Shown here in pieces: positions 1 through 64,000 of a DNA stretch of 64,000 nt (its first letter is position 1; each line of letters starts with the position of its first letter). The position numbers and the translations under genes were made by a program. This DNA is from Arcobacter sp. CECT 8983 (lineage in GTDB: Bacteria > Campylobacterota > Campylobacteria > Campylobacterales > Arcobacteraceae): positions 397,604 to 461,603 of the forward strand of contig NZ_PDKF01000004.1 of NCBI RefSeq assembly GCF_004118855.1, in the 5' to 3' direction. The notes under the pieces were generated by a model. It ran no database searches. It was not told the origin of the DNA and saw only the letters and a program-made list of their open reading frames with translations.

Positions 1-2
1 AT

Positions 3-527
3 GCTTCGATGCCAATCTATAAATTTGAAAATAATCAAATAGCTTTTAAAACAGATTTTGAAGAATATATAAAATATGATTTAGATATTTATGATATGAA
101 AACGAGACATGATCCTTTTGTTGTAGAGGCTTACACTATAAATAATGAAGAAATATTTTTAGAATATGTAAAAACTGACACAAACACAACTTGGAATGGA
201 CAAGCTTTGAGTCTATATGAAGACTTCTTTAAACAAAAACTACAAATAAATGAGTTTGAGACTTTAGAGTCAAAAGATATATCAAACTATACTTTTAAAG
301 TAAAAAGAGTAGATGATGCTTTTATTTTACATATAATCTATATTTGGGCTGCAAATACAGATGTATTTATTGTAGATATGAAAGGTAAGTTATATAAAAA
401 GTTATTATCAGAATTTGAAGAAGGATATACTTATAATTATGAGAAAGAACAAAAAGGTAATGTAAATTTTAATATCTCTCTTGTAAAAGAAAATTGTATT
501 CAAGGTTTCTTTAATGCAAGTCATTAA
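3..527 (+). CDS. Conserved hypothetical protein, 5' end cut by the window edge
   Basis: The frame is open from base 3, and the first ATG is at 9, so the true start probably lies left of the window and a signal peptide may be missing. The visible 172 residues resemble the next gene over most of their length: both share the pattern I/N-N-Y-T-F-K followed by F-x-x-D-x-x-G-K-x-Y-x-K-x-L. The last 14 bases overlap the start of that gene, so the two form a tandem paralogous pair, probably co-translated. I recognise no catalytic motif and no named family. By analogy with the neighbour it is probably exported. Confidence 0.6.
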   Translation, partial: ASMPIYKFENNQIAFKTDFEEYIKYDLDIYDMKTRHDPFVVEAYTINNEEIFLEYVKTDTNTTWNGQALSLYEDFFKQKLQINEFETLESKDISNYTFKVKRVDDAFILHIIYIWAANTDVFIVDMKGKLYKKLLSEFEEGYTYNYEKEQKGNVNFNISLVKENCIQGFFNASH

Positions 528-1131
528 AAAAATACAAACATATTTTTTTATAATTTTATTTTTTAGTGCTTGTAGCATAAATAGTTTAAATAACTATTCT
601 TCAAAAACTAAAGAACTCTCTTTTTATTCAAATAGTAAATTAATAGAAAAACTAAGCTTTAATAATCCAAAACAAAAGTACTACTTATCAATGCCTTGTG
701 TTTCTAACTCTTATACAATAGAAGAAAAAAATAGTAGATATGGGAAATTGTTTTTTGAGTACATTGATTTAAATAGTAATTGTGTTTGGACAGGTTTAGC
801 AAGTAGTTTTTTTGAAACGAGTTTAAATTATGAGTTAAAGCTTAATTCTTTTGAAGTTGTAGAAAATATTGATATAAATAATTATACTTTTAAAACCTAT
901 AAAATAAACAATGAAAGTTATTTAAGTGTTATTTATTCTTATTATACAAATACAAATATGTTTTTAATTGATTATAACGGGAAATTTTACACAAAATTTT
1001 TAAAAGAATTGAAACCAAGCTATAAATCAAAATATCTTGATAAAAAAAGATTTTTAGGAAATTATGATAAAAGTTTAGTAAGAAAGAATATTCTTGAAAA
1101 CTATTTTAGATATGAAAGAATAGAGTTATAA
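514..1131 (+). CDS. Putative lipoprotein, paralogue of the upstream gene
   Basis: A 205-residue protein with a typical lipoprotein signal: basic start (M-Q-V-I-K-K), hydrophobic stretch at residues 9-18, and lipobox F-F-S-A-C with Cys20 as the predicted lipidated residue. The mature part is polar and rich in Asn, Tyr and Ser, and aligns with the preceding gene from about residue 70 to 170. No enzyme motif is visible. It is most likely an outer-membrane or periplasm-facing lipoprotein of unknown function. Its TAA stop lies inside the left arm of a hairpin that also terminates the convergent gene. Confidence 0.7.
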   Translation: MQVIKKIQTYFFIILFFSACSINSLNNYSSKTKELSFYSNSKLIEKLSFNNPKQKYYLSMPCVSNSYTIEEKNSRYGKLFFEYIDLNSNCVWTGLASSFFETSLNYELKLNSFEVVENIDINNYTFKTYKINNESYLSVIYSYYTNTNMFLIDYNGKFYTKFLKELKPSYKSKYLDKKRFLGNYDKSLVRKNILENYFRYERIEL

Positions 1132-1148
1132 GCATTTAGCTTATAACT
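1124..1148. terminator. Hairpin between convergent genes
   Basis: Perfect 10-bp inverted repeat: AGTTATAAGC at 1124-1133 and GCTTATAACT at 1139-1148, with a 5-base loop. It overlaps the stop of the lipoprotein gene and abuts the stop of the DUF4197 gene. The position suggests a bidirectional terminator, though only a short T-run follows on the plus strand. Confidence 0.6.
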
Positions 1149-1955
1149 TTAGTTTCCAAATACTTTTTTTAGTATTGAAGTTGTTTGTTCAACGGGGTTT
1201 TCTCTAATAGAAGCCTCTTTTTCAGAAATCATTTTAAATAAACCATCAATAGCTTTATTTGTTACATAATCATCTAAACTTTCTTCACTAGAACTTGGAA
1301 TATACTCATCTACTCCAAAGTTTTTAGCTAAGTTCATTACTGAACTATTTTCTACATACTCTTTACCATACTGTTTGTAGTAAGTATTAAAAGTATCATA
1401 GTATTTTGAAACACTATTTTCTTGCATTGTTTTATTTACTATTGGTTTAATTAATTCTTTTAATTTGTCATAGGTATTTTCTTTGAAATAGTTTGTCGCA
1501 GAGTGTTCATCTGCACTCAAGATTTTTTTAGCATCCTCTAAATTCATTTTTTCAATTGCTTCAATAAAAATCTCAGCAGTTTGAGGTGCTGCTTTTGTTG
1601 CTGCACTGTTCATAGACTTTATTAAATCATTAGCAATTTTATCTCCACCAACTTTTCTTATAATACTTTCTGCTTTTTGAAGATTTTCGGGCAATGGAAT
1701 TTTTACATCTTTATTGTTTAAATAGCCATTTTGTGCCCCTAACGTTTTAGTAGCATAATTAACTCCCACTTTTAAAGCCTCTTTCAAACCTTTTGAAACA
1801 GTATTTTCTGATAAAGAGCTTTTTACTGTTTGTTCTTTTTTTGTATCTGTAGTTGTTATATCTTTTACTATATCTTTTGTAAAGCTATTTAAATCAAAGC
1901 CAAAAGATAATGTACTACACACTATTAAAGATAAAAGAATTATTTTTTTCTTCAT
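1149..1955 (-). CDS. DUF4197 family secreted protein
   Basis: 268 residues with a cleavable-looking signal peptide (M-K-K-K, then a hydrophobic stretch to about residue 20). The body has the DUF4197 pattern: G-L-K-E-A-L-x-V-G near residue 57, then I-P-L-P-E-N-L near 86, a helical segment with A-P-x-T-A-E-I-F, and D-A-K-K-I-L near 143. DUF4197 proteins are periplasmic, mostly helical and of unknown function. A stretch of about 35 Lys/Thr/Ser-rich residues separates the signal peptide from the domain. It is transcribed away from the next gene through a shared divergent promoter region. Confidence 0.85.
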   Translation of the reverse strand: MKKKIILLSLIVCSTLSFGFDLNSFTKDIVKDITTTDTKKEQTVKSSLSENTVSKGLKEALKVGVNYATKTLGAQNGYLNNKDVKIPLPENLQKAESIIRKVGGDKIANDLIKSMNSAATKAAPQTAEIFIEAIEKMNLEDAKKILSADEHSATNYFKENTYDKLKELIKPIVNKTMQENSVSKYYDTFNTYYKQYGKEYVENSSVMNLAKNFGVDEYIPSSSEESLDDYVTNKAIDGLFKMISEKEASIRENPVEQTTSILKKVFGN

Positions 1956-1980
1956 TGTTTTTTTCCCTATATTTTTTAAT

Positions 1981-1995
1981 ATTATATGCTAAAAT
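1981..1995. promoter_or_regulatory. Overlapping divergent -10 elements
   Basis: On the minus strand TATAAT (1986 to 1981) fits a -10 box for the DUF4197 gene. On the plus strand TAAAAT at 1990-1995, preceded by TGC (extended -10 form), fits the gene starting at 2023. No clear -35 is visible, which is usual for sigma-70 promoters in this phylum. Confidence 0.5.
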
Positions 1996-2022
1996 GCTAC
2001 AAATTCAAATTAGTGAGAGAAA

Positions 2023-2457
2023 ATGATAGAAGAGATTTCACAGTTTTTTTATAGCTTTAAAACAAAAATTGTTGATTCAAATACTTTAGAAAAAGAGTAT
2101 TCAAAGCAAATCTTTGATTTTGCACAAAAAATTAAAGATGAAAAACTACAAGAAGAGTATAGAGATAACTTTTTACTTATTTTAGGTTATACCCTAAGAT
2201 TAGAAGATATTTCACAAAGACTTTTTTTCACTTTCCAAGAAGCAATTTATGCTATTGATTTAGATTTTCAAATGAAAAATGAAGAGTCAAAAAAAGTTAA
2301 CTCAATAGTTTATATCTTAGTTTTAGAAGTTATTTTAAAAGAACTTCAAATCAAACAAATAGATGAAGAATTAAAACAAGAAGCTTTAAACGCTTATGAA
2401 AAATTAGAAAAACAAAAAGCTAAAGAGAATAAAAAATACCACATGTATCAATACTAG
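2023..2457 (+). CDS. Small hypothetical protein, helical
   Basis: 144 residues, strongly charged, rich in Glu, Lys, Leu and Ile, and predicted mostly helical. There is no signal peptide or membrane segment, so it is probably cytoplasmic. The start ATG has a purine-rich GAGAGA just upstream and a good extended -10 box about 28 bp before it. The C-terminus is a Lys-rich tail. It overlaps the convergent HPP gene by four bases. I do not recognise a family. Confidence 0.55.
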   Translation: MIEEISQFFYSFKTKIVDSNTLEKEYSKQIFDFAQKIKDEKLQEEYRDNFLLILGYTLRLEDISQRLFFTFQEAIYAIDLDFQMKNEESKKVNSIVYILVLEVILKELQIKQIDEELKQEALNAYEKLEKQKAKENKKYHMYQY

Positions 2458-2999
2458 GAATCTTTTGATCCTCTTGAGTTTGGATAATACCTTTTTTTAG
2501 GAATATTATTTATAATAAATGCTATAAAAAGCATTATAAAAGCACCTGTTGTAACAGGTATTAAAACATATAAAAATCCTAAGTTATGAATTTGTTCAGT
2601 TCCTATAACTGCAATTAGTGCAGTTGCTCCTCCTGGAGGATGTAGTGTTAATGTTAACTGCATAACTAAAATAGAACTAGCTACAGCAAGGGCTGAACAC
2701 AACCATAAATAATCACCCAAAAGTTTAAAACTTGTTACTCCAATAATAGCACTTAAAATATGACCACCTACAAGATTTCTAGGTTGTGCTAAAGGAGAGT
2801 GAATTGCACCATAGATTAAAACAGCACTTGCTCCAAATGAGCCAATTACTAAAGATAAATCAGTATCATTTAAAAAGTTAAAGTGAATAAATGCAATAGC
2901 AATTATTCCTATAAATGAACCTATCCAAGACCAAATAAGATTTTCAATTTCAATTTTTTCTGTGTTTATTTTTTTAAATCTTTTAAAAAACTTCTTCAT
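2454..2999 (-). CDS. HPP family integral membrane protein
   Basis: 181 residues with about four transmembrane segments (roughly 25-45, 50-68, 97-115 and 140-163) and the family signature L-H-P-P-G-G-A-T-A-L near residue 118, plus S-P-L-A-Q-P-R-N-L-V-G-G near 68. HPP proteins are inner-membrane proteins; some members have been linked to nitrite transport, but the substrate of this group is unsettled. It stands alone: the two neighbours are unrelated in function. The start has AAAGG 11 bp upstream, a long spacing. Confidence 0.85.
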   Translation of the reverse strand: MKKFFKRFKKINTEKIEIENLIWSWIGSFIGIIAIAFIHFNFLNDTDLSLVIGSFGASAVLIYGAIHSPLAQPRNLVGGHILSAIIGVTSFKLLGDYLWLCSALAVASSILVMQLTLTLHPPGGATALIAVIGTEQIHNLGFLYVLIPVTTGAFIMLFIAFIINNIPKKRYYPNSRGSKDS

Positions 3000-3061
3000 A
3001 GTTATACATACCTTTAAAAATGAAGTATAACTATTACTTTTTATTTATTCTATGACTTGAA

Positions 3062-3688
3062 TCAAATTGGAATATTTAAAATTTCATCTTTTATTTCATT
3101 AATATCATCAATCACTTTTATAATATCTAAATCACCTGGATCAATCATTTTTTCATCAATTAAAGTAGTTTCAATAAATTTCATTAGTCCATCCCAAAAT
3201 TCACTTCCTACAAGATAAACTCTAAATCCATCTCTCATTTTCCCAGTTTGTGTTAGAGTTACTACTTCAAAAAGCTCATCTAATGTTCCAAAACCACCAG
3301 GAAAAATAATACAAGCTTTTGAGTACTTAACTAACATATATTTTCTAGAAAAGAAATAATTAAAAGTTAAATGTTTATTTGTATATGGATTAACTGATTG
3401 TTCAAAGGGAAGGTCAATACTTAATCCAACAGATTCTCCATTTGAAGATTTAAAGGCACCTCTATTTGCAGCTTGCATAATTCCATCACCACCACCTGTG
3501 ATAATATTAACACCTTCTTTTGCTAAAATATATGCTAGTTTTTGTGCTTTCATCGCATAGACATTTGTTTGTTTTGTTCTTGCACTTCCAAAAATAGTAA
3601 CGTTATTTTTTAAATCTTTTAAAAGTTCTCTACCATTTGTGAAGTCATCATTAATTCTTGGACTATATATTACATTGTTTTTTTCCAT
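3062..3688 (-). CDS. LOG family protein (TIGR00730-like nucleotide phosphoribohydrolase)
   Basis: 208 residues from the ATG at 3688, chosen because AAGGAG (3700-3695) sits 6 bases upstream; an in-frame TTG further up would place that Shine-Dalgarno inside the coding region. The LOG fold is shown by G-G-G-D-G-I-M-Q-A-A-N-R-G-A near residue 66 and the hallmark P-G-G-F-G-T-L-D-E-L near 129. Members, long mislabelled lysine decarboxylases, hydrolyse nucleoside 5'-monophosphates to base and ribose 5-phosphate. It is probably cytosolic. Substrate preference cannot be read from the sequence. Confidence 0.85.
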   Translation of the reverse strand: MEKNNVIYSPRINDDFTNGRELLKDLKNNVTIFGSARTKQTNVYAMKAQKLAYILAKEGVNIITGGGDGIMQAANRGAFKSSNGESVGLSIDLPFEQSVNPYTNKHLTFNYFFSRKYMLVKYSKACIIFPGGFGTLDELFEVVTLTQTGKMRDGFRVYLVGSEFWDGLMKFIETTLIDEKMIDPGDLDIIKVIDDINEIKDEILNIPI

Positions 3689-3791
3689 GATTAACTCCTT
3701 TAAAATCAAGTTATGATTATATTTATATTTTCATTATAAAGCTTGTAATATTTTATAAAACAACAAAGTTTTATTTCATTTTACTTTTAAT

Positions 3792-3824
3792 ACTCACTTT
3801 TATCTCACCTGTTTTAGATAAAAT
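3792..3824 (+). promoter_or_regulatory. Operator with 11-bp direct repeats and -10 box for the kinase operon
   Basis: ACTCACTT at 3792-3799 and TCTCACCT at 3803-3810 are direct repeats one helical turn (11 bp) apart. A -10 box TAAAAT follows at 3819-3824, exactly 16 bp from the start of the second repeat. The same arrangement occurs before dctP at 6070-6102. Such repeats are typical binding sites for OmpR/PhoB-type regulators that replace the -35 contact. Confidence 0.65.
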
Positions 3825-3849
3825 AGCATTTTTAATCAGGAGAATTTAA

Positions 3850-5379
3850 TTGTTTAATGAAAAAAATATACCCAAACTTATTATCTTTACGCCTATTATT
3901 ACAGCTATATTAATTGCTTTTTTTACAATATATTTCTTTATAGATAATCAAAACAACTATTTTGAAGAAGAGAGTTTAATTGTTGAAAAAGAGTATTTAC
4001 AAAAACAAAAAAATATTCTAAAAAAAGAGATTGATTATGCAATAAACTATATAAATCATAGAGTTAACAACAACAAATTATTAAGTGAAGAAGAGTTAAA
4101 AAAAGATATTTTGGAATATCTTGAAACTATTAGATATGGAAAACATGGATATCTTTGGATACATGATACAAATTATTATTTAAGAGGGCATCCTTTTAGA
4201 CCAAATAGTATTGACACTTATGACATTGACTTAAAAGATGCAAAGGGCGGTTTTATTACTAAAAAGTTTATAGACGAAACAATTAAAAAGCCAAATGGAG
4301 TTTTTATTGAGTATTATTGGCAAAAGCCAGAGGAAAAAGACTTTTCTAAGAAACTTGGTTTTTTTAAACTATATAAAAAATATAATTGGGTGATAGGAGC
4401 AGGGCTTTATATTGATGATATTCAAGACTCAATAAATGCAAATAAAAAACTTTTAGAAAAGAAGATTAACAAACACATTAGATTAGTTGTAACTGTTTCC
4501 TTTCTAGCGATTTTGATAATTGGTGTTTTATCTTTTATTATGTCAAAAAAGATTACTCAAGTATTTAATGCTTATCAAGAAAATGTAAAAAGAAAAGAGC
4601 TTTTACTAGAAGATTTAAATAGAAATTTGGAGTTAAAAGTTCAAAAGGCTGTTAAAGAAGTTAAGAAAAAAGATAGGGCAATGCTTCATCAATCAAGGCT
4701 AGCAAGAATGGGAGCAATGCTTTCAATGATTGCCCATCAATGGAGACAACCTTTAAGTGAAGTATCTGGAGTACTCATGGAGCTTGAAACTGCAAATAAG
4801 TTTAATAAAGTAACTTCAGAAATGATTGAAGAGACAGTTAAAGAGTCAAATAAACAAATTGCCTTTATGTCAAATACAATTGAAGACTTTAGAAACTTCT
4901 TCAAACCAGATAAATTAAAAGTTGATTTTTATATAGAAAATGCTTGTAATAAAGCTTTAACCTTAGTTGATGCTTCACTTAAAAATTTTAATATAAAAGT
5001 AGAAAAGAAAATAAAATATAACCCTTTAATTCATGGCTATGAAAGAGAATTTGCACAAGTGATTTTAAATCTCTTATCAAATGCAAAGGATGCTTTAATT
5101 CAAAGACAAGTTTCTAATCCTACTATTAAACTTATAGTTACAAAAAAAGATAATAATGCCATTATTAAAGTAAAAGATAATGCAGGGGGAGTGGAAGAGG
5201 ATTATTTAGATTTAATATTTGAGCCGTATTTTACTACAAAAGGTGCATCAAAAGGAACTGGTCTTGGGCTTTATATGGCAAAAATGATTGTTGAAAAAAA
5301 CATGAATGGAGAAATTACTGTAGATAACAAGAAAAAAGGTGCAAACTTTTTAATTGTACTTCCTATAGAAGAGGTTTGA
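3850..5379 (+). CDS. Sensor histidine kinase with periplasmic cache domain
   Basis: 509 residues from a TTG start with CAGGAG upstream; no ATG fits better. Order of parts: TM1 at about 9-31; a periplasmic single-cache sensor at about 40-195 (Y-L-W-I-H-D near 101, W-V-I-G-A-G-L-Y near 180); TM2 at 211-231; a coiled coil; the histidine box I-A-H-Q-W-R-Q-P-L with His296; N-box with N-L-L-S-N-A-K-D-A-L near 407; G boxes D-N-A-G-G (443) and G-T-G-L-G-L-Y (469). It autophosphorylates and passes phosphate to the regulator immediately downstream. Its position suggests it senses a small organic acid, probably the ligand of the TRAP system that follows. It is a paralogue of the kinase at 44417. Confidence 0.88.
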   Translation: MFNEKNIPKLIIFTPIITAILIAFFTIYFFIDNQNNYFEEESLIVEKEYLQKQKNILKKEIDYAINYINHRVNNNKLLSEEELKKDILEYLETIRYGKHGYLWIHDTNYYLRGHPFRPNSIDTYDIDLKDAKGGFITKKFIDETIKKPNGVFIEYYWQKPEEKDFSKKLGFFKLYKKYNWVIGAGLYIDDIQDSINANKKLLEKKINKHIRLVVTVSFLAILIIGVLSFIMSKKITQVFNAYQENVKRKELLLEDLNRNLELKVQKAVKEVKKKDRAMLHQSRLARMGAMLSMIAHQWRQPLSEVSGVLMELETANKFNKVTSEMIEETVKESNKQIAFMSNTIEDFRNFFKPDKLKVDFYIENACNKALTLVDASLKNFNIKVEKKIKYNPLIHGYEREFAQVILNLLSNAKDALIQRQVSNPTIKLIVTKKDNNAIIKVKDNAGGVEEDYLDLIFEPYFTTKGASKGTGLGLYMAKMIVEKNMNGEITVDNKKKGANFLIVLPIEEV

Positions 5380-5381
5380 GT

Positions 5382-6065
5382 ATGGATGAGAGTATAATAA
5401 AACAACTTCAAGAATATACTGTTCTTTGTGTGGAAGATGAAGATGGTATTAGAAAAAGATTAGTAAATACTTTAAAGTACTATTTTGGCGGTGTTTATGA
5501 AGCAAAAGATGGTGAAGATGGTTATTACTTATATAATGAATATAAACCTGATTTAATCATTACAGATATAGAAATGCCTTGTAAAGGAGGGATTTCACTT
5601 GTTGAAGATATTAGAAAAAAAGACAGTGACACCTTAGTAATAATGGTAACTGCTTATTCAACTGAAGAGTATCTTTTAGAGCTTATAAATCTAAATGTAA
5701 ACCAATATATTCTAAAACCTGTAAACTCTGATTCTTTATTGACTGGAATTGTAAAAGCTTTTGGAAAAAGATTAAAAGAAAAAATCTTTTTTCACAAAGA
5801 TTTATATTTTGATGTGCAAGAAAGGGAATTATATTATAAAGATGAGGTAGTTTCATTACGTAAAAGAGATAAAGAGTTCTTACTTTTACTTCATAGAAAT
5901 AGAAATGTAGTTGTAACTTATGAGTTAATTGAAGAGTATTTATGGCGAGATAAGTCTATGAGCATAACAGCTTTAAAAACCTTTATAAAAGAGTTTAGAA
6001 AGCGTATTCCCATTGAAATTATTACAAATAAACCACAAGAAGGGTATAAATTAATCGATTTTTAG
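5382..6065 (+). CDS. OmpR-type response regulator, partner of the cache kinase
   Basis: 227 residues. The ATG at 5382 is preferred: AGAGG lies 7 bp upstream, while an in-frame TTG at 5376 overlaps the kinase stop. The receiver domain has the acidic pocket E-D-E near residues 18-20, phospho-acceptor Asp62 in I-I-T-D-I-E-M-P, and the switch Lys in L-K-P-V near 112. A winged-helix DNA-binding domain fills about 128-227, with Y-E-L-I-E-E-Y-L-W and the ending G-Y-K-L-I-D-F. It is translationally coupled to the kinase. The 11-bp direct repeats before its own operon and before dctP are its likely sites, so it probably autoregulates and activates uptake. Confidence 0.87.
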   Translation: MDESIIKQLQEYTVLCVEDEDGIRKRLVNTLKYYFGGVYEAKDGEDGYYLYNEYKPDLIITDIEMPCKGGISLVEDIRKKDSDTLVIMVTAYSTEEYLLELINLNVNQYILKPVNSDSLLTGIVKAFGKRLKEKIFFHKDLYFDVQERELYYKDEVVSLRKRDKEFLLLLHRNRNVVVTYELIEEYLWRDKSMSITALKTFIKEFRKRIPIEIITNKPQEGYKLIDF

Positions 6066-6069
6066 AAAA

Positions 6070-6102
6070 ACTCACTTGAAACTCACTTAATTGTTTTATG
6101 AT
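6070..6102 (+). promoter_or_regulatory. Operator with 11-bp direct repeats and -10 box before dctP
   Basis: Two perfect ACTCACTT repeats at 6070-6077 and 6081-6088, 11 bp apart. A -10 box TATGAT is at 6097-6102, again 16 bp from the start of the second repeat. This matches the site before the kinase gene in sequence, period and distance to -10, which is good evidence for a shared activator. Confidence 0.7.
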
Positions 6103-6117
6103 GAATTTCATAAACAA

Positions 6118-6157
6118 AGGTTGCCTTTAGAAAATATTGATTTTTAAAGGGGAACCT
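6118..6157 (+). promoter_or_regulatory. Long hairpin in the dctP leader
   Basis: AGGTT (6118-6122) pairs with AACCT (6153-6157), CCTTTA (6124-6129) with TAAAGG (6145-6150), and AAAAT (6131-6135) with ATTTT (6140-6144), around a 4-base loop. With transcription starting near 6109, the hairpin begins about 9 bases from the 5' end and finishes just before the Shine-Dalgarno AAAGGAG (6162-6168). It may stabilise the abundant dctP message or tune its translation. Confidence 0.5.
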
Positions 6158-6173
6158 AAACAAAGGAGTCTTA

Positions 6174-7130
6174 ATGTTCAAAAAAAGTTTACTTTTAGTT
6201 GCTCTTGCAAGTGTTGCATTAGCAGGTAATATTAAAATGGATTTAAATGCAAAATATGGTGCAAATAATTTCCATACAAAAGGTGCTGAAAAGTATGCAC
6301 AATTAGTTAAAGATTACTCAAATGGTTCTGTAGATATTACAGTACATGCAGGATCTGCACTTATTAAAGGAAATCCTCTTAAAGCTGTAAAAGATGGAAC
6401 AGTTGCAATGACTGATATGTTTATTCCTTTTACATCTGGTGGAGGAAAAGTGTTTGGGATTTCTGCTTTACCATTTATTGCTAACTCATATGAAGATGCT
6501 TTCAAGTTATATCAACTTGCAAAACCAGCTTATGATAAAACTGCAAAAAAATGGAATCAAAAAATTCTTTATTCTGTAACTTGGCCAGCTTCTGGTTTTT
6601 ATTCAAAAAAAGAAGTTACAAAACTATCTGATTTTGAAGGTATAAAAACTAGAACTTATGACAAAAACTCTGCTGCATTTATTAATAAAGCAGGTGGAAA
6701 TGCAGTTGCCTTACCTTGGGGAGAAGTTTATTCTTCACTTAGAACGGGTCTTGTTGACTCTGTAGTTACTTCTTCAGCATCTGGAAAAGATGGTAAGTTT
6801 TGGGAAGTATTATCAAACTATACAAAAATCAATTATGCATACCCTTTACAAGCAGTATCAATTAACTTAGATTATTGGAATTCTTTAGATAAAACACAAC
6901 AAAAAGCCATGTTAAAAGCAGCAAAAGAGATTGAAAAAGCTCAATGGGAAGCTGCAAAAGAAGAAGATAGAGTTGCTTTAGAAATGCTTACTAAAAATGG
7001 AATGAAAGTAAGTGAAGCAACATCTGAATTAAAAGCTCAATTAGACAAAATTGCAAATGAGTTATTAGAAGACTATTTAGATGGTGCAAATTCTCAAATC
7101 AAAGCAATTTTTGAAGAATATAGAAAGTAG
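6174..7130 (+). CDS. dctP: TRAP transporter periplasmic substrate-binding protein (DctP type)
   Basis: 318 residues with a clear signal peptide (M-F-K-K-S-L, hydrophobic, A-L-A near residue 17) and a strong Shine-Dalgarno AAAGGAG. The DctP fold is shown by the ligand region G-I-K-T-R-T-Y-D near residue 157 (the conserved Arg binds the carboxylate), G-G-N-A-V-A-L-P-W-G-E-V, and S-L-R-T-G-L-V-D-S-V. It captures an organic anion in the periplasm for the DctQM permease. Because pxpABC follow directly, the ligand is inferred to be 5-oxoproline; a pyroglutamate-binding DctP subfamily is known in Bordetella. Lactam versus dicarboxylate specificity cannot be settled by eye. Confidence 0.9.
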   Translation: MFKKSLLLVALASVALAGNIKMDLNAKYGANNFHTKGAEKYAQLVKDYSNGSVDITVHAGSALIKGNPLKAVKDGTVAMTDMFIPFTSGGGKVFGISALPFIANSYEDAFKLYQLAKPAYDKTAKKWNQKILYSVTWPASGFYSKKEVTKLSDFEGIKTRTYDKNSAAFINKAGGNAVALPWGEVYSSLRTGLVDSVVTSSASGKDGKFWEVLSNYTKINYAYPLQAVSINLDYWNSLDKTQQKAMLKAAKEIEKAQWEAAKEEDRVALEMLTKNGMKVSEATSELKAQLDKIANELLEDYLDGANSQIKAIFEEYRK

Positions 7131-7139
7131 TTAGAAGTT

Positions 7140-7622
7140 ATGAGTTTTATTTCTAACTTTATAGATAAGCTTACCAAATTTGGGGCTTATCTGTCAGCTT
7201 TTATCTTAGTAGCATTGGTTTCATTGATTTTAATTGAAATCTTTATTAGAGCATTTTTTGATATGTCAACAATGATAGCAGATGAATATAGTGGATATTT
7301 TTATTTGGCATCTATATTTTTTGGATTAGCATATACTTTCTCAAGTGATTCTCATATAAGAATTAACATAATTACTTCAAGGTTATCAAAAAAGACTAAT
7401 AACAAGATTGATATTCTTGCAGCAGTTATTACCTTAGCTGTATTAGCTTTTGCTCTTTATAGAACAATTTTATTTACATATGATTCATATGAATTACAGA
7501 TGTTATCAGAAAATGTTTCTGAAACACCACTATATTTAACACAACTTGCAATGCCTATTGGAATTACAATGTTCATGTTAGCTGTAGTATTATTTATTTT
7601 CAAAGGATTTACAAATGATTAG
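7140..7622 (+). CDS. dctQ: TRAP transporter small permease subunit (DctQ type)
   Basis: 160 residues with four hydrophobic segments (about 15-35, 50-66, 90-110 and 133-154), the usual topology of DctQ. The stretch D-E-Y-S-G-Y-F-Y near residue 47 and the S-D-S-H-I-R-I motif near 71 are typical of the family. It forms the membrane complex with DctM and docks DctP. It starts 9 bp after dctP, and its stop overlaps the dctM start by 8 bp, so the three are one transcript. The ribosome site (TAGAAG) is weak, consistent with coupling. Confidence 0.88.
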   Translation: MSFISNFIDKLTKFGAYLSAFILVALVSLILIEIFIRAFFDMSTMIADEYSGYFYLASIFFGLAYTFSSDSHIRINIITSRLSKKTNNKIDILAAVITLAVLAFALYRTILFTYDSYELQMLSENVSETPLYLTQLAMPIGITMFMLAVVLFIFKGFTND

Positions 7623-8949
7623 TGATCCTTTATTCTTATCAGTAATTTTAATTGTGATAATGTTTGTATTTTTATTATCATCATTATGGATTGGTGTTTC
7701 GTTAATGTTAACAGGTATTATTGGTATGTTATTATTTGACCATAATTTACCTCCTGTGATTTCTGTTTATGACAAAATTGGAGACTTATTAGCTTCTTCA
7801 CTTTATGATGCCTTAAACTCTTGGTCTCTTGCAGCTTTACCTATGTTTATTTTAATGGGTGAAATTTTATATAAATCTTCTATTTCAACAAGATTGTTAA
7901 ATGGTTTAAAACCTTGGCTTGCATTTATACCAGGAGGTTTACTTCATGTAAATGTTGCAGCATGTTCTTTATTCGCTGCTGTTTCTGGTTCATCTGCTGC
8001 TACAACTGCAACAGTTGGGAAGATTACATTAGAAGAGTTAAAAAATAGAGGATACTCTAAAACATTAGCAATGGGATCACTAGCTGGTTCTGGTACATTA
8101 GGATATTTAATTCCTCCTTCTTTAATTATGATTATTTATGGAGTGTTATCAGATGTATCTATTGGTAAATTATTTGTTGCTGGGCTAATTCCTGGGCTTT
8201 TACTGGCATCTTTATACTCTTTTTATATCATGTATAAAGCCAAAGTTGACCCAAGTATTTTACCAAAAGAAAAAGAAGTATTTACATTTAAAGATAGAAT
8301 AAACTCATTTAAAGATTTAGCACCAATTTTTTCACTTATTGGACTTGTTTTAGGTTCTATTTATGGTGGATTTTCTACTCCTACTGAAGCTGCTGCTCTT
8401 GGAGTATTAGGAAGCTTGATTCTTGCATTTTATTTTAAATCTATCTCAATAGATATTCTAAAAAATGCACTTTTAAACTCTGTTAAAACATCTGTTATGA
8501 TTGGGTTTATTATTGCTGGTGCAGTTTTTCTTTCTCAAGTAATTGGATTTTTGGGAATTGCAAGAGCAATGAGTGAATTTATTGCAGGTCTTGGACTTTC
8601 TCCAATGATGTTAATTTTGTTAATTGGTATTATGTATATTATTTTAGGAATGATTTTAGAAGCTATTTCTATTGTAGTTATGACATTGCCAATTGTTTTA
8701 CCAATCATTATTTTAGCTGGATTTGATCCACTATGGTTTGGTATTTTCTTAGTATTCATGGTTGAAATGGCACAAATTACGCCGCCAGTTGGTTTCTCAC
8801 TATTTGTGATTCAAGGAATTAGTAATGAAAAAATACAGACAATTTTAAAAGCAACTTTTCCCTTCTTTATTCTTATGATTGTTACTGTTGTATTAATTAC
8901 TGTGTTTCCTGAAATAGTATTCTTCTTACCAGACCAAATGATTAAATAA
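7615..8949 (+). CDS. dctM: TRAP transporter large permease subunit (DctM type)
   Basis: 444 residues, almost wholly hydrophobic, with about twelve membrane segments. Family motifs include S-W-S-L-A-A-L-P-M-F-I-L-M-G-E near residue 70, G-S-S-A-A-T-T-A-T-V-G near 122, L-I-P-P-S near 164, and T-P-T-E-A-A-A-L-G-V near 256. DctM carries the Na+-coupled translocation pathway. Length and motifs are complete and no frameshift is seen. It is followed after 42 bp by pxpA, so import and degradation genes are linked. Confidence 0.9.
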   Translation: MISDPLFLSVILIVIMFVFLLSSLWIGVSLMLTGIIGMLLFDHNLPPVISVYDKIGDLLASSLYDALNSWSLAALPMFILMGEILYKSSISTRLLNGLKPWLAFIPGGLLHVNVAACSLFAAVSGSSAATTATVGKITLEELKNRGYSKTLAMGSLAGSGTLGYLIPPSLIMIIYGVLSDVSIGKLFVAGLIPGLLLASLYSFYIMYKAKVDPSILPKEKEVFTFKDRINSFKDLAPIFSLIGLVLGSIYGGFSTPTEAAALGVLGSLILAFYFKSISIDILKNALLNSVKTSVMIGFIIAGAVFLSQVIGFLGIARAMSEFIAGLGLSPMMLILLIGIMYIILGMILEAISIVVMTLPIVLPIIILAGFDPLWFGIFLVFMVEMAQITPPVGFSLFVIQGISNEKIQTILKATFPFFILMIVTVVLITVFPEIVFFLPDQMIK

Positions 8950-8991
8950 TATTTTTGGTAAAATAAGGTTATATAAATGGAAGGTAATGAA

Positions 8992-9723
8992 ATGATTAGA
9001 TTAAATTGTGATATGGGGGAAAGCTTCGGTATTTGGAAAATGGGTGCAGATGAACAAATTATGCCTTATATTAGTATGGCAAATTTAGCGTGTGGTTTCC
9101 ATGCAAGTGATCCTTTAACAATGAATCGTTCTGTTGAATTAGCAAAAAGATATAATGTAACTATTGGTGCTCATCCTGGATATCAGGATTTAGTTGGCTT
9201 TGGTAGAAGAAGCATTCAATGTACTTTAGAAGAGATTAAGTCAATAACTCTTTATCAACTAGGTGCATTAAGTGCCTTTTGCAAATCTCATGGTACAACT
9301 GTATCTTATGTAAAACCCCATGGTGCTTTATATAATGATATGATGCGAGATGAAAATATATTCAAAGCAATTTTAAGTGCTATTTCATCTTATGATAAAA
9401 ATATTAAACTAATGATTTTATCAAATCCAAATAATGAAGCATTTTCCTATACTGCAAAAATGTATGGAATTAATCTAATCTATGAAGTATTTGCAGACAG
9501 AAATTATAATGACAATGGAAGTTTAGTATCAAGAATGCAACCAAACGCTATAATTCATGATGAATTATTAGTTATTGAAAGAATTCAAAATTTAAAAGAT
9601 AGAGGATTTTTAGAAAGTGTAAATGGTCAAAGGCTATTTTTAAAAGCTGATACTGTTTGTGTTCATGGAGATGGTGCAAATGCACTTAATTTTATTCAAG
9701 CTTTACAAAAAGTAGTAAACTAA
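8992..9723 (+). CDS. pxpA: 5-oxoprolinase subunit A (LamB/YcsF family)
   Basis: 243 residues from the ATG at 8992. It has GGAAGG upstream and gives the family N-terminus (M-I-R-L-N-C-D-M-G-E-S-F-G); an in-frame ATG at 8977 would add five residues. Diagnostic motifs are A-N-L-A-C-G-F-H-A-S-D-P near residue 34, I-G-A-H-P-G-Y-Q-D near 60, V-K-P-H-G-A-L-Y-N near 106 and V-C-V-H-G-D near 225. With PxpB and PxpC it forms the prokaryotic ATP-dependent 5-oxoprolinase that opens 5-oxoproline to glutamate. PxpA is thought to carry out the ring-opening step. Confidence 0.93.
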   Translation: MIRLNCDMGESFGIWKMGADEQIMPYISMANLACGFHASDPLTMNRSVELAKRYNVTIGAHPGYQDLVGFGRRSIQCTLEEIKSITLYQLGALSAFCKSHGTTVSYVKPHGALYNDMMRDENIFKAILSAISSYDKNIKLMILSNPNNEAFSYTAKMYGINLIYEVFADRNYNDNGSLVSRMQPNAIIHDELLVIERIQNLKDRGFLESVNGQRLFLKADTVCVHGDGANALNFIQALQKVVN

Positions 9724-10401
9724 ATGGAAATAAAAGTAGCTTCTGTTGATTGTGTAATTATTTATTTTGATACTAAAATCTCTAAAGAAATATCAAATAA
9801 AGTAAAAGCTTCATATGCTTATTTAAAGTCTTTAAATAATGAAGCTTTTATTGATATAATCCCTTCTTATAGCTCAATTTTAATTTCATATGATGTATTA
9901 AAATATGATTTTGAATCTATAAAAGCATATCTAGAAGAAAGGCTTAAAAATATAAAAGTAGATGAAGAAGAAAACTCTAAGCTTGTAGAAATAGATGTAT
10001 ATTATGGTGAAGAAGTAGGGCTTGATTTACAAAGGGTTGCTTCTATAAATAACTTAAATGTAGAAGAGGTAATAAATCTTCATTCTTCTAAAGTTTATGA
10101 TGTTTATACAATTGGTTTTTTGCCTGGTTTTGCATATTTAGGTGTAGTTGATGAAAAAATTGCAACTAAAAGATTAGAAACTCCTAGAAAGAAAATTCCT
10201 AAAGGAAGTGTTTCCCTTGCTGATACTCAAACTGCTGTTTATCCAAAAGATAGCCCAGGTGGTTGGAATATTATTGGGAAAACTGCTTTTGAGTTTTTTG
10301 ATAAAAATTTAGAACAATTATCGCAAATAGATATTAATACAAAAATAAAATTTAATCCAATTTCTAAAGAAGAATTTTTAAAACAAGGTGGAACTTTATG
10401 A
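9724..10401 (+). CDS. pxpB: 5-oxoprolinase subunit B (KipI/allophanate hydrolase subunit 1 family)
   Basis: 225 residues, starting immediately after the pxpA stop. The hallmark is G-F-L-P-G-F-A-Y-L-G near residue 136, followed by R-L-E-T-P-R-K-K-I-P-K-G-S-V and S-P-G-G-W-N-I-I-G-K-T near 178. With PxpC it makes the ATP-using half of the 5-oxoprolinase. In Bacillus the homologue KipI inhibits the sporulation kinase KinA, but here the gene context is metabolic. It overlaps pxpC by 4 bp (ATGA), so the two are translationally coupled. Confidence 0.93.
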   Translation: MEIKVASVDCVIIYFDTKISKEISNKVKASYAYLKSLNNEAFIDIIPSYSSILISYDVLKYDFESIKAYLEERLKNIKVDEEENSKLVEIDVYYGEEVGLDLQRVASINNLNVEEVINLHSSKVYDVYTIGFLPGFAYLGVVDEKIATKRLETPRKKIPKGSVSLADTQTAVYPKDSPGGWNIIGKTAFEFFDKNLEQLSQIDINTKIKFNPISKEEFLKQGGTL

Positions 10402-11315
10402 AAGGCTTTGAATTAGTAAAAGCTGGGATTTATACAACTATTCAAGATAAAGGAAGATTCTCTTTCATGCATCTTGGTGTTACAAATTCAGGGTTTATGG
10501 ATGAGTATGCTGCTAATGCTTGTAATAAACTTTTAGATAACAATCTTGAGACAAATCTTCTTGAAATCCTTTTTGCTGGTGTAGTATTAAAATCACATCA
10601 GAATACTACTATTGCAATAACAGGTGCTAAATGTGACTTTTACATTAATGGTGTTTTAAAAAACTGTTGGGAAACTCATAAAGTAAGAGTAGGGGATGAA
10701 ATTAAAATTGGTAAATTCAATGAAGGTCAAAGAGTTTACTTAGGTGTAAAAAATGGCTTTGATATTGAAAAAGAGTTTGGAAGTAATGCTACTTCTATGA
10801 AAGAAGGCTTTGGTGGTCTTGATGGAAATAAACTAAAAAATAGTGATATTTTAGCGTTTGAAGAAAATTCATCTTTTGTAAAAAGAAGATGGAAAGAAAA
10901 GTTTGTTCCTAAATATAAAAAAGAGTTAACACTAAGAGTGATACTTTCATATCAATGTGATAAGTTTGAAGAAGAACAAATAGAAAAGTTCTTCTCAAGT
11001 GTTTATACAATTACTCCTGATTTTAACTCTATGGCTTGTAAACTTGATGGAGAGGCTATTGAATGTACTATTTCAAATCTAGTTTCTGAAGCAATTGCCT
11101 TTGGTAGTATTCAAATACCAAAAGATGGAAAACCAATAATTCTTTTAAAAGAGAGACAAACTATTGGTGGTTATCCAAAGATTGGTGCAGTTTTAAATAT
11201 TGATTGTTATAAATTAGCTCAAATGAAACCTGGAAGTAAAATAAGATTTGAAAAAATTGAAATTAAAAAAGCAAGAGAAAAAGTTTTAAAATTTTTAGAG
11301 GCTTTTTCTTCTTAA
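10398..11315 (+). CDS. pxpC: 5-oxoprolinase subunit C (KipA/biotin-dependent carboxyltransferase-like)
   Basis: 305 residues with the family N-terminus (G-I-Y-T-T-I-Q-D-K-G-R near residue 10), N-x-x-E-x-N-L-L-E-I-L near 50, I-A-I-T-G-A-K-C near 76, and the C-terminal I-L-L-K-E-R-Q-T-I-G-G-Y-P-K-I-G near 250. It completes the PxpABC enzyme and ends the operon. Its TAA stop shares bases with the stop of the convergent GGDEF-like gene (11312-11315), so there is no room for a conventional terminator. Confidence 0.92.
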   Translation: MKGFELVKAGIYTTIQDKGRFSFMHLGVTNSGFMDEYAANACNKLLDNNLETNLLEILFAGVVLKSHQNTTIAITGAKCDFYINGVLKNCWETHKVRVGDEIKIGKFNEGQRVYLGVKNGFDIEKEFGSNATSMKEGFGGLDGNKLKNSDILAFEENSSFVKRRWKEKFVPKYKKELTLRVILSYQCDKFEEEQIEKFFSSVYTITPDFNSMACKLDGEAIECTISNLVSEAIAFGSIQIPKDGKPIILLKERQTIGGYPKIGAVLNIDCYKLAQMKPGSKIRFEKIEIKKAREKVLKFLEAFSS

Positions 11316-12109
11316 TCTGCTTGTTTTTTTAAAAGTGAGTTTAATACTTCATGGAAAGAGTCATCTTTCTTTGCTGCTATTGTTGAATATTTGTAGTTTG
11401 GTTTAATCATAACCCCTGAATTACTTTTTAGTGTTGTTACAAATAATACAGAAGAAGTATTTTTAATCAAGTTTGAAATAGTAGTAAAATCGTTATTTTT
11501 TACAGAAATAATGAATTTACTACTTAGGTATCTACAAATTTCAAAATCAATATCTTCTTTTTTGAACTCTTTATTTATAAACTCATAAATGAATATTAAT
11601 AGATTATTTGAAATAAGTTTATTGTATGTTTTTTTGATATATTCAAAATCTTTTACATCAATTAGTATAATAATTGCATCTTCTTTTATCTTAGAATTTT
11701 GGGCTAAGTATTTATGATATAACCATTTTTTATTATAGGCACTTGTTAAATAGTCTTTGTATATATTCTCTGTCATATCTTGAAGTTTTTCTTGAAGTTC
11801 TTTTATTTGTACATAGAGTTTTTTTAGTGCAGAAGAGTTGTTTTCTTCAATGGCTTTTTGTGCATCTAAAGTTAATGCAGCAGCATTATCAATATTTTTA
11901 GTAGCATTTTTTACATAGTTATTAATAGTACTAATTTCACTTAAAAGAAGTTCATCTACTTCTTTTTCAAAGCTTTCATCTTTTAGTTCTATTTCTGAAA
12001 GTTTTGCATGTTTATCAAAACATTCAAAATATTCTGATGGCAAAATCACTTCTTCTTTAAGTAGTTCATTTATTGTTAAGTCGGTAATTTCTTTTAATTT
12101 CTCTTTCAT
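11312..12109 (-). CDS. Protein with degenerate GGDEF-like domain
   Basis: 265 residues. The first half is charged and helical, with a likely coiled coil at about 85-125 (K-L-Y-V-Q-I-K-E-L-Q-E-K-L). The second half keeps the shape of a diguanylate cyclase: Y-L-T-S-A-Y-N-K-K-W-L in place of D-x-L-T-G-L-Y-N-R-R, then I-I-L-I-D-V-K-D-F, but the signature reads R-Y-L-S-S-K-F where G-G-D-E-F is expected. It is therefore unlikely to make c-di-GMP and may be a binding or scaffolding partner. It overlaps the upstream EAL gene by 4 bp, so the two are made together. Confidence 0.65.
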   Translation of the reverse strand: MKEKLKEITDLTINELLKEEVILPSEYFECFDKHAKLSEIELKDESFEKEVDELLLSEISTINNYVKNATKNIDNAAALTLDAQKAIEENNSSALKKLYVQIKELQEKLQDMTENIYKDYLTSAYNKKWLYHKYLAQNSKIKEDAIIILIDVKDFEYIKKTYNKLISNNLLIFIYEFINKEFKKEDIDFEICRYLSSKFIISVKNNDFTTISNLIKNTSSVLFVTTLKSNSGVMIKPNYKYSTIAAKKDDSFHEVLNSLLKKQAD

Positions 12110-13329
12110 TGCATATCTTCCATTATTTCTTTAATTGGCATAGGTTTTGCTATATAATAGCCTTGCGAGTAATCAATATCAAGTGATTTTACATATCTTA
12201 GAATCTTTAAATCACTTACAAACTCTGCTACTATTTTAATATTTTGTTCTTTTGCAAAAAGTACAATACTTTTTACAAGATTATAATAAACATCTTCATC
12301 AAGTTTTTTAATTAAACTTCCATCTAGCTTTATATAGTCAGTATTAATATTTAGAATATGCTCATAATTTGAAAATCCACTTCCAAAGTCATCAATAGCG
12401 ATAGATACATTATAGTTTTTTAAATCTCTAATAAATTCATTTACTAAATAATAGTTTGAGATTTTTTTGCTTTCTAAAATTTCTATTGTTAAGTATTTAC
12501 CAATATCATGATCTTTGATATTTTCAATAATTAAATCTTTCATTCCTGGATTTAAAATATCATTGTAATCTAAATTTATACTAACATCAATTTTATATCT
12601 TTTTATATATTCAATAACTTTTAGAATCAAAATTTCCATTAGTTTATTAAAAAGTCTATATTTTCTTGATTTATTTATAAAAACTGCTGGCATTAAAACT
12701 TGTCCATCATGGTCATAGATTCTCATTAATGCTTCATATTTTGTATTCTTTTTTGTTTTATTATCTTGAATTGCTTGGAAAAATGGTTCTACTGTTCTTT
12801 CTTCAATATTTTTTCTAAGAACAGATAAAAGCTCTCTATTTTCAAAATGATTGTGATAAAGTTTTGCATCATAATACATGAAGTTTATATAGTTCATCTT
12901 TGCATTATGTAAAGCTTTTTCTGCATATACTAAAAGTTCATTTCCTTTACCTTTTGAAGACCCTATAGTAATATCAATGTCAATCTTTAGATCAGAACCT
13001 AATAGTGAAAATTGATGTGCAATAATAGTATTAAAGATGATATTTTTAATTTCAATAACTTCTATTTTAGATAAATCATCATAAATTATTAAATTAAAAA
13101 CATCAACATGGGTATTTTGAGCAGTAACACAGAGTTTTCTTTCAAGATTAAAAAGAATCTGTTGTTTAATATTTGTTGTTAAAAGCCTATAAAGTTGTTT
13201 TATTATGTAGTCGCCATTTTCAAAACCATATACAGCATTGATATCTTTCATATATAAAATATCAATTAAAAAAGTAGTTTTAATGTTATTTTTATAAAAA
13301 TATTTGCATAAACTATTATATATGGACAT
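12106..13329 (-). CDS. c-di-GMP phosphodiesterase (degenerate GGDEF + EAL)
   Basis: 407 residues. The N-terminal 150 look like a GGDEF domain (F-L-I-D-I-L-Y-M-K-D-I-N-A-V-Y-G near residue 20, F-E-N-G-D), but the signature loop is replaced by N-T-H-V-D-V-F. The EAL domain at about 165-400 looks intact: K-Y-E-A-L-M-R-I, S-I-N-L-D, T-I-E-I-L-E, I-D-D-F-G-S-G-F, Y-I-K-L-D-G, V-A-E-F-V and Q-G-Y-Y-I-A-K-P keep the metal- and substrate-binding acids. It probably hydrolyses c-di-GMP in the cytosol. There is no sensor or membrane segment. SD AGAAGG precedes the ATG. Confidence 0.8.
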   Translation of the reverse strand: MSIYNSLCKYFYKNNIKTTFLIDILYMKDINAVYGFENGDYIIKQLYRLLTTNIKQQILFNLERKLCVTAQNTHVDVFNLIIYDDLSKIEVIEIKNIIFNTIIAHQFSLLGSDLKIDIDITIGSSKGKGNELLVYAEKALHNAKMNYINFMYYDAKLYHNHFENRELLSVLRKNIEERTVEPFFQAIQDNKTKKNTKYEALMRIYDHDGQVLMPAVFINKSRKYRLFNKLMEILILKVIEYIKRYKIDVSINLDYNDILNPGMKDLIIENIKDHDIGKYLTIEILESKKISNYYLVNEFIRDLKNYNVSIAIDDFGSGFSNYEHILNINTDYIKLDGSLIKKLDEDVYYNLVKSIVLFAKEQNIKIVAEFVSDLKILRYVKSLDIDYSQGYYIAKPMPIKEIMEDMQ

Positions 13330-13542
13330 TTTGCCTTCTTGATTTTGATTATTAAGTATATAAGATTAACTCTTTAATAAAAATCAAAAATGTAAAATAT
13401 TTTATTAAATTTGTGATAAATGTAATATTGTTTATACATAGTGTATAATAACCCTTAATTTATCATACTTTAGTTAAAATCACATCCATATAGTAAAAGG
13501 GTTAAAATAGTACCTTTTTCTAAAATCAATTAAGGCTTTTAA
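13330..13542. other. Divergent regulatory region with dyad symmetries
   Basis: This 213-bp gap separates the EAL gene (minus) from DedA (plus). It holds a 17-bp palindrome TTATACA-TAG-TGTATAA (13432-13448). It also holds an 8-bp inverted pair TAACCCTT (13449-13456) and AAGGGTTA (13497-13504) spaced 40 bp apart. A TAAAAT box at 13503-13508 fits the DedA promoter. A further GTTAAAAT at 13473-13480 repeats that box. No small coding region is supported. Confidence 0.45.
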
Positions 13543-14073
13543 GTGGAAGAATTTATTAGGGAATGGGGATATATTGCACTTTTCGCATACTCATTTGGTG
13601 GAGGATTTGTAGGATTAGTTATAGCAGGTGTATTATCTTATGCAGGTGATTTAAATATTTATATTTCAATATTAGTAGCAGGGGTTTCTAACTTTATAGG
13701 AGATCAATTTTTATTTACTCTTGCTAGGCAAAATAAAGCTTATGCAAAAGATATGATGAATAAATATGGTAGAAAGGTTGCATTAACTCATATTCTTATG
13801 AGAAAATATGGGTCATTTGTTGTAATCATTCAAAAGTATATTTATGGAGTAAAAACTTTAATTCCTTTAGCAATGGGACTTACAAAATACTCTTCAATGA
13901 AGTTTGTTCTTTTTAATGCAATTGCTACAACGCTTTGGGCTTGTATTGTTGGTTTTGCTAGTTTTACTGCTGGAGAATATATATTAAGTAGTACAGAAGA
14001 GTTTAAATATATTGGTTTAGCAATTGTTGCAGTTATCATAATTGCATTAACTTATTTTTTTAGAAGAGTTTAA
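13543..14073 (+). CDS. DedA family membrane protein
   Basis: 176 residues from a GTG start with AAGG upstream. DedA features: a re-entrant N-terminal part with Y-S-F-G-G-G-F-V-G-L-V-I-A-G (residues 16-29), G-D-Q-F-L-F-T-L-A-R near 53, a basic segment Y-G-R-K-V-A near 73, the family arginine position replaced by Y-I-Y-G-V-K-T-L-I-P-L-A-M-G near 99, and hydrophobic segments near 120-140 and 150-170. DedA proteins are inner-membrane transporters, some of which flip undecaprenyl phosphate or phospholipids. The usual G-R-F-x-P-x-x-R motif is altered here (Lys instead of Arg), so the substrate is open. Confidence 0.8.
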   Translation: MEEFIREWGYIALFAYSFGGGFVGLVIAGVLSYAGDLNIYISILVAGVSNFIGDQFLFTLARQNKAYAKDMMNKYGRKVALTHILMRKYGSFVVIIQKYIYGVKTLIPLAMGLTKYSSMKFVLFNAIATTLWACIVGFASFTAGEYILSSTEEFKYIGLAIVAVIIIALTYFFRRV

Positions 14074-14086
14074 AGAAGGAGAAAGC

Positions 14087-16495
14087 TTAAAAGCTTTCCC
14101 ATTCATCATTATCCTCTTTTGAGTTGTACACTTTAGTAGGCTCTTTTTCTGCCTTTACTGGTTTTTGTCTTTGATTTGTTTGTTTGTAATCTTTTTTCAT
14201 AACTTTTTCAATACTTCTTTTTTCATTTCCATTATATGAAAGGTCAGTAGTACTTTTTCTAATTTTGATTTCATCTTTACCATCAAAATCTTTAGCATCA
14301 GCATGATCAATAATCATATTAGAAATTTCTAAAGTTTTTTGTGCAATAGTATCTGCTTGAGATGCATTTTGTGCATTTTCTTGTGTGATTTTATCTAAAT
14401 TAGTAACGGCATCATTAATTTGAACCATTCCTGCTGACTGTTCTTTACTTGCAGTGGTAACATTTTCGATTAAATCAATTGTACTAGAAATATTTTGGTT
14501 TAGCTCATCATATCCATTAATCATATCTGAAGCAATTTTCTTACCATCATTTGTTTTTAATTGTGCATTTTCAACTAAATCTTTAATCTCTTTTGCTGCT
14601 TCAGCAGATCTATTTGCTAAGTTTCTAACTTCACCTGCAACAACTGCAAAACCTTTTCCAGCTTCACCTGCTGTTGCTGCTTCAACAGCTGCATTAAGTG
14701 ATAAAATATTTGTTTGGAAAGCGATTTGGTCAATTACAGTAATTGCTTCATTAATTGCTGTTGTTTGTGCATTTATATCTTCCATTGATTTAGCAGTATT
14801 ATTTGCTAATTTTTGTCCTGTTAATACAGAGTGTTTAACTTTGTCTCCATACTCAGCCATTTTTACTGTAGTCTCAGTATTACTTTTAATATTTGCAGTT
14901 ATCTCTTCAAGTGCTGCAGCAGTTTCCTCTAAAGAGGCAGCTTGATTGTTTGCAGCATTTGCAATTTCATCCATATTTTTAGTTAATGTATTTGCATTTT
15001 GACTTAAGATTAAACCACTTCTTTTATTTTCAATTAATGTTTCAGTGATTACATTTCTTAAAATATTTACGTCATCTTCAAGCTTTTTAATTGCTCCCTC
15101 TAAATTATTACCTTCAAGTTTTGGTTTAAAATCGAGTTTTGAATAAGAGTTAAGAACTTTCATAATATTTTCAATGTTTTCATTTAAAGTATGAAGCATT
15201 TCATTAATAATATTTTTAAGTTCACTTAATGCAGGATTGTTTGAGTCACTTGTTATTCTAGTATCTAAGTGACCTTTATTAATCTTATTTGCAACTTCAA
15301 TTGTATTTGAGATAAGATTTCTATCAGCTTGAATATTTGCTTTTGTTTTATTAATATTTTCATTAATAAGTCTAGACATTTTACCTAATTCATCATTTGA
15401 ATTAACAACTTCTAAATTTATATCATCTTTTTCATAGTTGATAAAGGCAAAGAAGTCATCTAATCCTTTTTTAACTTGGTCAACATCTAAAAGAATTGTA
15501 AAAGCAATTGTTCTAGCAAGTATAAGTGTTAAAGCAACACCAATTGCACATAAAATACCAAAAAGAATAATTTCATATATAGCATTTTCTATTTCTTTAT
15601 TAATGGTTTTAATAAGATGTTCTGCAAGGTAGTTTTCAACTTTTTTTAATAAATTAATTTTTTTAGTAATAGTATTAAACCAATAAGAAGGATCAACTCC
15701 AAAGTTTGAATCTATATCTTTAAATAAAGCAATATCTCTCATTCTCTTTACTTCTTCAACTGCTTCACCTTTTACTGTATTTTTGTAAAATACTTTAGAT
15801 GAATCATCTGATACTTTTAAGAAAGCATCCATATAAGCATTTTGTGCAGCAATTAATGTATAGAATTTAGCTTTCATACCTTCACCAAAGTTATTCCTTG
15901 CAAAAGTATTTGTTCCCACTGCTCTTTCTATTCCTGCTCTTTCTTTAGATAATAAGAAGTTTAAATAAGCAATTATATCTTGTGACACTTTTGCATTGGT
16001 AGATAGCTTTGCAATACTACTAATTGTATTTAATAATGAACTATTTATATTTGTATAATATCCAATTGCTTTAGAAGTTTGAATATTTAACCCAGTTACA
16101 TTAGATCTAGTATTTGAAAGGTTAGTTAACATATCTAAACTTTTTTGTAAGTTGTTATTGAATTCTTTTCCATATTTAGATTCATCAAAGGTAGATAAAA
16201 AACTTTTCATTTCAGAAAGTCTATTATCTGTTAAATCTCTTTGTGTAGGTAATTTGTCCTGGAATTTACTTCCTTTACTTCCTAAATATCCTGCTGTCAT
16301 ACCTCTTTCTTTTTGTGTTTCATGTACAAGTGCACCAATCTTAGTAGATAATATAATTACATTATCCAAACTCTTTAAATTGTTATAGTACAAAAAAGAG
16401 TTAAAGCCCAGTTCTGCAGCTAATAATATTACAACACATAAAGGTATTGACATTATTAAAATAAGCTTTTGTTTAATAGACATTTTTGAAAGCAT
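14087..16495 (-). CDS. Methyl-accepting chemotaxis protein with NIT sensor domain
   Basis: 802 residues. TM1 at about 12-30; a periplasmic nitrate/nitrite-sensing (NIT) domain at about 45-290, with H-E-T-Q-K-E-R-G-M-T-A-G-Y-L-G near residue 53; TM2 near 308-328; HAMP-like linkers; and a cytoplasmic signalling hairpin with the conserved tip D-Q-I-A-F-Q-T-N-I-L-S-L-N-A-A-V-E-A-A. The last residues are D-E-W-E-S-F, matching the W-x-x-F tether by which CheR/CheB bind some receptors. It reports to the CheA/CheW array. NIT domains respond to nitrate/nitrite in known cases; the ligand here is inferred. SD AAAGGA fits the ATG. Confidence 0.92.
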   Translation of the reverse strand: MLSKMSIKQKLILIMSIPLCVVILLAAELGFNSFLYYNNLKSLDNVIILSTKIGALVHETQKERGMTAGYLGSKGSKFQDKLPTQRDLTDNRLSEMKSFLSTFDESKYGKEFNNNLQKSLDMLTNLSNTRSNVTGLNIQTSKAIGYYTNINSSLLNTISSIAKLSTNAKVSQDIIAYLNFLLSKERAGIERAVGTNTFARNNFGEGMKAKFYTLIAAQNAYMDAFLKVSDDSSKVFYKNTVKGEAVEEVKRMRDIALFKDIDSNFGVDPSYWFNTITKKINLLKKVENYLAEHLIKTINKEIENAIYEIILFGILCAIGVALTLILARTIAFTILLDVDQVKKGLDDFFAFINYEKDDINLEVVNSNDELGKMSRLINENINKTKANIQADRNLISNTIEVANKINKGHLDTRITSDSNNPALSELKNIINEMLHTLNENIENIMKVLNSYSKLDFKPKLEGNNLEGAIKKLEDDVNILRNVITETLIENKRSGLILSQNANTLTKNMDEIANAANNQAASLEETAAALEEITANIKSNTETTVKMAEYGDKVKHSVLTGQKLANNTAKSMEDINAQTTAINEAITVIDQIAFQTNILSLNAAVEAATAGEAGKGFAVVAGEVRNLANRSAEAAKEIKDLVENAQLKTNDGKKIASDMINGYDELNQNISSTIDLIENVTTASKEQSAGMVQINDAVTNLDKITQENAQNASQADTIAQKTLEISNMIIDHADAKDFDGKDEIKIRKSTTDLSYNGNEKRSIEKVMKKDYKQTNQRQKPVKAEKEPTKVYNSKEDNDEWESF

Positions 16496-16633
16496 TTTTA
16501 TTCCTTTAAATTACTAGATATATAAAAATAATTTTTAAACAGATAATAAAAAGCTTATACTATTTATCCTTTAAGATAATTTAAATTGTAATAAAGTAAA
16601 AATATAACTTAATTATATTTATGATAATTTAGA

Positions 16634-16653
16634 TATAATCAATAAAAGAGAGG
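16634..16653 (+). promoter_or_regulatory. -10 box and Shine-Dalgarno for the DbpA gene
   Basis: TATAAT at 16634-16639 predicts transcription from about 16646. The Shine-Dalgarno GAGAGG (16648-16653) follows almost at the 5' end, and an ATC codon sits 6 bases later at 16660. This layout decides the start of the helicase gene: the next conventional start is a TTG 64 bases downstream with no ribosome site. Confidence 0.55.
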
Positions 16654-16659
16654 TATATC

Positions 16660-18027
16660 ATCAAAAAATTCACACAATTAAATTTACCTGCAAAATTTTT
16701 ATCAAATCTAGAATCTTTGAACTATAATACAATGACAAAAATACAAGAAGAGTCCTTACCTATATCTTTAGAAGGTAAAGATTTAATAGCTCAAGCAAAA
16801 ACAGGTTCTGGTAAAACAGTTGCTTTTTCTATTCCAATTGTAAAAAAATTAAATGTAAGAAAATTTGCAATTCAGTCTTTAGTTTTAGCTCCAACACGAG
16901 AACTTGCTAACCAAATTGCGCAAGAAATTAGAAAAGTAAGTAGGCATATTCATAATGTAAAAGTACTAACTTTATGCGGAGGAGTACCTTATAAACCACA
17001 AGTTGCTTCTTTAAAGCATGGTGCACATATTGTGGTAGCAACTCCAGGTAGAATACTTCAACATATTTTTGAAACAAAAGTAGATTTAAGTGATTTAGAA
17101 ATGCTTGTATTAGATGAAGCAGATAAAATGTTAGATATGGGCTTTTATGAAGATATAACTAAAGTAATAGAAAATATTCCTAAAAATAGACAAACTATGC
17201 TTTTTTCTGCTACATATGAAAAAGATATTGAACAATTAGCAAGTGAAATTACAAAAGAATCTACTTTTATTCAAGATGAATCAGTACATGAAAAACAAAC
17301 TATAAATCAAATAGTTTATGAAGCAAGTGAGACAGAAAAGGATTTATTGATACCTTCTCTTATCTCTTCACAAGAAGCAAAAAGTGTATTAATTTTTTGT
17401 AATACTAAAATAAAATGTGAAGAATTAGCTGATATTTTATATAAAAATGATGTTGATGTTTTAACTTTACATTCTGATTTAGACCAAAGAGAAAGGGATG
17501 AGACTATTATTATGTTCTCAAATAAGTCTTATCCTGTATTAATAGCAACAGATGTTGCCTCAAGAGGTTTAGATATTGATGATATTGATTTAGTTATTAA
17601 CTACGATTTAGCAAAAGATGTAAAAACACATATTCATAGAATTGGAAGAACTGCAAGAGCTGGAAAAAAAGGATTAGCCTTATCTTTTTATGATGAAGAA
17701 TCAAGATATAAGTTAGAGATGATAGAAGATAAGTTTGATGACTTAGTTTATGGAAAAAAAGAAGAAATTGAAGTTTGTAATTATGAAATTGATTGTGATT
17801 TTAGAACACTATTTATAAATAGTGGGAAAAAATTCAAACTTAGAGCAGGGGATATTTTAGGTGCCTTAACTGCTGGACTTGGCTTACCAAAAGATGCAAT
17901 TGGAAAAATTGATATTTTAGAGTTTGTTTCCTATGTTGCAATAAAAAAAGAGTACATAGAACAAGCCTATGAAGGGCTTTGTAGAAATAAAATAAAAGGA
18001 AAATACATTAAGTGTTTTATAAAGTAG
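16660..18027 (+). CDS. dbpA: DEAD-box RNA helicase DbpA, probable AUC start
   Basis: 455 residues if started at the ATC at 16660, close to the 457 of E. coli DbpA. No ATG, GTG or TTG exists between the in-frame stop at 16636 and a TTG at 16717, and starting there would remove the N-terminal Phe and helix of the Q motif, which are present upstream in frame (F-T-Q-L-N-L-P). Motifs: Q motif Y-N-T-M-T-K-I-Q, Walker A A-K-T-G-S-G-K-T, P-T-R-E-L-A, T-P-G-R, D-E-A-D, S-A-T, and R-I-G-R-T-A-R. The C-terminal 75 residues match the DbpA RNA-binding domain (G-D-I-L-G-A-L-T, I-G-K-I-D-I) that recognises 23S rRNA hairpin 92. It acts in large-subunit ribosome assembly. Confidence 0.85.
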   Translation: MKKFTQLNLPAKFLSNLESLNYNTMTKIQEESLPISLEGKDLIAQAKTGSGKTVAFSIPIVKKLNVRKFAIQSLVLAPTRELANQIAQEIRKVSRHIHNVKVLTLCGGVPYKPQVASLKHGAHIVVATPGRILQHIFETKVDLSDLEMLVLDEADKMLDMGFYEDITKVIENIPKNRQTMLFSATYEKDIEQLASEITKESTFIQDESVHEKQTINQIVYEASETEKDLLIPSLISSQEAKSVLIFCNTKIKCEELADILYKNDVDVLTLHSDLDQRERDETIIMFSNKSYPVLIATDVASRGLDIDDIDLVINYDLAKDVKTHIHRIGRTARAGKKGLALSFYDEESRYKLEMIEDKFDDLVYGKKEEIEVCNYEIDCDFRTLFINSGKKFKLRAGDILGALTAGLGLPKDAIGKIDILEFVSYVAIKKEYIEQAYEGLCRNKIKGKYIKCFIK

Positions 18028-18061
18028 TTACTATACTTATGATTAATTTAAGATAGAATCC

Positions 18062-18067
18062 TATAAT
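18062..18067 (+). promoter_or_regulatory. -10 box for the thioredoxin-like/pentapeptide pair
   Basis: A perfect TATAAT stands 21 bp before the ATG at 18089, with AAGGAG at 18078-18083 serving as the ribosome site. The leader would be about 15 bases. Confidence 0.5.
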
Positions 18068-18088
18068 ATTTTCAATAAGGAGTTTGTT

Positions 18089-18475
18089 ATGAAAATAATA
18101 TCTTTACTACTTCTTTTTATCACAATTGCTTTTTCTTCAAGTATTAATTTTGAAGACAATTTAAAGGAAGCAAAAGAAGAGGCTATCAAAAAAAATAGAC
18201 CTTTAATGATTATGTATTCAACACCTACTTGTCCTGAATGCAATTATATGAAGAAAAAAGTTTTCAAAAATGAAGAAGTTAGTTCTTATGTCAATAAAAA
18301 TTTTGTTTCGGTTGTTATGGATATAAATGAAGATAAAAAAGAACTTCCTTTTAAATTTATAGGAATACCTAGTTTCTTTTTTGTAAATGCAAGAACAATG
18401 GAATTATTAGATAAAAGTTTAGGTGGAATGAGAGAAAAAGAGTTTTTAACTGTTTTGGAAAAAGTAAAGAAATAA
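18089..18475 (+). CDS. Periplasmic thioredoxin-like protein
   Basis: 128 residues with an N-terminal signal peptide (M-K-I-I-S-L-L-L-L-F, to about residue 17). The thioredoxin fold is shown by Y-S-T-P-T-C-P-E-C near residue 45 (redox pair C-P-E-C) and the cis-Pro region I-G-I-P-S-F-F-F-V near 91. This resembles the SoxW/thioredoxin_7-like exported disulfide reductases. It is probably periplasmic and reduces or isomerises disulfides. It starts after a good SD and is followed 10 bp later by a secreted pentapeptide-repeat protein that contains several cysteines, a possible but unproven client. Confidence 0.8.
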   Translation: MKIISLLLLFITIAFSSSINFEDNLKEAKEEAIKKNRPLMIMYSTPTCPECNYMKKKVFKNEEVSSYVNKNFVSVVMDINEDKKELPFKFIGIPSFFFVNARTMELLDKSLGGMREKEFLTVLEKVKK

Positions 18476-18485
18476 AGGATATCTT

Positions 18486-19082
18486 ATGAAATATTTTATT
18501 TTGAGTATTCTTTTTATTTCAAGTTTATACTCTTATAACCAAGAAGATTTAGAAAAATATTTAGCTACAAAATCCTGTGAAGAGTGCGATTTATCACTGG
18601 CAAATCTTAGTAATAAAGATTTACAAAACTCTAATTTAGTTGGAGCAAACCTAACAGGTGTAAACTTCCAAAACTCAGATTTAGTAAAATCAAATCTTTG
18701 GGGAACAACTTTAGAGAATGCAAACTTAAATAATACAAATTTAAGAGCTTCAAATTTACAAGCTGCTATTTTGATAAATGTTCAATGTAATAATACAATT
18801 TTAAAAGGTGCAAATTTATCAAATGCTTCTTTAGAAAATCTAAAGTGTGAAAATCTTTCTTTATGGGCTACAAGACTTTTAGATACTAGCTTTGACAATG
18901 TAGATTTTTCAAATGCAGGAGCAGCATACTCTATTTTCGATTCAGTAAATTTTACTGATTTAAAAATAGATGGAGCAATTTTTTGGAATGCAAAAATTTC
19001 AAACTCAACTCTTTCAAAAGAAAAGTGTGAGTATTTACAAAAAGAAGAAGCTATATTGTATGAAAATAGTTGTGAAGATTAA
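18486..19082 (+). CDS. Secreted pentapeptide-repeat protein
   Basis: 198 residues with a signal peptide (M-K-Y-F-I-L-S-I-L-F, to about residue 16). From residue 40 onward the sequence follows the A-(N/D)-L-x-x pattern in many units (N-L-S-N-K, D-L-Q-N-S, N-L-V-G-A, N-L-T-G-V, and so on), which folds as a right-handed four-sided beta helix. Cysteine pairs occur near residues 33-36 and at the C-terminus. Function is unknown; most pentapeptide proteins mediate binding rather than catalysis. It is co-transcribed with the thioredoxin-like gene and overlaps the convergent BrkB gene by 4 bp. Confidence 0.8.
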   Translation: MKYFILSILFISSLYSYNQEDLEKYLATKSCEECDLSLANLSNKDLQNSNLVGANLTGVNFQNSDLVKSNLWGTTLENANLNNTNLRASNLQAAILINVQCNNTILKGANLSNASLENLKCENLSLWATRLLDTSFDNVDFSNAGAAYSIFDSVNFTDLKIDGAIFWNAKISNSTLSKEKCEYLQKEEAILYENSCED

Positions 19083-19882
19083 TTTTTATTTTTCTTCTTT
19101 TCATTAATTTGTTGTATGTTTAGTTTATGACACATTTTCATTCCATACAAATAGATTACCCATGAAATATAAATCCAAAAAAATGAAAATAATAAAATAG
19201 CTAATGAACCATAAATAGTTGTATATGTTTTATTATAAATAACATAATAAATAAATAGATTTTTAGTGATAGAAAGAATTACTAAAGTAAATAGTGATGA
19301 AATGGCAGCTGCTCTTTTATGTACATATCTATTTACACTGAGTTTAAATAATCCAAAAAATACTAACCAAGCAAATGAAAAAGTAATTATCCAATTAAAA
19401 AAACTATTTTCGTAAAAAGATAATGCAATATTAACTGCTGCTAGCATTAAAGGCAAAGTAACTAAGAAAAATAGATAAAAAAAGAATGATGCTAAAAGAG
19501 GTTTTCTTTTTGCCTGATGTATCTTATTTACAATATATTCATAATCTTTAAAAAACATAATAAATACAAATAGCATATATAAAATACCTAACCAACCAAG
19601 TTTATCAGAGTTTGATATATAGTTTTTAAAAGTATTTATAAACTCTTTTGAGTGAGTAGGATTTAAAATATCAAAGGTATATTTAATAAAAATATCCGAG
19701 TAGTTTTGTATAACATCTAAACTTGAGATAATTGCAATAAGTAAAGCTATTATTGGTAAGATGGAAAAAATTGTAAAGAAACTAAGACTTGCTGCATAAT
19801 AAGTTGTATCATCATTAAAAAATGAGTCTAATGCTTTAAGTAAGGTCTTAAGTGGACTCTTTACAATTTCTGGTTCTTTCAT
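19079..19882 (-). CDS. YihY/BrkB family membrane protein
   Basis: 267 residues with about six membrane segments. Family motifs are F-F-N-D-D-T-T-Y-Y-A-A-S-L-S-F-F-T-I-F-S-I-L-P near residues 17-38, L-G-W-L-G-I-L-Y-M near 94, and the C-terminal I-Y-G-S-L-A-I-L-L-F-S-F-F-W-I-Y near 220 with S-W-V-I-Y-L-Y-G. Once called ribonuclease BN in error, these are inner-membrane proteins of uncertain transport role. It lies 9 bp downstream of the GlcD-like gene and is probably in its operon. Confidence 0.85.
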   Translation of the reverse strand: MKEPEIVKSPLKTLLKALDSFFNDDTTYYAASLSFFTIFSILPIIALLIAIISSLDVIQNYSDIFIKYTFDILNPTHSKEFINTFKNYISNSDKLGWLGILYMLFVFIMFFKDYEYIVNKIHQAKRKPLLASFFFYLFFLVTLPLMLAAVNIALSFYENSFFNWIITFSFAWLVFFGLFKLSVNRYVHKRAAAISSLFTLVILSITKNLFIYYVIYNKTYTTIYGSLAILLFSFFWIYISWVIYLYGMKMCHKLNIQQINEKKKNKN

Positions 19883-19891
19883 TTTTATTCT

Positions 19892-21289
19892 TTAGTTAAT
19901 AAGCCCCATTTTAAAAGGATTTAAAATATTTTTAGGGTCAAATGCTTTTTTTATACTTTTAAATAGTTCTATTTCTGCATTATTAAAAGCTATATTCATA
20001 AATGGTGCTTTAGATAAACCAATCCCATGTTCACCTGATAAAGTACCACCCATATCAACAACAAGTTGGAAAATCTCTTCAATAGCCTTGTGTCCATCTT
20101 CCATCTCTTTTTCGTTTGTTTTATCTTTAACCATTACATTAACGTGAATATTTCCATCTCCTGCATGACCAAAACAAGGTACATTGAAACCATATTTTTC
20201 TCCAATTGCATAGATCGCATCAAGTGCTTCAGGAAGTTTTGATCTTGGAACAGAAATATCTTCATTTAGTTTTTTAGTTCCATAAATCATAGTTGCAGGA
20301 CTTGCATTTCTTCTTGCAAACCATAAAGCATTTCCATGAGCTTCATCAGTAGCTTCAATAAAATCAATAGAACCATATTTTGCAAAAGCTTCTTTTAGTG
20401 TAGCTATTTGCGAATCAATTTCAGCTTGGCTTGAACCATCTACATCACCAACTAATATACCACCTGCATTTTCAGGAAGTTCTATTTGAGGAAATTTTTG
20501 TTTTAAAGCTTTAATTACAAGTGCATCTAAGAATTCCATTGCAACAGGATTTGCACCAGCAGCAAGTGATTTAAATACGGCATTCATAGCTGTATTTACA
20601 TCAGGGAAAACACCCATATAAGTTTGTTTAAATTTTGGTTTTGGAATTAGTTTTAAAGTGATTTCCGTAATAACAGCAAGAGTTCCTTCACTTGCAATTA
20701 AGATACCAGCAGTGTTATATCCTGCAACATCTTTAATTGTTTTCTTACCTGCTGCAATAATTTCACCATTTGGTAAAACAGCTCTTAATGCAACAACATA
20801 GTCTTTTGTAATACCATATTTAGCAGCTCTCATTCCACCTGCATTTTCAGATACATTCCCACCTAAAGTAGAGTACTCTTCACTTGCTGGATCTGGTGGA
20901 TAAAATAGTCCTACTTCTTCAACTGCTTTTTGAAATTGCATATTAATAAGTCCAGGTTGAACAACTCCAACCATATTTTCCATATCAATTTCAAGAAGTT
21001 TATTCATATGTCTTTCTAAACTTAAAATAATTCCACCATTTGAAGGTAATGCCCCACCTGTGAAACCACTTCCTGCACCCCTTGGTACAATTACAATTTC
21101 ATGGTCATTGCAATATTTTAATACTTTTGATACATCTTGTTCATCTCTAGGGAAAACAACTGCATCTGGCTCAAATCTCTCTTTTGTTGCATCATAACAA
21201 TAAGCGATTAAATGTGCTTTATCAGCTTTTACATTCTCTTCACCTACAACTGATTTAAAAAAATCAATATGCTCTTTATTTAGTTGCAT
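19892..21289 (-). CDS. FAD-linked oxidase, GlcD/D-lactate dehydrogenase type
   Basis: 465 residues. The N-terminal PCMH-type FAD domain has V-V-P-R-G-A-G-S-G-F-T-G-G-A near residue 70, L-G-G-N-V-S-E-N-A-G-G near 142 and D-V-A-G-Y-N near 187. The C-terminal FAD-oxidase domain has P-C-F-G-H-A-G-D-G-N-I-H-V-N near 378 and L-S-G-E-H-G-I-G near 425, with histidines that hold substrate and metal. It oxidises a 2-hydroxy acid such as D-lactate or glycolate, feeding electrons to the membrane. No GlcE/GlcF neighbours are present, so a single-subunit D-lactate dehydrogenase is more likely. Its start overlaps the preceding gene by 14 bp. Confidence 0.87.
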   Translation of the reverse strand: MQLNKEHIDFFKSVVGEENVKADKAHLIAYCYDATKERFEPDAVVFPRDEQDVSKVLKYCNDHEIVIVPRGAGSGFTGGALPSNGGIILSLERHMNKLLEIDMENMVGVVQPGLINMQFQKAVEEVGLFYPPDPASEEYSTLGGNVSENAGGMRAAKYGITKDYVVALRAVLPNGEIIAAGKKTIKDVAGYNTAGILIASEGTLAVITEITLKLIPKPKFKQTYMGVFPDVNTAMNAVFKSLAAGANPVAMEFLDALVIKALKQKFPQIELPENAGGILVGDVDGSSQAEIDSQIATLKEAFAKYGSIDFIEATDEAHGNALWFARRNASPATMIYGTKKLNEDISVPRSKLPEALDAIYAIGEKYGFNVPCFGHAGDGNIHVNVMVKDKTNEKEMEDGHKAIEEIFQLVVDMGGTLSGEHGIGLSKAPFMNIAFNNAEIELFKSIKKAFDPKNILNPFKMGLIN

Positions 21290-22367
21290 TTTTTAAACCT
21301 AAAATTGTTTTATAATAGTTGTTATAAATCTCACCTTTAACTTCTAAAGCACCAGATTCAAGCTCATCTTCTAATAAAATTTGTTCTTCAGTTCTTTCAT
21401 CATCACCTAAGAATGTTTTTAAGAATCCTAACCAGTTTTCATAATCTAACACAGTATCAAATGCATTTTTTTCAATCTTTTCAATTCTTGTATAAAATGG
21501 CATTTTTTCATCTTGTGTAAAGTTATATGCTAATGAACCTTTTTCTAAAATAGCGAATGTTTTACTGTCAACTATATAAGTAGTACTTCCAATTACAAAG
21601 AAAATTGTTCCAATATTTTGAGTTGCAGCAAACTCTTGAATAGTCTCTTTTGAAGGTAACGGTTCTCCTTCAACTTTTAATTTTGCAGCAAAAAGGTCAG
21701 AGTGTAAAAAGTCATTATCTCTGTATTTTTCTCTTGTAGCTAAAAATGCATCTTGTGATGGAGCGATAATCATAGAAGAGTCATATAAATAGTTTACTGT
21801 TACTTTATCTCCAGTTACAGGTTTTCTATTTGAAGTAGGAATTGCATTTTGCTTAATATCTAAGAATGGAATAATTTTTAGTGTTGAATTATTTGCATTT
21901 GAATCTGTAACATAAGCGTTAGCTACAATAAGTGATTTTCCATTTTCATAAGTATGTTCAATAATTGCACTTTGTCCAACTCTTAGATTTCCTATATTTA
22001 TAGATGCAATTTCTCCATTTGTATTAGAAATTTTTGTATAAATTGGGCTATACTCTAATTTTTTATATTTATTTTCCATAAATTTTGCATTATCAATAGA
22101 GATTAATTCTTCATCAGTTAAAACATAAATATAGTTTAGACCTTTTTCTCCATTTTCAATTTTTAAATCTTTTAACTTCCAACCATTTTTTTTCATTTGT
22201 GTAAATGAAAATTCACCATTACATTGCCCACCATCAAGCTTAGTTGCTTCAATAGTAGAAGGTGTCTTCCAATCTTTTTTATAACAAATAGTAGTTTGTG
22301 CATTTAACCCTTGTGTTAAAACAAAAGTAGATATTGCTGCAATTAAAGTTTTAGATAATAGTTTCAT
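21276..22367 (-). CDS. Secreted PgbA-like protein (plasminogen-binding N-terminal domain)
   Basis: 363 residues with a signal peptide ending near residue 23 (L-N-A-Q). The central part (about 115-300) resembles the PgbA N-terminal domain seen in Helicobacter and relatives: V-G-Q-S-A-I-I-E-H-T-Y, then G-D-K-V-T-V-N-Y-L-Y, I-I-A-P-S-Q-D-A-F-L, H-S-D-L-F-A-A-K-L and T-I-F-F-V-I. Despite the family name, plasminogen binding has been shown only for the Helicobacter proteins, largely through their C-terminal lysines. Here it is probably a periplasmic or surface protein of unknown role. SD AAGGA precedes the ATG. Confidence 0.65.
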   Translation of the reverse strand: MKLLSKTLIAAISTFVLTQGLNAQTTICYKKDWKTPSTIEATKLDGGQCNGEFSFTQMKKNGWKLKDLKIENGEKGLNYIYVLTDEELISIDNAKFMENKYKKLEYSPIYTKISNTNGEIASINIGNLRVGQSAIIEHTYENGKSLIVANAYVTDSNANNSTLKIIPFLDIKQNAIPTSNRKPVTGDKVTVNYLYDSSMIIAPSQDAFLATREKYRDNDFLHSDLFAAKLKVEGEPLPSKETIQEFAATQNIGTIFFVIGSTTYIVDSKTFAILEKGSLAYNFTQDEKMPFYTRIEKIEKNAFDTVLDYENWLGFLKTFLGDDERTEEQILLEDELESGALEVKGEIYNNYYKTILGLKNATK

Positions 22368-22375
22368 TGTTTTCC

Positions 22376-22885
22376 TTAGTTTACTTGTTGAAGTTCTTGA
22401 AGTCTTTGTTTTACTACATCTGCGTGTAGAACTTCAATTTTTTCACCTTTTACAGTTTTTTTCTTTCTAACATTTACTTTTTCCCATTTTTCAGCAATCT
22501 TACCTTCAGGGTTAATAATAAAAGTAGTTCTTACAACTCCCATATTTTCTTTTCCCATGAATTTTTTAAGTTGCCATACTCCATAGTCTTCACACATTTT
22601 TTTATCAGTATCAGCTAATAAAGTAATAGATAGATTATATTTTTCAATAAATTTTCTGTGTTTTGCAGTATCATCAGGACTAACTCCTAAGATAATTGCA
22701 TCTAAGTCATCAAATTCGGCTTCTGCTTCTGTAAAGTCGCAAGCTTCATTTGTACAACCTGGAGTTAAGTCTCTTGGGTAAAAGTATAATACAATCCATT
22801 TACCTTTTAAGTCTCTAGAACAAATTTCAATATCATCTTGATTTGGTGCACAAAACTCTGGTGCTACTTGTCCAACTTCTACCAT
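22376..22885 (-). CDS. bcp: Thiol peroxidase of the Bcp/PrxQ group
   Basis: 169 residues in the AhpC/TSA fold. The active site is F-Y-P-R-D-L-T-P-G-C-T-N-E-A-C-D-F near residues 36-52, with peroxidatic Cys45 and a resolving Cys five residues on, the PrxQ arrangement. Further motifs are I-L-G-V-S-P-D near 66 and V-V-R-T-T-F-I-I near 122. It reduces hydrogen peroxide and organic peroxides using thioredoxin. It stands 8 bp upstream of the PgbA-like gene, and AAGGAG gives a strong start. Confidence 0.9.
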   Translation of the reverse strand: MVEVGQVAPEFCAPNQDDIEICSRDLKGKWIVLYFYPRDLTPGCTNEACDFTEAEAEFDDLDAIILGVSPDDTAKHRKFIEKYNLSITLLADTDKKMCEDYGVWQLKKFMGKENMGVVRTTFIINPEGKIAEKWEKVNVRKKKTVKGEKIEVLHADVVKQRLQELQQVN

Positions 22886-22933
22886 AATAATCTCCTTTTA
22901 ATTAGTTCCCTAATTTATAAATATTTTTTATTT

Positions 22934-23644
22934 CTATTTTTTTATTGCAATAAATGTAGCAAAGTTTACCCATTTAAATAGTATTTCACAATGGTCAAAT
23001 CCTGCGTCAAGTATCATCTTTTTGTTTTCTTCATCAGTATAAGGTATAAGTACATTTTCCAAAGCTTCTCTTTTCTGAGAAATCTCATATTCACTATAGC
23101 CTTGAGTCTTCTTAAATTCATAATACTCATCAATGTATTGTTTACCTAAAACTTTATCAGATGAAATTACTTTTTCACAAAAAATAAAAACACCACCTGG
23201 TTTAAGGCCTTCATAAATTTTTTTTACAAGTTTTTCTCTTTGAAGAGGTCTTATAAATTGAAGTGTATAGTTAGAGATAATTAGCTTTGCATTAGGATAA
23301 TCAATAGTGTGTAAGTCTTCATTTAAAAGTTTAATATCTACTCCAAAAGCTTTACACTTATTAGCTGCTCTTGCAAGCATTGCAGGAGAGTTATCTATAC
23401 CTATTAAGTTTAACTTTTTAGAAGTATGCTTTGATAGTTCTATTAGCGTCGAAGCTGTAGAACATCCTAAGTCATATACAGTATCATCGTCTTCTAAATA
23501 GTTTAGAGCAAAATTTATTGTTAATCGTTGCATCTCTTTATAAAAAGGAACAGAACGATTTAACATATCGTCAAATACTGATGCTACTTCTTCGTCAAAC
23601 TCAAATTGTTTTGTTATTGATTTTTCAAATACCTTATCTGTCAT
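22934..23644 (-). CDS. cmoA: Carboxy-S-adenosyl-L-methionine synthase
   Basis: 236 residues. CmoA features are [13 protein letters not shown]-x-R-S-V-P-F-Y near residues 17-36, [10 protein letters not shown] near 57, [11 protein letters not shown] near 80 and S-N-Y-T-L-Q-F near 124. It converts SAM and prephenate into carboxy-SAM, used by CmoB to make cmo5U34 in the tRNA wobble position. CmoB is not in this window. A -10 box ends 6 bp before the ATG and no Shine-Dalgarno is seen, so the message may be leaderless. Confidence 0.92.
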
Positions 23645-23650
23645 AGGGAT

Positions 23651-23656
23651 ATTTTA
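23651..23656 (-). promoter_or_regulatory. -10 box six bases before the cmoA ATG
   Basis: On the minus strand GCTAAAAT supplies a TAAAAT -10 element. Only ATCCCT separates it from ATG, and there is no purine-rich ribosome site. Transcription would start at or within a base or two of the start codon. Confidence 0.5.
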
Positions 23657-23695
23657 GCTAAATGAAGTTTAATTATAATTTATCAATTGATTCAA

Positions 23696-24538
23696 TTACT
23701 TTAAAATTTCTCTAGCATTGTTAATATCTTTGTGAATTTGTTCTTTTAACTCTTCAAAAGAATCAAATTTTTTATTATCTCTTATTTTATCAATAAATTC
23801 AATTTGAACTGTTCTATAATTGTTTTTAATAGTTTTATCTAAGATGTGTGTTTCAACTGCAAAGCTACCATCAGTAGTTACTCTATGTCCTAAAAATGTT
23901 ATTGAGTTATGACTTTCTTCAGCAATAATAGTATGTGTAGCATATACACCTTCATTTGGTAATAAAAAGTCATCAACTTTTAGGTTTATAGTAGGTACAA
24001 AACTCTTACTTCCTAAGCCTTGACCTTTTATTTGGTCTCCAAATATTTTATAGTTTTTAGCTAAAAGTTTGTTTGCAAACTTGATATTCCCATCTTTAAG
24101 ATATTCTCTTATAACTCTTGAATGAACAGGAACATCTTCAATTTTGATTTCATCAATTACTATAACTTCTCCATCAAAAAGTTCTTTTAATTGAGGTATA
24201 CAATTTTGTCTATTTTTGCCAAAACAAAAATCAAAGCCTACAACTATTTTTTCTAAATTTGGAAACTCTTCTTTTATAAGGTTTAAAAACTCAACGCCAG
24301 TTAGATGTTTTATGTTTTCAAGTTCATAATAGTAAATAGGGTAAACAGAATACTCTTGTCTATAACTTTTAGGAGTTAAGTTTGCAAAACCAGATTCAAT
24401 AGAAACAATTCCTCCATTTTTGCCAAGTTTATTAAATAGCTTTTGGTGAGCATAATGCATACCATCAAAACCACCTAAAGCAATTGCAGTTATGCTTTTT
24501 TTATTTGTCAAAATAGAAGAGCTCTTCTTCATTTCCAT
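23696..24538 (-). CDS. ribF: Bifunctional riboflavin kinase/FAD synthetase
   Basis: About 280 residues. The start is uncertain: ATG codons at 24538 and 24532 both follow AAGGA (spacings 4 and 10), and a GTG at 24565 has no ribosome site. The FAD synthetase half shows A-L-G-G-F-D-G-M-H-Y-A-H-Q and G-F-D-F-C-F-G-K-N-R near residue 100. The riboflavin kinase half shows G-S-K-S-F-V-P-T-I-N-L near 178 with N-E-G-V-Y-A-T. It makes FMN and then FAD from riboflavin. It overlaps the end of tlyA by about 38 bp and is coupled to it. Confidence 0.87.
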   Translation of the reverse strand: MEMKKSSSILTNKKSITAIALGGFDGMHYAHQKLFNKLGKNGGIVSIESGFANLTPKSYRQEYSVYPIYYYELENIKHLTGVEFLNLIKEEFPNLEKIVVGFDFCFGKNRQNCIPQLKELFDGEVIVIDEIKIEDVPVHSRVIREYLKDGNIKFANKLLAKNYKIFGDQIKGQGLGSKSFVPTINLKVDDFLLPNEGVYATHTIIAEESHNSITFLGHRVTTDGSFAVETHILDKTIKNNYRTVQIEFIDKIRDNKKFDSFEELKEQIHKDINNAREILK

Positions 24539-25217
24539 CTTTTCCTTCAAGTTTACTTTTTGCACAAGCTTTTAGATTCCATCCTAGTAATTTACATGTA
24601 TCCAAAAATTTATCCCTTGATTTAGTGATAGCTTTGATGTCTTTTACAACACCTTTTTTATCTCTTTTTATATTTGTTCCAACTTCAAATTGCGGCTTAA
24701 ATAAAATTATAATTTCATTTTTAGCATGTGAATTTATATCTTCAATAATATTTAAAATAGAGATAAAAGAAACATCACAAGTTACAAGGTCAAACTTTTT
24801 TTCACTTTTAAAAGTTCTAATATCTTGATTTTCATAAAAGACAATTCTTTTATCATCTTTTATTCTTTCATGTAGTTGGTTTGAACCTACATCAACACAA
24901 ACAACATTTTTAACATTTTTTTCTAAAAGTATTTGAGTAAAACCACCTGTACTACTTCCAATATCTAAAGCCTCTTTATTTTCAAGGTTTATATTAAACT
25001 CTTCAATAAAGTATTTTAGTTTATAAGCAGCACGGCTTACATAAAACTCATCTTCTAAAAGTTCTATATTATTATCTTCGTAAATTTTAAAAGATGGTTT
25101 TGTAACTATTTTTCCATCTACTTTTACTTTTTTGGCTTTTATAAGTTCGTTTGCTTTATTTCTACTTTGAATATCAAAATGTTTTGTAAGATATAAATCT
25201 AGTCGCATCTCTTTCAT
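24501..25217 (-). CDS. tlyA: TlyA-type rRNA 2'-O-methyltransferase (hemolysin A family)
   Basis: 238 residues. An S4 RNA-binding domain at about 4-60 (R-L-D-L-Y-L-T-K-H-F, S-R-N-K-A-N-E-L-I) is followed by an FtsJ-like methyltransferase: A-L-D-I-G-S-S-T-G-G-F-T-Q-I-L-L near residue 83, V-V-C-V-D-V-G, D-L-V-T-C-D-V-S-F near 143 and L-F-K-P-Q-F-E near 171. The K-D-K-E catalytic set appears present. It methylates ribose in 16S/23S rRNA, as shown in mycobacteria and Campylobacter. The promoter -10 (TATAAT) ends 6 bp before the ATG at 25217, pointing to a leaderless message; a second in-frame ATG lies three codons on. Confidence 0.88.
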   Translation of the reverse strand: MKEMRLDLYLTKHFDIQSRNKANELIKAKKVKVDGKIVTKPSFKIYEDNNIELLEDEFYVSRAAYKLKYFIEEFNINLENKEALDIGSSTGGFTQILLEKNVKNVVCVDVGSNQLHERIKDDKRIVFYENQDIRTFKSEKKFDLVTCDVSFISILNIIEDINSHAKNEIIILFKPQFEVGTNIKRDKKGVVKDIKAITKSRDKFLDTCKLLGWNLKACAKSKLEGKDGNEEELFYFDK

Positions 25218-25223
25218 TGAGCA

Positions 25224-25287
25224 ATTATAATAAAAAAATACTTCTTCTTTGATTATTTATAGTTATTTTAGTCACTTTGAGTAAAAT
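25224..25287. promoter_or_regulatory. Divergent -10 boxes for leaderless tlyA and yigZ
   Basis: On the minus strand TATAAT (25229 to 25224) ends 6 bp before the tlyA ATG. On the plus strand TAAAAT (25282-25287) ends 6 bp before the yigZ ATG at 25294. Neither gene has a Shine-Dalgarno. The symmetric spacing suggests that both transcripts start at their AUG. Confidence 0.5.
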
Positions 25288-25293
25288 ACAAAA

Positions 25294-25869
25294 ATGTATT
25301 TTGTAAAAGAAGAAAGCTCTCATACTTATGAAGAGAAAAAATCAAAGTTTATAGCTTATTTAGTACCTTTTAATCAATTCGATTCGCTTATGAAAAGATT
25401 AAAAGAAGAACATCCAAAAGCAAGACACTTTGTTTATGCTTATAGACACTTAAATGAGTTTAACCAAATAGTGGAAAATAGTAGTGATGATGGAGAACCA
25501 AGAGGTACAAGTGGAAAGCCTGCACTAAATGTATTAGCTGGAAATGAGCTTATAAACTGTGCTGTTATTATAATAAGATATTTTGGTGGAGTCAAGCTTG
25601 GAACTGGTGGATTAGTTAGGGCTTACAGTGATGCTGTAAATTTAGTGATTAGTGAAAGTAAACTGATAAAATATGAAGATAAAGAAAAATATTTTTTAAC
25701 TTTAGATTATTCAAGGCTTTCTAAAATAGAATATCTTTTAAATGAGTTAGAAATAGAAGTTACAAATAAAGAGTTTGTAACTGATGTAACGTTAACTCTT
25801 CTTTTAACTAAAGAACAAAAAGAGAAATTGCAAGAACAACTTCCCATAGACTTACTACTTAATAATTAA
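25294..25869 (+). CDS. YigZ/IMPACT family protein
   Basis: 191 residues. The UPF0029/IMPACT N-terminal domain has K-K-S-K-F-I-A near residue 15, A-R-H-F-V-Y-A-Y-R near 43, D-D-G-E-P-R-G-T-S-G-K-P near 65 and R-Y-F-G-G-V-K-L-G-T-G-G-L-V-R-A-Y near 95. A ferredoxin-like C-terminal domain follows. Eukaryotic IMPACT regulates the GCN2 kinase; the bacterial role is unknown, with binding to nucleic acid or the ribosome proposed. It is divergent from tlyA and probably leaderless. Confidence 0.87.
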   Translation: MYFVKEESSHTYEEKKSKFIAYLVPFNQFDSLMKRLKEEHPKARHFVYAYRHLNEFNQIVENSSDDGEPRGTSGKPALNVLAGNELINCAVIIIRYFGGVKLGTGGLVRAYSDAVNLVISESKLIKYEDKEKYFLTLDYSRLSKIEYLLNELEIEVTNKEFVTDVTLTLLLTKEQKEKLQEQLPIDLLLNN

Positions 25870-25892
25870 AAAAGTTATAAATAAAGTTTTAT

Positions 25893-25898
25893 TATAAT
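25893..25898 (+). promoter_or_regulatory. -10 box before the secretin gene
   Basis: TATAAT lies 28 bp before the ATG at 25926. TTGGAG supplies the ribosome site about 6 bp before the start. Confidence 0.45.
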
Positions 25899-25925
25899 AA
25901 TTCAAAATATTATTTTGGAGTTTTT

Positions 25926-27338
25926 ATGAGATATCTATTTTTAACTTTACTACTTATATCTTTTTCTTTTTCAAAAGATAAAATTGATGTAAATTTCAAT
26001 AACTTAGAACTTTTGCAACTTATTAAAATTACTTCTAAAACCCTTGGGAAAAAAATATTAGTTTCACAAAACATAGATGCAAAAGTAAATTTTGTCTCAA
26101 ATGAACCAATATCAAAAGATGAACTTTTAAATATTTTAGAACTTTCTTTACAAGAAAATGGTTATATTCTTCAAGAAGATAAAAATATTTTAAAAGTTGT
26201 AAAGACAAAAAAAGCAAAAAAATTTAAAATAAAAAAAGAAAAAATCTATAAAAGAAAAGTAGAAGTTGTCAAATTAATAAATTTAGATGCAAAGCATGTC
26301 CAAAAGATATTAAATAAGATAATTGAGAAAAGAGAAACAAAAGATTCTTATAAGACAGTTGTTATTTATGAAGAGAGTTCAAACTCTCTTGTTCTTGATG
26401 GTTTAGAAAAACAAATTAATTCACTGCTGAAAATTATAAAAACCCTTGATAAAAGAAAGAAACAAATATATGTAAAAGCAAAAATCGTTGAACTTGATGA
26501 TTATTTATTAAGTGATATTGGTTTTAAATTTGGGATATTAGGAGCTAAATCATATAGTTCAGGTCTTTATACTTTTAGTTCAAATTTAAATAATGGTGCA
26601 GCAATTAATTTTGATACAAGATCAATTGGATTAGAAATCCCAAACCTTACTTCCTCTCTTGCTTTAGGAGCTTCTTTAAATTTATTGAACAAAACTTACG
26701 CTTTAGATATTGTTTCTGAACCAACATTACTTTGTTTAAATAATATTGCAAGTTCAATTTATGTGGGAGAAACTATTTCCATACAAACAGGAAGTACAAC
26801 TACAGATGGAGGGACAACTAAAAATATTTTTGAAAGAGAAGATGTGGGATTAACATTGAAAGTTAAACCAAGAGTTGATTCAAATAAAGTTTTATTAGAT
26901 ATTGAAGCTATTTTGGAAGGAATAAAAAATAATAACACAAATAATAACCCAGATACTTCAAAAAAAAGAATTAAAACTACAGCCTTTGTAAACAATGGTG
27001 AGAGTATTGTTTTAGGAGGACTTATTGAGAAAAAAAAAGAAAAAACTGTTGAAAAAATTCCTTATGCTAGTGATATTCCTTTATTAGGTGAACTCTTTAA
27101 AAATAGAAATAAGAATAATAGTACAAAAAACTTGATAATAATCATTACTCCATATATAGTTCCAAAGAATAAAGATTTAACTTATGTAACAAATGAATTA
27201 GCAAAAATAAAAATCTTAGAAGATAAACTTTTAGAAAAATTATTATTAAATTTAAAAAAGAAAAAAGAAAAAATACCTGTAAATAAAAATAAAAATTTAT
27301 TGCATGAAGAGAGATTGAAAAACTATTTTGCTTCATAA
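25926..27338 (+). CDS. Secretin-family outer-membrane channel (GspD/PilQ/MshL-like)
   Basis: 470 residues with a short signal peptide (M-R-Y-L-F-L-T-L-L-L-I, to about residue 16). N-terminal periplasmic ring domains cover about 18-165 (I-D-V-N-F-N-N-L-E-L-L, and V-V-K-L-I-N-L-D-A-K-H-V in an N1-like domain). The secretin core at about 180-420 has V-S-E-P-T-L near 264, Y-V-G-E-T-I-S-I near 278, E-D-V-G-L-T-L-K-V-K-P near 300, G-G-L-I-E-K and P-L-L-G-E-L-F-K-N near 385. A Lys-rich tail follows. No pilot, ATPase or pseudopilin gene is nearby, so it is either a lone subunit of a system encoded elsewhere or serves another secretion route. Confidence 0.85.
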   Translation: MRYLFLTLLLISFSFSKDKIDVNFNNLELLQLIKITSKTLGKKILVSQNIDAKVNFVSNEPISKDELLNILELSLQENGYILQEDKNILKVVKTKKAKKFKIKKEKIYKRKVEVVKLINLDAKHVQKILNKIIEKRETKDSYKTVVIYEESSNSLVLDGLEKQINSLLKIIKTLDKRKKQIYVKAKIVELDDYLLSDIGFKFGILGAKSYSSGLYTFSSNLNNGAAINFDTRSIGLEIPNLTSSLALGASLNLLNKTYALDIVSEPTLLCLNNIASSIYVGETISIQTGSTTTDGGTTKNIFEREDVGLTLKVKPRVDSNKVLLDIEAILEGIKNNNTNNNPDTSKKRIKTTAFVNNGESIVLGGLIEKKKEKTVEKIPYASDIPLLGELFKNRNKNNSTKNLIIIITPYIVPKNKDLTYVTNELAKIKILEDKLLEKLLLNLKKKKEKIPVNKNKNLLHEERLKNYFAS

Positions 27339-27412
27339 AGCTAAACCAAATGTTAAGTTTTATTTGTTAATCTAATAAAAAATAACATCATTTATGACAA
27401 AAGGTTTAAAAG

Positions 27413-29059
27413 ATGAAAGTCTCCAATATTGGTATTTTTAAAGGAATGAATAGAAAAATGTCAATTATTTCTATTTTCTTAATTCTTATTTCTGTATTTT
27501 TCACGGGATATTTTCCAAAAAAAAGTGAAAGTTTTTTACAAAATATTAGAGAATTATTAAATCCTTTTTTAGAGTGGTATTATGTTTTATTAGTAGCATT
27601 TTTACTTTTTTTAATGATATGGCTTGGAATGGGAAGGTATAGAAATGTAAGGCTTGGTTCTGATGCCGAACAACCTGAATTTACCTTTTTCTCTTGGGTA
27701 TCTATGTTATTTGCTGCTGGTACAGGTGTTGGTATTTTATTTTGGTCTGTGGCTCAGCCTATAATGCAGTTTCAAAATAATCCATTTACCAATTCTAATA
27801 TGAATCCTGAAGCAGCAATCGTTGGATTGTCTCTTAGTTACTTTCATTGGGGATTAAATGGTTGGGCAATTTTTTCTTTTATTGCAATTACTATGGCATA
27901 TTTTGCTTATAGGCACAACTATCCTTTAACTATTCGTTCTGCTTTATATCCTATTTTAGGGAAAAAAGTTGATGGACCATTAGGTGATATTGTAGATATA
28001 CTTGCTGTATTTGGTACGATATTTGGTATCGCTACAACACTTGGTCTTGGAGTTCAACAAATGAATGCAGGACTTAGTCATGTTCTTGGGATTAAAAGTT
28101 CTTTATCTTTTCAATTAATTGTCATGGTAGTTATTATGGTTATTGCTACTATTTCAGTTGTATCAGGAGTAAGTAAAGGCGTAAAACTTTTATCTGTAGG
28201 AAACTTTTGGCTTAGTATTTTTGTTTTAGCCTTTTTACTTGTATATGGTCCAACGCAATATCTAATTGGAATAACAATTGAAGCTACTGGAACATATGTG
28301 CAAGATATTATTAAATTAACTTTTCATACAAATGTTACAAGAGATAGTGATTGGCAAACTGTTTGGACAGTATTCTTTTGGGGCTGGTGGATTGCTTGGT
28401 CACCTTTTGTAGGAATGTTTATTGCAAGGATATCAAGAGGTAGAACTTTTGGTGAGTTTGTTGCAGGCGTTTTATTAACGCCAACTCTTATTACAATAAT
28501 ATGGATTGGTCTTTTTGGTGGAACAGCTTTATATGAACAACTTTTTATGGGAAAAGATGTAATAAGTGCAGTAAATACTGATGTATCAGCTGCATTATTT
28601 ATCATGCTTAAAAACATGGATATAGGTTTTATGTCAGAGATTATGTCTATACTTATGATTGTACTTATAGCTACATATTTAATTACCTCTGCAAATGCAG
28701 GAACATTAGTTATTACTACAATTTTAGCTTCGGGTTCTATTTCTCCTCCTTCTGGTCATAGAGCTTTATGGGGAGTGATAATGACTTTACTTACAGGAGT
28801 TTTAATTGTTGCTGGGGGTCTAAAAACTCTTCAAGCTGCTGTTATTACAGCTGCACTTCCTTTTTCTGTTATTATAATTACAATGGTAGCTGGATTATTA
28901 AAAAGTCTAAGTTTAGAAAATACTCCTGCAAGATCAGGTAATCAAGAAATTACAGCTAGAGAACCTTGGATTTTAGATGATGAAGTAGGGGAGGAGGGAG
29001 TATTAATTGACGAACTAAATCCTGAAGTAAAAAGGTTGGAAGAACCTGAATATAAGTAG
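27413..29059 (+). CDS. BCCT family transporter (betaine/carnitine/choline type)
   Basis: 548 residues with about twelve membrane segments. BCCT signatures are F-S-W-V-S-M-L-F-A-A-G-T-G-V-G-I-L-F-W near residue 90, Y-F-H-W-G-L-N-G-W-A near 140, and the Trp-rich F-F-W-G-W-W-I-A-W-S-P-F-V-G-M-F-I-A-R-I-S-R-G-R near 322. It imports a quaternary ammonium or related zwitterion with Na+ or H+, commonly for osmoprotection. The C-terminal tail is acidic. A good SD (AAAGG) precedes the ATG, and a strong terminator overlaps its stop. Confidence 0.92.
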   Translation: MKVSNIGIFKGMNRKMSIISIFLILISVFFTGYFPKKSESFLQNIRELLNPFLEWYYVLLVAFLLFLMIWLGMGRYRNVRLGSDAEQPEFTFFSWVSMLFAAGTGVGILFWSVAQPIMQFQNNPFTNSNMNPEAAIVGLSLSYFHWGLNGWAIFSFIAITMAYFAYRHNYPLTIRSALYPILGKKVDGPLGDIVDILAVFGTIFGIATTLGLGVQQMNAGLSHVLGIKSSLSFQLIVMVVIMVIATISVVSGVSKGVKLLSVGNFWLSIFVLAFLLVYGPTQYLIGITIEATGTYVQDIIKLTFHTNVTRDSDWQTVWTVFFWGWWIAWSPFVGMFIARISRGRTFGEFVAGVLLTPTLITIIWIGLFGGTALYEQLFMGKDVISAVNTDVSAALFIMLKNMDIGFMSEIMSILMIVLIATYLITSANAGTLVITTILASGSISPPSGHRALWGVIMTLLTGVLIVAGGLKTLQAAVITAALPFSVIIITMVAGLLKSLSLENTPARSGNQEITAREPWILDDEVGEEGVLIDELNPEVKRLEEPEYK

Positions 29060-29080
29060 AAGATTATCCTTCTACTTTTT
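29054..29080 (+). terminator. Rho-independent terminator of the BCCT gene
   Basis: AAGTAGAAG (29054-29062) and CTTCTACTT (29069-29077) form a 9-bp stem with a 6-base loop, running straight into a T tract. The BCCT stop is in the stem and the stop of the convergent HNH-like gene is in the loop. Confidence 0.75.
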
Positions 29081-29684
29081 TCATAAGTTTATATGTAATA
29101 TTTAAATCTTTTGCTGTTTTTTGTTTGTTTGCAGATTTAATAACTTTTGCACAATCTGTACAAAGAATAACAATATTTTCTAGATTGAAACCTCCGCCAT
29201 CTTTCATCTGTTTTGCCAGAAGAACTTGAGCATCAACAAGTTTTATTTTTGTTCCACATCTGTTACAAAGCCCTTTATCTCTATTCCAAGCAGCTTCTTT
29301 TCTTTTTGCCCAATCAATTGGTCTTTTATTATCTTTTATAAGTCTAGAGTTTGCTTCGTATCCTGCCCAAAGACTCTCTTTAGGGACTGATTTTTGAGTA
29401 ATAAGATCATATTCATACTCTAAATATTGGTTTATAAAGTCTTCAACTATTAAAGTCTCTTTTACTCTAATATCTTTTTCATCTCTATATTTTTTTTCAA
29501 TACTAAAATCAAAAGGAATTTTAGGATGATTGGAAACTAAATAAATTTCACAATCCTTCATAAAACCTTTTGTACTTCCTTTTTTATAAAGTCTTCTATA
29601 TATTTGTTTTCTATAAATGTATAAAGGAATTATAGATGCAATAATTAAAAAGCCTATAAGTACATATTTTAAGTCTAAAATCAT
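29064..29684 (-). CDS. Membrane-anchored HNH-like zinc protein
   Basis: 206 residues. One N-terminal membrane segment (about 6-22) is followed by a charged linker. A C-terminal HNH-type zinc fold is seen: R-D-K-G-L-C-N-R-C-G near residue 140 and N-I-V-I-L-C-T-D-C near 175 give a four-Cys site. Where HNH nucleases carry the catalytic D-H, this protein reads V-D-A-Q, so it probably lacks nuclease activity or uses another residue. The fold may bind nucleic acid or serve structurally at the membrane. It is the last gene of a minus-strand group after the SdhB/HdrB-like gene. Confidence 0.65.
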   Translation of the reverse strand: MILDLKYVLIGFLIIASIIPLYIYRKQIYRRLYKKGSTKGFMKDCEIYLVSNHPKIPFDFSIEKKYRDEKDIRVKETLIVEDFINQYLEYEYDLITQKSVPKESLWAGYEANSRLIKDNKRPIDWAKRKEAAWNRDKGLCNRCGTKIKLVDAQVLLAKQMKDGGGFNLENIVILCTDCAKVIKSANKQKTAKDLNITYKLMKKVEG

Positions 29685-29694
29685 TTTTTATCCT

Positions 29695-30792
29695 TTATAT
29701 TATCTCAGGATCAATTTCGTGTTTAAATAACTCTTTTTTGATTTTCTCATGCTCATTAAAACTTAAATTAAAAAGTTCACTTTTATGTAATACTGGAATA
29801 ATTACTTCTCTTCCTACTGCTTTACTAAGACTTAGTCTATTTGCATCAAATAACTTAAACACTTCAACACTATCAACTATAAGTAAGTCTGCTCCTGCAT
29901 CAAAAGCTTCAAGCATAATAGTTGCAGCAAGTTTTATAATAAAATTCTGGTTAAGATGGAATGTTTCAAGGTTTAAATCAATATTTTCATTTTCAAGTTT
30001 TATTTGTTTTGCATTTAGCCTATTTAAAAAGTTTTCTACTTCACTATCTTTATTTTTTCCATAGTAGTATGTAAGATTAAAACCATTGAAGTCATGCTTA
30101 ATTAAAGAACTTAAATCATAATCATGAAATTTTACATTTGAAGACTTATCTATACAAAAGTTTTGTTCTTCAATACTTTTTATAAGTCCTAATTCATTTT
30201 TTATTTGATTTATTTTCTCTTCAATTGTTTTATCAAAATCAAGAAGTCTATTCTCTAAACTTGTATGATACTCTACAGAATACTCTTGTTTTTGTAATAA
30301 TTTAAGAATTTTATCTTTAAAACTTGGTGTTCTTTCAATAAGCTTGTGAGCAAGTAAAATAATTGCATCACCAATATATTCATATTGAAAATTTAACGTG
30401 TTTGAAGCATAAAAATATAGTTTGTTTTCTAGGTATTCACTTTTATCTTCTGTTGTGGTAAACTCATTTAGTATTTCAAGTTTCTCTTCAAAATCACATT
30501 GATCAATTATAAAATCTTTGTTAGCTCGTCTAATTGATAAAGGTTCGATAATCAAATCTTTTCCAAAATTATCAACTAATTTTTTTATACTAACTTCTAG
30601 TGTTGTATATTTTTTATTTACTACAACACCAAAATCTTTATTATCTATAAAATCAAAAGGTTCATCAATATTTATTTCATTAAAAATATCAAGTAAAGTC
30701 TCTTGTTTTTTTATTTTTATAAAATGTTTTTTGTAATAGGGTAAATAATCAGATTTTGCATCAAATCTAAATATTGATAATTCTAGTATCAT
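29695..30792 (-). CDS. SdhB/HdrB-like protein lacking Fe-S cysteines
   Basis: 365 residues, probably the Campylobacterota DUF5644 group. Residues 1-105 follow the N-terminal domain of succinate dehydrogenase/fumarate reductase iron-sulfur subunits: I-F-R-F-D-A-K-S-D-Y-L-P-Y-Y, then T-L-L-D-I-F-N-E-I and I-I-E-P-L with K-D-F-I-I-D. The C-x-x-C ligands, however, are replaced (D-F-G-V-V-V). The last 85 residues recall the HdrB CCG domain (A-G-A-D-L-L-I-V-D, I-P-V-L-H-K-S-E-L) without its cysteines. Only two Cys occur in all. It may be a cofactor-free scaffold. This assignment is by eye; function is unknown. Confidence 0.55.
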   Translation of the reverse strand: MILELSIFRFDAKSDYLPYYKKHFIKIKKQETLLDIFNEINIDEPFDFIDNKDFGVVVNKKYTTLEVSIKKLVDNFGKDLIIEPLSIRRANKDFIIDQCDFEEKLEILNEFTTTEDKSEYLENKLYFYASNTLNFQYEYIGDAIILLAHKLIERTPSFKDKILKLLQKQEYSVEYHTSLENRLLDFDKTIEEKINQIKNELGLIKSIEEQNFCIDKSSNVKFHDYDLSSLIKHDFNGFNLTYYYGKNKDSEVENFLNRLNAKQIKLENENIDLNLETFHLNQNFIIKLAATIMLEAFDAGADLLIVDSVEVFKLFDANRLSLSKAVGREVIIPVLHKSELFNLSFNEHEKIKKELFKHEIDPEII

Positions 30793-30807
30793 TATAAAAC
30801 CTTGTTA

Positions 30808-32073
30808 TTACTCTTTATGCCTACTTACTGTAGCACCAATTTTGCTAAGTTTACCTTCTAAATCTTCATAACCTCTATCAAGATGATAAATTCTATGGAT
30901 TGAAGTTTCTCCTTTTGCTACTAATGCACATAGTACTAATGCCGATGAAGCTCTTAAATCTGTTGCCATAACATCTGTACCATTTAATTGTCCTGTTTGT
31001 CCATTGATTGTTGCAATATTTCCATTTAGATGAATATCTGCACCAAGTCTTAATAGTTCACTAACATGCATAAATCTATTTTCAAATAGTCTTTCATCAA
31101 TTGTGCTTGTTCCATTTGCTTGAGTTGCAAGTGCCATAAATTGTGCTTGCATATCAGTAGGGAAACCTGGATATTCAGTTGTAACAATATTTACAGGTTT
31201 GATTTCATCTGTTGGCATAATTGTTACTGAATTTTCATCTTGTAAAACTTCAAAGTTCATCTCTTCAAGTTTTGAAATAATAGCTTCAAGGTGTAAAGGA
31301 ATCACTTTATTTATTTTAAGTTTGCAGTTAGAAATAGCAGCAGCACACATATAAGTTCCTGCTTCAATTCTATCTGGAATTACATCAAAGTCTTTAAACT
31401 CTAGTAACTGTTTATTTGTACCATGAATTAAAAGTTTTGAAGTTCCAATTCCTTCAATTTTAACACCAGCATTTGCAATAACTTCACAAAGTTGAACAAC
31501 TTCTGGTTCTTTTGCTGCGTTGATAATTGTTGTAATACCATCTGCTAAAGCTGCTGCCATAACTGTATTTTCAGTTCCACCAACAGTAACTTTATCAAAT
31601 ACTATTTTAGCTCCTTTAAGTCCATTTGGAGCAGTTGCTTCTATATATCCATGTTTGATTTCAATATTTGCACCCATAGCCTCTAAGGCTTTTAAGTGTA
31701 AATCAACAGGTCTTTGACCAATGGCACAACCACCAGGAAGTGATACTTCACAATGACCAAATCTAGCTAAGATAGGACCAAGTACTAAGATTGAAGCTCT
31801 CATTGTTTTAACGATATCATAAGTCGCAGTTGTATTATGTAGTTTTGAAGTATCAATTTTGATGCATTCAGCTGTTTTTGAAAAACTTCCACCAAGTTTA
31901 TCAATAAGTTTTAAAAGTGTATTAATATCAACAACATCTGGCATATTACAAATATTTACTTCATTTTTTGCTAAGATTGTTGATGCGATTAAAGGTAAAG
32001 CTGCATTTTTTGCCCCTGAGATAGATACTTCACCTTGAAGAGGATTTTGACCGATAATTTTTAAATATTCCAT
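30808..32073 (-). CDS. murA: UDP-N-acetylglucosamine 1-carboxyvinyltransferase
   Basis: 421 residues, the normal length. Motifs are [10 protein letters not shown] near residue 18 (substrate Lys-Asn), [15 protein letters not shown] near 110-124 with the catalytic Cys (fosfomycin target), and [11 protein letters not shown] near 304. It transfers enolpyruvate from PEP to UDP-GlcNAc, the first committed step of peptidoglycan synthesis in the cytosol. The Cys means fosfomycin would be expected to bind. The start is preceded by AGGAAA. Confidence 0.96.
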
Positions 32074-32163
32074 TTGTTTCCTAATAAAGTCTTCTTTATT
32101 TATGTAAATGTTGATATTTTATCTAAAAGTTAATAAAATTCGCTTTTTAATAGAGGATACTAA

Positions 32164-33048
32164 ATGACAAATAATGTCTCTTTGGGAATTAAGTATATGC
32201 TTTTCGCTTCTTTTATGTTTGCTTGCATGGGTGCATTTGCAAAAGAATTAAGTGATTCAATGACTTCAATTGAAGTTGTATTTTTTAGAAATGTATTTGG
32301 AGTGATTTTAATATTTATTTCTATTTATAAAAAACCATTAGTACAAGAAGGTGGTAAACCTTGGCTTTTGATTTTTAGAGGTGCTATTGGTTTTTCTGCT
32401 TTATTGTTTTTCTTTTATAATATTGCAAATATTCCCCTTGGTGAAGCTATGACTTTCTCTAAAACTTCAACAATATTTACAGCTATTTTTGCTTTTATAT
32501 TTGTGAAAGAAAGACTTGGTTTTAGAGGATGGCTTGGTGTATTTATAGGTTTTATTGGAATTTTATTTATTACAGGTTTTGATGGAAGTGTTTTAGATAA
32601 AACAGATTGGTTAGGAATCTTATCAGGAGTTGGTGCTGCTTTAGCATACACTTCAATTCGAGAATTAAGAAAGTATTATGATAGTAGAACTATTGTTTTA
32701 TCTTTTATGTTAATTGGAACAATTGGACCAGTACTTTTAATGCTAGTTTCAGAAGTTTATGTAAATGAAAAGTATGATTATATTTTTGGAAAGTTTGTTA
32801 TGCCACAAACAAGTGATTGGATTTATATAATTTCTTTAGGAATTGTATCAACTTTGGCACAAATTTATATGACAAAAGCTTATTCAGTTGCAAAAGCTGG
32901 AATAATTGGTACAATATCTTATGCAAATATCGCCTTTAGTATTTTAATAGGACTATTGTTAGGTGATACTTTCCCTAGTATTTGGATAATATTAGGTATA
33001 ATTTTAATTGTATTCAGTGGAGTTTTAGTCTCTTCAAAAAAGGATTAA
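32164..33048 (+). CDS. EamA/DMT family transporter
   Basis: 294 residues with ten hydrophobic segments in two EamA repeats. Repeat one includes F-F-R-N-V-F-G-V near residue 40 and P-L-G-E-A-M-T-F-S-K-T-S near 90. Repeat two includes L-A-Q-I-Y-M-T-K-A-Y near 236 and A-N-I-A-F-S-I-L-I-G-L. These transporters export or import small metabolites such as amino acids; no specific substrate is visible. SD AGAGGA fits the ATG. It is separated by one base from the next gene, so it heads a run of co-directional genes. Confidence 0.85.
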   Translation: MTNNVSLGIKYMLFASFMFACMGAFAKELSDSMTSIEVVFFRNVFGVILIFISIYKKPLVQEGGKPWLLIFRGAIGFSALLFFFYNIANIPLGEAMTFSKTSTIFTAIFAFIFVKERLGFRGWLGVFIGFIGILFITGFDGSVLDKTDWLGILSGVGAALAYTSIRELRKYYDSRTIVLSFMLIGTIGPVLLMLVSEVYVNEKYDYIFGKFVMPQTSDWIYIISLGIVSTLAQIYMTKAYSVAKAGIIGTISYANIAFSILIGLLLGDTFPSIWIILGIILIVFSGVLVSSKKD

Positions 33049-33049
33049 T

Positions 33050-34801
33050 ATGGATATACTAAATGAATTTTTTCTATATATTGAAATCATAATTCTAGTT
33101 ATTTTAGTTATTATTTTAGCTTGGTATGTACATGACAAATATGTACAAAGAGATCATCAGTTATTGGTTAATTATCCAATTATTGGTAGATTACGATATG
33201 TTTTAGAAGAAGCCAGAGAGCCTTTTAGACAATATTTTGGTGATGAAAAATTTTATGAATCAAAAGACAAACTAGATTGGGTTTACAAAGCTTCAAGGGA
33301 TTTACCTAATTATGCTTCTTTTTCACCTGCTCAACCCTTACCAAAACCAAAGTTTATGTTAAGACATGCAACTATTGTTTTAAATGAAGATGAAGTTGAT
33401 AATGAATTTTCTGTAACATTTGGTAATAAAAGAAAAAAACCATATACTGCAAAAACAATTATTGCAAGATCTGCAATGAGTGATGGTTCTATTTCTCCTG
33501 AAGGTACAAGAGCCTTTGTAAGAGGGTCTTTTATGGGAGATTTTCCTATAAACTCAGGAGAAGGTGGACTTACATCAAACTTTTTTGTAACACATCAAAA
33601 TTATGATGAAAAGTATATGGAAATAGTAAATGGTACAGTTTTTCAAAAAAGAGTAAAAAATGTAGTTTTAAAACTTTTTAATGGTGCCTTAGCTGCTGAT
33701 GCATATAGAAAATTAGTTTTTAAAGACAATAAAGAAGCAGAAACATATGTTTTTGATGCTAGAACACAAGTATTCCATAGACCTAATTGGGAAGCTCCTT
33801 TAGAGTTTTTCCCTGAAGATGTTCCAGAAGATATGCCTGATATTATTTTACAAGTAAGTTCTGGACTCTATTCTGTAAGAACAAAAGATGGTAAGTTTGA
33901 CCCAGAGAGATATCAAAAAGTTATGAGATTTTGTAGAATGACTGAAATAAAAATAGCTCAAGGTGCAAAACAAACTGGTGGAAAACTTATTGCAGAAAAG
34001 GTTAGTCCTGCAATTGCTTATTATAGAAATGTTGAAGCTCATAAAGATTTATTTTCTCCAAATAGATTTCCTTATGCAAATAGTGTTGAAGAACTTTATG
34101 ATTTTATAGGTCAAATGCAAGAATTATCAGATAAACCAGTTGGTATAAAAATTGTTATCTCTGATTATGAAAATATTGTTCCATATGCAAAAGAGCTAAA
34201 GAAAAGAATAGAAGAGGGTAATAGTGCTTATCCTGATTATATCTCTATTGATGGGGGAAGTGGAGGAAGTGCTACTGCTCCAATTGAAATGATGGAAAGA
34301 ATAGGTCTTAATATTAGAGACTCTATTTATTTAGTAAATAAAGTATTAGAAGATTATGGTGTAAGAAAACATGTAAAGTTAGTAGCAAGTGGAAAACTTT
34401 TAACTCCTGATGATATCATTGTAATTATGGCACTTGGTGCTGATTTTGTTCAAATTGCTAGAGGGTTTATGATGAGTGCAGGATGTATCCGTGCTAGATA
34501 CTGTTCTGGGACGACAGGACATGACTGTCCAGTAGGTCTTGCAACTCAAAATAAAGAAAAAAGAAAAAAATATTTTGTACATAAACAAGCTAAAAAAGTA
34601 AGAGACTATCATAAAAATTTATTAAAAAGTGTTAGAGGTTTACTTGCAGTTATGGGCTTAAAAAATATTAATGAATTAAATAAACACAAAATTATGTTCC
34701 TAGATAGAAACTCTAAAGTACACGATAATATTGATGACGTATTTGGTAGAATATTAGACATTGGAAAAGACACGGAGGATGAATATCATGAATCTAGATA
34801 A
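33050..34801 (+). CDS. FMN-binding glutamate-synthase-like protein, membrane anchored
   Basis: 583 residues. One N-terminal membrane helix (about 9-27) is followed by a GltB central/FMN-type domain: I-S-P-E-G-T-R-A-F near residue 146, N-S-G-E-G-G near 164, Y-I-S-I-D-G-G-S-G-G-S near 400, and a Cys cluster G-C-I-R-A-R-Y-C, then H-D-C-P-V-G-L-A-T-Q near 480-500 that would hold a 3Fe-4S centre. The glutaminase domain of true glutamate synthase is absent. It is a flavin/Fe-S oxidoreductase of unknown reaction on the membrane. It overlaps the DUF6394 gene by 14 bp. Confidence 0.85.
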   Translation: MDILNEFFLYIEIIILVILVIILAWYVHDKYVQRDHQLLVNYPIIGRLRYVLEEAREPFRQYFGDEKFYESKDKLDWVYKASRDLPNYASFSPAQPLPKPKFMLRHATIVLNEDEVDNEFSVTFGNKRKKPYTAKTIIARSAMSDGSISPEGTRAFVRGSFMGDFPINSGEGGLTSNFFVTHQNYDEKYMEIVNGTVFQKRVKNVVLKLFNGALAADAYRKLVFKDNKEAETYVFDARTQVFHRPNWEAPLEFFPEDVPEDMPDIILQVSSGLYSVRTKDGKFDPERYQKVMRFCRMTEIKIAQGAKQTGGKLIAEKVSPAIAYYRNVEAHKDLFSPNRFPYANSVEELYDFIGQMQELSDKPVGIKIVISDYENIVPYAKELKKRIEEGNSAYPDYISIDGGSGGSATAPIEMMERIGLNIRDSIYLVNKVLEDYGVRKHVKLVASGKLLTPDDIIVIMALGADFVQIARGFMMSAGCIRARYCSGTTGHDCPVGLATQNKEKRKKYFVHKQAKKVRDYHKNLLKSVRGLLAVMGLKNINELNKHKIMFLDRNSKVHDNIDDVFGRILDIGKDTEDEYHESR

Positions 34802-35165
34802 GGTTGTTTCAGGCTTTTTTATTATTTTAGCAATGACTTTAAACTTTGGTTTCTTTTATGGAGATATGGATTCACTTGTATCTCATAGTAAATATGAGCT
34901 TATGGCAGCAATTATTGTAAATTTAATTGCTACAACATTAAAACTTGGTGATAAAACTCAAATGGGTTCTGTTCTTTTAGCAACATCATTAGTTGCAGAT
35001 ATTCAACTTATAGTAGCAGCAACAGTTTGGGCAGTTGCTTCATATGCATATGCTATTAATCAAGAAATCACAAGTGTAATTATTTCACTTTCTGGTGGAG
35101 CATTATTAGCAAACTTTGTTTCTGTAGCACTTTATATTGGCGATACATTAAAGTCAAAGCGTTAG
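34788..35165 (+). CDS. DUF6394 family small membrane protein
   Basis: 125 residues from the ATG at 34788. GGAGG lies 9 bp upstream, whereas the earlier in-frame ATG at 34779 would abut that site. Four hydrophobic segments are predicted (about 5-22, 35-52, 68-92 and 97-115). I believe it belongs to DUF6394, a group found with ion-channel and glutamate-synthase-like genes in this phylum; function is unknown. The overlap with the FMN protein and the 29-bp gap to the K+ channel suggest a joint unit. Confidence 0.7.
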   Translation: MNLDKVVSGFFIILAMTLNFGFFYGDMDSLVSHSKYELMAAIIVNLIATTLKLGDKTQMGSVLLATSLVADIQLIVAATVWAVASYAYAINQEITSVIISLSGGALLANFVSVALYIGDTLKSKR

Positions 35166-35194
35166 TTTCTATAAAATAAAAGTAAAGAGTAGTT

Positions 35195-36880
35195 TTGGAA
35201 AATAGTTCACTATTTATAGTCTTACAAAGGATGAGAAAACCTTTTTTGGTTTTAATTATTACTTATACAATAGCTATTGTAGGTTTTCTTATAATTGAAG
35301 GGGTTGACAATAATGGCAACCCTTATCAAATGACTATATTTGATGCTTTTTATTTTGTAACTTACACAGCTACAACTATTGGTTTTGGTGAAACTCCTTA
35401 TGAGTTTACATATGCCCAAAGAATTTGGGCAACTGCTTCTATTTATATAACTGTTTTAGGATGGTTTTATGCAATTGGTACTTTAGTGTCTTTACTTCAA
35501 GATAAACTATTTATTAGAGGAATAAAAAGAACAAGATTTAAAAGACAAGTAAAAGGAATAAAAGAGAAATTCATTATTATCTTAGGCTATAATCAAATTA
35601 CACATGAAGTTGTAAATAGAGCAATAGAACAAGGTCTAAGAGCTGTTATTGTTGAAAAAGATGAAATAAAAGCAAATGAAGCTATTTTAGAAAACTTTAC
35701 TCCTACTGTTCCTGTTTTAGTTGCAGATGCACATTCTGCTTCGGCAATTGAACATGCAGGCATAAAAAGTAAATATTGTAGAGGTTTGGTATCTTTATTT
35801 GAAGATGATTCTTTAAATTTAAGAATTGCTCTTACTTCTAAACTTTTAAACCCTCATGTAAAATTAGTAGTAAAATCTACTACAAATAATCACTCTGATA
35901 ATCTAAAAGATTTAGATGTAGAAATTGTTGCAAATCCTTTTTCAATAATCTCAAGTGAAATATCAATGGCCCTAGCTGCACCAAACCTTTTAAAACTTGA
36001 AAAATGGATATATCGAATGGAAGATTTAAATGCAAGTCTTCCTCTTTTTCCAAAGGGAAAATATATTATATGTGGATATGGAAGAATGGGGCAACATATC
36101 TATGAAAGATTAAGACATTATAATATAGAAGCTCAATTTGTAGAGATAGATAAAAGAAAAGGCACAAACTTTGCAAATGATGAATATATGCATCTTACTT
36201 ATGGAAATGCAGATGATAAAGATTTATTACTAGAAGTAGGCATAGAAGAAGCTGTTGCAATTATCTCTGCAACAAATGATGATACAACAAATCTTTCAGT
36301 TCTTGCAACTGCAAAAAAACTAAATCCAAAAATTATGACAATTGCAAGAGAAAATGAAATGGAAGATTTCTCTATTTTCAAAAGTGCAAAAATTGACCAT
36401 ATCTTTATGCCTTCAAGAATTTTAATTAATAAAACAACAAATGCTTTAATAAATCCACTTTCAGATAAGTTTATTAGACTTATGTGTAAAAAAGATGATA
36501 AGTGGGCATCAACTTTAGTAAAAGATCTAAGTTCAAAAATTAATGAATTTCCTTTATTAAAAGAGATAACAATAGATAAGAAAAATACACTTATGATTTA
36601 TGAGGCAATAGAAAAGAAAGAAGAAATAACTTTAAAAATATTTACAAGGTCTTTATACAATAGAGATAAAGAAAATAATATAATACCGCTGTTACTTCAA
36701 CGAGGGAATGAATTTACATTATTACCATCTCTTGATGAAAAAATAGAAAAACATGATTCTATATTATTTGCTTGTGATGAAAATGCCCAAAGTGATATAG
36801 AATATATTAGTCAAAATATATATGAATTTCATTATGCCTTAACAGGAAAAGAAAAAAACACGATTTTTAAAAAGGATTAA
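35195..36880 (+). CDS. Potassium channel protein with two RCK domains
   Basis: 561 residues from a TTG start. Two membrane helices (about 16-36 and 80-103) flank a pore loop with the K+ filter T-T-I-G-F-G-E near residue 66. Two TrkA-N (RCK) domains follow: F-I-I-I-L-G-Y-N-Q-I-T near 126 and Y-I-I-C-G-Y-G-R-M-G near 289, the latter with an intact glycine-rich nucleotide loop. A TrkA-C-like C-terminus is present. It probably conducts K+ under nucleotide or ligand control. It is followed after one base by kdsA. Confidence 0.87.
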   Translation: MENSSLFIVLQRMRKPFLVLIITYTIAIVGFLIIEGVDNNGNPYQMTIFDAFYFVTYTATTIGFGETPYEFTYAQRIWATASIYITVLGWFYAIGTLVSLLQDKLFIRGIKRTRFKRQVKGIKEKFIIILGYNQITHEVVNRAIEQGLRAVIVEKDEIKANEAILENFTPTVPVLVADAHSASAIEHAGIKSKYCRGLVSLFEDDSLNLRIALTSKLLNPHVKLVVKSTTNNHSDNLKDLDVEIVANPFSIISSEISMALAAPNLLKLEKWIYRMEDLNASLPLFPKGKYIICGYGRMGQHIYERLRHYNIEAQFVEIDKRKGTNFANDEYMHLTYGNADDKDLLLEVGIEEAVAIISATNDDTTNLSVLATAKKLNPKIMTIARENEMEDFSIFKSAKIDHIFMPSRILINKTTNALINPLSDKFIRLMCKKDDKWASTLVKDLSSKINEFPLLKEITIDKKNTLMIYEAIEKKEEITLKIFTRSLYNRDKENNIIPLLLQRGNEFTLLPSLDEKIEKHDSILFACDENAQSDIEYISQNIYEFHYALTGKEKNTIFKKD

Positions 36881-36881
36881 C

Positions 36882-37682
36882 ATGACAATATTAACTGGAC
36901 CATGTGTTTTAGAAGATAGAGATACAGTATTTAAAATTGCAGAAAAACTAAAACCATTAAGTGAAGATAAAAGAGTAGATTTTTATTTTAAAGCCTCTTT
37001 TGACAAAGCTAATAGAACAAGCCTTAGTTCATATAGAGGACCAGGCTTAGAAGAAGGCTTAAAATTATTTCAAGAGATAAAAGAACAGTTTGGATACAAA
37101 CTTATAAGTGATATACATGAATCATATCAAGCAAAACCAGCAGGTGAAGTTTTAGATATTTTACAAATTCCTGCATTTTTATGTAGACAAACAGATTTAC
37201 TTGTAGAAGCAGCAAAAACTAATTGTAAAATAAATATTAAAAAAGGTCAATTTTTAGCAGCAGATGCAATGAAACATCCAGTTGAAAAAGTACTTCAAAC
37301 AAGAGGTGTTAATGAGGTATCTTATATAAACTCTTCTGAAAATGGTGTTTGGCTTTGTGAAAGAGGTAATAGCTTTGGATATGGTGCTTTAGTTGTAGAT
37401 ATGAGAAATTTAATTCTTATGCGAGAGTATGCTCCTGTTATTTTTGATGCAACACACTCTGTACAAATACCAAGTACTGGTGGAACAACAGGTGGTAATT
37501 CTGAATTTGTTCCATATATGGCAAGAGCAGCAGCAAGTGTTGGTGTTGATGGTTTCTTTTTTGAAACTCATACAGACCCAAAATCTGCTAAAAGTGATGG
37601 TCCAAATATGCTACAAGTAGATAAATTATATAAAACAATTGATGAGATATTTGCTATTAAAGAAGCGCTTCAAAGCCTTTAA
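36882..37682 (+). CDS. kdsA: 3-deoxy-8-phosphooctulonate (KDO-8-P) synthase
   Basis: 266 residues. Motifs are L-T-G-P-C-V-L-E near residues 4-11, F-K-A-S-F-D-K-A-N-R near 52, K-K-G-Q-F-L-A near 120 and F-D-A-T-H-S-V-Q near 187. It condenses PEP with arabinose 5-phosphate for lipid A-core synthesis. The Cys in G-P-C, where the E. coli enzyme has Asn, marks the metal-dependent class. SD AAGGA lies within the end of the preceding gene, so it may be read from that transcript. Confidence 0.94.
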   Translation: MTILTGPCVLEDRDTVFKIAEKLKPLSEDKRVDFYFKASFDKANRTSLSSYRGPGLEEGLKLFQEIKEQFGYKLISDIHESYQAKPAGEVLDILQIPAFLCRQTDLLVEAAKTNCKINIKKGQFLAADAMKHPVEKVLQTRGVNEVSYINSSENGVWLCERGNSFGYGALVVDMRNLILMREYAPVIFDATHSVQIPSTGGTTGGNSEFVPYMARAAASVGVDGFFFETHTDPKSAKSDGPNMLQVDKLYKTIDEIFAIKEALQSL

Positions 37683-37694
37683 TATTTTTTTAGA

Positions 37695-37700
37695 TATAAT
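37695..37700 (+). promoter_or_regulatory. -10 box for ribH-nusB-pyrF
   Basis: TATAAT stands 32 bp before the ribH ATG in the 50-bp gap after kdsA, and TTGGAGA gives the ribosome site. This suggests an extra promoter for the ribH-nusB-pyrF group. Confidence 0.5.
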
Positions 37701-37732
37701 GGCTAAATATTAGAAAAATTTGGAGAAATTTT

Positions 37733-38203
37733 ATGAAGATTATTGAAGGAAAAATGAGATTAAATGGTAACGAAAAAGTTGCTATTATCAATGGAAGATT
37801 TAATCATATTATTACAGATAGATTAGTTGAAGGTGCAAAGGATGCATTCGTAAGACACGGTGGAAACGAAGACAATTTAGATTTAATTCTAGTACCTGGT
37901 GCTTTTGAAATTCCATTTGCTTTAGAAAAAGCTCTTGAATCTGGAAAATATGATGCAGTTTGTTGTGTTGGTGCAATAATTAGAGGAGCAACTCCACACT
38001 TTGATTATATCTCAGCAGAAGCAACTAAAGGTATCGCAACAGTTGCTTTAAAATATGGTAAAGCTGTATCAAATGGTGTTTTAACAACTGATACAATTGA
38101 GCAAGCTATTGAAAGAGCTGGTTCAAAAGTTGGAAATAAAGGTGCAGAAGCTATGACTACAATCATTGAGATGTTAGACCTTTATTCAGAGATGGGGAAA
38201 TAA
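37733..38203 (+). CDS. ribH: 6,7-dimethyl-8-ribityllumazine synthase
   Basis: 156 residues, the family length. Motifs are G-R-F-N-H-I-I near residue 22, V-P-G-A-F-E-I-P near 56, [13 protein letters not shown] near 80 with the catalytic His, and [11 protein letters not shown] near 113. It condenses the ribityl-uracil and dihydroxybutanone phosphate to lumazine, the penultimate step to riboflavin. It is followed directly by nusB, a common pairing. No FMN riboswitch is visible upstream. Confidence 0.96.
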
Positions 38204-38204
38204 T

Positions 38205-38603
38205 TTGGCAACTAGAACACAAGCAAGAGAATCAGTAATAGGTTTACTTTATGCATATGACCTTGGAAATGAAGGTATTGTAACTTTTATTGATGAGATT
38301 TTAGAAGATAAAAAAATCAGAAATAAACAAAAAGATTTTGCATTAGATTTATTTAATGGAGTAGTTGACAATATTGAAGATATTAGTGAAGAGATTGTTT
38401 CACATTTAAAACAAGGTGGAATCAAAGATATTGGAAGTGTTGAAAAATCTATTTTAAGACTTGCTATTTATGAGATTAAATTTAAAGGTTTAGATAAAGC
38501 AATTGTTATTAATGAAGCAATTGAATTGTCTAAAAAGTTAGCTTCAGATGGTGCTCCAAAGTTTATAAATGGAGTATTAGATAAAGTAAATAAGGCATCA
38601 TAA
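38205..38603 (+). CDS. nusB: Transcription antitermination factor NusB
   Basis: 132 residues from a TTG start one base after the ribH stop. NusB features are the N-terminal R-E-S-V-I-G-L-L-Y-A-Y, the central I-G-S-V-E-K-S-I-L-R-L-A-I-Y-E near residue 82 and A-I-V-I-N-E-A-I-E-L-S-K-K near 104, ending F-I-N-G-V-L-D-K. It binds boxA RNA with NusE (S10) during rRNA transcription. The TTG start with a G-rich site in the end of ribH suggests coupling. Confidence 0.94.
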   Translation: MATRTQARESVIGLLYAYDLGNEGIVTFIDEILEDKKIRNKQKDFALDLFNGVVDNIEDISEEIVSHLKQGGIKDIGSVEKSILRLAIYEIKFKGLDKAIVINEAIELSKKLASDGAPKFINGVLDKVNKAS

Positions 38604-39299
38604 ATGAGAGATATGAAGTTATGTATTTCTCTTGATTTACCAAGTGCAAAAGAGAATCTTGCACTTGTTGAACAAATTAAAGATTATGATGTTTGGTTAA
38701 AAGTTGGACTAAGAAGTTTTACTAGAGATGGAAAAGCTTTTTTAGAAGAGTTAAAAGCAATTAACCCAAACTTTAAAATCTTTTTAGATTTAAAGCTTTA
38801 TGATATTCCAAATACTATGGCAGATGCAGCACAAGAAATTGTTTCATTTGGACTTGTAGATATGTTTAATGTACATGCAAGTGCAGGGAAAAGAGCAATG
38901 AGTGAAGTTATGGAAAGAATTAAAGATTTTCCAAATAAACCTTTAGTTATAGCTGTAACAGCTCTTACTTCATTTGATAATGATGAGTTTAAAGCAGTAT
39001 ATAATGAAGATATCCAAACAAAAGCCACTAAACTAGCAATAGATACATATGAGTCAGGAGTAGATGGAGTTGTTTGTTCTGCTTTTGAAAGTTTAGATAT
39101 TAAGAAAAATACTTCTGATGAGTTTATTACTTTATGTCCTGGAATTAGACCTTTTGGTGAAGCTGCAGGGGATCAAAAAAGAGTTGCTGATATTGCTTTT
39201 TCAAAAGAAAATTTAGTGGATTTTATTGTAGTTGGAAGACCAATTTATAAAGCAGAAAACCCAAAAGAAGTAGTTAATAATATTTTAAAGAACATTTAG
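38604..39299 (+). CDS. pyrF: Orotidine 5'-phosphate decarboxylase
   Basis: 231 residues, beginning at the base after the nusB stop. Motifs are L-C-I-S-L-D near residue 6, V-G-L-R-S-F near 35, the catalytic [14 protein letters not shown] near 57-70, and C-P-G-I-R-P-F near 180. It converts OMP to UMP, the last step of pyrimidine synthesis. Another ATG lies three codons in; the first is preferred because AAGG lies about 9 bp upstream. Confidence 0.95.
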
Positions 39300-39333
39300 T
39301 TTGAAATTAAGATGTTTTTAAGTACATATTCAT

Positions 39334-39339
39334 TAAAAT
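39334..39339 (+). promoter_or_regulatory. -10 box for the tRNA cluster
   Basis: TAAAAT lies 17 bp before the first base of tRNA-Ser, giving a short 5' leader of about ten bases. Confidence 0.45.
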
Positions 39340-39356
39340 CTCATTCCTAATTCGTT

Positions 39357-39447
39357 GGACAAGTGGGTGAGTTGGCTGAAACCACTTCCCTGCTAAGGAA
39401 GCGTACTGGCAACGGTACCGAGGGTTCGAATCCCTCCTTGTCCGCCA
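39357..39447 (+). tRNA. tRNA-Ser(GCU)
   Basis: 91 bases including the encoded CCA. The acceptor stem GGACAAG pairs with CTTGTCC. The anticodon GCT is at 39392-39394 within loop CTGCTAA. The long variable arm (GTACTGGCAACGGTACC region) is typical of class II Ser tRNAs, and GGTTCGAATCC forms the T arm. Confidence 0.97.
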
Positions 39448-39474
39448 CTAATTATGGATATTATTAGTGTGGTT

Positions 39475-39551
39475 GGGTTCTTAGCTCAGCTGGTTAGAGC
39501 ACTCGGCTCATAACCGAGTGGTCCGGAGTTCGAATCTCCGAGAACCCACCA
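39475..39551 (+). tRNA. tRNA-Met(CAU), probably elongator
   Basis: 77 bases with encoded CCA. The acceptor GGGTTCT pairs with AGAACCC, and anticodon CAT is at 39509-39511. The first acceptor pair is a normal G-C, unlike initiator tRNA, so elongator Met is preferred. A tRNA-Ile2 with lysidine-modified CAU cannot be excluded by eye. Confidence 0.9.
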
Positions 39552-39566
39552 CTTTTATAATAATAC

Positions 39567-39643
39567 GCGGGAGTAGCTCAGTTGGCTAGAGCCTCTGCCT
39601 TCCAAGCAGATTGTCGCGAGTTCGAGTCTCGTCTCCCGCTCCA
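39567..39643 (+). tRNA. tRNA-Gly(UCC), copy 1
   Basis: 77 bases with encoded CCA. The acceptor GCGGGAG pairs with CTCCCGC, and anticodon TCC is at 39601-39603. It is identical base for base to the copy at 39688-39764. Confidence 0.97.
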
Positions 39644-39672
39644 CTTTTTATTTGTTTTTAAGAAATTTTTGT

Positions 39673-39678
39673 TAAAAT
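39673..39678 (+). promoter_or_regulatory. -10 box for the second tRNA-Gly
   Basis: TAAAAT, preceded by a T-rich stretch, ends 9 bp before the second tRNA-Gly copy. That copy may therefore have its own promoter. Confidence 0.4.
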
Positions 39679-39687
39679 TTCACCATT

Positions 39688-39764
39688 GCGGGAGTAGCTC
39701 AGTTGGCTAGAGCCTCTGCCTTCCAAGCAGATTGTCGCGAGTTCGAGTCTCGTCTCCCGCTCCA
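39688..39764 (+). tRNA. tRNA-Gly(UCC), copy 2
   Basis: An identical duplicate of the 77-base gene at 39567, with anticodon TCC and encoded CCA. The 44-bp spacer between the copies is AT-rich and unrelated to the sequence after copy 2, so the duplicated unit is essentially the tRNA itself. Confidence 0.97.
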
Positions 39765-39832
39765 CTTATTTTTTAACTACATATTAATCAAAACTTCAAT
39801 AAAATTACAAAAAAAATATAAAGACTTAATTA

Positions 39833-41413
39833 ATGAATGAATTTGTAAAAAATAACCTAAACTCTATACTTGAAGCTTCATTCTCTTTATCAAATCAAGC
39901 AATTTATCTTTTAAACAAAGAAGGGGAAGTATTATTTGCAAATAACAATGCATTAGAGACTTTAGGCTATACAAAAGAAGAGATAACAAAGCTTTATGTA
40001 TGGGACATTGATACAAATGTAAATACAAAAGAAAAGTATTTAGATGCATTAGAAATATTTTATAAAAAAGCTGCTAATGGTCAATCTAATACTTTAGAAA
40101 CCTATCATAAAAGAAAAAATGGAAGAAGATTTCCTGTTGAAGTTGTTTCAACATTTACTGAAATAAATGGGCAAGAATATCTTTTTTCATATGCAAGAGA
40201 TATTACAAGTAGGGTTAGACGAACAGAAGAGATAAATTTATATTTTGATTTAATAAACTCTTCAAAAGATATGATTTTTGTTGTTGACCATGAAACTGAG
40301 ATAGTAGAGTTTGCAAATGAAACAGCCTGTGATGAGTTAGGTTATACATTAGCTCAGCTAAAGAAAATGAAAATATCTCAGATTAGAAAACCAATGGAAA
40401 GTGTTGATAATATTGCTATTGCTGAAGTTTTAGAAAAAATAAAACAAAAGCATAGTTTAACTACCTTTGGTGTTTATACTTCAAAATATGGAAAAGATAT
40501 CCCTGTTGAGACTTCACTTCATTTAAAAGAGTACCAAGGTAAATTTTTTGTAACAGCTATTTCAAGAGATATTTCAGAGAGACTTGAAATAGACGGAAAA
40601 AGAGAAGATTTAAACTTAAAACTAAAAAATTATAATAAAACCCTAGAAAAAGAGATTAGTAAAGTAAAAAAAGATCTACTTGATTATGAAACAATTATGA
40701 AAAGACAATCAAAAATGGCAGCCATGGGTGAAATGCTAGAAAATATAGCTCACCAATGGAGACAACCTCTTTCTGCTGTATCTGTACTTGCTACGGGAAT
40801 GATTTTACAAAATGATCAAGACATCCTAACTAAAGACCTTTTAGACGCAGGTTTAAATGATATAAATGAACAAGTACAATATCTGTCTAAAACTATAGAT
40901 GATTTTAGAAACTTCTTTAAACCAAATAAACAAAAAAATAGGTTTCACCTAAAAACTGTAATCAAAACATCTATCAAATTATCAAAAGCAAGATATACAA
41001 AAGAACATATTGAGTTTATTACAAATATCGAAGATATGGAGCTTTTCACTTATGAAAATGAACTGCTACAAGTTTTATTGAATATCATTACAAATGCAAA
41101 AGATGAATTAATCAAAAAAGAGGGTAAAAAGTTTATTATTATAGATACTTCTTCAGATGAAAACTATTTATATATTAGAGTTAAAGACAATGCAGGTGGA
41201 ATAGATAAATTTATTTTAGATAGAATATTTGAACCATACTTTACTACTAAACATAATTCTCAAGGTACTGGAATAGGTCTTTATATGTCAGAAAATATTG
41301 TTAAGCATATGAATGGAAAAATAAGTGTCACAAATGAAAATGTTGAGTATAATAGCTCTGTATATTTAGGTGCTTGTTTTGAGATAAAACTTCCTTTTGT
41401 ACAAAATAGATAA
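39833..41413 (+). CDS. PAS-domain sensor histidine kinase (soluble)
   Basis: 526 residues with no membrane segment. Two PAS domains are predicted at about 10-125 (L-L-N-K-E-G-E-V-L-F-A-N-N, ending F-S-Y-A-R-D-I-T) and 130-250 (I-F-V-V-D-H-E-T, ending I-S-R-D-I-S-E-R). A coiled coil at 250-290 leads to the kinase core: I-A-H-Q-W-R-Q-P-L with His307, N-box N-I-I-T-N-A-K-D-E-L, D-N-A-G-G and G-T-G-I-G-L-Y-M. It probably senses a cytosolic signal such as redox state or a small ligand. No regulator is adjacent on the same strand; the regulator at 43674 is a possible partner. Confidence 0.87.
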   Translation: MNEFVKNNLNSILEASFSLSNQAIYLLNKEGEVLFANNNALETLGYTKEEITKLYVWDIDTNVNTKEKYLDALEIFYKKAANGQSNTLETYHKRKNGRRFPVEVVSTFTEINGQEYLFSYARDITSRVRRTEEINLYFDLINSSKDMIFVVDHETEIVEFANETACDELGYTLAQLKKMKISQIRKPMESVDNIAIAEVLEKIKQKHSLTTFGVYTSKYGKDIPVETSLHLKEYQGKFFVTAISRDISERLEIDGKREDLNLKLKNYNKTLEKEISKVKKDLLDYETIMKRQSKMAAMGEMLENIAHQWRQPLSAVSVLATGMILQNDQDILTKDLLDAGLNDINEQVQYLSKTIDDFRNFFKPNKQKNRFHLKTVIKTSIKLSKARYTKEHIEFITNIEDMELFTYENELLQVLLNIITNAKDELIKKEGKKFIIIDTSSDENYLYIRVKDNAGGIDKFILDRIFEPYFTTKHNSQGTGIGLYMSENIVKHMNGKISVTNENVEYNSSVYLGACFEIKLPFVQNR

Positions 41414-41422
41414 GGCAAAAAA

Positions 41423-41959
41423 ATGAATGATAGATTACATGAAATCTTAGGTGAAGTTGGAATTATCCACAAAGCACTTTTAGAAAACAATAAAATTGAT
41501 GATGTAGATTATGTGTTAGAGTATATAGATAGTTTTGAAGATGATGTTAAAGACCATTATTTAAAACTATTATTACAATACTATTTCCAACAAAATAATT
41601 TAAAGAATTTAAAAGAGTTACTTCTTTTAGGTTACAAATTTGATTTAAGAATGGAAGATATTAAGTTAGCATTTTTAAATATTAAATCAAATGATGAAAA
41701 TGTAATTGACTTTTTTGATGATAATGTAGTGTTTTTAAAAGACTCAAATATGGAAGAGCCTTTAAAAGCAATTTACACTTATTATAAAGAAAATAAACAG
41801 TTACAAGCAAGTTTAGAACAAACAATAGAATTATTAAAAAGAAATAGATATATTTGTGCATATGCATACAAAAATAGTGATTATGATTTCGCAAAATTCT
41901 TTTTAAATGAAGACTTATTAAAATCTTTACAAGAAGATTTACCATATTTGTTAAAGTAG
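41423..41959 (+). CDS. Hypothetical protein, helical and acidic
   Basis: 178 residues, rich in Leu, Asp, Glu, Lys and Asn, with no signal peptide or membrane segment. Short helix-turn-helix-like pairs (for example L-K-E-L-L-L-L-G-Y-K-F-D near residue 61) hint at ankyrin- or HEAT-like helical packing, but no repeat is clear. It starts 9 bp after the PAS kinase stop (AAGGCAAAAAA spacing) and ends just before the radical SAM gene, so all three look co-transcribed. I recognise no family. Confidence 0.6.
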   Translation: MNDRLHEILGEVGIIHKALLENNKIDDVDYVLEYIDSFEDDVKDHYLKLLLQYYFQQNNLKNLKELLLLGYKFDLRMEDIKLAFLNIKSNDENVIDFFDDNVVFLKDSNMEEPLKAIYTYYKENKQLQASLEQTIELLKRNRYICAYAYKNSDYDFAKFFLNEDLLKSLQEDLPYLLK

Positions 41960-41968
41960 GTAATAGTT

Positions 41969-42844
41969 ATAGCAAAGTTTAAAAAAGTACATGTTGAAAT
42001 AACTAATGTTTGTAATCTAAAATGTAGTTTCTGCCCTCCAAAACTTCAGCCAAATGAAACAATGAAACTTTCAAAGTTTGATGAGCTAAATAAGCAGTTA
42101 AAAGAAGTAACTAATGAATTGGCTTATCATGTAGTTGGAGACCCTTTAGTTTTAAAAAATCTAAGTGAGTACTTAGATGTAAGTTTAAAACATAAACTTA
42201 AAGTAAATATAGTAACTACAGCAAACAATATAAATAAAAGTTTTCATGAAACACTGATGCACAAAGCAATAAGGCAAATAAACTTTTCTATAAACTCTTA
42301 TAATGCAAACTCACACAAAAAGTCTTTAGAAGAGTATTTAAATCCAATAATTGAGTTTACAAAGTATGCAATTGAAAAAGAACAACACTTTTTTATTAAT
42401 TTTAGAATTTGGAATTTAGATGATACTAAAAGTGCAAAAGAGTTTAACTATAAAGTATTTAACTACTTAGAAAAGCATTTTGATGTAAACTTAAATTTAG
42501 ATGCAATCTATAAAGAAAAACCAAAAAATATAAAACTAGCTAGAATGGTTTTTATAAATTTTGATGAGTATTTTAATTGGCCAAGCTTGGAAAATGAGTT
42601 TGTTTCTAAAGAGGGAACTTGCTATGGTTTAGATTCTCACTTCGCAATTTTAAGTTCAGGAAAAGTAGCTCCTTGTTGTTTAGATAAAGATGCAGTTGTA
42701 AATTTAGGAGATATTAATAACTCTTCAATAAAAGAAATATTAGCTTCTAAAAGAGTGCAAGATATAAAGCAAGGCTTTAAAAGTGGCAAAGTAATAGAAG
42801 AACTTTGTCAAAGATGTGAATATAGAACAAGATTTAATAAATAA
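41969..42844 (+). CDS. Radical SAM/SPASM domain protein, probable AUA start
   Basis: 291 residues if started at ATA 41969. The first conventional start (ATG 42062) lies after the essential cluster motif C-N-L-K-C-S-F-C (codons 42011-42034), so it cannot be right. Between the in-frame stop at 41957 and 42062 no ATG, GTG or TTG occurs. TAGG stands 8 bp before the ATA, followed by codons for A-K-F-K-K-V-H-V-E-I-T. The SPASM-like C-terminus has G-T-C-Y-G, V-A-P-C-C-L-D near residue 228 and L-C-Q-R-C-E-Y near 280, suggesting one or two extra 4Fe-4S clusters. Such enzymes modify peptides or small molecules; the substrate is unknown. Confidence 0.8.
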   Translation: MAKFKKVHVEITNVCNLKCSFCPPKLQPNETMKLSKFDELNKQLKEVTNELAYHVVGDPLVLKNLSEYLDVSLKHKLKVNIVTTANNINKSFHETLMHKAIRQINFSINSYNANSHKKSLEEYLNPIIEFTKYAIEKEQHFFINFRIWNLDDTKSAKEFNYKVFNYLEKHFDVNLNLDAIYKEKPKNIKLARMVFINFDEYFNWPSLENEFVSKEGTCYGLDSHFAILSSGKVAPCCLDKDAVVNLGDINNSSIKEILASKRVQDIKQGFKSGKVIEELCQRCEYRTRFNK

Positions 42845-42854
42845 AGGTTTTTAG

Positions 42855-43673
42855 ATGTTAGAAGGACGAATGATATCATTAAGTGTTAGAGATTTTTTTA
42901 CAAAACCAATGCTTAAAATAGCTTTTTTACCACTTATAATTACTATGGTAGTTTTACTAATAGCTTTTTATAGTGCTGCTGATTATGGTTTTGATTCATT
43001 ACAAATTTATATAGAAACAACACAAAATGGTCAAGATATAGCAGTTGATCCAAATGCTCCATTTTATTATATATGGGCAACGGCAGTTATTGGATTTTTA
43101 TTTCAATACTCAGTAACTTCATGGTTAGTAGGATTTTTATTTTATACTATTGGAACACTATTTGTTATGATGTTTTCAGTATTTACTACACTTATTATTA
43201 TAGGTTTTTTAACACCATTTATTTTAGATATTCTTCAAAAAAGACACTACCCTGAGATAAAAACAAATGGATTCGGAAATATTCTAAGTCCCCTTTGGGT
43301 TTTATTTAGAAGTGGTCTAATAATGGTAATTATGTTTTTTGTATTAATGCCTTTATATTTTATTCCATTTATAAATATAATTGCTTTTAATCTACCTTTA
43401 TACTATTTCTTCCATAAGCTTTTAACTTATGATATAGCCTCTACAATTCTTACTAAAGAAGAGTATGCAGTAATTCATACAAGAAAAGCAAACTCTTTTA
43501 GAGCTAGAACTATTTTCTTATATATCTTATCAATGGTACCTTTTATTACTCTGTTTACTGCAGTATTTTATATCATATATTTAGGGCATGGATATTTTCA
43601 AGAATTAAAGAAAATTAGAAATAATGAAGATAGTATTATAAATAATTTAGAAACAAAGCAGCTACAAGATTAG
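42855..43673 (+). CDS. EI24/CysZ-like membrane protein
   Basis: 272 residues with about five membrane segments (roughly 22-42, 72-92, 96-122, 155-185 and 220-245). The EI24 (CysZ-like) pattern appears as R-D-F-F-T-K-P-M-L-K-I-A-F-L-P near residue 12 and F-L-T-P-F-I-L-D-I-L near 118. In E. coli CysZ imports sulfate, but the EI24 family is broader and no cysteine-synthesis gene is near. AAAGG lies 7 bp before the chosen ATG; another ATG lies five codons on. Confidence 0.75.
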   Translation: MLEGRMISLSVRDFFTKPMLKIAFLPLIITMVVLLIAFYSAADYGFDSLQIYIETTQNGQDIAVDPNAPFYYIWATAVIGFLFQYSVTSWLVGFLFYTIGTLFVMMFSVFTTLIIIGFLTPFILDILQKRHYPEIKTNGFGNILSPLWVLFRSGLIMVIMFFVLMPLYFIPFINIIAFNLPLYYFFHKLLTYDIASTILTKEEYAVIHTRKANSFRARTIFLYILSMVPFITLFTAVFYIIYLGHGYFQELKKIRNNEDSIINNLETKQLQD

Positions 43674-44354
43674 TTATAAAACTAATCTGTATCCTGTACC
43701 TTGTACATTTTTAAGTGCATCTGCTGGAAGTTTTTTTCTAAAGTTTTTTATAAATAATCTCATGGCATTTGGTGTCATTATATCTTCATTCCAAATAATG
43801 TTTTCCATCTCTTCATAAGTGATTATTCTATTTTTTTGAATTAAAAGTTTTAAAAACTGATTCTCTTTTTTTGTTAGTTTAAACTCTTCATCTGGTGATT
43901 GAATAATTGATTTACTTTCATCAAATAGCCAACCTTCTGAAAGATTGTAAACTCTCGCACTATCAAAACTTTTTACGAAAGCTTCTAAGGCTTCAATTAG
44001 TTTTACTTCAGTAAGTGGTTTAATAATATATTTAACAAGATGAAGTTCAGTAGCTTCAAGCATATATTCTAAATCTGTATGAGCTGAAGTTATGATTACT
44101 CTTACTTTGCTATCAACTTTTCTAATTCTTTTAATTAGTTCTATTCCAGTTTCATTAGGCATTTTTATATCTGTAATGATTAAATCAGGTTTATTTTGTT
44201 CATATAAGCTATAGCCTTCTTTTGCATTTTTAGCTACATAAGTCTCTTTAAATAAGTCCTTTAATACCTCAGTAATATTCTTTCTAATACCTTCTTCATC
44301 TTCAATATATAAAATAGTGAAGTTTTTCAAGTTTGAAATTAGTGATTTGTCCAT
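43674..44354 (-). CDS. OmpR-type response regulator
   Basis: 226 residues. The receiver domain has E-D-E-E near residues 18-21, phospho-acceptor Asp in I-I-T-D-I-K-M-P near 62, T-S-A near 88 and I-K-P near 112. A winged-helix effector domain covers about 128-226 (Y-E-E-M-E-N-I-I-W, ending G-T-G-Y-R-L-V-L). It is a paralogue of the regulator at 5382, and its divergent neighbour at 44417 is a paralogue of that regulator's kinase. The two divergent genes therefore form a second copy of the same signalling system. AGGGG precedes the ATG. Confidence 0.87.
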   Translation of the reverse strand: MDKSLISNLKNFTILYIEDEEGIRKNITEVLKDLFKETYVAKNAKEGYSLYEQNKPDLIITDIKMPNETGIELIKRIRKVDSKVRVIITSAHTDLEYMLEATELHLVKYIIKPLTEVKLIEALEAFVKSFDSARVYNLSEGWLFDESKSIIQSPDEEFKLTKKENQFLKLLIQKNRIITYEEMENIIWNEDIMTPNAMRLFIKNFRKKLPADALKNVQGTGYRLVL

Positions 44355-44416
44355 ACCAAAAACCCCTATTATTAAAAGTATGGTATCATATCGAAAATAG
44401 CATTAGGGTTTAGAAT

Positions 44417-45973
44417 TTGCAATTAATAACAGAGAAGAATATTTCAAAAATAATAATTTATGTCTTCATAATTATCATGACAACAATGATTCTTATGATT
44501 TCATACTTTTATGTAAAAAAGACCTATGAAGATTTTGATAGGCAAATGGACAAGTATGTTCAAGACTACTATAAAAATCAAAAAATAATGTTAAAAAAAG
44601 AGATTGATACAATCATTGATGTTATAAAGTATAATGCTACAAAAAGTGATGAAGAGAATGAAGAAGAACTAAAAATGGACACTGTAAGACTTCTAAATAA
44701 TATCTCTTTTGATGAAGATAAAAGTAATTATATCTTTGTATATGAGATTTTAGATATAAATGGTGGAGATGATTTTGCAAAACTACTTGTAAACCCAAAT
44801 AGACCTGATTTATTAGGTGTTATGATTTCTACAAATTATAAAGATGCAAATGGTAAAAAATTCCGCCAAGAGTTTATGGAAGATATTAGAATCAAAGGGG
44901 AGTCTTATACTGAATATTCATATAAAAAAGTAAATAGTGATATTTCAAATCAAAAGCTTTCTTATTTTAAGTATTTCCCTAGATGGAGATGGGTTATTGC
45001 TGTTGGAGTTTACACAGATGATATTGAAGAAGAGATTTCAAGAAATAGAGAACAACTGCAACAAAGTATTCAAAATCAAATAGTTCAAAATATTTTATTA
45101 TTTACGCTATTTTTATCGATAGCTATAGTAATTTCAATTTTAGTTTCACAAAAAATCGATGAAGTTTTAAAATCATATCAAAGAAGAGTAAAAGCAAAAA
45201 CAGATGAACTAAATGAGCTTAATGAAAATCTTGAAAAAAGAGTTGAGGGTGAGATTGAAAAGAATAGAGAGCATGAACAACTTCTTGTTCAAAAATCAAA
45301 ATTCATAGCCCTTGGAGAGATGATTTCAAATATTGCCCATCAATGGAGACAGCCTTTATCTGAATTATCTTCTATTTTTATGAATATCAAATTTAAATAT
45401 TATATGGAAAGACTTGATGAAAAAGTAATGGATAAAAAAGTAAGAGAAGCAGAAGCTGTTTTAGAGTTTATGTCTCATACTATCGATGACTTTAGAAACT
45501 TCTTTATGCCTAAAAAGTCAAAAGAAGAGTTTTATTTAAGAGTTTCGATGGATTCTATTATGACTATTATTTCTAGTGCTTTATCAAATAACAGTATTTT
45601 AGTAGATATTGATGTCCCTGATAATATCAAATTAAACACATATGCAAATGAGTTTCAACAAGTGATTTTAAATATTATTACAAATGCAAAAGATGTTCTT
45701 ATTCAAAATAAAATAGAAGAACCTTGGATAAAAATTTATGCAAAAGAGACTGAAAATAATGTTATTTTACTTATAGAAGATAACGGTGGAGGAATTAAAG
45801 TAGAACCAAAAAGTAAAGTCTTTGAACCATATTTTACTACAAAAAAAGATAGTGATGGAACAGGAATTGGTCTTTATATGTCAAAAATTATTGTTGAAAA
45901 AAATATGAATGGAAAACTTAAAGTTAGAGACACAAAACATGGTGCAAGGTTTGAGATTTATTTACCTAAATAG
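44417..45973 (+). CDS. Sensor histidine kinase with periplasmic cache domain
   Basis: 518 residues from a TTG start with AGGG upstream. TM1 at about 10-31; cache-type sensor at about 35-205 (Y-I-F-V-Y-E near 105, R-W-V-I-A-V-G-V-Y near 191); TM2 at 223-243; coiled coil 250-295; histidine box I-A-H-Q-W-R-Q-P-L with His308; N-box N-I-I-T-N-A-K-D-V-L; D-N-G-G-G; and G-T-G-I-G-L-Y-M. The sensor domain differs from that of the kinase at 3850, so the ligand probably differs. Its regulator is divergently encoded across a 62-bp gap. It overlaps the convergent kinase gene by 8 bp. Confidence 0.87.
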   Translation: MQLITEKNISKIIIYVFIIIMTTMILMISYFYVKKTYEDFDRQMDKYVQDYYKNQKIMLKKEIDTIIDVIKYNATKSDEENEEELKMDTVRLLNNISFDEDKSNYIFVYEILDINGGDDFAKLLVNPNRPDLLGVMISTNYKDANGKKFRQEFMEDIRIKGESYTEYSYKKVNSDISNQKLSYFKYFPRWRWVIAVGVYTDDIEEEISRNREQLQQSIQNQIVQNILLFTLFLSIAIVISILVSQKIDEVLKSYQRRVKAKTDELNELNENLEKRVEGEIEKNREHEQLLVQKSKFIALGEMISNIAHQWRQPLSELSSIFMNIKFKYYMERLDEKVMDKKVREAEAVLEFMSHTIDDFRNFFMPKKSKEEFYLRVSMDSIMTIISSALSNNSILVDIDVPDNIKLNTYANEFQQVILNIITNAKDVLIQNKIEEPWIKIYAKETENNVILLIEDNGGGIKVEPKSKVFEPYFTTKKDSDGTGIGLYMSKIIVEKNMNGKLKVRDTKHGARFEIYLPK

Positions 45974-46997
45974 AAATAATTTCTTTCTTTTCAAGGCTAA
46001 AAATAGTTTTTTCTTCATCACTTGATTTTAAACTACACCTATAAGAGTTGTTTAAAGATAAATTACCAACAATTGATAATCCTAGTCCAAAACCACTTTT
46101 TTTGTTTTTTCTGTTTTTTCTATTTTTGCTTTTTGAAGTTGTAAAAAATGGTTCAAATATTTTTTGACTATACTCTTTTTCTATCTTAGTTCCATTGTTT
46201 TCAAAATAGATATTTTCCTCTTTGGTATAAATTTTTATATATCCTTTTTCAATATGTTTTATTGCATTGCACATGATATTTATACAGATTTTCTTTAAAT
46301 CTATTTTATTAAATCTTATTTCCAAATCTTTATTTATTTTATTTATATATTGAATATTTTGATTTTTTGGTAAAAGAGGAAACACTTCATTTTCAATAAA
46401 GTAGTATAATAAAATTTTTTCTTTTGTTCTATATTTTTTAATTGATGAAATAAACTCTAAGATATCTACTGTTAGTTCATTTAAAAATTCAATCTCTTTT
46501 TTTATATAATCAAGGGTTTCAGGTAGCTGTTCCTTTGAAATCAAACCATCTTCTATCTCTTCAATATAGCCATTGATTATTGTTATTGGTGTTTTAATAT
46601 CATGTGCCATAGAAACAAGAAGGTTAGAAAGATTATGGTTTTTTTGTCTTAAGTCTTTAATTAGTGTTTCAAGTTGGTTTGAAAGATAGTTTATGTCATC
46701 ATTTATTTCATTTACTTCAGTTATAAAAAATTTGCTATTATCTTGATTAAACTCTTGGTCTTTTATTTTTGCTAATCGTTTTTGAATAAAAATAGAATTT
46801 TTAGAAAGGTAAGTGCCAGAAACTAAACTAAAAAAAGCAATTACAGGTAAAACAGCTAATACGGTAAGAGAAATTTTTATAAACATCTCACTATGAATAG
46901 GTTCCCCAATAATTACAAAAGTCATAACAGCAGTAAAAGTTGAAACAATTAAGCCTGCAATAGTAGCTAAGGTTACAATAAATGTTTTAATTTTCAT
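45966..46997 (-). CDS. Two-transmembrane sensor histidine kinase
   Basis: 343 residues. Membrane helices at about 7-30 and 43-63 leave only a very short periplasmic loop, so it may sense membrane state or work through a partner. A HisKA domain of the classical kind follows, V-S-M-A-H-D-I-K-T-P-I with His near residue 134; then the N-box I-N-I-M-C-N-A-I-K-H and G-F-G-L-G-L-S-I. The ATP lid carries a Lys/Asn/Arg-rich insert (K-N-R-K-N-R-K-N-K-K). It is co-transcribed with, and overlaps by 11 bp, the regulator upstream, and the pair faces away from the sulfite dehydrogenase genes. Confidence 0.85.
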   Translation of the reverse strand: MKIKTFIVTLATIAGLIVSTFTAVMTFVIIGEPIHSEMFIKISLTVLAVLPVIAFFSLVSGTYLSKNSIFIQKRLAKIKDQEFNQDNSKFFITEVNEINDDINYLSNQLETLIKDLRQKNHNLSNLLVSMAHDIKTPITIINGYIEEIEDGLISKEQLPETLDYIKKEIEFLNELTVDILEFISSIKKYRTKEKILLYYFIENEVFPLLPKNQNIQYINKINKDLEIRFNKIDLKKICINIMCNAIKHIEKGYIKIYTKEENIYFENNGTKIEKEYSQKIFEPFFTTSKSKNRKNRKNKKSGFGLGLSIVGNLSLNNSYRCSLKSSDEEKTIFSLEKKEIISI

Positions 46998-47673
46998 CTA
47001 TTTTATATCCTATTCCTCTTATTGTTTTTATAATATCTTTATCATGATGAGCTGAGATCTTTTTTCTTATATTACAAATATGGCTATCTATTCCTCTTTC
47101 ATCAATTTCACCTAAGTAGTTATCATATATCAGTTGGGCTAATTCTTGTCTTGAATATACTCTATTTTTATTGTTTGTAAAAACTGATAATATAAAATAT
47201 TCGCTAGGTGTAAAATCTACTATAAAGTTATTTATAGAAACTTCTTTTGCTTCATCATTTATAAATATTGCACTTGTTTTCTTTTGTTCTTTTGTCATAG
47301 TTAATTCATCTCTTCTTTTTAAAAGAGATTTTATTTTAAGAGATAACTCTTTTGCAGAGAAAGGTTTTGCAATATAATCATCAATTCCATAATCATAAGC
47401 TTTAGTTTTAAAATCTTCAGTATCTAAAGCACTTATCATTACTATTAATGTTTTTTTTGATTGATTTCTTATTGAATTACAAATTGTAAATCCATCTATT
47501 TTGGGTAACATAATATCTAAGGTAATAAGATCATACTCTTTTGTATTTATAAGCTTTAAAGCACTTTGCCCATCTAAAGCAGTATCAACATTATAGATTT
47601 CAGAATCAAGCCTATTTTTAATAATATTTATAATTGGCTCTTCATCTTCTATTATTAGTATATTTTTTTTCAT
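46987..47673 (-). CDS. OmpR-family response regulator next to the sulfite dehydrogenase genes
   Basis: 228 residues. The receiver has E-D-E near residues 9-11, Asp52 in L-I-T-L-D-I-M-L-P, S-A near 81 and A-K-P-F near 102. The winged helix covers about 128-226 (F-T-P-S-E-Y-F-I-L, S-R-Q-E-L-A, V-D/I-D-S-H-I-C-N-I-R-K-K, ending G-I-G-Y-K-I). It belongs to the classic PhoB/OmpR type. Four 11-bp repeats 78 bp upstream, in front of the divergent sulfite dehydrogenase gene, are its probable target. Confidence 0.88.
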   Translation of the reverse strand: MKKNILIIEDEEPIINIIKNRLDSEIYNVDTALDGQSALKLINTKEYDLITLDIMLPKIDGFTICNSIRNQSKKTLIVMISALDTEDFKTKAYDYGIDDYIAKPFSAKELSLKIKSLLKRRDELTMTKEQKKTSAIFINDEAKEVSINNFIVDFTPSEYFILSVFTNNKNRVYSRQELAQLIYDNYLGEIDERGIDSHICNIRKKISAHHDKDIIKTIRGIGYKIDEN

Positions 47674-47750
47674 TGAATACTCGATTTCATTTAAATATAG
47701 TATGTTTTACTAGATTATACAATTGTAACATTAATAAAATATAAGTTTTT

Positions 47751-47816
47751 ATCTTGATAATTTCTTGACAATATCTTAATAAAATCTCAACAATTTTAAA
47801 ATAAGATTGTTATATA
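47751..47816 (+). promoter_or_regulatory. Four tandem 11-bp repeats and -10 box before the sulfite dehydrogenase gene
   Basis: Units begin at 47751, 47762, 47773 and 47784. They follow the loose consensus (A/T)TCTTGA(T/C)AAT, with units three and four more diverged. TATATA at 47811-47816 serves as -10, so unit four covers the -35 position. Tandem 11-bp repeats are the classic binding pattern of PhoB/OmpR-type regulators, and such a regulator gene lies immediately to the left. Confidence 0.7.
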
Positions 47817-47839
47817 TAAATGCACTAAAAGGATACGCC

Positions 47840-49156
47840 ATGAAAGAAAAAAAAGAAATAGGACTTCACGAAGCTTATTATAATGATCCAGTAAAAAGTG
47901 ATTTAGACATATTTGGTAGAGAAAGTGATGAAAATAGAAGAGGCTTTTTAAAAAAATCTTCTATGTTAGCAATGGCTGCAATGGTTGGTTCGAATATTCC
48001 TTTTGCATCAAAGATGCCTTCAGGTCTTATTCCTGCTGCATTAGCTGATTCTACTGAACCTTTTAGAATAGAAGGAAAAGATGGTCTTGTCTATTTAAAT
48101 GATAGACCTGTAAATGCAGAAACACCGCCGCATTTATTAAATGATAAATTCACTCCAGGAAAACATTTCTTTATTAGAAATAATGGTATTCCTCCAAAGA
48201 AAACAGAAAATCCAGATGAATGGACTTTAGAAATTGCAGGTGAAAGTTGTGAAAAACCTATGACTTTTACTTTAAAAGAGTTAAAAGAAAAGTTTAAACA
48301 CTATACTTATGCTGTACAGTTAGAGTGTGGTGGAAATGGTAGAAAAGAGTATAACCCACCAGCAAAAGGAAATCAATGGACTACAGGTGCTGTAGGATGT
48401 GGAAGATGGACTGGTGTTAGATTAAGAGATGTTCTTGAGTATTGTGGTATCAAAAAAGATGCCGTTTATATTGGATATTATGGGAGAGATACTCACTTAA
48501 GTGGTGACCCAAGTAAAGACTCTATTTCTAGAGGTGTTCCAATGAGTAAAGCCTTAGAAGATCAATCTTTAATCGCATGGGCTTATGAAGGAGAAGATAT
48601 TCCTTTATATAATGGATATCCATTAAGATTAGTTTTTGGTGGATGGCCTGCATCAACATCAGGAAAATGGGTTAAAAAAGTAGTTATTCGAGATAGAGTG
48701 CATGATGGTAAAAAAATGCAAGGTCAATCTTATAGAGTACCTAAAAATCCAGTTGCACCAGGAAGTGAAGTACCTGATGAAAATATGGAAATCATAGAAT
48801 CAATGCCAGTAAAATCATTGATAACATTCCCTAAATCAGGTGTAAGACATGAAATAGGTAAAAAGTTTAAATTCAATGGAAAAGCTTGGGCAGGTGATTT
48901 AGAAGTAGAGCAAATGGAAGTATCTATCGACTTTGGTGCCACATGGCAAAAAGTTAAAAAATTAGATAAACCAGTAAATAGACTTGCTTGGCAAACATGG
49001 GAAGCATCTGTAAGATTCCCTAAAATAGGATATTATGAAGTATGGGCAAGAGCTATGGACTCAAATGGTGTTAAACAACCAATGATTTTACCTGGATGGA
49101 ATCCAAGAGGTTATTTAAATAATGCTTGCCATAGAATAGCTGTATTAGTAGTGTAA
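47840..49156 (+). CDS. Molybdopterin sulfite dehydrogenase-like protein (SorA type)
   Basis: 438 residues from the ATG at 47840 (AAGG 8 bp upstream; an in-frame start at 47807 lies inside the promoter). A Tat signal appears at residues 33-47 (R-R-G-F-L-K-K-S). The oxidoreductase molybdopterin domain has G-K-H-F-F-I-R-N-N near 107 and the Mo-ligand Cys163 in V-Q-L-E-C-G-G-N-G-R. A dimerisation (Mo-co dimer) domain fills the C-terminus (V-S-I-D-F-G-A-T-W near 362, A-R-A-M-D). It probably oxidises sulfite in the periplasm, passing electrons to the cytochrome encoded next. Other substrates of the same fold cannot be excluded. Confidence 0.87.
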   Translation: MKEKKEIGLHEAYYNDPVKSDLDIFGRESDENRRGFLKKSSMLAMAAMVGSNIPFASKMPSGLIPAALADSTEPFRIEGKDGLVYLNDRPVNAETPPHLLNDKFTPGKHFFIRNNGIPPKKTENPDEWTLEIAGESCEKPMTFTLKELKEKFKHYTYAVQLECGGNGRKEYNPPAKGNQWTTGAVGCGRWTGVRLRDVLEYCGIKKDAVYIGYYGRDTHLSGDPSKDSISRGVPMSKALEDQSLIAWAYEGEDIPLYNGYPLRLVFGGWPASTSGKWVKKVVIRDRVHDGKKMQGQSYRVPKNPVAPGSEVPDENMEIIESMPVKSLITFPKSGVRHEIGKKFKFNGKAWAGDLEVEQMEVSIDFGATWQKVKKLDKPVNRLAWQTWEASVRFPKIGYYEVWARAMDSNGVKQPMILPGWNPRGYLNNACHRIAVLVV

Positions 49157-49167
49157 GGAGTTTTATT

Positions 49168-49512
49168 ATGAAACTAAAAAAAACTTTTGTAACCTTTGGG
49201 TTACTTGCACTTCTTTCATCTTTTTCTTTTGCAGCTGAAAAGCAATATGACAAAGATACGGGTCTTATTATTGATTCTGGGATGGAAGTAGTAAAAACAA
49301 ACTGTACAGTGTGTCATAGTGCTAAGTTTATTACTTTACAAAGAGGTAACAGACAAACTTGGCTTGATATGATTAGATGGATGCAAGATACACAAGGTTT
49401 ATGGGAATTTGATCCAAAAACTGAAAAGATTATATTAGATTATCTGGAGAAAAACTATGCTCCAAGTGAATCTTCTAGAAGACCAAATTTAAGTAAAGAC
49501 TTATTACCATAA
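49168..49512 (+). CDS. Periplasmic mono-haem cytochrome c, partner of the SorA-like enzyme
   Basis: 114 residues with a signal peptide (M-K-L-K-K, hydrophobic, S-F-A-A near residue 23). There is one haem site C-T-V-C-H near 46 and a downstream Met-rich stretch (W-L-D-M-I-R-W-M) that could supply the axial ligand. Size and position match SorB, the electron acceptor of SorA-type sulfite dehydrogenases. It starts 11 bp after the enzyme gene with GGAG upstream. Confidence 0.87.
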   Translation: MKLKKTFVTFGLLALLSSFSFAAEKQYDKDTGLIIDSGMEVVKTNCTVCHSAKFITLQRGNRQTWLDMIRWMQDTQGLWEFDPKTEKIILDYLEKNYAPSESSRRPNLSKDLLP

Positions 49513-49518
49513 AACAAT

Positions 49519-49542
49519 TATTAGGGAAGTTTTTCCCTAATA
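49519..49542 (+). terminator. Terminator-like hairpin after the cytochrome gene
   Basis: TATTAGGGAA (49519-49528) and TTCCCTAATA (49533-49542) form a 10-bp stem with a 4-base loop, 7 bp after the stop codon. No long T run follows. Confidence 0.6.
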
Positions 49543-49577
49543 GCAATTTAATACAATAAAATTTTTCAAAAATAGTA

Positions 49578-49583
49578 TATACT
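49578..49583 (+). promoter_or_regulatory. -10 box five bases before the AraC-type gene
   Basis: TATACT ends 5 bp before the ATG at 49589 and no ribosome site is present, suggesting a leaderless transcript. Confidence 0.4.
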
Positions 49584-49588
49584 TTCAT

Positions 49589-50419
49589 ATGGAAAAAAAT
49601 CAAGATACTGCTTTTCAAACTAAAATTTGGAAACCAAAATTTAGTGATGACATTACTTTTCATAAAGCTTATTTTTTAAACTATGGTTTTGATAAGCATG
49701 TTCATGAAGACTATACTATTGGCTTAATACAAAATGGACATATGGATGCTTTTGTAGATGGTGAAAAAAAGAGTTTAGATAGTTCTACAATTGTTAGTGT
49801 AAATCCTGATGAAACCCATGCTTGCCAAACTTTTTACCATAAAGACTATACTCTTTATTCAATCTATTTAAAACCAAACTTATTTAAAGATCTTGTAAAT
49901 GAAAACTTTCATACAAGTGAAGTTTATTTTAAAGATGGTGCATATTTTGATAAAGAACTTTCAAGTAGATTTCTAAAAATATTAAATTTTAGTGAAAATC
50001 AATATCTTTCTAACTTGGATTTTGAATGTGAACTTTTAGATTCTGTTAAAAGTCTAGTTTCAAAAAATGTAAAATATACAATAGATAAAAATATCTCAAA
50101 TCATCAATCAATGATAAAAAGAGCAAAAGAGTTTATGAGTGAAAATTATCATTTAGATTTAAATTTAGATGATATCTCAAATGCTTTAGATGTATCTAAA
50201 TATCACTTTTTAAGAACTTTCAAGGATAAAACCTTTATCTCTCCTCACAACTATCTTATGCTAAAAAGAATAGAAAAGGCAAAAGAATTACTTCAAAAAG
50301 GTGAAAGCCTTATAAATACAGCATATATCTGTGGTTTTAATGACCAAAGTCATTTAACTAAAAGATTTAAAGCTATCATGGGCTTAACTCCTGGGGAATA
50401 TAAAAAGTTTTTTAATTAG
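49589..50419 (+). CDS. AraC-family transcriptional regulator
   Basis: 276 residues. The N-terminal cupin-like sensor has K-H-V-H-E-D-Y-T-I-G-L near residue 36 and N-P-D-E-T-H-A near 72. The C-terminal double helix-turn-helix at about 175-275 has L-D-D-I-S-N-A-L-D-V-S-K-Y-H-F-L-R-T-F-K and A-Y-I-C-G-F-N-D-Q-S-H-L-T-K-R-F-K, followed by G-L-T-P-G-E-Y. It lies directly before azlCD and probably controls them in response to an amino acid. The start is uncertain because no Shine-Dalgarno exists; the next ATG would delete part of the sensor. Confidence 0.87.
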   Translation: MEKNQDTAFQTKIWKPKFSDDITFHKAYFLNYGFDKHVHEDYTIGLIQNGHMDAFVDGEKKSLDSSTIVSVNPDETHACQTFYHKDYTLYSIYLKPNLFKDLVNENFHTSEVYFKDGAYFDKELSSRFLKILNFSENQYLSNLDFECELLDSVKSLVSKNVKYTIDKNISNHQSMIKRAKEFMSENYHLDLNLDDISNALDVSKYHFLRTFKDKTFISPHNYLMLKRIEKAKELLQKGESLINTAYICGFNDQSHLTKRFKAIMGLTPGEYKKFFN

Positions 50420-50420
50420 C

Positions 50421-50457
50421 AATATTGTACAAGACAATATTTTCTTTCTTTGATACT
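50421..50457 (+). promoter_or_regulatory. Inverted repeat and -10 box before azlC
   Basis: AATATTGT (50421-50428) and ACAATATT (50434-50441) form a perfect 8-bp inverted repeat with a 5-base spacer, directly after the araC-type stop. GATACT at 50452-50457 can serve as -10, 7 bp before the azlC ATG. The repeat may be an operator or a weak terminator. Confidence 0.4.
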
Positions 50458-50464
50458 ATTTCTT

Positions 50465-51148
50465 ATGGATAAAAATTTTAGAAATGGATTTATTGCTAAT
50501 CTCCCAATTGGAGTTAGCGTTTTTGCTTATGGTGCAGTTTTAGGTGTACTTTGTGTTCAAAAAGAAATTGAGTTTTATCAATTAGCTTTGATGAATATCT
50601 TTATTTTTGCGGGGTCTTCTCAATTTGTAATTGTAGATATGTGGAATACAACTCTTGATATTATAGGTGTGACAATTGCAGCACTTCTTGTAAACTTAAG
50701 ATATTTTTTGGTTACAGCTTCCTTGAATACTCTTTTTGTAGGCACAAGTAAAACTCAAAAATTTAAATATATGCACTTTGTGACTGATGAGTGTTGGGCT
50801 ATTACAATGCAGAGATTAAAACAAGAGAAAATAACGCCTATGTTCTTATTAGGTGGAGGAGTTTGTATTTTTTCTATTTGGTTTGCTGGAACTTCACTTG
50901 GATACTTTTTAGGTGACTTTATTCAAAGCCCAGAAAAATATGGTCTAGACTTTGCATTTATTGCAATTTTTTTAGCTCTTGCAGTTAGTATGTATAAAGG
51001 TAAAGAGAATATTATTCCTTGGCTTATAACAATTGCTAGTGCTTTTGCTTTTGAACAGTTAATTGATGGAAAAATATATATAGTTTTAGCAGCTATTTTA
51101 GGAGCGTTTTCAGCAGTGGTATTTTCAAAGGATGAAAGATATGGATAG
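50465..51148 (+). CDS. azlC: AzlC family branched-chain amino acid exporter, large subunit
   Basis: 227 residues from the ATG at 50465; the in-frame TTG at 50450 has no support. AzlC motifs are the N-terminal F-R-N-G-F-I-A-N-L-P-I-G near residue 4, F-A-G-S-S-Q-F near 56 and N-L-R-Y-F-L near 88, with T-D-E-C-W-A near 118. Several membrane segments follow. With AzlD it exports branched-chain amino acids or analogues. No ribosome site is visible, and a -10-like box lies only 7 bp upstream. Confidence 0.87.
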   Translation: MDKNFRNGFIANLPIGVSVFAYGAVLGVLCVQKEIEFYQLALMNIFIFAGSSQFVIVDMWNTTLDIIGVTIAALLVNLRYFLVTASLNTLFVGTSKTQKFKYMHFVTDECWAITMQRLKQEKITPMFLLGGGVCIFSIWFAGTSLGYFLGDFIQSPEKYGLDFAFIAIFLALAVSMYKGKENIIPWLITIASAFAFEQLIDGKIYIVLAAILGAFSAVVFSKDERYG

Positions 51149-51449
51149 TTTTACACTTAGTGCTTTAGCTATAATATTTTTAGTTGCATTAGGAACTTAT
51201 AGTTTAAGGGTTTCAGGAATATTACTTTCAAGTAAATTATCAAAAAATAAAAAAATAGAATTGTTTTTAGACTATCTTCCTTCTACTTTACTTTTGGCAT
51301 TGGTTTTTCCAAGTATTATAAAAGAAGGTGTAGCTGGAATAGTTGCAAGTCTATTAATTGTTTTAATAATGTATAAAACAAATAATGTACTTCTTTCTAT
51401 GTGTGTATCTATTTTATTTATAGCACTTTTTAGAAATTATATTACATAA
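51141..51449 (+). CDS. azlD: AzlD family small subunit of the amino acid exporter
   Basis: 102 residues from the ATG at 51141, chosen because AAAGG lies 9 bp upstream and would abut the alternative ATG at 51132. Four membrane segments are predicted, with T-Y-S-L-R near residue 18 and Y-L-P-S-T-L-L-L-A-L near 44, typical of AzlD. It overlaps azlC by 8 bp. Confidence 0.87.
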   Translation: MDSFTLSALAIIFLVALGTYSLRVSGILLSSKLSKNKKIELFLDYLPSTLLLALVFPSIIKEGVAGIVASLLIVLIMYKTNNVLLSMCVSILFIALFRNYIT

Positions 51450-51465
51450 GCCATTTTGGCTTATG
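51445..51465. terminator. Hairpin between azlD and the lactate dehydrogenase gene
   Basis: CATAAGCC (51445-51452) and GGCTTATG (51458-51465) form an 8-bp stem with loop ATTTT, spanning both convergent stop codons. It is probably a bidirectional terminator. Confidence 0.65.
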
Positions 51466-52408
51466 CTTTGATTTCTTTGTATGCGTCACTTAGGCTTTTT
51501 GAAGCTTTTTGAAGTAGGTTTTTTTCTTTTTTATTTAAAGTCACATTTAGTCTATATTCAACTCCTTGGTTTCCAATTGTACAAGGAAGACTAAGAACTG
51601 TTCCTTTTTCTAAGTTATACTCTTCATTTGCTTTTACAGATACAGAGAATATCTTTTTTTCATCTCTAATAACACTTTGAATAAGTTTTACAACAGCAAC
51701 TGCAACACCATAATTTGTATATCCCTTTTTTTGGATAATTTCATAGGCTCTATTTTTTACTATTTTCATAGTTTTCTTTTTTAACTGTGCCAATTTGATA
51801 TTTTCTGGAAGAGGGAAGTTTTTTAGTTTTACTGAACCAATTATTGCATTTGACCAAACTGCAAACTCACTATCTCCATGCTCACCTATAACATGCACAT
51901 GAACATTTTTTCTATTTACATTTAGTTCTTTTCCAACTTGAAATCTTAGTCTTGAAGTATCTAAAACTGTTCCTGAACCAAAGACTTTATTTGAGTCTCT
52001 TTTAGTAGCTTCTTGTGCTACTCTTGTAAGTATATCAACAGGGTTTGATACCATCAGTAAAACAGCATTTGGTGCATATTTATCAAGGTTTTTAATGATA
52101 TCTTTTATAATTCCTGCATTTCTATCAAGAAGTTCTAATCTAGTCTCTCCTTCTTTTTGTCTAGCTCCAACTGTAACAGCTATGATACTACATTTTGCTA
52201 AGTCTTTATAATCATTTGTAGCTTTAATTGTCATTTCTGAAAGTAAAGGAATGGTGTCATCTATATCCATAGTCTCTGCTACTGCTTTGTCTTTATCTCT
52301 ATTAAATAAAATTATTTCTTTTCCAACATTTCTAAGGACTAAAGCATTTACAATAGCTGCACCTACATTTCCAGCTCCGATTACACCTATTTTTGTAAGA
52401 TTTGACAT
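51461..52408 (-). CDS. L-lactate dehydrogenase (LDH/MDH family)
   Basis: 315 residues. The NAD-binding motif is G-V-I-G-A-G-N-V-G near residue 8. The active loop reads G-A-R-Q-K-E-G-E-T-R-L near 82, with Gln at the specificity position as in lactate dehydrogenases (Arg in malate dehydrogenases). S-N-P-V-D-I-L and I-G-E-H-G-D-S-E near 177 carry the catalytic Asp-His pair. It interconverts pyruvate and L-lactate with NADH in the cytosol. AAAGGA precedes the ATG. It is a single gene with its own terminator. Confidence 0.88.
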   Translation of the reverse strand: MSNLTKIGVIGAGNVGAAIVNALVLRNVGKEIILFNRDKDKAVAETMDIDDTIPLLSEMTIKATNDYKDLAKCSIIAVTVGARQKEGETRLELLDRNAGIIKDIIKNLDKYAPNAVLLMVSNPVDILTRVAQEATKRDSNKVFGSGTVLDTSRLRFQVGKELNVNRKNVHVHVIGEHGDSEFAVWSNAIIGSVKLKNFPLPENIKLAQLKKKTMKIVKNRAYEIIQKKGYTNYGVAVAVVKLIQSVIRDEKKIFSVSVKANEEYNLEKGTVLSLPCTIGNQGVEYRLNVTLNKKEKNLLQKASKSLSDAYKEIKA

Positions 52409-52463
52409 TTGATAAATCCTTTTGTTTTTATTTAAATTGTAGCTAGATAGTTTTAAGGAAAAA

Positions 52464-52583
52464 TTATTTTAGGAAATCTATTTTTCTTTCGTCTTTCCAT
52501 CTTTTTTTATTTTTTCTTTTAAAAGATGTAAAAATACTTATTCCTATTAATAAAGTTAGCACATAATAAGCATAAGTCTCCAT
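52464..52583 (-). CDS. Small membrane peptide, 39 residues
   Basis: An unannotated-size ORF supported by AAAGGA 5 bp before the ATG at 52583. Residues 4-21 are a single hydrophobic helix (Y-A-Y-Y-V-L-T-L-L-I-G-I), followed by a strongly basic tail (K-R-K-N-K-K-R-W-K) and the end I-D-F-L-K. This inside-positive layout is typical of regulatory or stabilising small membrane proteins. It sits between the Bcr-type transporter and the lactate dehydrogenase on the same strand. I recognise no family. Confidence 0.55.
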   Translation of the reverse strand: METYAYYVLTLLIGISIFTSFKRKNKKRWKDERKIDFLK

Positions 52584-52646
52584 GATATCCTTTCATTTTA
52601 TATTTTGAAAGTATATCAATAAAAACTAAGCTTATTTAAAAGTATT

Positions 52647-53882
52647 TCATTTTGCAATATTTTTATTTTTGTAAAAGCTATAAGAAAAATATGTAACCAT
52701 AACTAAAGTACCAATAATGATATAAATATATGAAATATCCCTTGCAGAACTTAAGTTTATAATAGAGGCTAAATATGTAGCACCCATAGAAGAAAGACCA
52801 AAGTTTAAAGCAGAAAATAGTCCTGATGCAGTTCCAGCATTTTTTTTAAAATCTTCTAGTGCAAAAGCAGGGCAGGCACTTACAAAGATTGTACATCCAG
52901 CTGCAATAATAGCCATAGGTAAAACATAGGTTTGCCAAATACCAAAAGATGAAAGAGCAAAAATCAACACTCCACCAAAAGTATAAAAAATGATTCCCAT
53001 GCCTACAGTTTTTTTTATTCCTATTTTTTCTACTACTAAAGGAACTGTAAAACTGCCAATCATAAAAACAAAAGCAATAAGCATAAACATCCAACCAAAA
53101 GATACTTTTGTTAAACCTAAATGCCCAATTAAATATAAAGGTGCAACAGTTAAAAAGAACATAAAACCAAGAAAACCAACAAGGGTAAGACTTAGGTATA
53201 AAACAAAGCTTTTATTTGTAACTACACTTTTATAAGCTTCTAAAGTAGACTGCTTTTCTAAGATATCGTCTTCTTTACTTTTTACTAAAGTTTCTGCTGT
53301 AAAAAGGTATGTCCAAACAATACTACATAAACCAATAATAGAAAATAGAGTAAATACATATTGCCAAGAGTTTGTTTGTAAAATAAATGCCCCAATAAGT
53401 GGAGCAGATACAGGAATAATAGCTAAAGAACCATTTAGATAACTGTAAGCCCGTCCTAATTTAACTCCATCAAAAGTATCTCGAATAATCGCAAAAATTG
53501 CAGCAAAACAAGCACTTCCTCCAAAACTTTGTAAAGCTCTAAATACTAAAAACTGTGTTGCATTGTCTTGTGTTATTTTTGATATTAGATATGAAGCAAG
53601 GGAGAAAACAACAAGTCCTATAAGTGCAACATTTCTTCTTCCTATAATATCACTGATTCTTCCCCAAAACATCTGACCAATTCCCCAAAAAAGAAGGTAA
53701 ATAGAAATAGCAAATTTAGCAACACTATTGTCACCTAGAAAAAAAGTTTGAATGTCATTTAATGCAGGTAAAAAAAGGTCAATACCCATTGGAAGTAGGG
53801 TAAATAATGGTAAAGCTAAAAAAAGAGTCATAAATATAGATTCACTACTTTTGTGTTTTAAAATTGTATGAATATGTTTCAT
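52647..53882 (-). CDS. MFS drug/metabolite exporter of the Bcr/CflA group
   Basis: 411 residues from the ATG at 53882, chosen because AAGGA lies 5 bp upstream; an upstream in-frame ATG would add 32 residues across an inverted repeat. About twelve membrane segments are predicted. The Bcr/CflA pattern is D-L-F-L-P-A-L near residue 35, F-W-G-R-I-S-D-I-I-G-R-R-N-V near 78 (MFS motif A) and R-A-L-Q-S-F-G-G-S-A near 112. It exports drugs or metabolites such as sulfonamides, bicyclomycin or cysteine in known members. Confidence 0.87.
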   Translation of the reverse strand: MKHIHTILKHKSSESIFMTLFLALPLFTLLPMGIDLFLPALNDIQTFFLGDNSVAKFAISIYLLFWGIGQMFWGRISDIIGRRNVALIGLVVFSLASYLISKITQDNATQFLVFRALQSFGGSACFAAIFAIIRDTFDGVKLGRAYSYLNGSLAIIPVSAPLIGAFILQTNSWQYVFTLFSIIGLCSIVWTYLFTAETLVKSKEDDILEKQSTLEAYKSVVTNKSFVLYLSLTLVGFLGFMFFLTVAPLYLIGHLGLTKVSFGWMFMLIAFVFMIGSFTVPLVVEKIGIKKTVGMGIIFYTFGGVLIFALSSFGIWQTYVLPMAIIAAGCTIFVSACPAFALEDFKKNAGTASGLFSALNFGLSSMGATYLASIINLSSARDISYIYIIIGTLVMVTYFSYSFYKNKNIAK

Positions 53883-53925
53883 AAAAATCCTTGTAAGAGT
53901 TATGTAAAGTTTGGAAGTGGAAAAT

Positions 53926-53984
53926 AAAAAAGTGTACTCAATAATTAGATTTTTAGAATATATGCAAAGAGAGTACACTTTTTT
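53926..53984. repeat. Perfect 14-bp inverted repeat upstream of the Bcr-type gene
   Basis: AAAAAAGTGTACTC (53926-53939) and GAGTACACTTTTTT (53971-53984) flank a 31-base spacer. It lies 44 bp upstream of the transporter start. Read on either strand it is a stem followed by six T, so it could act as an attenuator hairpin. Alternatively the two arms are operator half-sites flanking a promoter. Confidence 0.6.
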
Positions 53985-54187
53985 TATAGAGAGAGGGAAA
54001 AAATGAATTAAATTGTTAGCACAAATCTCTATGGGCAGAACTTTAACAATTTATAACTTAAAAAACTATTACAGTAATAAAGTAAAGTAAGGACATAAAA
54101 TATATATAGGGTAATATAATATACTAATAAATGTTACATTTATAATTAAATTTCTAAATTTAAACAAAATTTAATATAAAATATTAC

Positions 54188-54223
54188 ATATGTGACGGAT
54201 ATGTGACAAAAAAATATTATAAT
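54188..54223 (+). promoter_or_regulatory. 11-bp direct repeats and -10 box before sbcD
   Basis: ATATGTGAC occurs at 54188-54196 and 54199-54207, 11 bp apart. TATAAT at 54218-54223 ends 6 bp before the sbcD ATG. The repeats cover the -35 position, so an activator or repressor of the OmpR/PhoB kind could act here. No ribosome site is present. Confidence 0.5.
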
Positions 54224-54229
54224 AATAAA

Positions 54230-55444
54230 ATGAATAAGATTAAATTTTTACACACTTCTGACTGGCACTTAGGTCAAAACTTTATGGGAAAAAGCAGAAT
54301 TGAAGAGCATGAAGCTTTTTTATCTTGGCTTTTAAATACAATAAAAGAAAATAATATAGACGTATTACTTGTATCAGGAGATATTTTTGATACAGGAACA
54401 CCACCAAACTATGCACTTGAACTTTACTACAACTTTTTAAAACAATTATCACAAGTAAATAGTTTAAATACTACAATCATAACAGCTGGAAATCATGACT
54501 CTGTCTCAACACTAAAGGCACCAAAGCAATTACTTGAAGCACTAAATGTACATGTAGTAGTAAATGGCGATGAAGATGAAAATATAATCATCCCTATAAA
54601 AGAGCCTCTTATAGAAAATGATACTACTAAAGCAATAGTTTGTGCAGTGCCATTTTTAAGAGATAGTATCATAAGACAATCACTTGGAGCAGAAACAGTA
54701 AGTGATAAAGAAAAACTAGCAAATGATGGTATCAAAGCTTATTATGAGAAAACCTACAATAAAGCAAAAGAGTTAAACTCAAATGTACCAATCATAGCTA
54801 TGGGACACCTTACAACTGTAGGAAGTAGAACAAGTGAAAGTGAAAGAGATATCTACATAGGTGGAACACTTGATATAGGTGGAGATTATCTTGGAAGTCT
54901 ATTTGACTATGTAGCTTTAGGACACTTGCATATCAATCAAAAGGTTTCTTCAAATCATGTAAGATACTCGGGCTCTCCAATACCACTAAGTTTTAGTGAG
55001 TCAAAAAACACTCAAAAAGTAAATCTTGTAACTATAAAAGAAAGTGTAGAAGTAGAAGAGTTAGAAATCCCACTAAAAAGAAAGCTACAAGTTATCAAAG
55101 GCAACTTGGAAACTATAAAAGATGAACTACAAAAGGTGGAAGATAAAACAACTTGGATAGAAGTTCATATCAAAGATGATAACCCAATGTTTGCAAATAC
55201 TCAAATAAGAGAAGAAGCTACAAAACTAGACCTAACAATCCTAGCTGTTAAAATAGAAAAAAGTGAAAAGCAACTGCGAGCAAAAGAGCTAAAAGCTATA
55301 AGCCTAGATGAACTAAGCGTAAATGATGTATTTGAAAAAAGATTAGAGCAAGAAAACATAGAAGATAAAGAGTTCAAAGAGCAATTAACTCTTAGCTTTT
55401 CTCAAATAGTAAACAACCTTCACGAAAGTGAGGAACAAATCTAA
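54230..55444 (+). CDS. sbcD: Exonuclease subunit SbcD (Mre11-like)
   Basis: 404 residues from the ATG at 54230, which gives the family start (K-I-K-F-L-H-T-S-D-W-H-L-G-Q). The GTG at 54203 would begin inside the operator. Phosphoesterase motifs are D-W-H-L-G near 10, S-G-D-I-F-D-T-G near 47, T-A-G-N-H-D-S near 85, G-H-L-T-T near 199 and A-L-G-H-L-H near 231. These bind two metal ions. With SbcC it cleaves hairpins and protein-blocked DNA ends. The stop shares one base with the sbcC start (TAATG). Confidence 0.93.
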   Translation: MNKIKFLHTSDWHLGQNFMGKSRIEEHEAFLSWLLNTIKENNIDVLLVSGDIFDTGTPPNYALELYYNFLKQLSQVNSLNTTIITAGNHDSVSTLKAPKQLLEALNVHVVVNGDEDENIIIPIKEPLIENDTTKAIVCAVPFLRDSIIRQSLGAETVSDKEKLANDGIKAYYEKTYNKAKELNSNVPIIAMGHLTTVGSRTSESERDIYIGGTLDIGGDYLGSLFDYVALGHLHINQKVSSNHVRYSGSPIPLSFSESKNTQKVNLVTIKESVEVEELEIPLKRKLQVIKGNLETIKDELQKVEDKTTWIEVHIKDDNPMFANTQIREEATKLDLTILAVKIEKSEKQLRAKELKAISLDELSVNDVFEKRLEQENIEDKEFKEQLTLSFSQIVNNLHESEEQI

Positions 55445-58400
55445 TGAAAATACTAAAAGTAAAACTATTAAACATAAACTCCCTAAAAGGAAAGTTTGAA
55501 ATAGACTTTCAAAAGTTTTTAAAAGATGAATCCCTCTTTGCAATAACAGGACCAACAGGAGCAGGTAAAAGTACAATTCTAGATGTAATAACTTGCTCAC
55601 TATATGGAAAAACCCCTAGGCTTAAAAATCCAAATGAACTTATGAGTAGACATACTGGAGAAGCATTTTGTGAAGTAGAATTTGAAGTAAAAAGAAAAAA
55701 CTATAGATGTTCTTGGGGTGTAAAAAGAGCAAGAAAAAATCCAGATGGAAACTTCCAACCAGCAAAGATGGAAATAGTTGATTTAGATTCTGGAAAAGTT
55801 ATTGAATCATATTTATCAAAAGTTCCAAAAATAGTAGAAGAAATTACTGGATTAGATTTTGATAGGTTTACTAGGTCAATGATGTTAGCACAAGGTTCTT
55901 TTGACGCTTTTTTAAAAGCAGATGTTAATGAGCGTTCTACTCTTTTAGAAAATATAACTGGTACACAAATTTATAAACAAATCTCAAAAAGCATATATCA
56001 AACTTTTTCAGAAAAAAACAAAGAGATAGAAACAGCTCAAATAGCACTAGGAAGTATAGAGCTACTAGATAATGAGATAGTACAAGAAAAAACAAAACAA
56101 TTAGAAGAAAGCAAAAAACAAAAGCAAGAACTAGACAAAAAAGAGGTCGAACTAAAGAAAATATCAACTTGGCTAGATACTTTAAAAAATCTTGAAAATG
56201 ATAATATCAAATATACAACACAGTTCGAACAAATCTCAAAAGAAAAAGAGGACAAAAAAGAGGACTTCCTAAAACTAGAACTTGCAAACAAGGCTTTAAG
56301 AATACAGCCAATAAACCAAGAGAAAAACCAACTCTCAATAACTATAACAAATGACAAAAAAAGATTAGAAACACTAAAGCAAGAGAAAGAAACCCTAACA
56401 AAAGAGATAACAACAAAATCAAAAGAACTAGACTCTTCAAAAGAAACTTTAGAAAAAGAAAAACTCTCATACTCTCAAAACTACAACAAACTAAAAGAGG
56501 TAAGAGTTCTACAAACACAAGTTGAGAATAAATACGCCCTAAACATAGAAAAAAGCAAAAAAATATCAACTTATCTGCAAGAGTTAGCAAAACTATTTGA
56601 AGTAGATTTGCAAACACTTCTAAATGATGAATCACAACTACAAAGCTACTATGAAAACTTTTTAAACACTTTAAACACTTCAAAAGAGCAACTAAATAAA
56701 CTCCTAGAAGAATACAAAGCTTGTGAGGAACAAACAAAAGATATAAACACAAAAGAAAACAACACAAGAGCAAAACTAAAAGAGATAGAAGCACTTCTAA
56801 AATCACTAGATGATTATGAAAAGCTAAACCAAGAACTAAACCAAGAGCAAACAAATATAAAAGAATATAACTCACAAATAGAAGTTCAAACAAACCTAAA
56901 CAACGAAAAAATAAAACTAATAAATCAAATACAAGAGACTCTATCAACTCTAAAACAAACAAGAGAAAAAGAGCTTCTTATTAAAAACTACGAACAAGAC
57001 AGAGCCAAACTAAAAGATGGCGAAGAGTGTTTTTTATGTGGCTCAAAAGAGCATCCATATATCAATCATAGTATCAATATCGATATAGATAAAACAACAC
57101 AGAAAATAAAAGACCAAGAAGACTATTTAGCTGAACAAAACAAAGAGCTAAACCAAGCACAAATAAATCTAGGTAAATTAAGCACAAAACTTGAATCTTC
57201 AAACCTAAACTTACAAAAACAACAAATAACAAAAACACAAATAGAAGAGTTCTTCCAAGCAAACAGTTTCAAAATAGAGCAAGACTCAAAAGCTACCTTG
57301 CAAGAACAAAATGAAGTAAATGAAGCCAAGCTAAAAGAATATGTACTTTTAAGAGAGCAAAAAGAGAAACTACAAACACAAAAAGAAAATCAACAAACAG
57401 TAGTAAACAACCATGTGCAAAAAGAACAACAAATAAAATCAAATATCAAAGCAATAGAAGAGTTAAAACAAGAACAAAAAGCTTTAAACTCTGAGCTTCA
57501 AGATTTACAAATAAAAAGCAAATCTATTTTGGATGTACCAAATCTAGATGAGTTTGAACAAACTATTCAAAAAAATCTTGATAGTGTTTCAAAACATTAT
57601 AACGATTTGCAAACATATCTTTCAAGCCTAAAATCAAAAGATGAATCAAACACAAAACAAATAGAACAATTAGTACAAAAACAAACACAAGATAAACAAA
57701 CTCTAGAACTACTAACTCAGAAGTTTAACAAAGCCCTAGAAGAGTATGGTTTTAGTTCATATGAAGAGTTTGAAAAAGTAAAGCTAGATAAAGAGCAGTT
57801 TGAAACTCTATCAAAGCTATGTAAAAACATAGAAGAGAAATACTCACAAATACAAACACTCAAAAAAGACACAGCCAAAAAACTAAAAGAGCACAAAGAG
57901 CAAGAAAAAGAACTCTCTTTTGATAACAGAACTTTAGAAGATATAAACAAAGAGCTACAAGAGTTACAAAACACTATAGACAAACTTCAAGAAAGTATAG
58001 GAAGTCTTTCAAAAGAGTTAGAGATAAACGCTTCAAATATGAAAAAATCAGAAGATAAAATCAAAGAACTAGAAAAGAAAAAAGAAGCCTCAAAAGTATG
58101 GGTAAAACTAAATGAGATGATAGGTTCAGCTACAGGAGACAAATTTGCCAAATTTGCCCAAGGTATAACCCTAGACCAACTAATCTACCTAGCAAACAAA
58201 CACCTAGAAATACTTAGCCCAAGATATGAACTCCAGAGAGCTACAGACTCAAGCAAGCTTTTAGATATAGAGATAATAGATGGCTTCCAAGGAGACGCGG
58301 TAAGAGGTGTAAATACACTCTCAGGAGGAGAAAGCTTCATCGTAAGTCTATCTTTAGCTTTAGGACTTTCAAGTCTAGCAAGCCAAAAGATAAGTATAGA

Positions 58401-58599
58401 TTCACTTTTCCTAGATGAAGGGTTTGGAACACTAGATAGTGATAGCCTAGAGCTAGCACTAAATGCATTAAATCAGTTACAAAGTTCAGGAAAGATGGTA
58501 GGTGTGATTTCCCATGTGGAAGCTTTGAAAGAGCGAATTCCATTGCAAATAAAGGTTGAACCTAAGGGTGATGGAACGAGTATATTAAACTTAAATTAG
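55444..58599 (+). CDS. sbcC: Exonuclease subunit SbcC (Rad50-like ATPase)
   Basis: 1051 residues, the family length. The N-terminal ATPase half has Walker A G-P-T-G-A-G-K-S-T near residue 37. Very long coiled coils, rich in Glu, Lys and Gln, run from about 185 to 890. The zinc hook C-F-L-C is at 529-532. The C-terminal half has the signature L-S-G-G-E-S-F near 960 and Walker B L-F-L-D-E-G-F-G-T-L-D near 985. It clamps DNA and drives SbcD. Leu is often coded by CTA/CTC and Asn by AAC, unlike most genes in this window. Confidence 0.94.
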   Translation: MKILKVKLLNINSLKGKFEIDFQKFLKDESLFAITGPTGAGKSTILDVITCSLYGKTPRLKNPNELMSRHTGEAFCEVEFEVKRKNYRCSWGVKRARKNPDGNFQPAKMEIVDLDSGKVIESYLSKVPKIVEEITGLDFDRFTRSMMLAQGSFDAFLKADVNERSTLLENITGTQIYKQISKSIYQTFSEKNKEIETAQIALGSIELLDNEIVQEKTKQLEESKKQKQELDKKEVELKKISTWLDTLKNLENDNIKYTTQFEQISKEKEDKKEDFLKLELANKALRIQPINQEKNQLSITITNDKKRLETLKQEKETLTKEITTKSKELDSSKETLEKEKLSYSQNYNKLKEVRVLQTQVENKYALNIEKSKKISTYLQELAKLFEVDLQTLLNDESQLQSYYENFLNTLNTSKEQLNKLLEEYKACEEQTKDINTKENNTRAKLKEIEALLKSLDDYEKLNQELNQEQTNIKEYNSQIEVQTNLNNEKIKLINQIQETLSTLKQTREKELLIKNYEQDRAKLKDGEECFLCGSKEHPYINHSINIDIDKTTQKIKDQEDYLAEQNKELNQAQINLGKLSTKLESSNLNLQKQQITKTQIEEFFQANSFKIEQDSKATLQEQNEVNEAKLKEYVLLREQKEKLQTQKENQQTVVNNHVQKEQQIKSNIKAIEELKQEQKALNSELQDLQIKSKSILDVPNLDEFEQTIQKNLDSVSKHYNDLQTYLSSLKSKDESNTKQIEQLVQKQTQDKQTLELLTQKFNKALEEYGFSSYEEFEKVKLDKEQFETLSKLCKNIEEKYSQIQTLKKDTAKKLKEHKEQEKELSFDNRTLEDINKELQELQNTIDKLQESIGSLSKELEINASNMKKSEDKIKELEKKKEASKVWVKLNEMIGSATGDKFAKFAQGITLDQLIYLANKHLEILSPRYELQRATDSSKLLDIEIIDGFQGDAVRGVNTLSGGESFIVSLSLALGLSSLASQKISIDSLFLDEGFGTLDSDSLELALNALNQLQSSGKMVGVISHVEALKERIPLQIKVEPKGDGTSILNLN

Positions 58600-58611
58600 A
58601 AGGAGTTAAGG

Positions 58612-58905
58612 ATGAAAGATTTAATTATAGCGGCGATAGATAATAAAAATGTAGTAGAGTTTACTTATAAAAATGATTTACGAGTAGTTGAACCATTTGT
58701 CATAGGTGTTACATCTACAGGTAAAATTGCATTAAGAGCTTATCAGGTAGGTGGAAATAGTTCAGATTCTAATACTATTGGATGGAAATTATTTACACTT
58801 GATAAAATGAATAATTTAAGAGTTACAATAGATAATTTTACAGGAGTACGAGAACATTATAATCCTAATGATTCTGCATTAAATCCTATTTATGCAAGAG
58901 TTTAA
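58612..58905 (+). CDS. Stand-alone WYL-like domain protein
   Basis: 97 residues. The whole protein resembles a WYL domain: A-I-D-N-K-N-V-V-E-F-T-Y-K near residue 8, R-V-V-E-P-F near 24, L-R-A-Y-Q-V-G-G near 41 and G-W-K-L-F-T-L-D-K-M near 57. The helix-turn-helix usually fused to WYL is missing. WYL domains bind nucleotides or nucleic acid ligands and often control defence genes. AGGAG precedes the ATG, 13 bp after sbcC, and the OLD gene starts 12 bp after its stop. Confidence 0.65.
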   Translation: MKDLIIAAIDNKNVVEFTYKNDLRVVEPFVIGVTSTGKIALRAYQVGGNSSDSNTIGWKLFTLDKMNNLRVTIDNFTGVREHYNPNDSALNPIYARV

Positions 58906-58916
58906 GAGGTGCTTTT

Positions 58917-60734
58917 ATGGGATTAAAATTAGATAGTTTATATTTAGAAAATTTTAAGTGCTATGAAAGTTCTGGGAAAATTCCTTTTCATAATTTAACA
59001 GTTTTTATTGGTGAAAATGATGCGGGTAAATCTACAATATATGATGCCTTAGATTTGGTATTAAATAATAATTATCCTAAAAATGAAGATTTTAGAGAAG
59101 GCTCAGATATTATTACAATTAAAATTGTATTTACTCTGAGTACAGAAATAGAAGAATTATCTCAATATCTTATTGATGATAGAGTAACTATTGTAAAAAA
59201 ATATCAACGAGATTCTGCAACAATATTAGAAGTACTAGGTGAAAAATTTCAGGATGAAGACTTAAATAATTATAAGAACATGAATGCCACTGAATTGAAA
59301 GCTTTGTTAGAACGACTTGAACTTCCTGCTGAAAGTAATCAAGATTTGAGAAAAGATTCAATAAAGAATTACATTGATGAAGAAAATCCAATGACAACAG
59401 ATGACTATATAGAAATTAAATGGAATCAAATTAATACATATCTCCCAATATTTCAAAGGTATTCGTCAAGTGATTATGGTAATCCAACTTCATCAATTAG
59501 AAAAACATTAGACTTAGTATATCGAGAATCGTTTTATGAAGAAGAAAATGGGACTTATAGATTAAAAGATAATTTTAGTAATTTACATGATGATATTACA
59601 GCGTCTTTAAACGAAAAGTTAGAAACACAGCTTTTAGCCTATATAAAAAAATATAAGCCTGAAATTGAAAGTGTAAGTGGTGATTACGATATTGATTTTT
59701 CAAGAGGATTGAACTTTTCAGGATTAATAATAAAAAACAATAGTAATGAAAGCAGAAATATTGATCAGTTGGGAGAGGGCTCTAAGAAAAAGATATTTTT
59801 ATCAATTTTAGAATGGGATTCAGAAATCAGCTTAGCATCATCACATAATAGATGTATTATAAGGGGTTATGATGAACCAGATGCATATCTACACTACAAT
59901 GCACAAAGAGAAATGTTCTATATGATTCAAAGATTAGCAGAAGATAATGAGTCAAATATACAGTCAATAATATGTACTCATGCTTTAACAATGATTGACA
60001 GGGCACCAGCAAGAACAATTAATCATGTTATTAAAGATGCTGACAAATCAATTATAAACTTTTTAGACACAAATGAAGATGAAGATATTTTAGATTTTTT
60101 AAATGATGTATCTCAAATAAGTGGACTAAAAAATACTAATATTTTTTATGAAAAGTGCTTTTTATTAGTTGAAGGTGAAGGTGAAGAAAATGCTTTACCA
60201 ATTATGTATAAAACTTGCCATGACAAAAGTTTAGTTGAGAGTGGTGTAGTTTTAATTAATTTGCAAACTAATGGACAATGGTCAAATGCTTTGAAATTTT
60301 TAAAATCCAATAAAAAAGATGTAACGGTATTGTTTTTAGATACAGATACTCAATATGAAGATTCAAATAGTAGAGTAACAAAAGAGAAATTAGAAGATAT
60401 TGGATTTGATGAAGATTTTTTAGATAATAATTGTTTTTTTATTGGTACTAAAGAGTTTGAAGATGTCTTTTGTGATTTAACATATAAAAACTTATGTAAT
60501 GAAAAGTTTATCAAAGATGATGATACAGAGTGGATAGAAAATGAGTTTAATCAATTACGAAGTGTAGACAAGTTCTCAGAGGATTTAAGAAGAATGTTAA
60601 GTAGAAAATGCAAACGTAGAATTGGTAAACCTGAAATATCATTAGAACTAGCAAAAAAATTATCAAAAGATGATATTGAAAATATAGAACCAATAAAAAA
60701 TCTTTTTGAAAAGATAAATGAAATTATAAACTAG
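58917..60734 (+). CDS. OLD-family ATP-dependent endonuclease (AAA ATPase + TOPRIM)
   Basis: 605 residues. An ABC-type ATPase has Walker A I-G-E-N-D-A-G-K-S-T at 31-40 and a Walker B-like G-Y-D-E-P-D-A-Y-L-H near 316, with a helical insert between. The TOPRIM nuclease domain has L-L-V-E-G-E-G-E-E near 416 and L-F-L-D-T-D-T near 472. OLD nucleases such as P2 Old and GajA act in phage defence. No UvrD-like GajB follows, so this is not a canonical Gabija pair. Leu is mainly TTA, unlike sbcC next door. Confidence 0.83.
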   Translation: MGLKLDSLYLENFKCYESSGKIPFHNLTVFIGENDAGKSTIYDALDLVLNNNYPKNEDFREGSDIITIKIVFTLSTEIEELSQYLIDDRVTIVKKYQRDSATILEVLGEKFQDEDLNNYKNMNATELKALLERLELPAESNQDLRKDSIKNYIDEENPMTTDDYIEIKWNQINTYLPIFQRYSSSDYGNPTSSIRKTLDLVYRESFYEEENGTYRLKDNFSNLHDDITASLNEKLETQLLAYIKKYKPEIESVSGDYDIDFSRGLNFSGLIIKNNSNESRNIDQLGEGSKKKIFLSILEWDSEISLASSHNRCIIRGYDEPDAYLHYNAQREMFYMIQRLAEDNESNIQSIICTHALTMIDRAPARTINHVIKDADKSIINFLDTNEDEDILDFLNDVSQISGLKNTNIFYEKCFLLVEGEGEENALPIMYKTCHDKSLVESGVVLINLQTNGQWSNALKFLKSNKKDVTVLFLDTDTQYEDSNSRVTKEKLEDIGFDEDFLDNNCFFIGTKEFEDVFCDLTYKNLCNEKFIKDDDTEWIENEFNQLRSVDKFSEDLRRMLSRKCKRRIGKPEISLELAKKLSKDDIENIEPIKNLFEKINEIIN

Positions 60735-60750
60735 AAATAAAAGGGAAAAA

Positions 60751-60978
60751 ATGACAATTTATAAAGACATAAATGGTGACTCAGGTGTTTTAGGGTTTGA
60801 AATAGATGAAGATAGAATAGTTGTTGAGTTTAGAGGTGGTTCTAAATATTTATATACTTATACAAGTACTGGAAACGAGCATATTGAAAATATGAAAGAA
60901 TTAGCTAAAAATGGTGATGGACTTAATAGTTATATCAATAAAAATGTAAGAAACAGATATGAAAAAAGATTAAAATAG
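60751..60978 (+). CDS. KTSC-like small protein
   Basis: 75 residues. The pattern I-V-V-E-F-R-G-G-S-K-Y-L-Y-T-Y near residue 23, G-D-G-L-N-S-Y-I-N near 55 and the ending V-R-N-R-Y-E resembles the KTSC domain, a small fold of unknown role often found next to nuclease genes. The match is by eye and divergent. It starts 16 bp after the OLD gene (AAGGG upstream) and ends 9 bp before the DUF262 gene, so it belongs to the same transcript. Confidence 0.55.
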   Translation: MTIYKDINGDSGVLGFEIDEDRIVVEFRGGSKYLYTYTSTGNEHIENMKELAKNGDGLNSYINKNVRNRYEKRLK

Positions 60979-60987
60979 GAATTTGTT

Positions 60988-62673
60988 TTGAAGAAAGAAA
61001 TAGATGTAGAAAATAATAGTTTAATGAAATTGTTTAGTGAAAACAATTTTACAATACCATCATATCAAAGACAATATGTTTGGAATGAAGAAAACACAAA
61101 AGAGCTGTTACAAGATATTTTTGAAGCAAGTGCTGAAAATAGTGGTGAAAATGAATACTTTTTAGGTTCATTAGTATGTCAAAGAGTAGGAGATAGTTTA
61201 GAAGTATTAGATGGTCAGCAGAGACTTACAACATTATATTTAATTTTTCATGTGATGAGAAATCTATTCCTTAAACATGATGATACAAGTTATTATGAAG
61301 CACTAGATGAATTATTACATCAAAAAGAAAATAAAGCAAAAAAATTGAAGGAAAGAAATAAATTTAACTATGAAATTAGAAAAGATGTAAAAGATTTATT
61401 TGATAAATTAGCAACACATAATGATATAAATGAAATTGAATCTTTTAATGATTTTAAAATAAAGTCAAATATTTCAATTGAAAATATCATTAATAACTTG
61501 ATTGAAATACAAAAATATTTTTCAAAAAAAGATATAAATATTGTTGAATATTATGATTATTTAATAGAACAAGTGAAAATTATTACTATCACTACGGAAG
61601 ACTTAGAAAATGCTTTTAGAATCTTTAGTGTTTTAAATAATAGAGGTATCCAACTTCAAAATGCTGATTTAATAAAAGCGGATAATATTGGTGCTATTGA
61701 AAATGATTCCAAAATTGAATATTCTTTAAAATGGGAAGATATTGAGAATTACTTTGATGGAGATTTGGATCGTTATTTGTCAATAGTAAGATTAATTCTT
61801 GTAAAAGAAAAAGCAAAGTTAAATTTATATAGTGAATATAAAAACTATTTTGAGAAAAACTCAGATATAAAAGGTACAATTTTTATAGATAAATTAGATA
61901 AATATAAAGAAATATATGAAAAAGTAATTAAATTGAATGATAATAAGATTTCAAATAAAACTAAAAATCTTTTAACAATAATGCATTATTTACCACATAA
62001 TGATTGGATTAGTGCAGTAATGAGTTATTATTATAAATTTGGAAATGTTAAATTTGATGAATTTATTGAAGCATTTGATTATATGGCATCTACGGATAAT
62101 ATTATCGGATATGATATTACAACAAAAATTAAAGATATTTCATTGATATTATCTGAAATTGATAAATCAAAATCACCTGATGAGTTACTTTCAAATGAAA
62201 AAAGTGTTCTATATGATATTGATATAGAAGAATTAGAACATGCGTTAAAACAAAATATATATAGAAAACGTGTATCTAAATATATTTTGTTAAAAATAGA
62301 ATATATTTCTAGAAGTAATGATGATGTTCAAATAGGTAATTTTCAGAAATTAACAATTGAACATATTTATCCCCAAAAACCAAAAGATATGAAGGATTGG
62401 GATTTTGAGAATGAGGTAGAATTAGATAAGTATAGAAATAAAATAGGAAATTTAGTTTTATTAAATAGATCTAAAAATTCATCTTTAAGTAATAGTTCAT
62501 TTGTAAATAAAAATGATAAATACAATTCTAATGAGTCAATCGATATATTTGAGGAAACAAAAAAAGTATATAATCCTAATAGAAGTGAATGGAAACTTGA
62601 CGATATTATAAAAAGACAAAATACTTTAATAAAGTGGTTAATTAATAATAAAAAAGTTGAAGATTGGGCATAA
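60988..62673 (+). CDS. DUF262/DUF1524 protein, fused GmrSD-type nuclease
   Basis: 561 residues from a TTG start with AGGA about 9 bp upstream; an ATG at 61024 is the fallback. The N-terminal DUF262 (ParB-like NTPase) domain has I-P-S-Y-Q-R-Q-Y-V-W near residue 23 and L-D-G-Q-Q-R-L-T-T-L near 70. The C-terminal DUF1524 HNH domain has L-T-I-E-H-I-Y-P-Q near 455 and N-K-I-G-N-L-V-L-L-N-R-S-K-N near 489. This is the architecture of type IV enzymes such as GmrSD, BrxU and SspE, which cut modified or unmodified phage DNA after nucleotide-dependent sensing. Which DNA state it senses is unknown. Confidence 0.87.
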   Translation: MKKEIDVENNSLMKLFSENNFTIPSYQRQYVWNEENTKELLQDIFEASAENSGENEYFLGSLVCQRVGDSLEVLDGQQRLTTLYLIFHVMRNLFLKHDDTSYYEALDELLHQKENKAKKLKERNKFNYEIRKDVKDLFDKLATHNDINEIESFNDFKIKSNISIENIINNLIEIQKYFSKKDINIVEYYDYLIEQVKIITITTEDLENAFRIFSVLNNRGIQLQNADLIKADNIGAIENDSKIEYSLKWEDIENYFDGDLDRYLSIVRLILVKEKAKLNLYSEYKNYFEKNSDIKGTIFIDKLDKYKEIYEKVIKLNDNKISNKTKNLLTIMHYLPHNDWISAVMSYYYKFGNVKFDEFIEAFDYMASTDNIIGYDITTKIKDISLILSEIDKSKSPDELLSNEKSVLYDIDIEELEHALKQNIYRKRVSKYILLKIEYISRSNDDVQIGNFQKLTIEHIYPQKPKDMKDWDFENEVELDKYRNKIGNLVLLNRSKNSSLSNSSFVNKNDKYNSNESIDIFEETKKVYNPNRSEWKLDDIIKRQNTLIKWLINNKKVEDWA

Positions 62674-62676
62674 AAA

Positions 62677-64000
62677 ATGAACCTATCTAAATCACTCTAC
62701 ACAAAAGGTATCCAATGCCCCAAAGCACTTTGGCTTAAAAAATATAAGCCAAGTGTATTAACACCACCAGATGAGCAATCACAAGCTATATTTGAAACTG
62801 GAAATATAGTAGGTGACTTAGCTTGCAAGCTTTTCCTTGGTGGTAAAGAAGTACCATACACTACAAACTATGATGAGATGATAAGTACTACAAAAGAGTA
62901 CTTAGAAGAGGGTGTATCAAATATCTACGAAGCTACTTTTAACTATGAGGGCATACTTATCATGGTAGATATTTTAAAAGTAGAAGATGATAGTGTATCT
63001 ATCTATGAGGTTAAAAGTTCTACGGAGGTAAAAGATATCTATCTTCATGATGTATCTATTCAGTATTATGTTCTAAAAAACTTAGGTTTTAGTATAAAAA
63101 GTGCAAGTGTAGTGCATATAAACAATGAGTATGTAAGAGGTGAGAGTTTAGAACTAGACAAACTATTTAAAATAGTTGATGTCACTAGTGAAGTACAAAA
63201 CCTACAGTCAAATATCCCAATCATATTAAAAGAGTTTGAAACTTACTTAGAAGACAAAGTAAATGAGCCAGATATAGATATAGGAAAACATTGTAACAAA
63301 CCTTATGAGTGTGATGCTAAAAACTATTGTTGGAAAGTTCAAAGACAAATTCCAGATTATTCTATCTTTAATATTTTCAATCTTGGAAGTAAAAAGCAAG
63401 TTGAATTGTACAATCAAGGTATCATCGATATAGAAAATATCCCAGAAGATTTTGATATGACGGCAAATCAAGCTCAAGCAGTAGAAAACTACAAATCAAA
63501 AGCTAGCTACATAGACAAAGAAAATATCAAAGCCTTTTTAGAAAACCTCACATACCCTATCTATCACTTAGACTTTGAAACCTACCAACAAGCAATACCA
63601 CAATACAAAGGTATAAAACCCTTCGAGCAAATCCCTTTTCAATACTCACTTCATATAGAGCATGAAGATGGAACGCTAATCCATAAAGAGTATTTGAGCA
63701 AGGATAGTATAGATAGTAGATATGAACTAGCACAAAAGTTATGTGAAGATATCCCAAGTGATGTTACAGTATTGGCTTACAATATGAGTTTTGAAAAAGG
63801 TGTGATAAAAAGATTAGCCAACCTTTTTCCAGAACTTAGCACTCACTTGCTAGCCATAAATGAAAATATGCAAGACCTAATGACACCCTTCCAAAAGAAA
63901 TGGTACGTAACACCAAGTATGCAAGGAAGCTACTCTATCAAGTATGTATTGCCTGCATTAGTTCCAGAGTTTGAAAAGGCATACAAAGAATTAGAAGGTG
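62677..64000 (+). CDS. DUF2779 protein with Cas4-like nuclease half, cut by the window edge
   Basis: 441 residues are visible and the frame is still open at base 64000. The N-terminal 230 residues resemble Cas4/RecB-type PD-(D/E)XK nucleases: Cys13 or so in G-I-Q-C-P-K-A-L-W, M-V-D-I-L-K-V near 92, Y-E-V-K-S-S near 110, I-Q-Y-Y-V-L near 128, and a Cys cluster H-C-N-K-P-Y-E-C then Y-C-W near 206-220 that could hold 4Fe-4S. The DUF2779 part starts near 290 with Y-H-L-D-F-E-T-Y-Q, a DEDD-exonuclease-like D-x-E, and Y-N-M-S-F-E-K near 368. The ATG lacks a ribosome site. Codon use resembles sbcC. Confidence 0.78.
   Translation, partial: MNLSKSLYTKGIQCPKALWLKKYKPSVLTPPDEQSQAIFETGNIVGDLACKLFLGGKEVPYTTNYDEMISTTKEYLEEGVSNIYEATFNYEGILIMVDILKVEDDSVSIYEVKSSTEVKDIYLHDVSIQYYVLKNLGFSIKSASVVHINNEYVRGESLELDKLFKIVDVTSEVQNLQSNIPIILKEFETYLEDKVNEPDIDIGKHCNKPYECDAKNYCWKVQRQIPDYSIFNIFNLGSKKQVELYNQGIIDIENIPEDFDMTANQAQAVENYKSKASYIDKENIKAFLENLTYPIYHLDFETYQQAIPQYKGIKPFEQIPFQYSLHIEHEDGTLIHKEYLSKDSIDSRYELAQKLCEDIPSDVTVLAYNMSFEKGVIKRLANLFPELSTHLLAINENMQDLMTPFQKKWYVTPSMQGSYSIKYVLPALVPEFEKAYKELEG

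Follow-up and report, generated by a model that had tools for sequence, protein, structure and literature searches.

Genes at the Locus

The window analyzed here, a stretch of 64,000 nucleotides (C4:397604-461603) from Arcobacter sp. CECT 8983, contains near its start a sensor kinase gene and a response regulator gene (hk-rr), followed on the same strand by a TRAP transporter and the three 5-oxoprolinase subunits (dctPQM-pxpABC). The genes and promoter elements are listed in Table 1.

Table 1. Genes, operators and -10 boxes of the hk-rr and dctPQM-pxpABC operons.
Feature	Position	Strand	Remarks
hk-rr operator, half-sites ACTCACTT (3792-3799) and TCTCACCT (3803-3810)	3792..3810	+	11-bp period
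hk-rr promoter -10 box TAAAAT	3819..3824	+	16 bp from second half-site start (3803)
Sensor histidine kinase	3850..5379	+	TTG start; periplasmic sCache_2; HATPase_c; HisKA match weak, below cut-off
OmpR/PhoB-type response regulator	5376..6065	+	receiver and Trans_reg_C winged helix; ORF from TTG 5376, in-frame ATG 5382
dctPQM-pxpABC operator, half-sites ACTCACTT (6070-6077) and ACTCACTT (6081-6088)	6070..6088	+	11-bp period
dctP promoter -10 box TATGAT	6097..6102	+	16 bp from second half-site start (6081)
dctP, TRAP solute-binding protein	6174..7130	+	closest solved relative 2pfz
dctQ, TRAP small membrane subunit	7140..7622	+	DctQ match
dctM, TRAP large membrane subunit	7615..8949	+	DctM match
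pxpA, 5-oxoprolinase subunit	8977..9723	+	LamB/YcsF family (LamB_YcsF)
pxpB, 5-oxoprolinase subunit	9724..10401	+	CT_C_D
pxpC, 5-oxoprolinase subunit	10398..11315	+	CT_A_B

A preliminary description of this DNA had placed an OmpR-type regulator gene between two similar promoter repeats, and domain searches bear this out. The N-terminal receiver is matched by Response_reg (E = 1.9e-23), and its phosphorylatable aspartate, D64 in a DIxMP motif, is invariant in 14 regulator orthologues. The Trans_reg_C match of the window regulator alone scores 25.7 bits, below the cut-off of 26.2, but the domain is matched by all 14 of the orthologues scanned (best E = 1.4e-11); an alignment with DrrD (1kgs) covers both domains. 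The nearest named record, from a Campylobacteraceae MAG, shows 96% identity in the regulator. Elsewhere in the window, at 43680-44357 on the minus strand, lies a paralogue of the regulator (39% identical) that is divergent from its own kinase, and no CTCAC tandem is recognizable between these two genes.

The TRAP carrier and pxpA, pxpB and pxpC form one gene cluster. The closest relatives of DctP in the PDB are 2pfz and 2pfy, two DctP proteins of Bordetella with pyroglutamate (5-oxoproline) as their ligand, and the protein is by this relationship a pyroglutamate-type DctP, with 5-oxoproline as its putative substrate. The closest solved relatives of the Cache domain of the kinase are chemoreceptor Cache domains, which do not single out a ligand for it.

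Architecture of the Two Promoters

The direct repeats with an 11-bp period can be read directly from the sequence at both promoters, as had been described, and so can the -10 box, which in each case begins exactly 16 bp downstream of the first base of the second repeat. The description of the two architectures as identical needs qualification, as the period, the spacing and the core CTCAC-N6-CTCAC are common to both but the second repeat of the kinase promoter matches at only six of eight bases. With the -10 hexamer set as -12 to -7, the half-sites extend from about -39 to -32 and from -28 to -21, which is the location of the -35 box, and under neither operator is there a recognizable -35 hexamer. 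Both promoters thus have the form of class II (PhoB-like) promoters, in which the regulator site replaces the -35 box at a fixed distance from the -10 box. A possible third unit of the kinase promoter, TTACTTTT at position 3781, upstream, was dropped because the nearest relative does not conserve it.

The dctP leader also contains a stem-loop, AGGTTGCCTTTA ... TAAAGGGGAACCT at 6118-6157, between the -10 box and the ribosome site. It is shared with the 96%-identical relative (L061), but the next relatives, with a leader shorter by about 42 bp, do not have it, and a search across the genome found no second copy.

Occurrence of the Motif

The shared pair of operators had been judged unlikely to arise by chance, and this is upheld by pattern searches of the 2.74-Mb genome, in which CTCACYT-N4-CTCACYT has exact matches at these two sites only. 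Among the 5-mers of the window, CTCAC alone forms two 11-bp tandems that are followed by TAnnnT at +16, and in none of 200 first-order Markov simulations did any G/C-rich 5-mer (three or more G or C) form such a tandem twice. In the 104 family genomes, ACTCAC-N5-WCTCAC is matched 80 times and the reversed pattern 17 times. Of the 80 matches, 51 precede either dctP or the sensor kinase gene found at this locus. The motif is therefore not scattered at random, as its exact sites in the genome number two and its matches in the family are concentrated at this locus.

A wider regulon was sought genome-wide with the half-sites plus the -10 box and two mismatches allowed, and the 27 matches compare with 23 for the control, so that nothing stands out beyond the two operators and the site of an aspA-linked paralogue described below, and our proposal rests on the well-matched sites. 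Elsewhere in the genome the first pattern has a single site with one mismatch (L003, C4:109505), which has no correctly oriented gene downstream and was judged to be a chance match.

Conservation Across Arcobacteraceae

A dctP gene of this type is present in 39 of the 104 family genomes. The regulator accompanies it in 35 of them, representing nine genera, and the repeat precedes dctP in all 35; the remaining four belong to genus g6. The system also occurs in Malaciobacter halophilus DSM 18005 (L191). The spacing is equally constant, as all 33 aligned dctP promoters have TAnnnT at exactly +16 (a script placed it in 32, and L083, which had been registered on an upstream half-site, fits by eye), and so do all 22 of the kinase promoters that have the repeat, out of 24, although all of these sites are related by descent and are not independent trials. 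At any other offset from 10 to 22 the count of TAnnnT is five or fewer. In the 33 dctP promoters nearly every column of the core half-sites shows 91-100% conservation, in contrast to the freely varying spacer and flanks. The operator consensus is AAACTCACY-N4-ACTCACTT. Random scatter over the genome and a lack of conservation before orthologous genes had both been named as grounds for refuting the original proposal, and neither is seen, as the motif is kept at its exact spacing before these genes. In both the 33 dctP and the 22 kinase promoters the half-sites are arranged head to tail, about one turn of the helix (11 bp) apart.

The two kinase promoters that lack the repeat (L089 and L090) are both from genus g7, which means that the proposed autoregulation does not extend to every genus. 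The kinase and the regulator of genus g15 are split by an oppositely oriented MCP-like gene (L078, L083, L195), and despite the intervening gene the kinase promoters (L194, L195, L196) retain the tandem at +16; none was found upstream of the regulator itself in this genus. The sensor domain of the kinase is longer in genus g15 and in family f20, and since sensor domains vary in size between genera it cannot be assumed that one signal is conserved among them.

Genomes without the regulator provide a complementary view. The four g6 genomes have both dctP and pxpA and only distant matches to the regulator (E values of 1e-12 to 1e-18), and the repeat pattern occurs nowhere in these genomes; in the three whose dctP leaders were inspected, the leaders also contain no repeat. 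Similarly, in two genomes of family f15 dctP is present with neither the regulator nor a CTCAC-type repeat in the stretch examined. The g6 genomes count as one event, and the joint absence as a whole represents one or a few events.

Paralogous Regulators and Their Half-Sites

A second clade of regulators precedes an aspA-like gene (aspartate ammonia-lyase, an identity read by eye from the protein), and the member of this clade in the present genome (C4:362977-363645) is 48% identical to the window regulator. The half-sites of the aspA clade are approximately CACACTT/CATACTT, again with an 11-bp period and with TAnnnT at +16 in 18 of 19 cases; the site in this genome, where the regulator is paired with a paralogous kinase (L101, C4:360500-365500), is the tandem CACACTT/CTTACTT with the -10 box at +16. 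The recognition helix reads MTxHALKSFIK in the aspA clade versus MSxSALKTFIK in the 5-oxoproline clade. The two clades are separate in the regulator tree and the half-sites follow the clades. Families f20 and f10 have orthologous dctP genes (67-73% identical) that are preceded by tandems of drifted half-sites, CCCCAC, CCTCAC or TCTCAC, with TAnnnT at +16, the spacing being read directly from the sequences; two of these sites, L208 and L209, match weakly. The assignment of the intervening regulator to both operators, as originally suggested, is thus reinforced in two ways, as motif and regulator are jointly absent and the half-site follows the recognition helix among the paralogues.

Proposed Mechanism and Alternatives

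We consider it highly probable that the phosphorylated regulator binds both tandem operators and activates both hk-rr and dctPQM-pxpABC. On comparative sequence grounds, control of the two operators by the regulator encoded between them is strongly supported as a prediction, and we infer the physical binding, the phosphorylation, activation over repression, and a signal that is 5-oxoproline or a metabolite related to it; 5-oxoproline itself is a plausible kinase signal given the content of the operon. The Cache-domain kinase would phosphorylate the OmpR/PhoB-type regulator, and the regulator would then occupy two half-sites, one helical turn apart, as a head-to-tail dimer. Since the half-sites sit at the location of the -35 box, the bound regulator would take the place of that box and recruit RNA polymerase in a class II, PhoB-like manner. 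Activation of hk-rr would constitute a positive feedback, and activation of dctPQM-pxpABC would lead to the uptake and hydrolysis of 5-oxoproline.

The same regulator bound at the same sites might instead repress both promoters over the -35 region, with the signal either relieving or imposing the repression. The position of the operator would suit a repressor too, and in Campylobacter jejuni, of the same phylum, the two-component regulator RacR, which acts at aspA as is proposed for the aspA-linked paralogue here, represses that gene when active (PMC4456614; PMC6682613), so that the sign of the regulation cannot be read from the position of the site alone. On the other hand, there is no recognizable -35 hexamer left beneath the operator, and the distance to the -10 box is invariant to the base pair, which is expected of a protein that contacts the polymerase, whereas a repressor would tolerate variation; promoters activated by PhoB are likewise reported to keep the box at a strict distance from the core promoter (PMC10294691). 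Repression is hence improbable in our view.

It is less probable still, and indeed very unlikely, that the repeats are bound by a different transcription factor, such as a global regulator or some other OmpR paralogue, while the regulator studied here acts elsewhere. The genome does encode many response regulators, as a search with this one gives 73 matches, of which not all are DNA-binding. However, the motif accompanies this regulator across genera and is missing where it is missing (g6), the half-site changes where the recognition helix of the adjacent regulator has changed, and a global factor would be expected to have many sites and not two exact ones. Finally, a functionless resemblance of the two promoters through chance or common descent, for which an AT-rich genome, a short motif and the background frequency of two-mismatch sites might speak, can be practically dismissed given a core that is kept over nine genera while its flanks decay, the exact +16 spacing, and simulations that never reproduced the pair.

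Relation to Known Systems

Several known systems share features with the one proposed here. The E. coli pho box has an 11-bp period. PhoB is likewise an OmpR/PhoB-type regulator with two tandem half-sites that replace the -35 box, and in PhoB-activated promoters a direct repeat is strictly spaced relative to the core promoter (PMC10294691). The differences lie in the half-site, which is CTGTCA there versus CTCAC here, and in the sensor (a Cache domain here), the targets and the presumed signal. Within the same phylum, the operator of DccR is WTTCAC-N6-TTCACW across the -35 region, likewise with an 11-bp period and with a similar half-site, a comparison that serves as a lead only. DccR, from the DccRS system of C. 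jejuni, is OmpR-like and activates its targets (PMC9449129), although these differ from hk-rr and dctPQM-pxpABC. PceP (RR2) of Sulfurospirillum is another OmpR-type regulator in Campylobacterota that has a direct repeat overlapping the -35 region, but its consensus, CTATW-N17-CTATW (PMC7755780), places the starts of the bound repeats 22 bp apart and not 11 bp. The uptake of 5-oxoproline and its hydrolysis by PxpABC are governed in Corynebacterium glutamicum by PxpR, which is not part of a two-component system and is instead a GntR-type cytoplasmic repressor that binds 5-oxoproline directly (PMC13274462).

A literature search that covered few subscription papers found no description of this operator or system and nothing specific on the system in Arcobacter. 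The parts are known in kind, namely an OmpR/PhoB-type regulator and a tandem operator over the -35 region, and no new mechanism is involved. What is new is a regulon for an uncharacterized pair together with a series of paralogues whose recognition helices and half-sites vary in step while the geometry stays constant, and this series offers natural data, ready for use, on the DNA-specificity code of OmpR-type regulators. According to the A. butzleri genome paper most two-component systems in this group could not be assigned a function (PMC2147049), and one of them can now be given a probable target set and operator. The regulation of bacterial 5-oxoproline metabolism was itself described as unstudied prior to the 2026 report of the GntR-type repressor (PMC13274462).

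A broader reading, to which we give an even chance, is that paralogous Cache-kinase/OmpR pairs throughout the Campylobacterota share one rigid promoter grammar (11-bp tandem, -10 box at +16) and diverge mainly in the recognition helix and half-site, giving insulated regulons that could be read from sequence. The half-sites would be CTCAC for 5-oxoproline uptake, CAYACTT for aspA and CCCAC for another family, with further copies before peptide-type transporters. If this holds, control of 5-oxoproline use by a two-component system would be known for the first time, from the pair in the window.

ACTCAC-type tandems with the -10 box at +16 also precede solute-binding proteins that by appearance belong to peptide-type ABC transporters, in genera g7 and g18 (L156, L161, L162, L163, L164, L186). 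Another paralogous kinase-regulator pair lies near such sites in at least two genomes, and the site in genome G041 has three tandem units. In genome G032 a second copy of pxpA (L182, G032:C1:1265800-1269800) is divergent from yet another paralogous kinase-regulator pair and has ACTCAC-N5-TCACAC with TAGAAT at +16.
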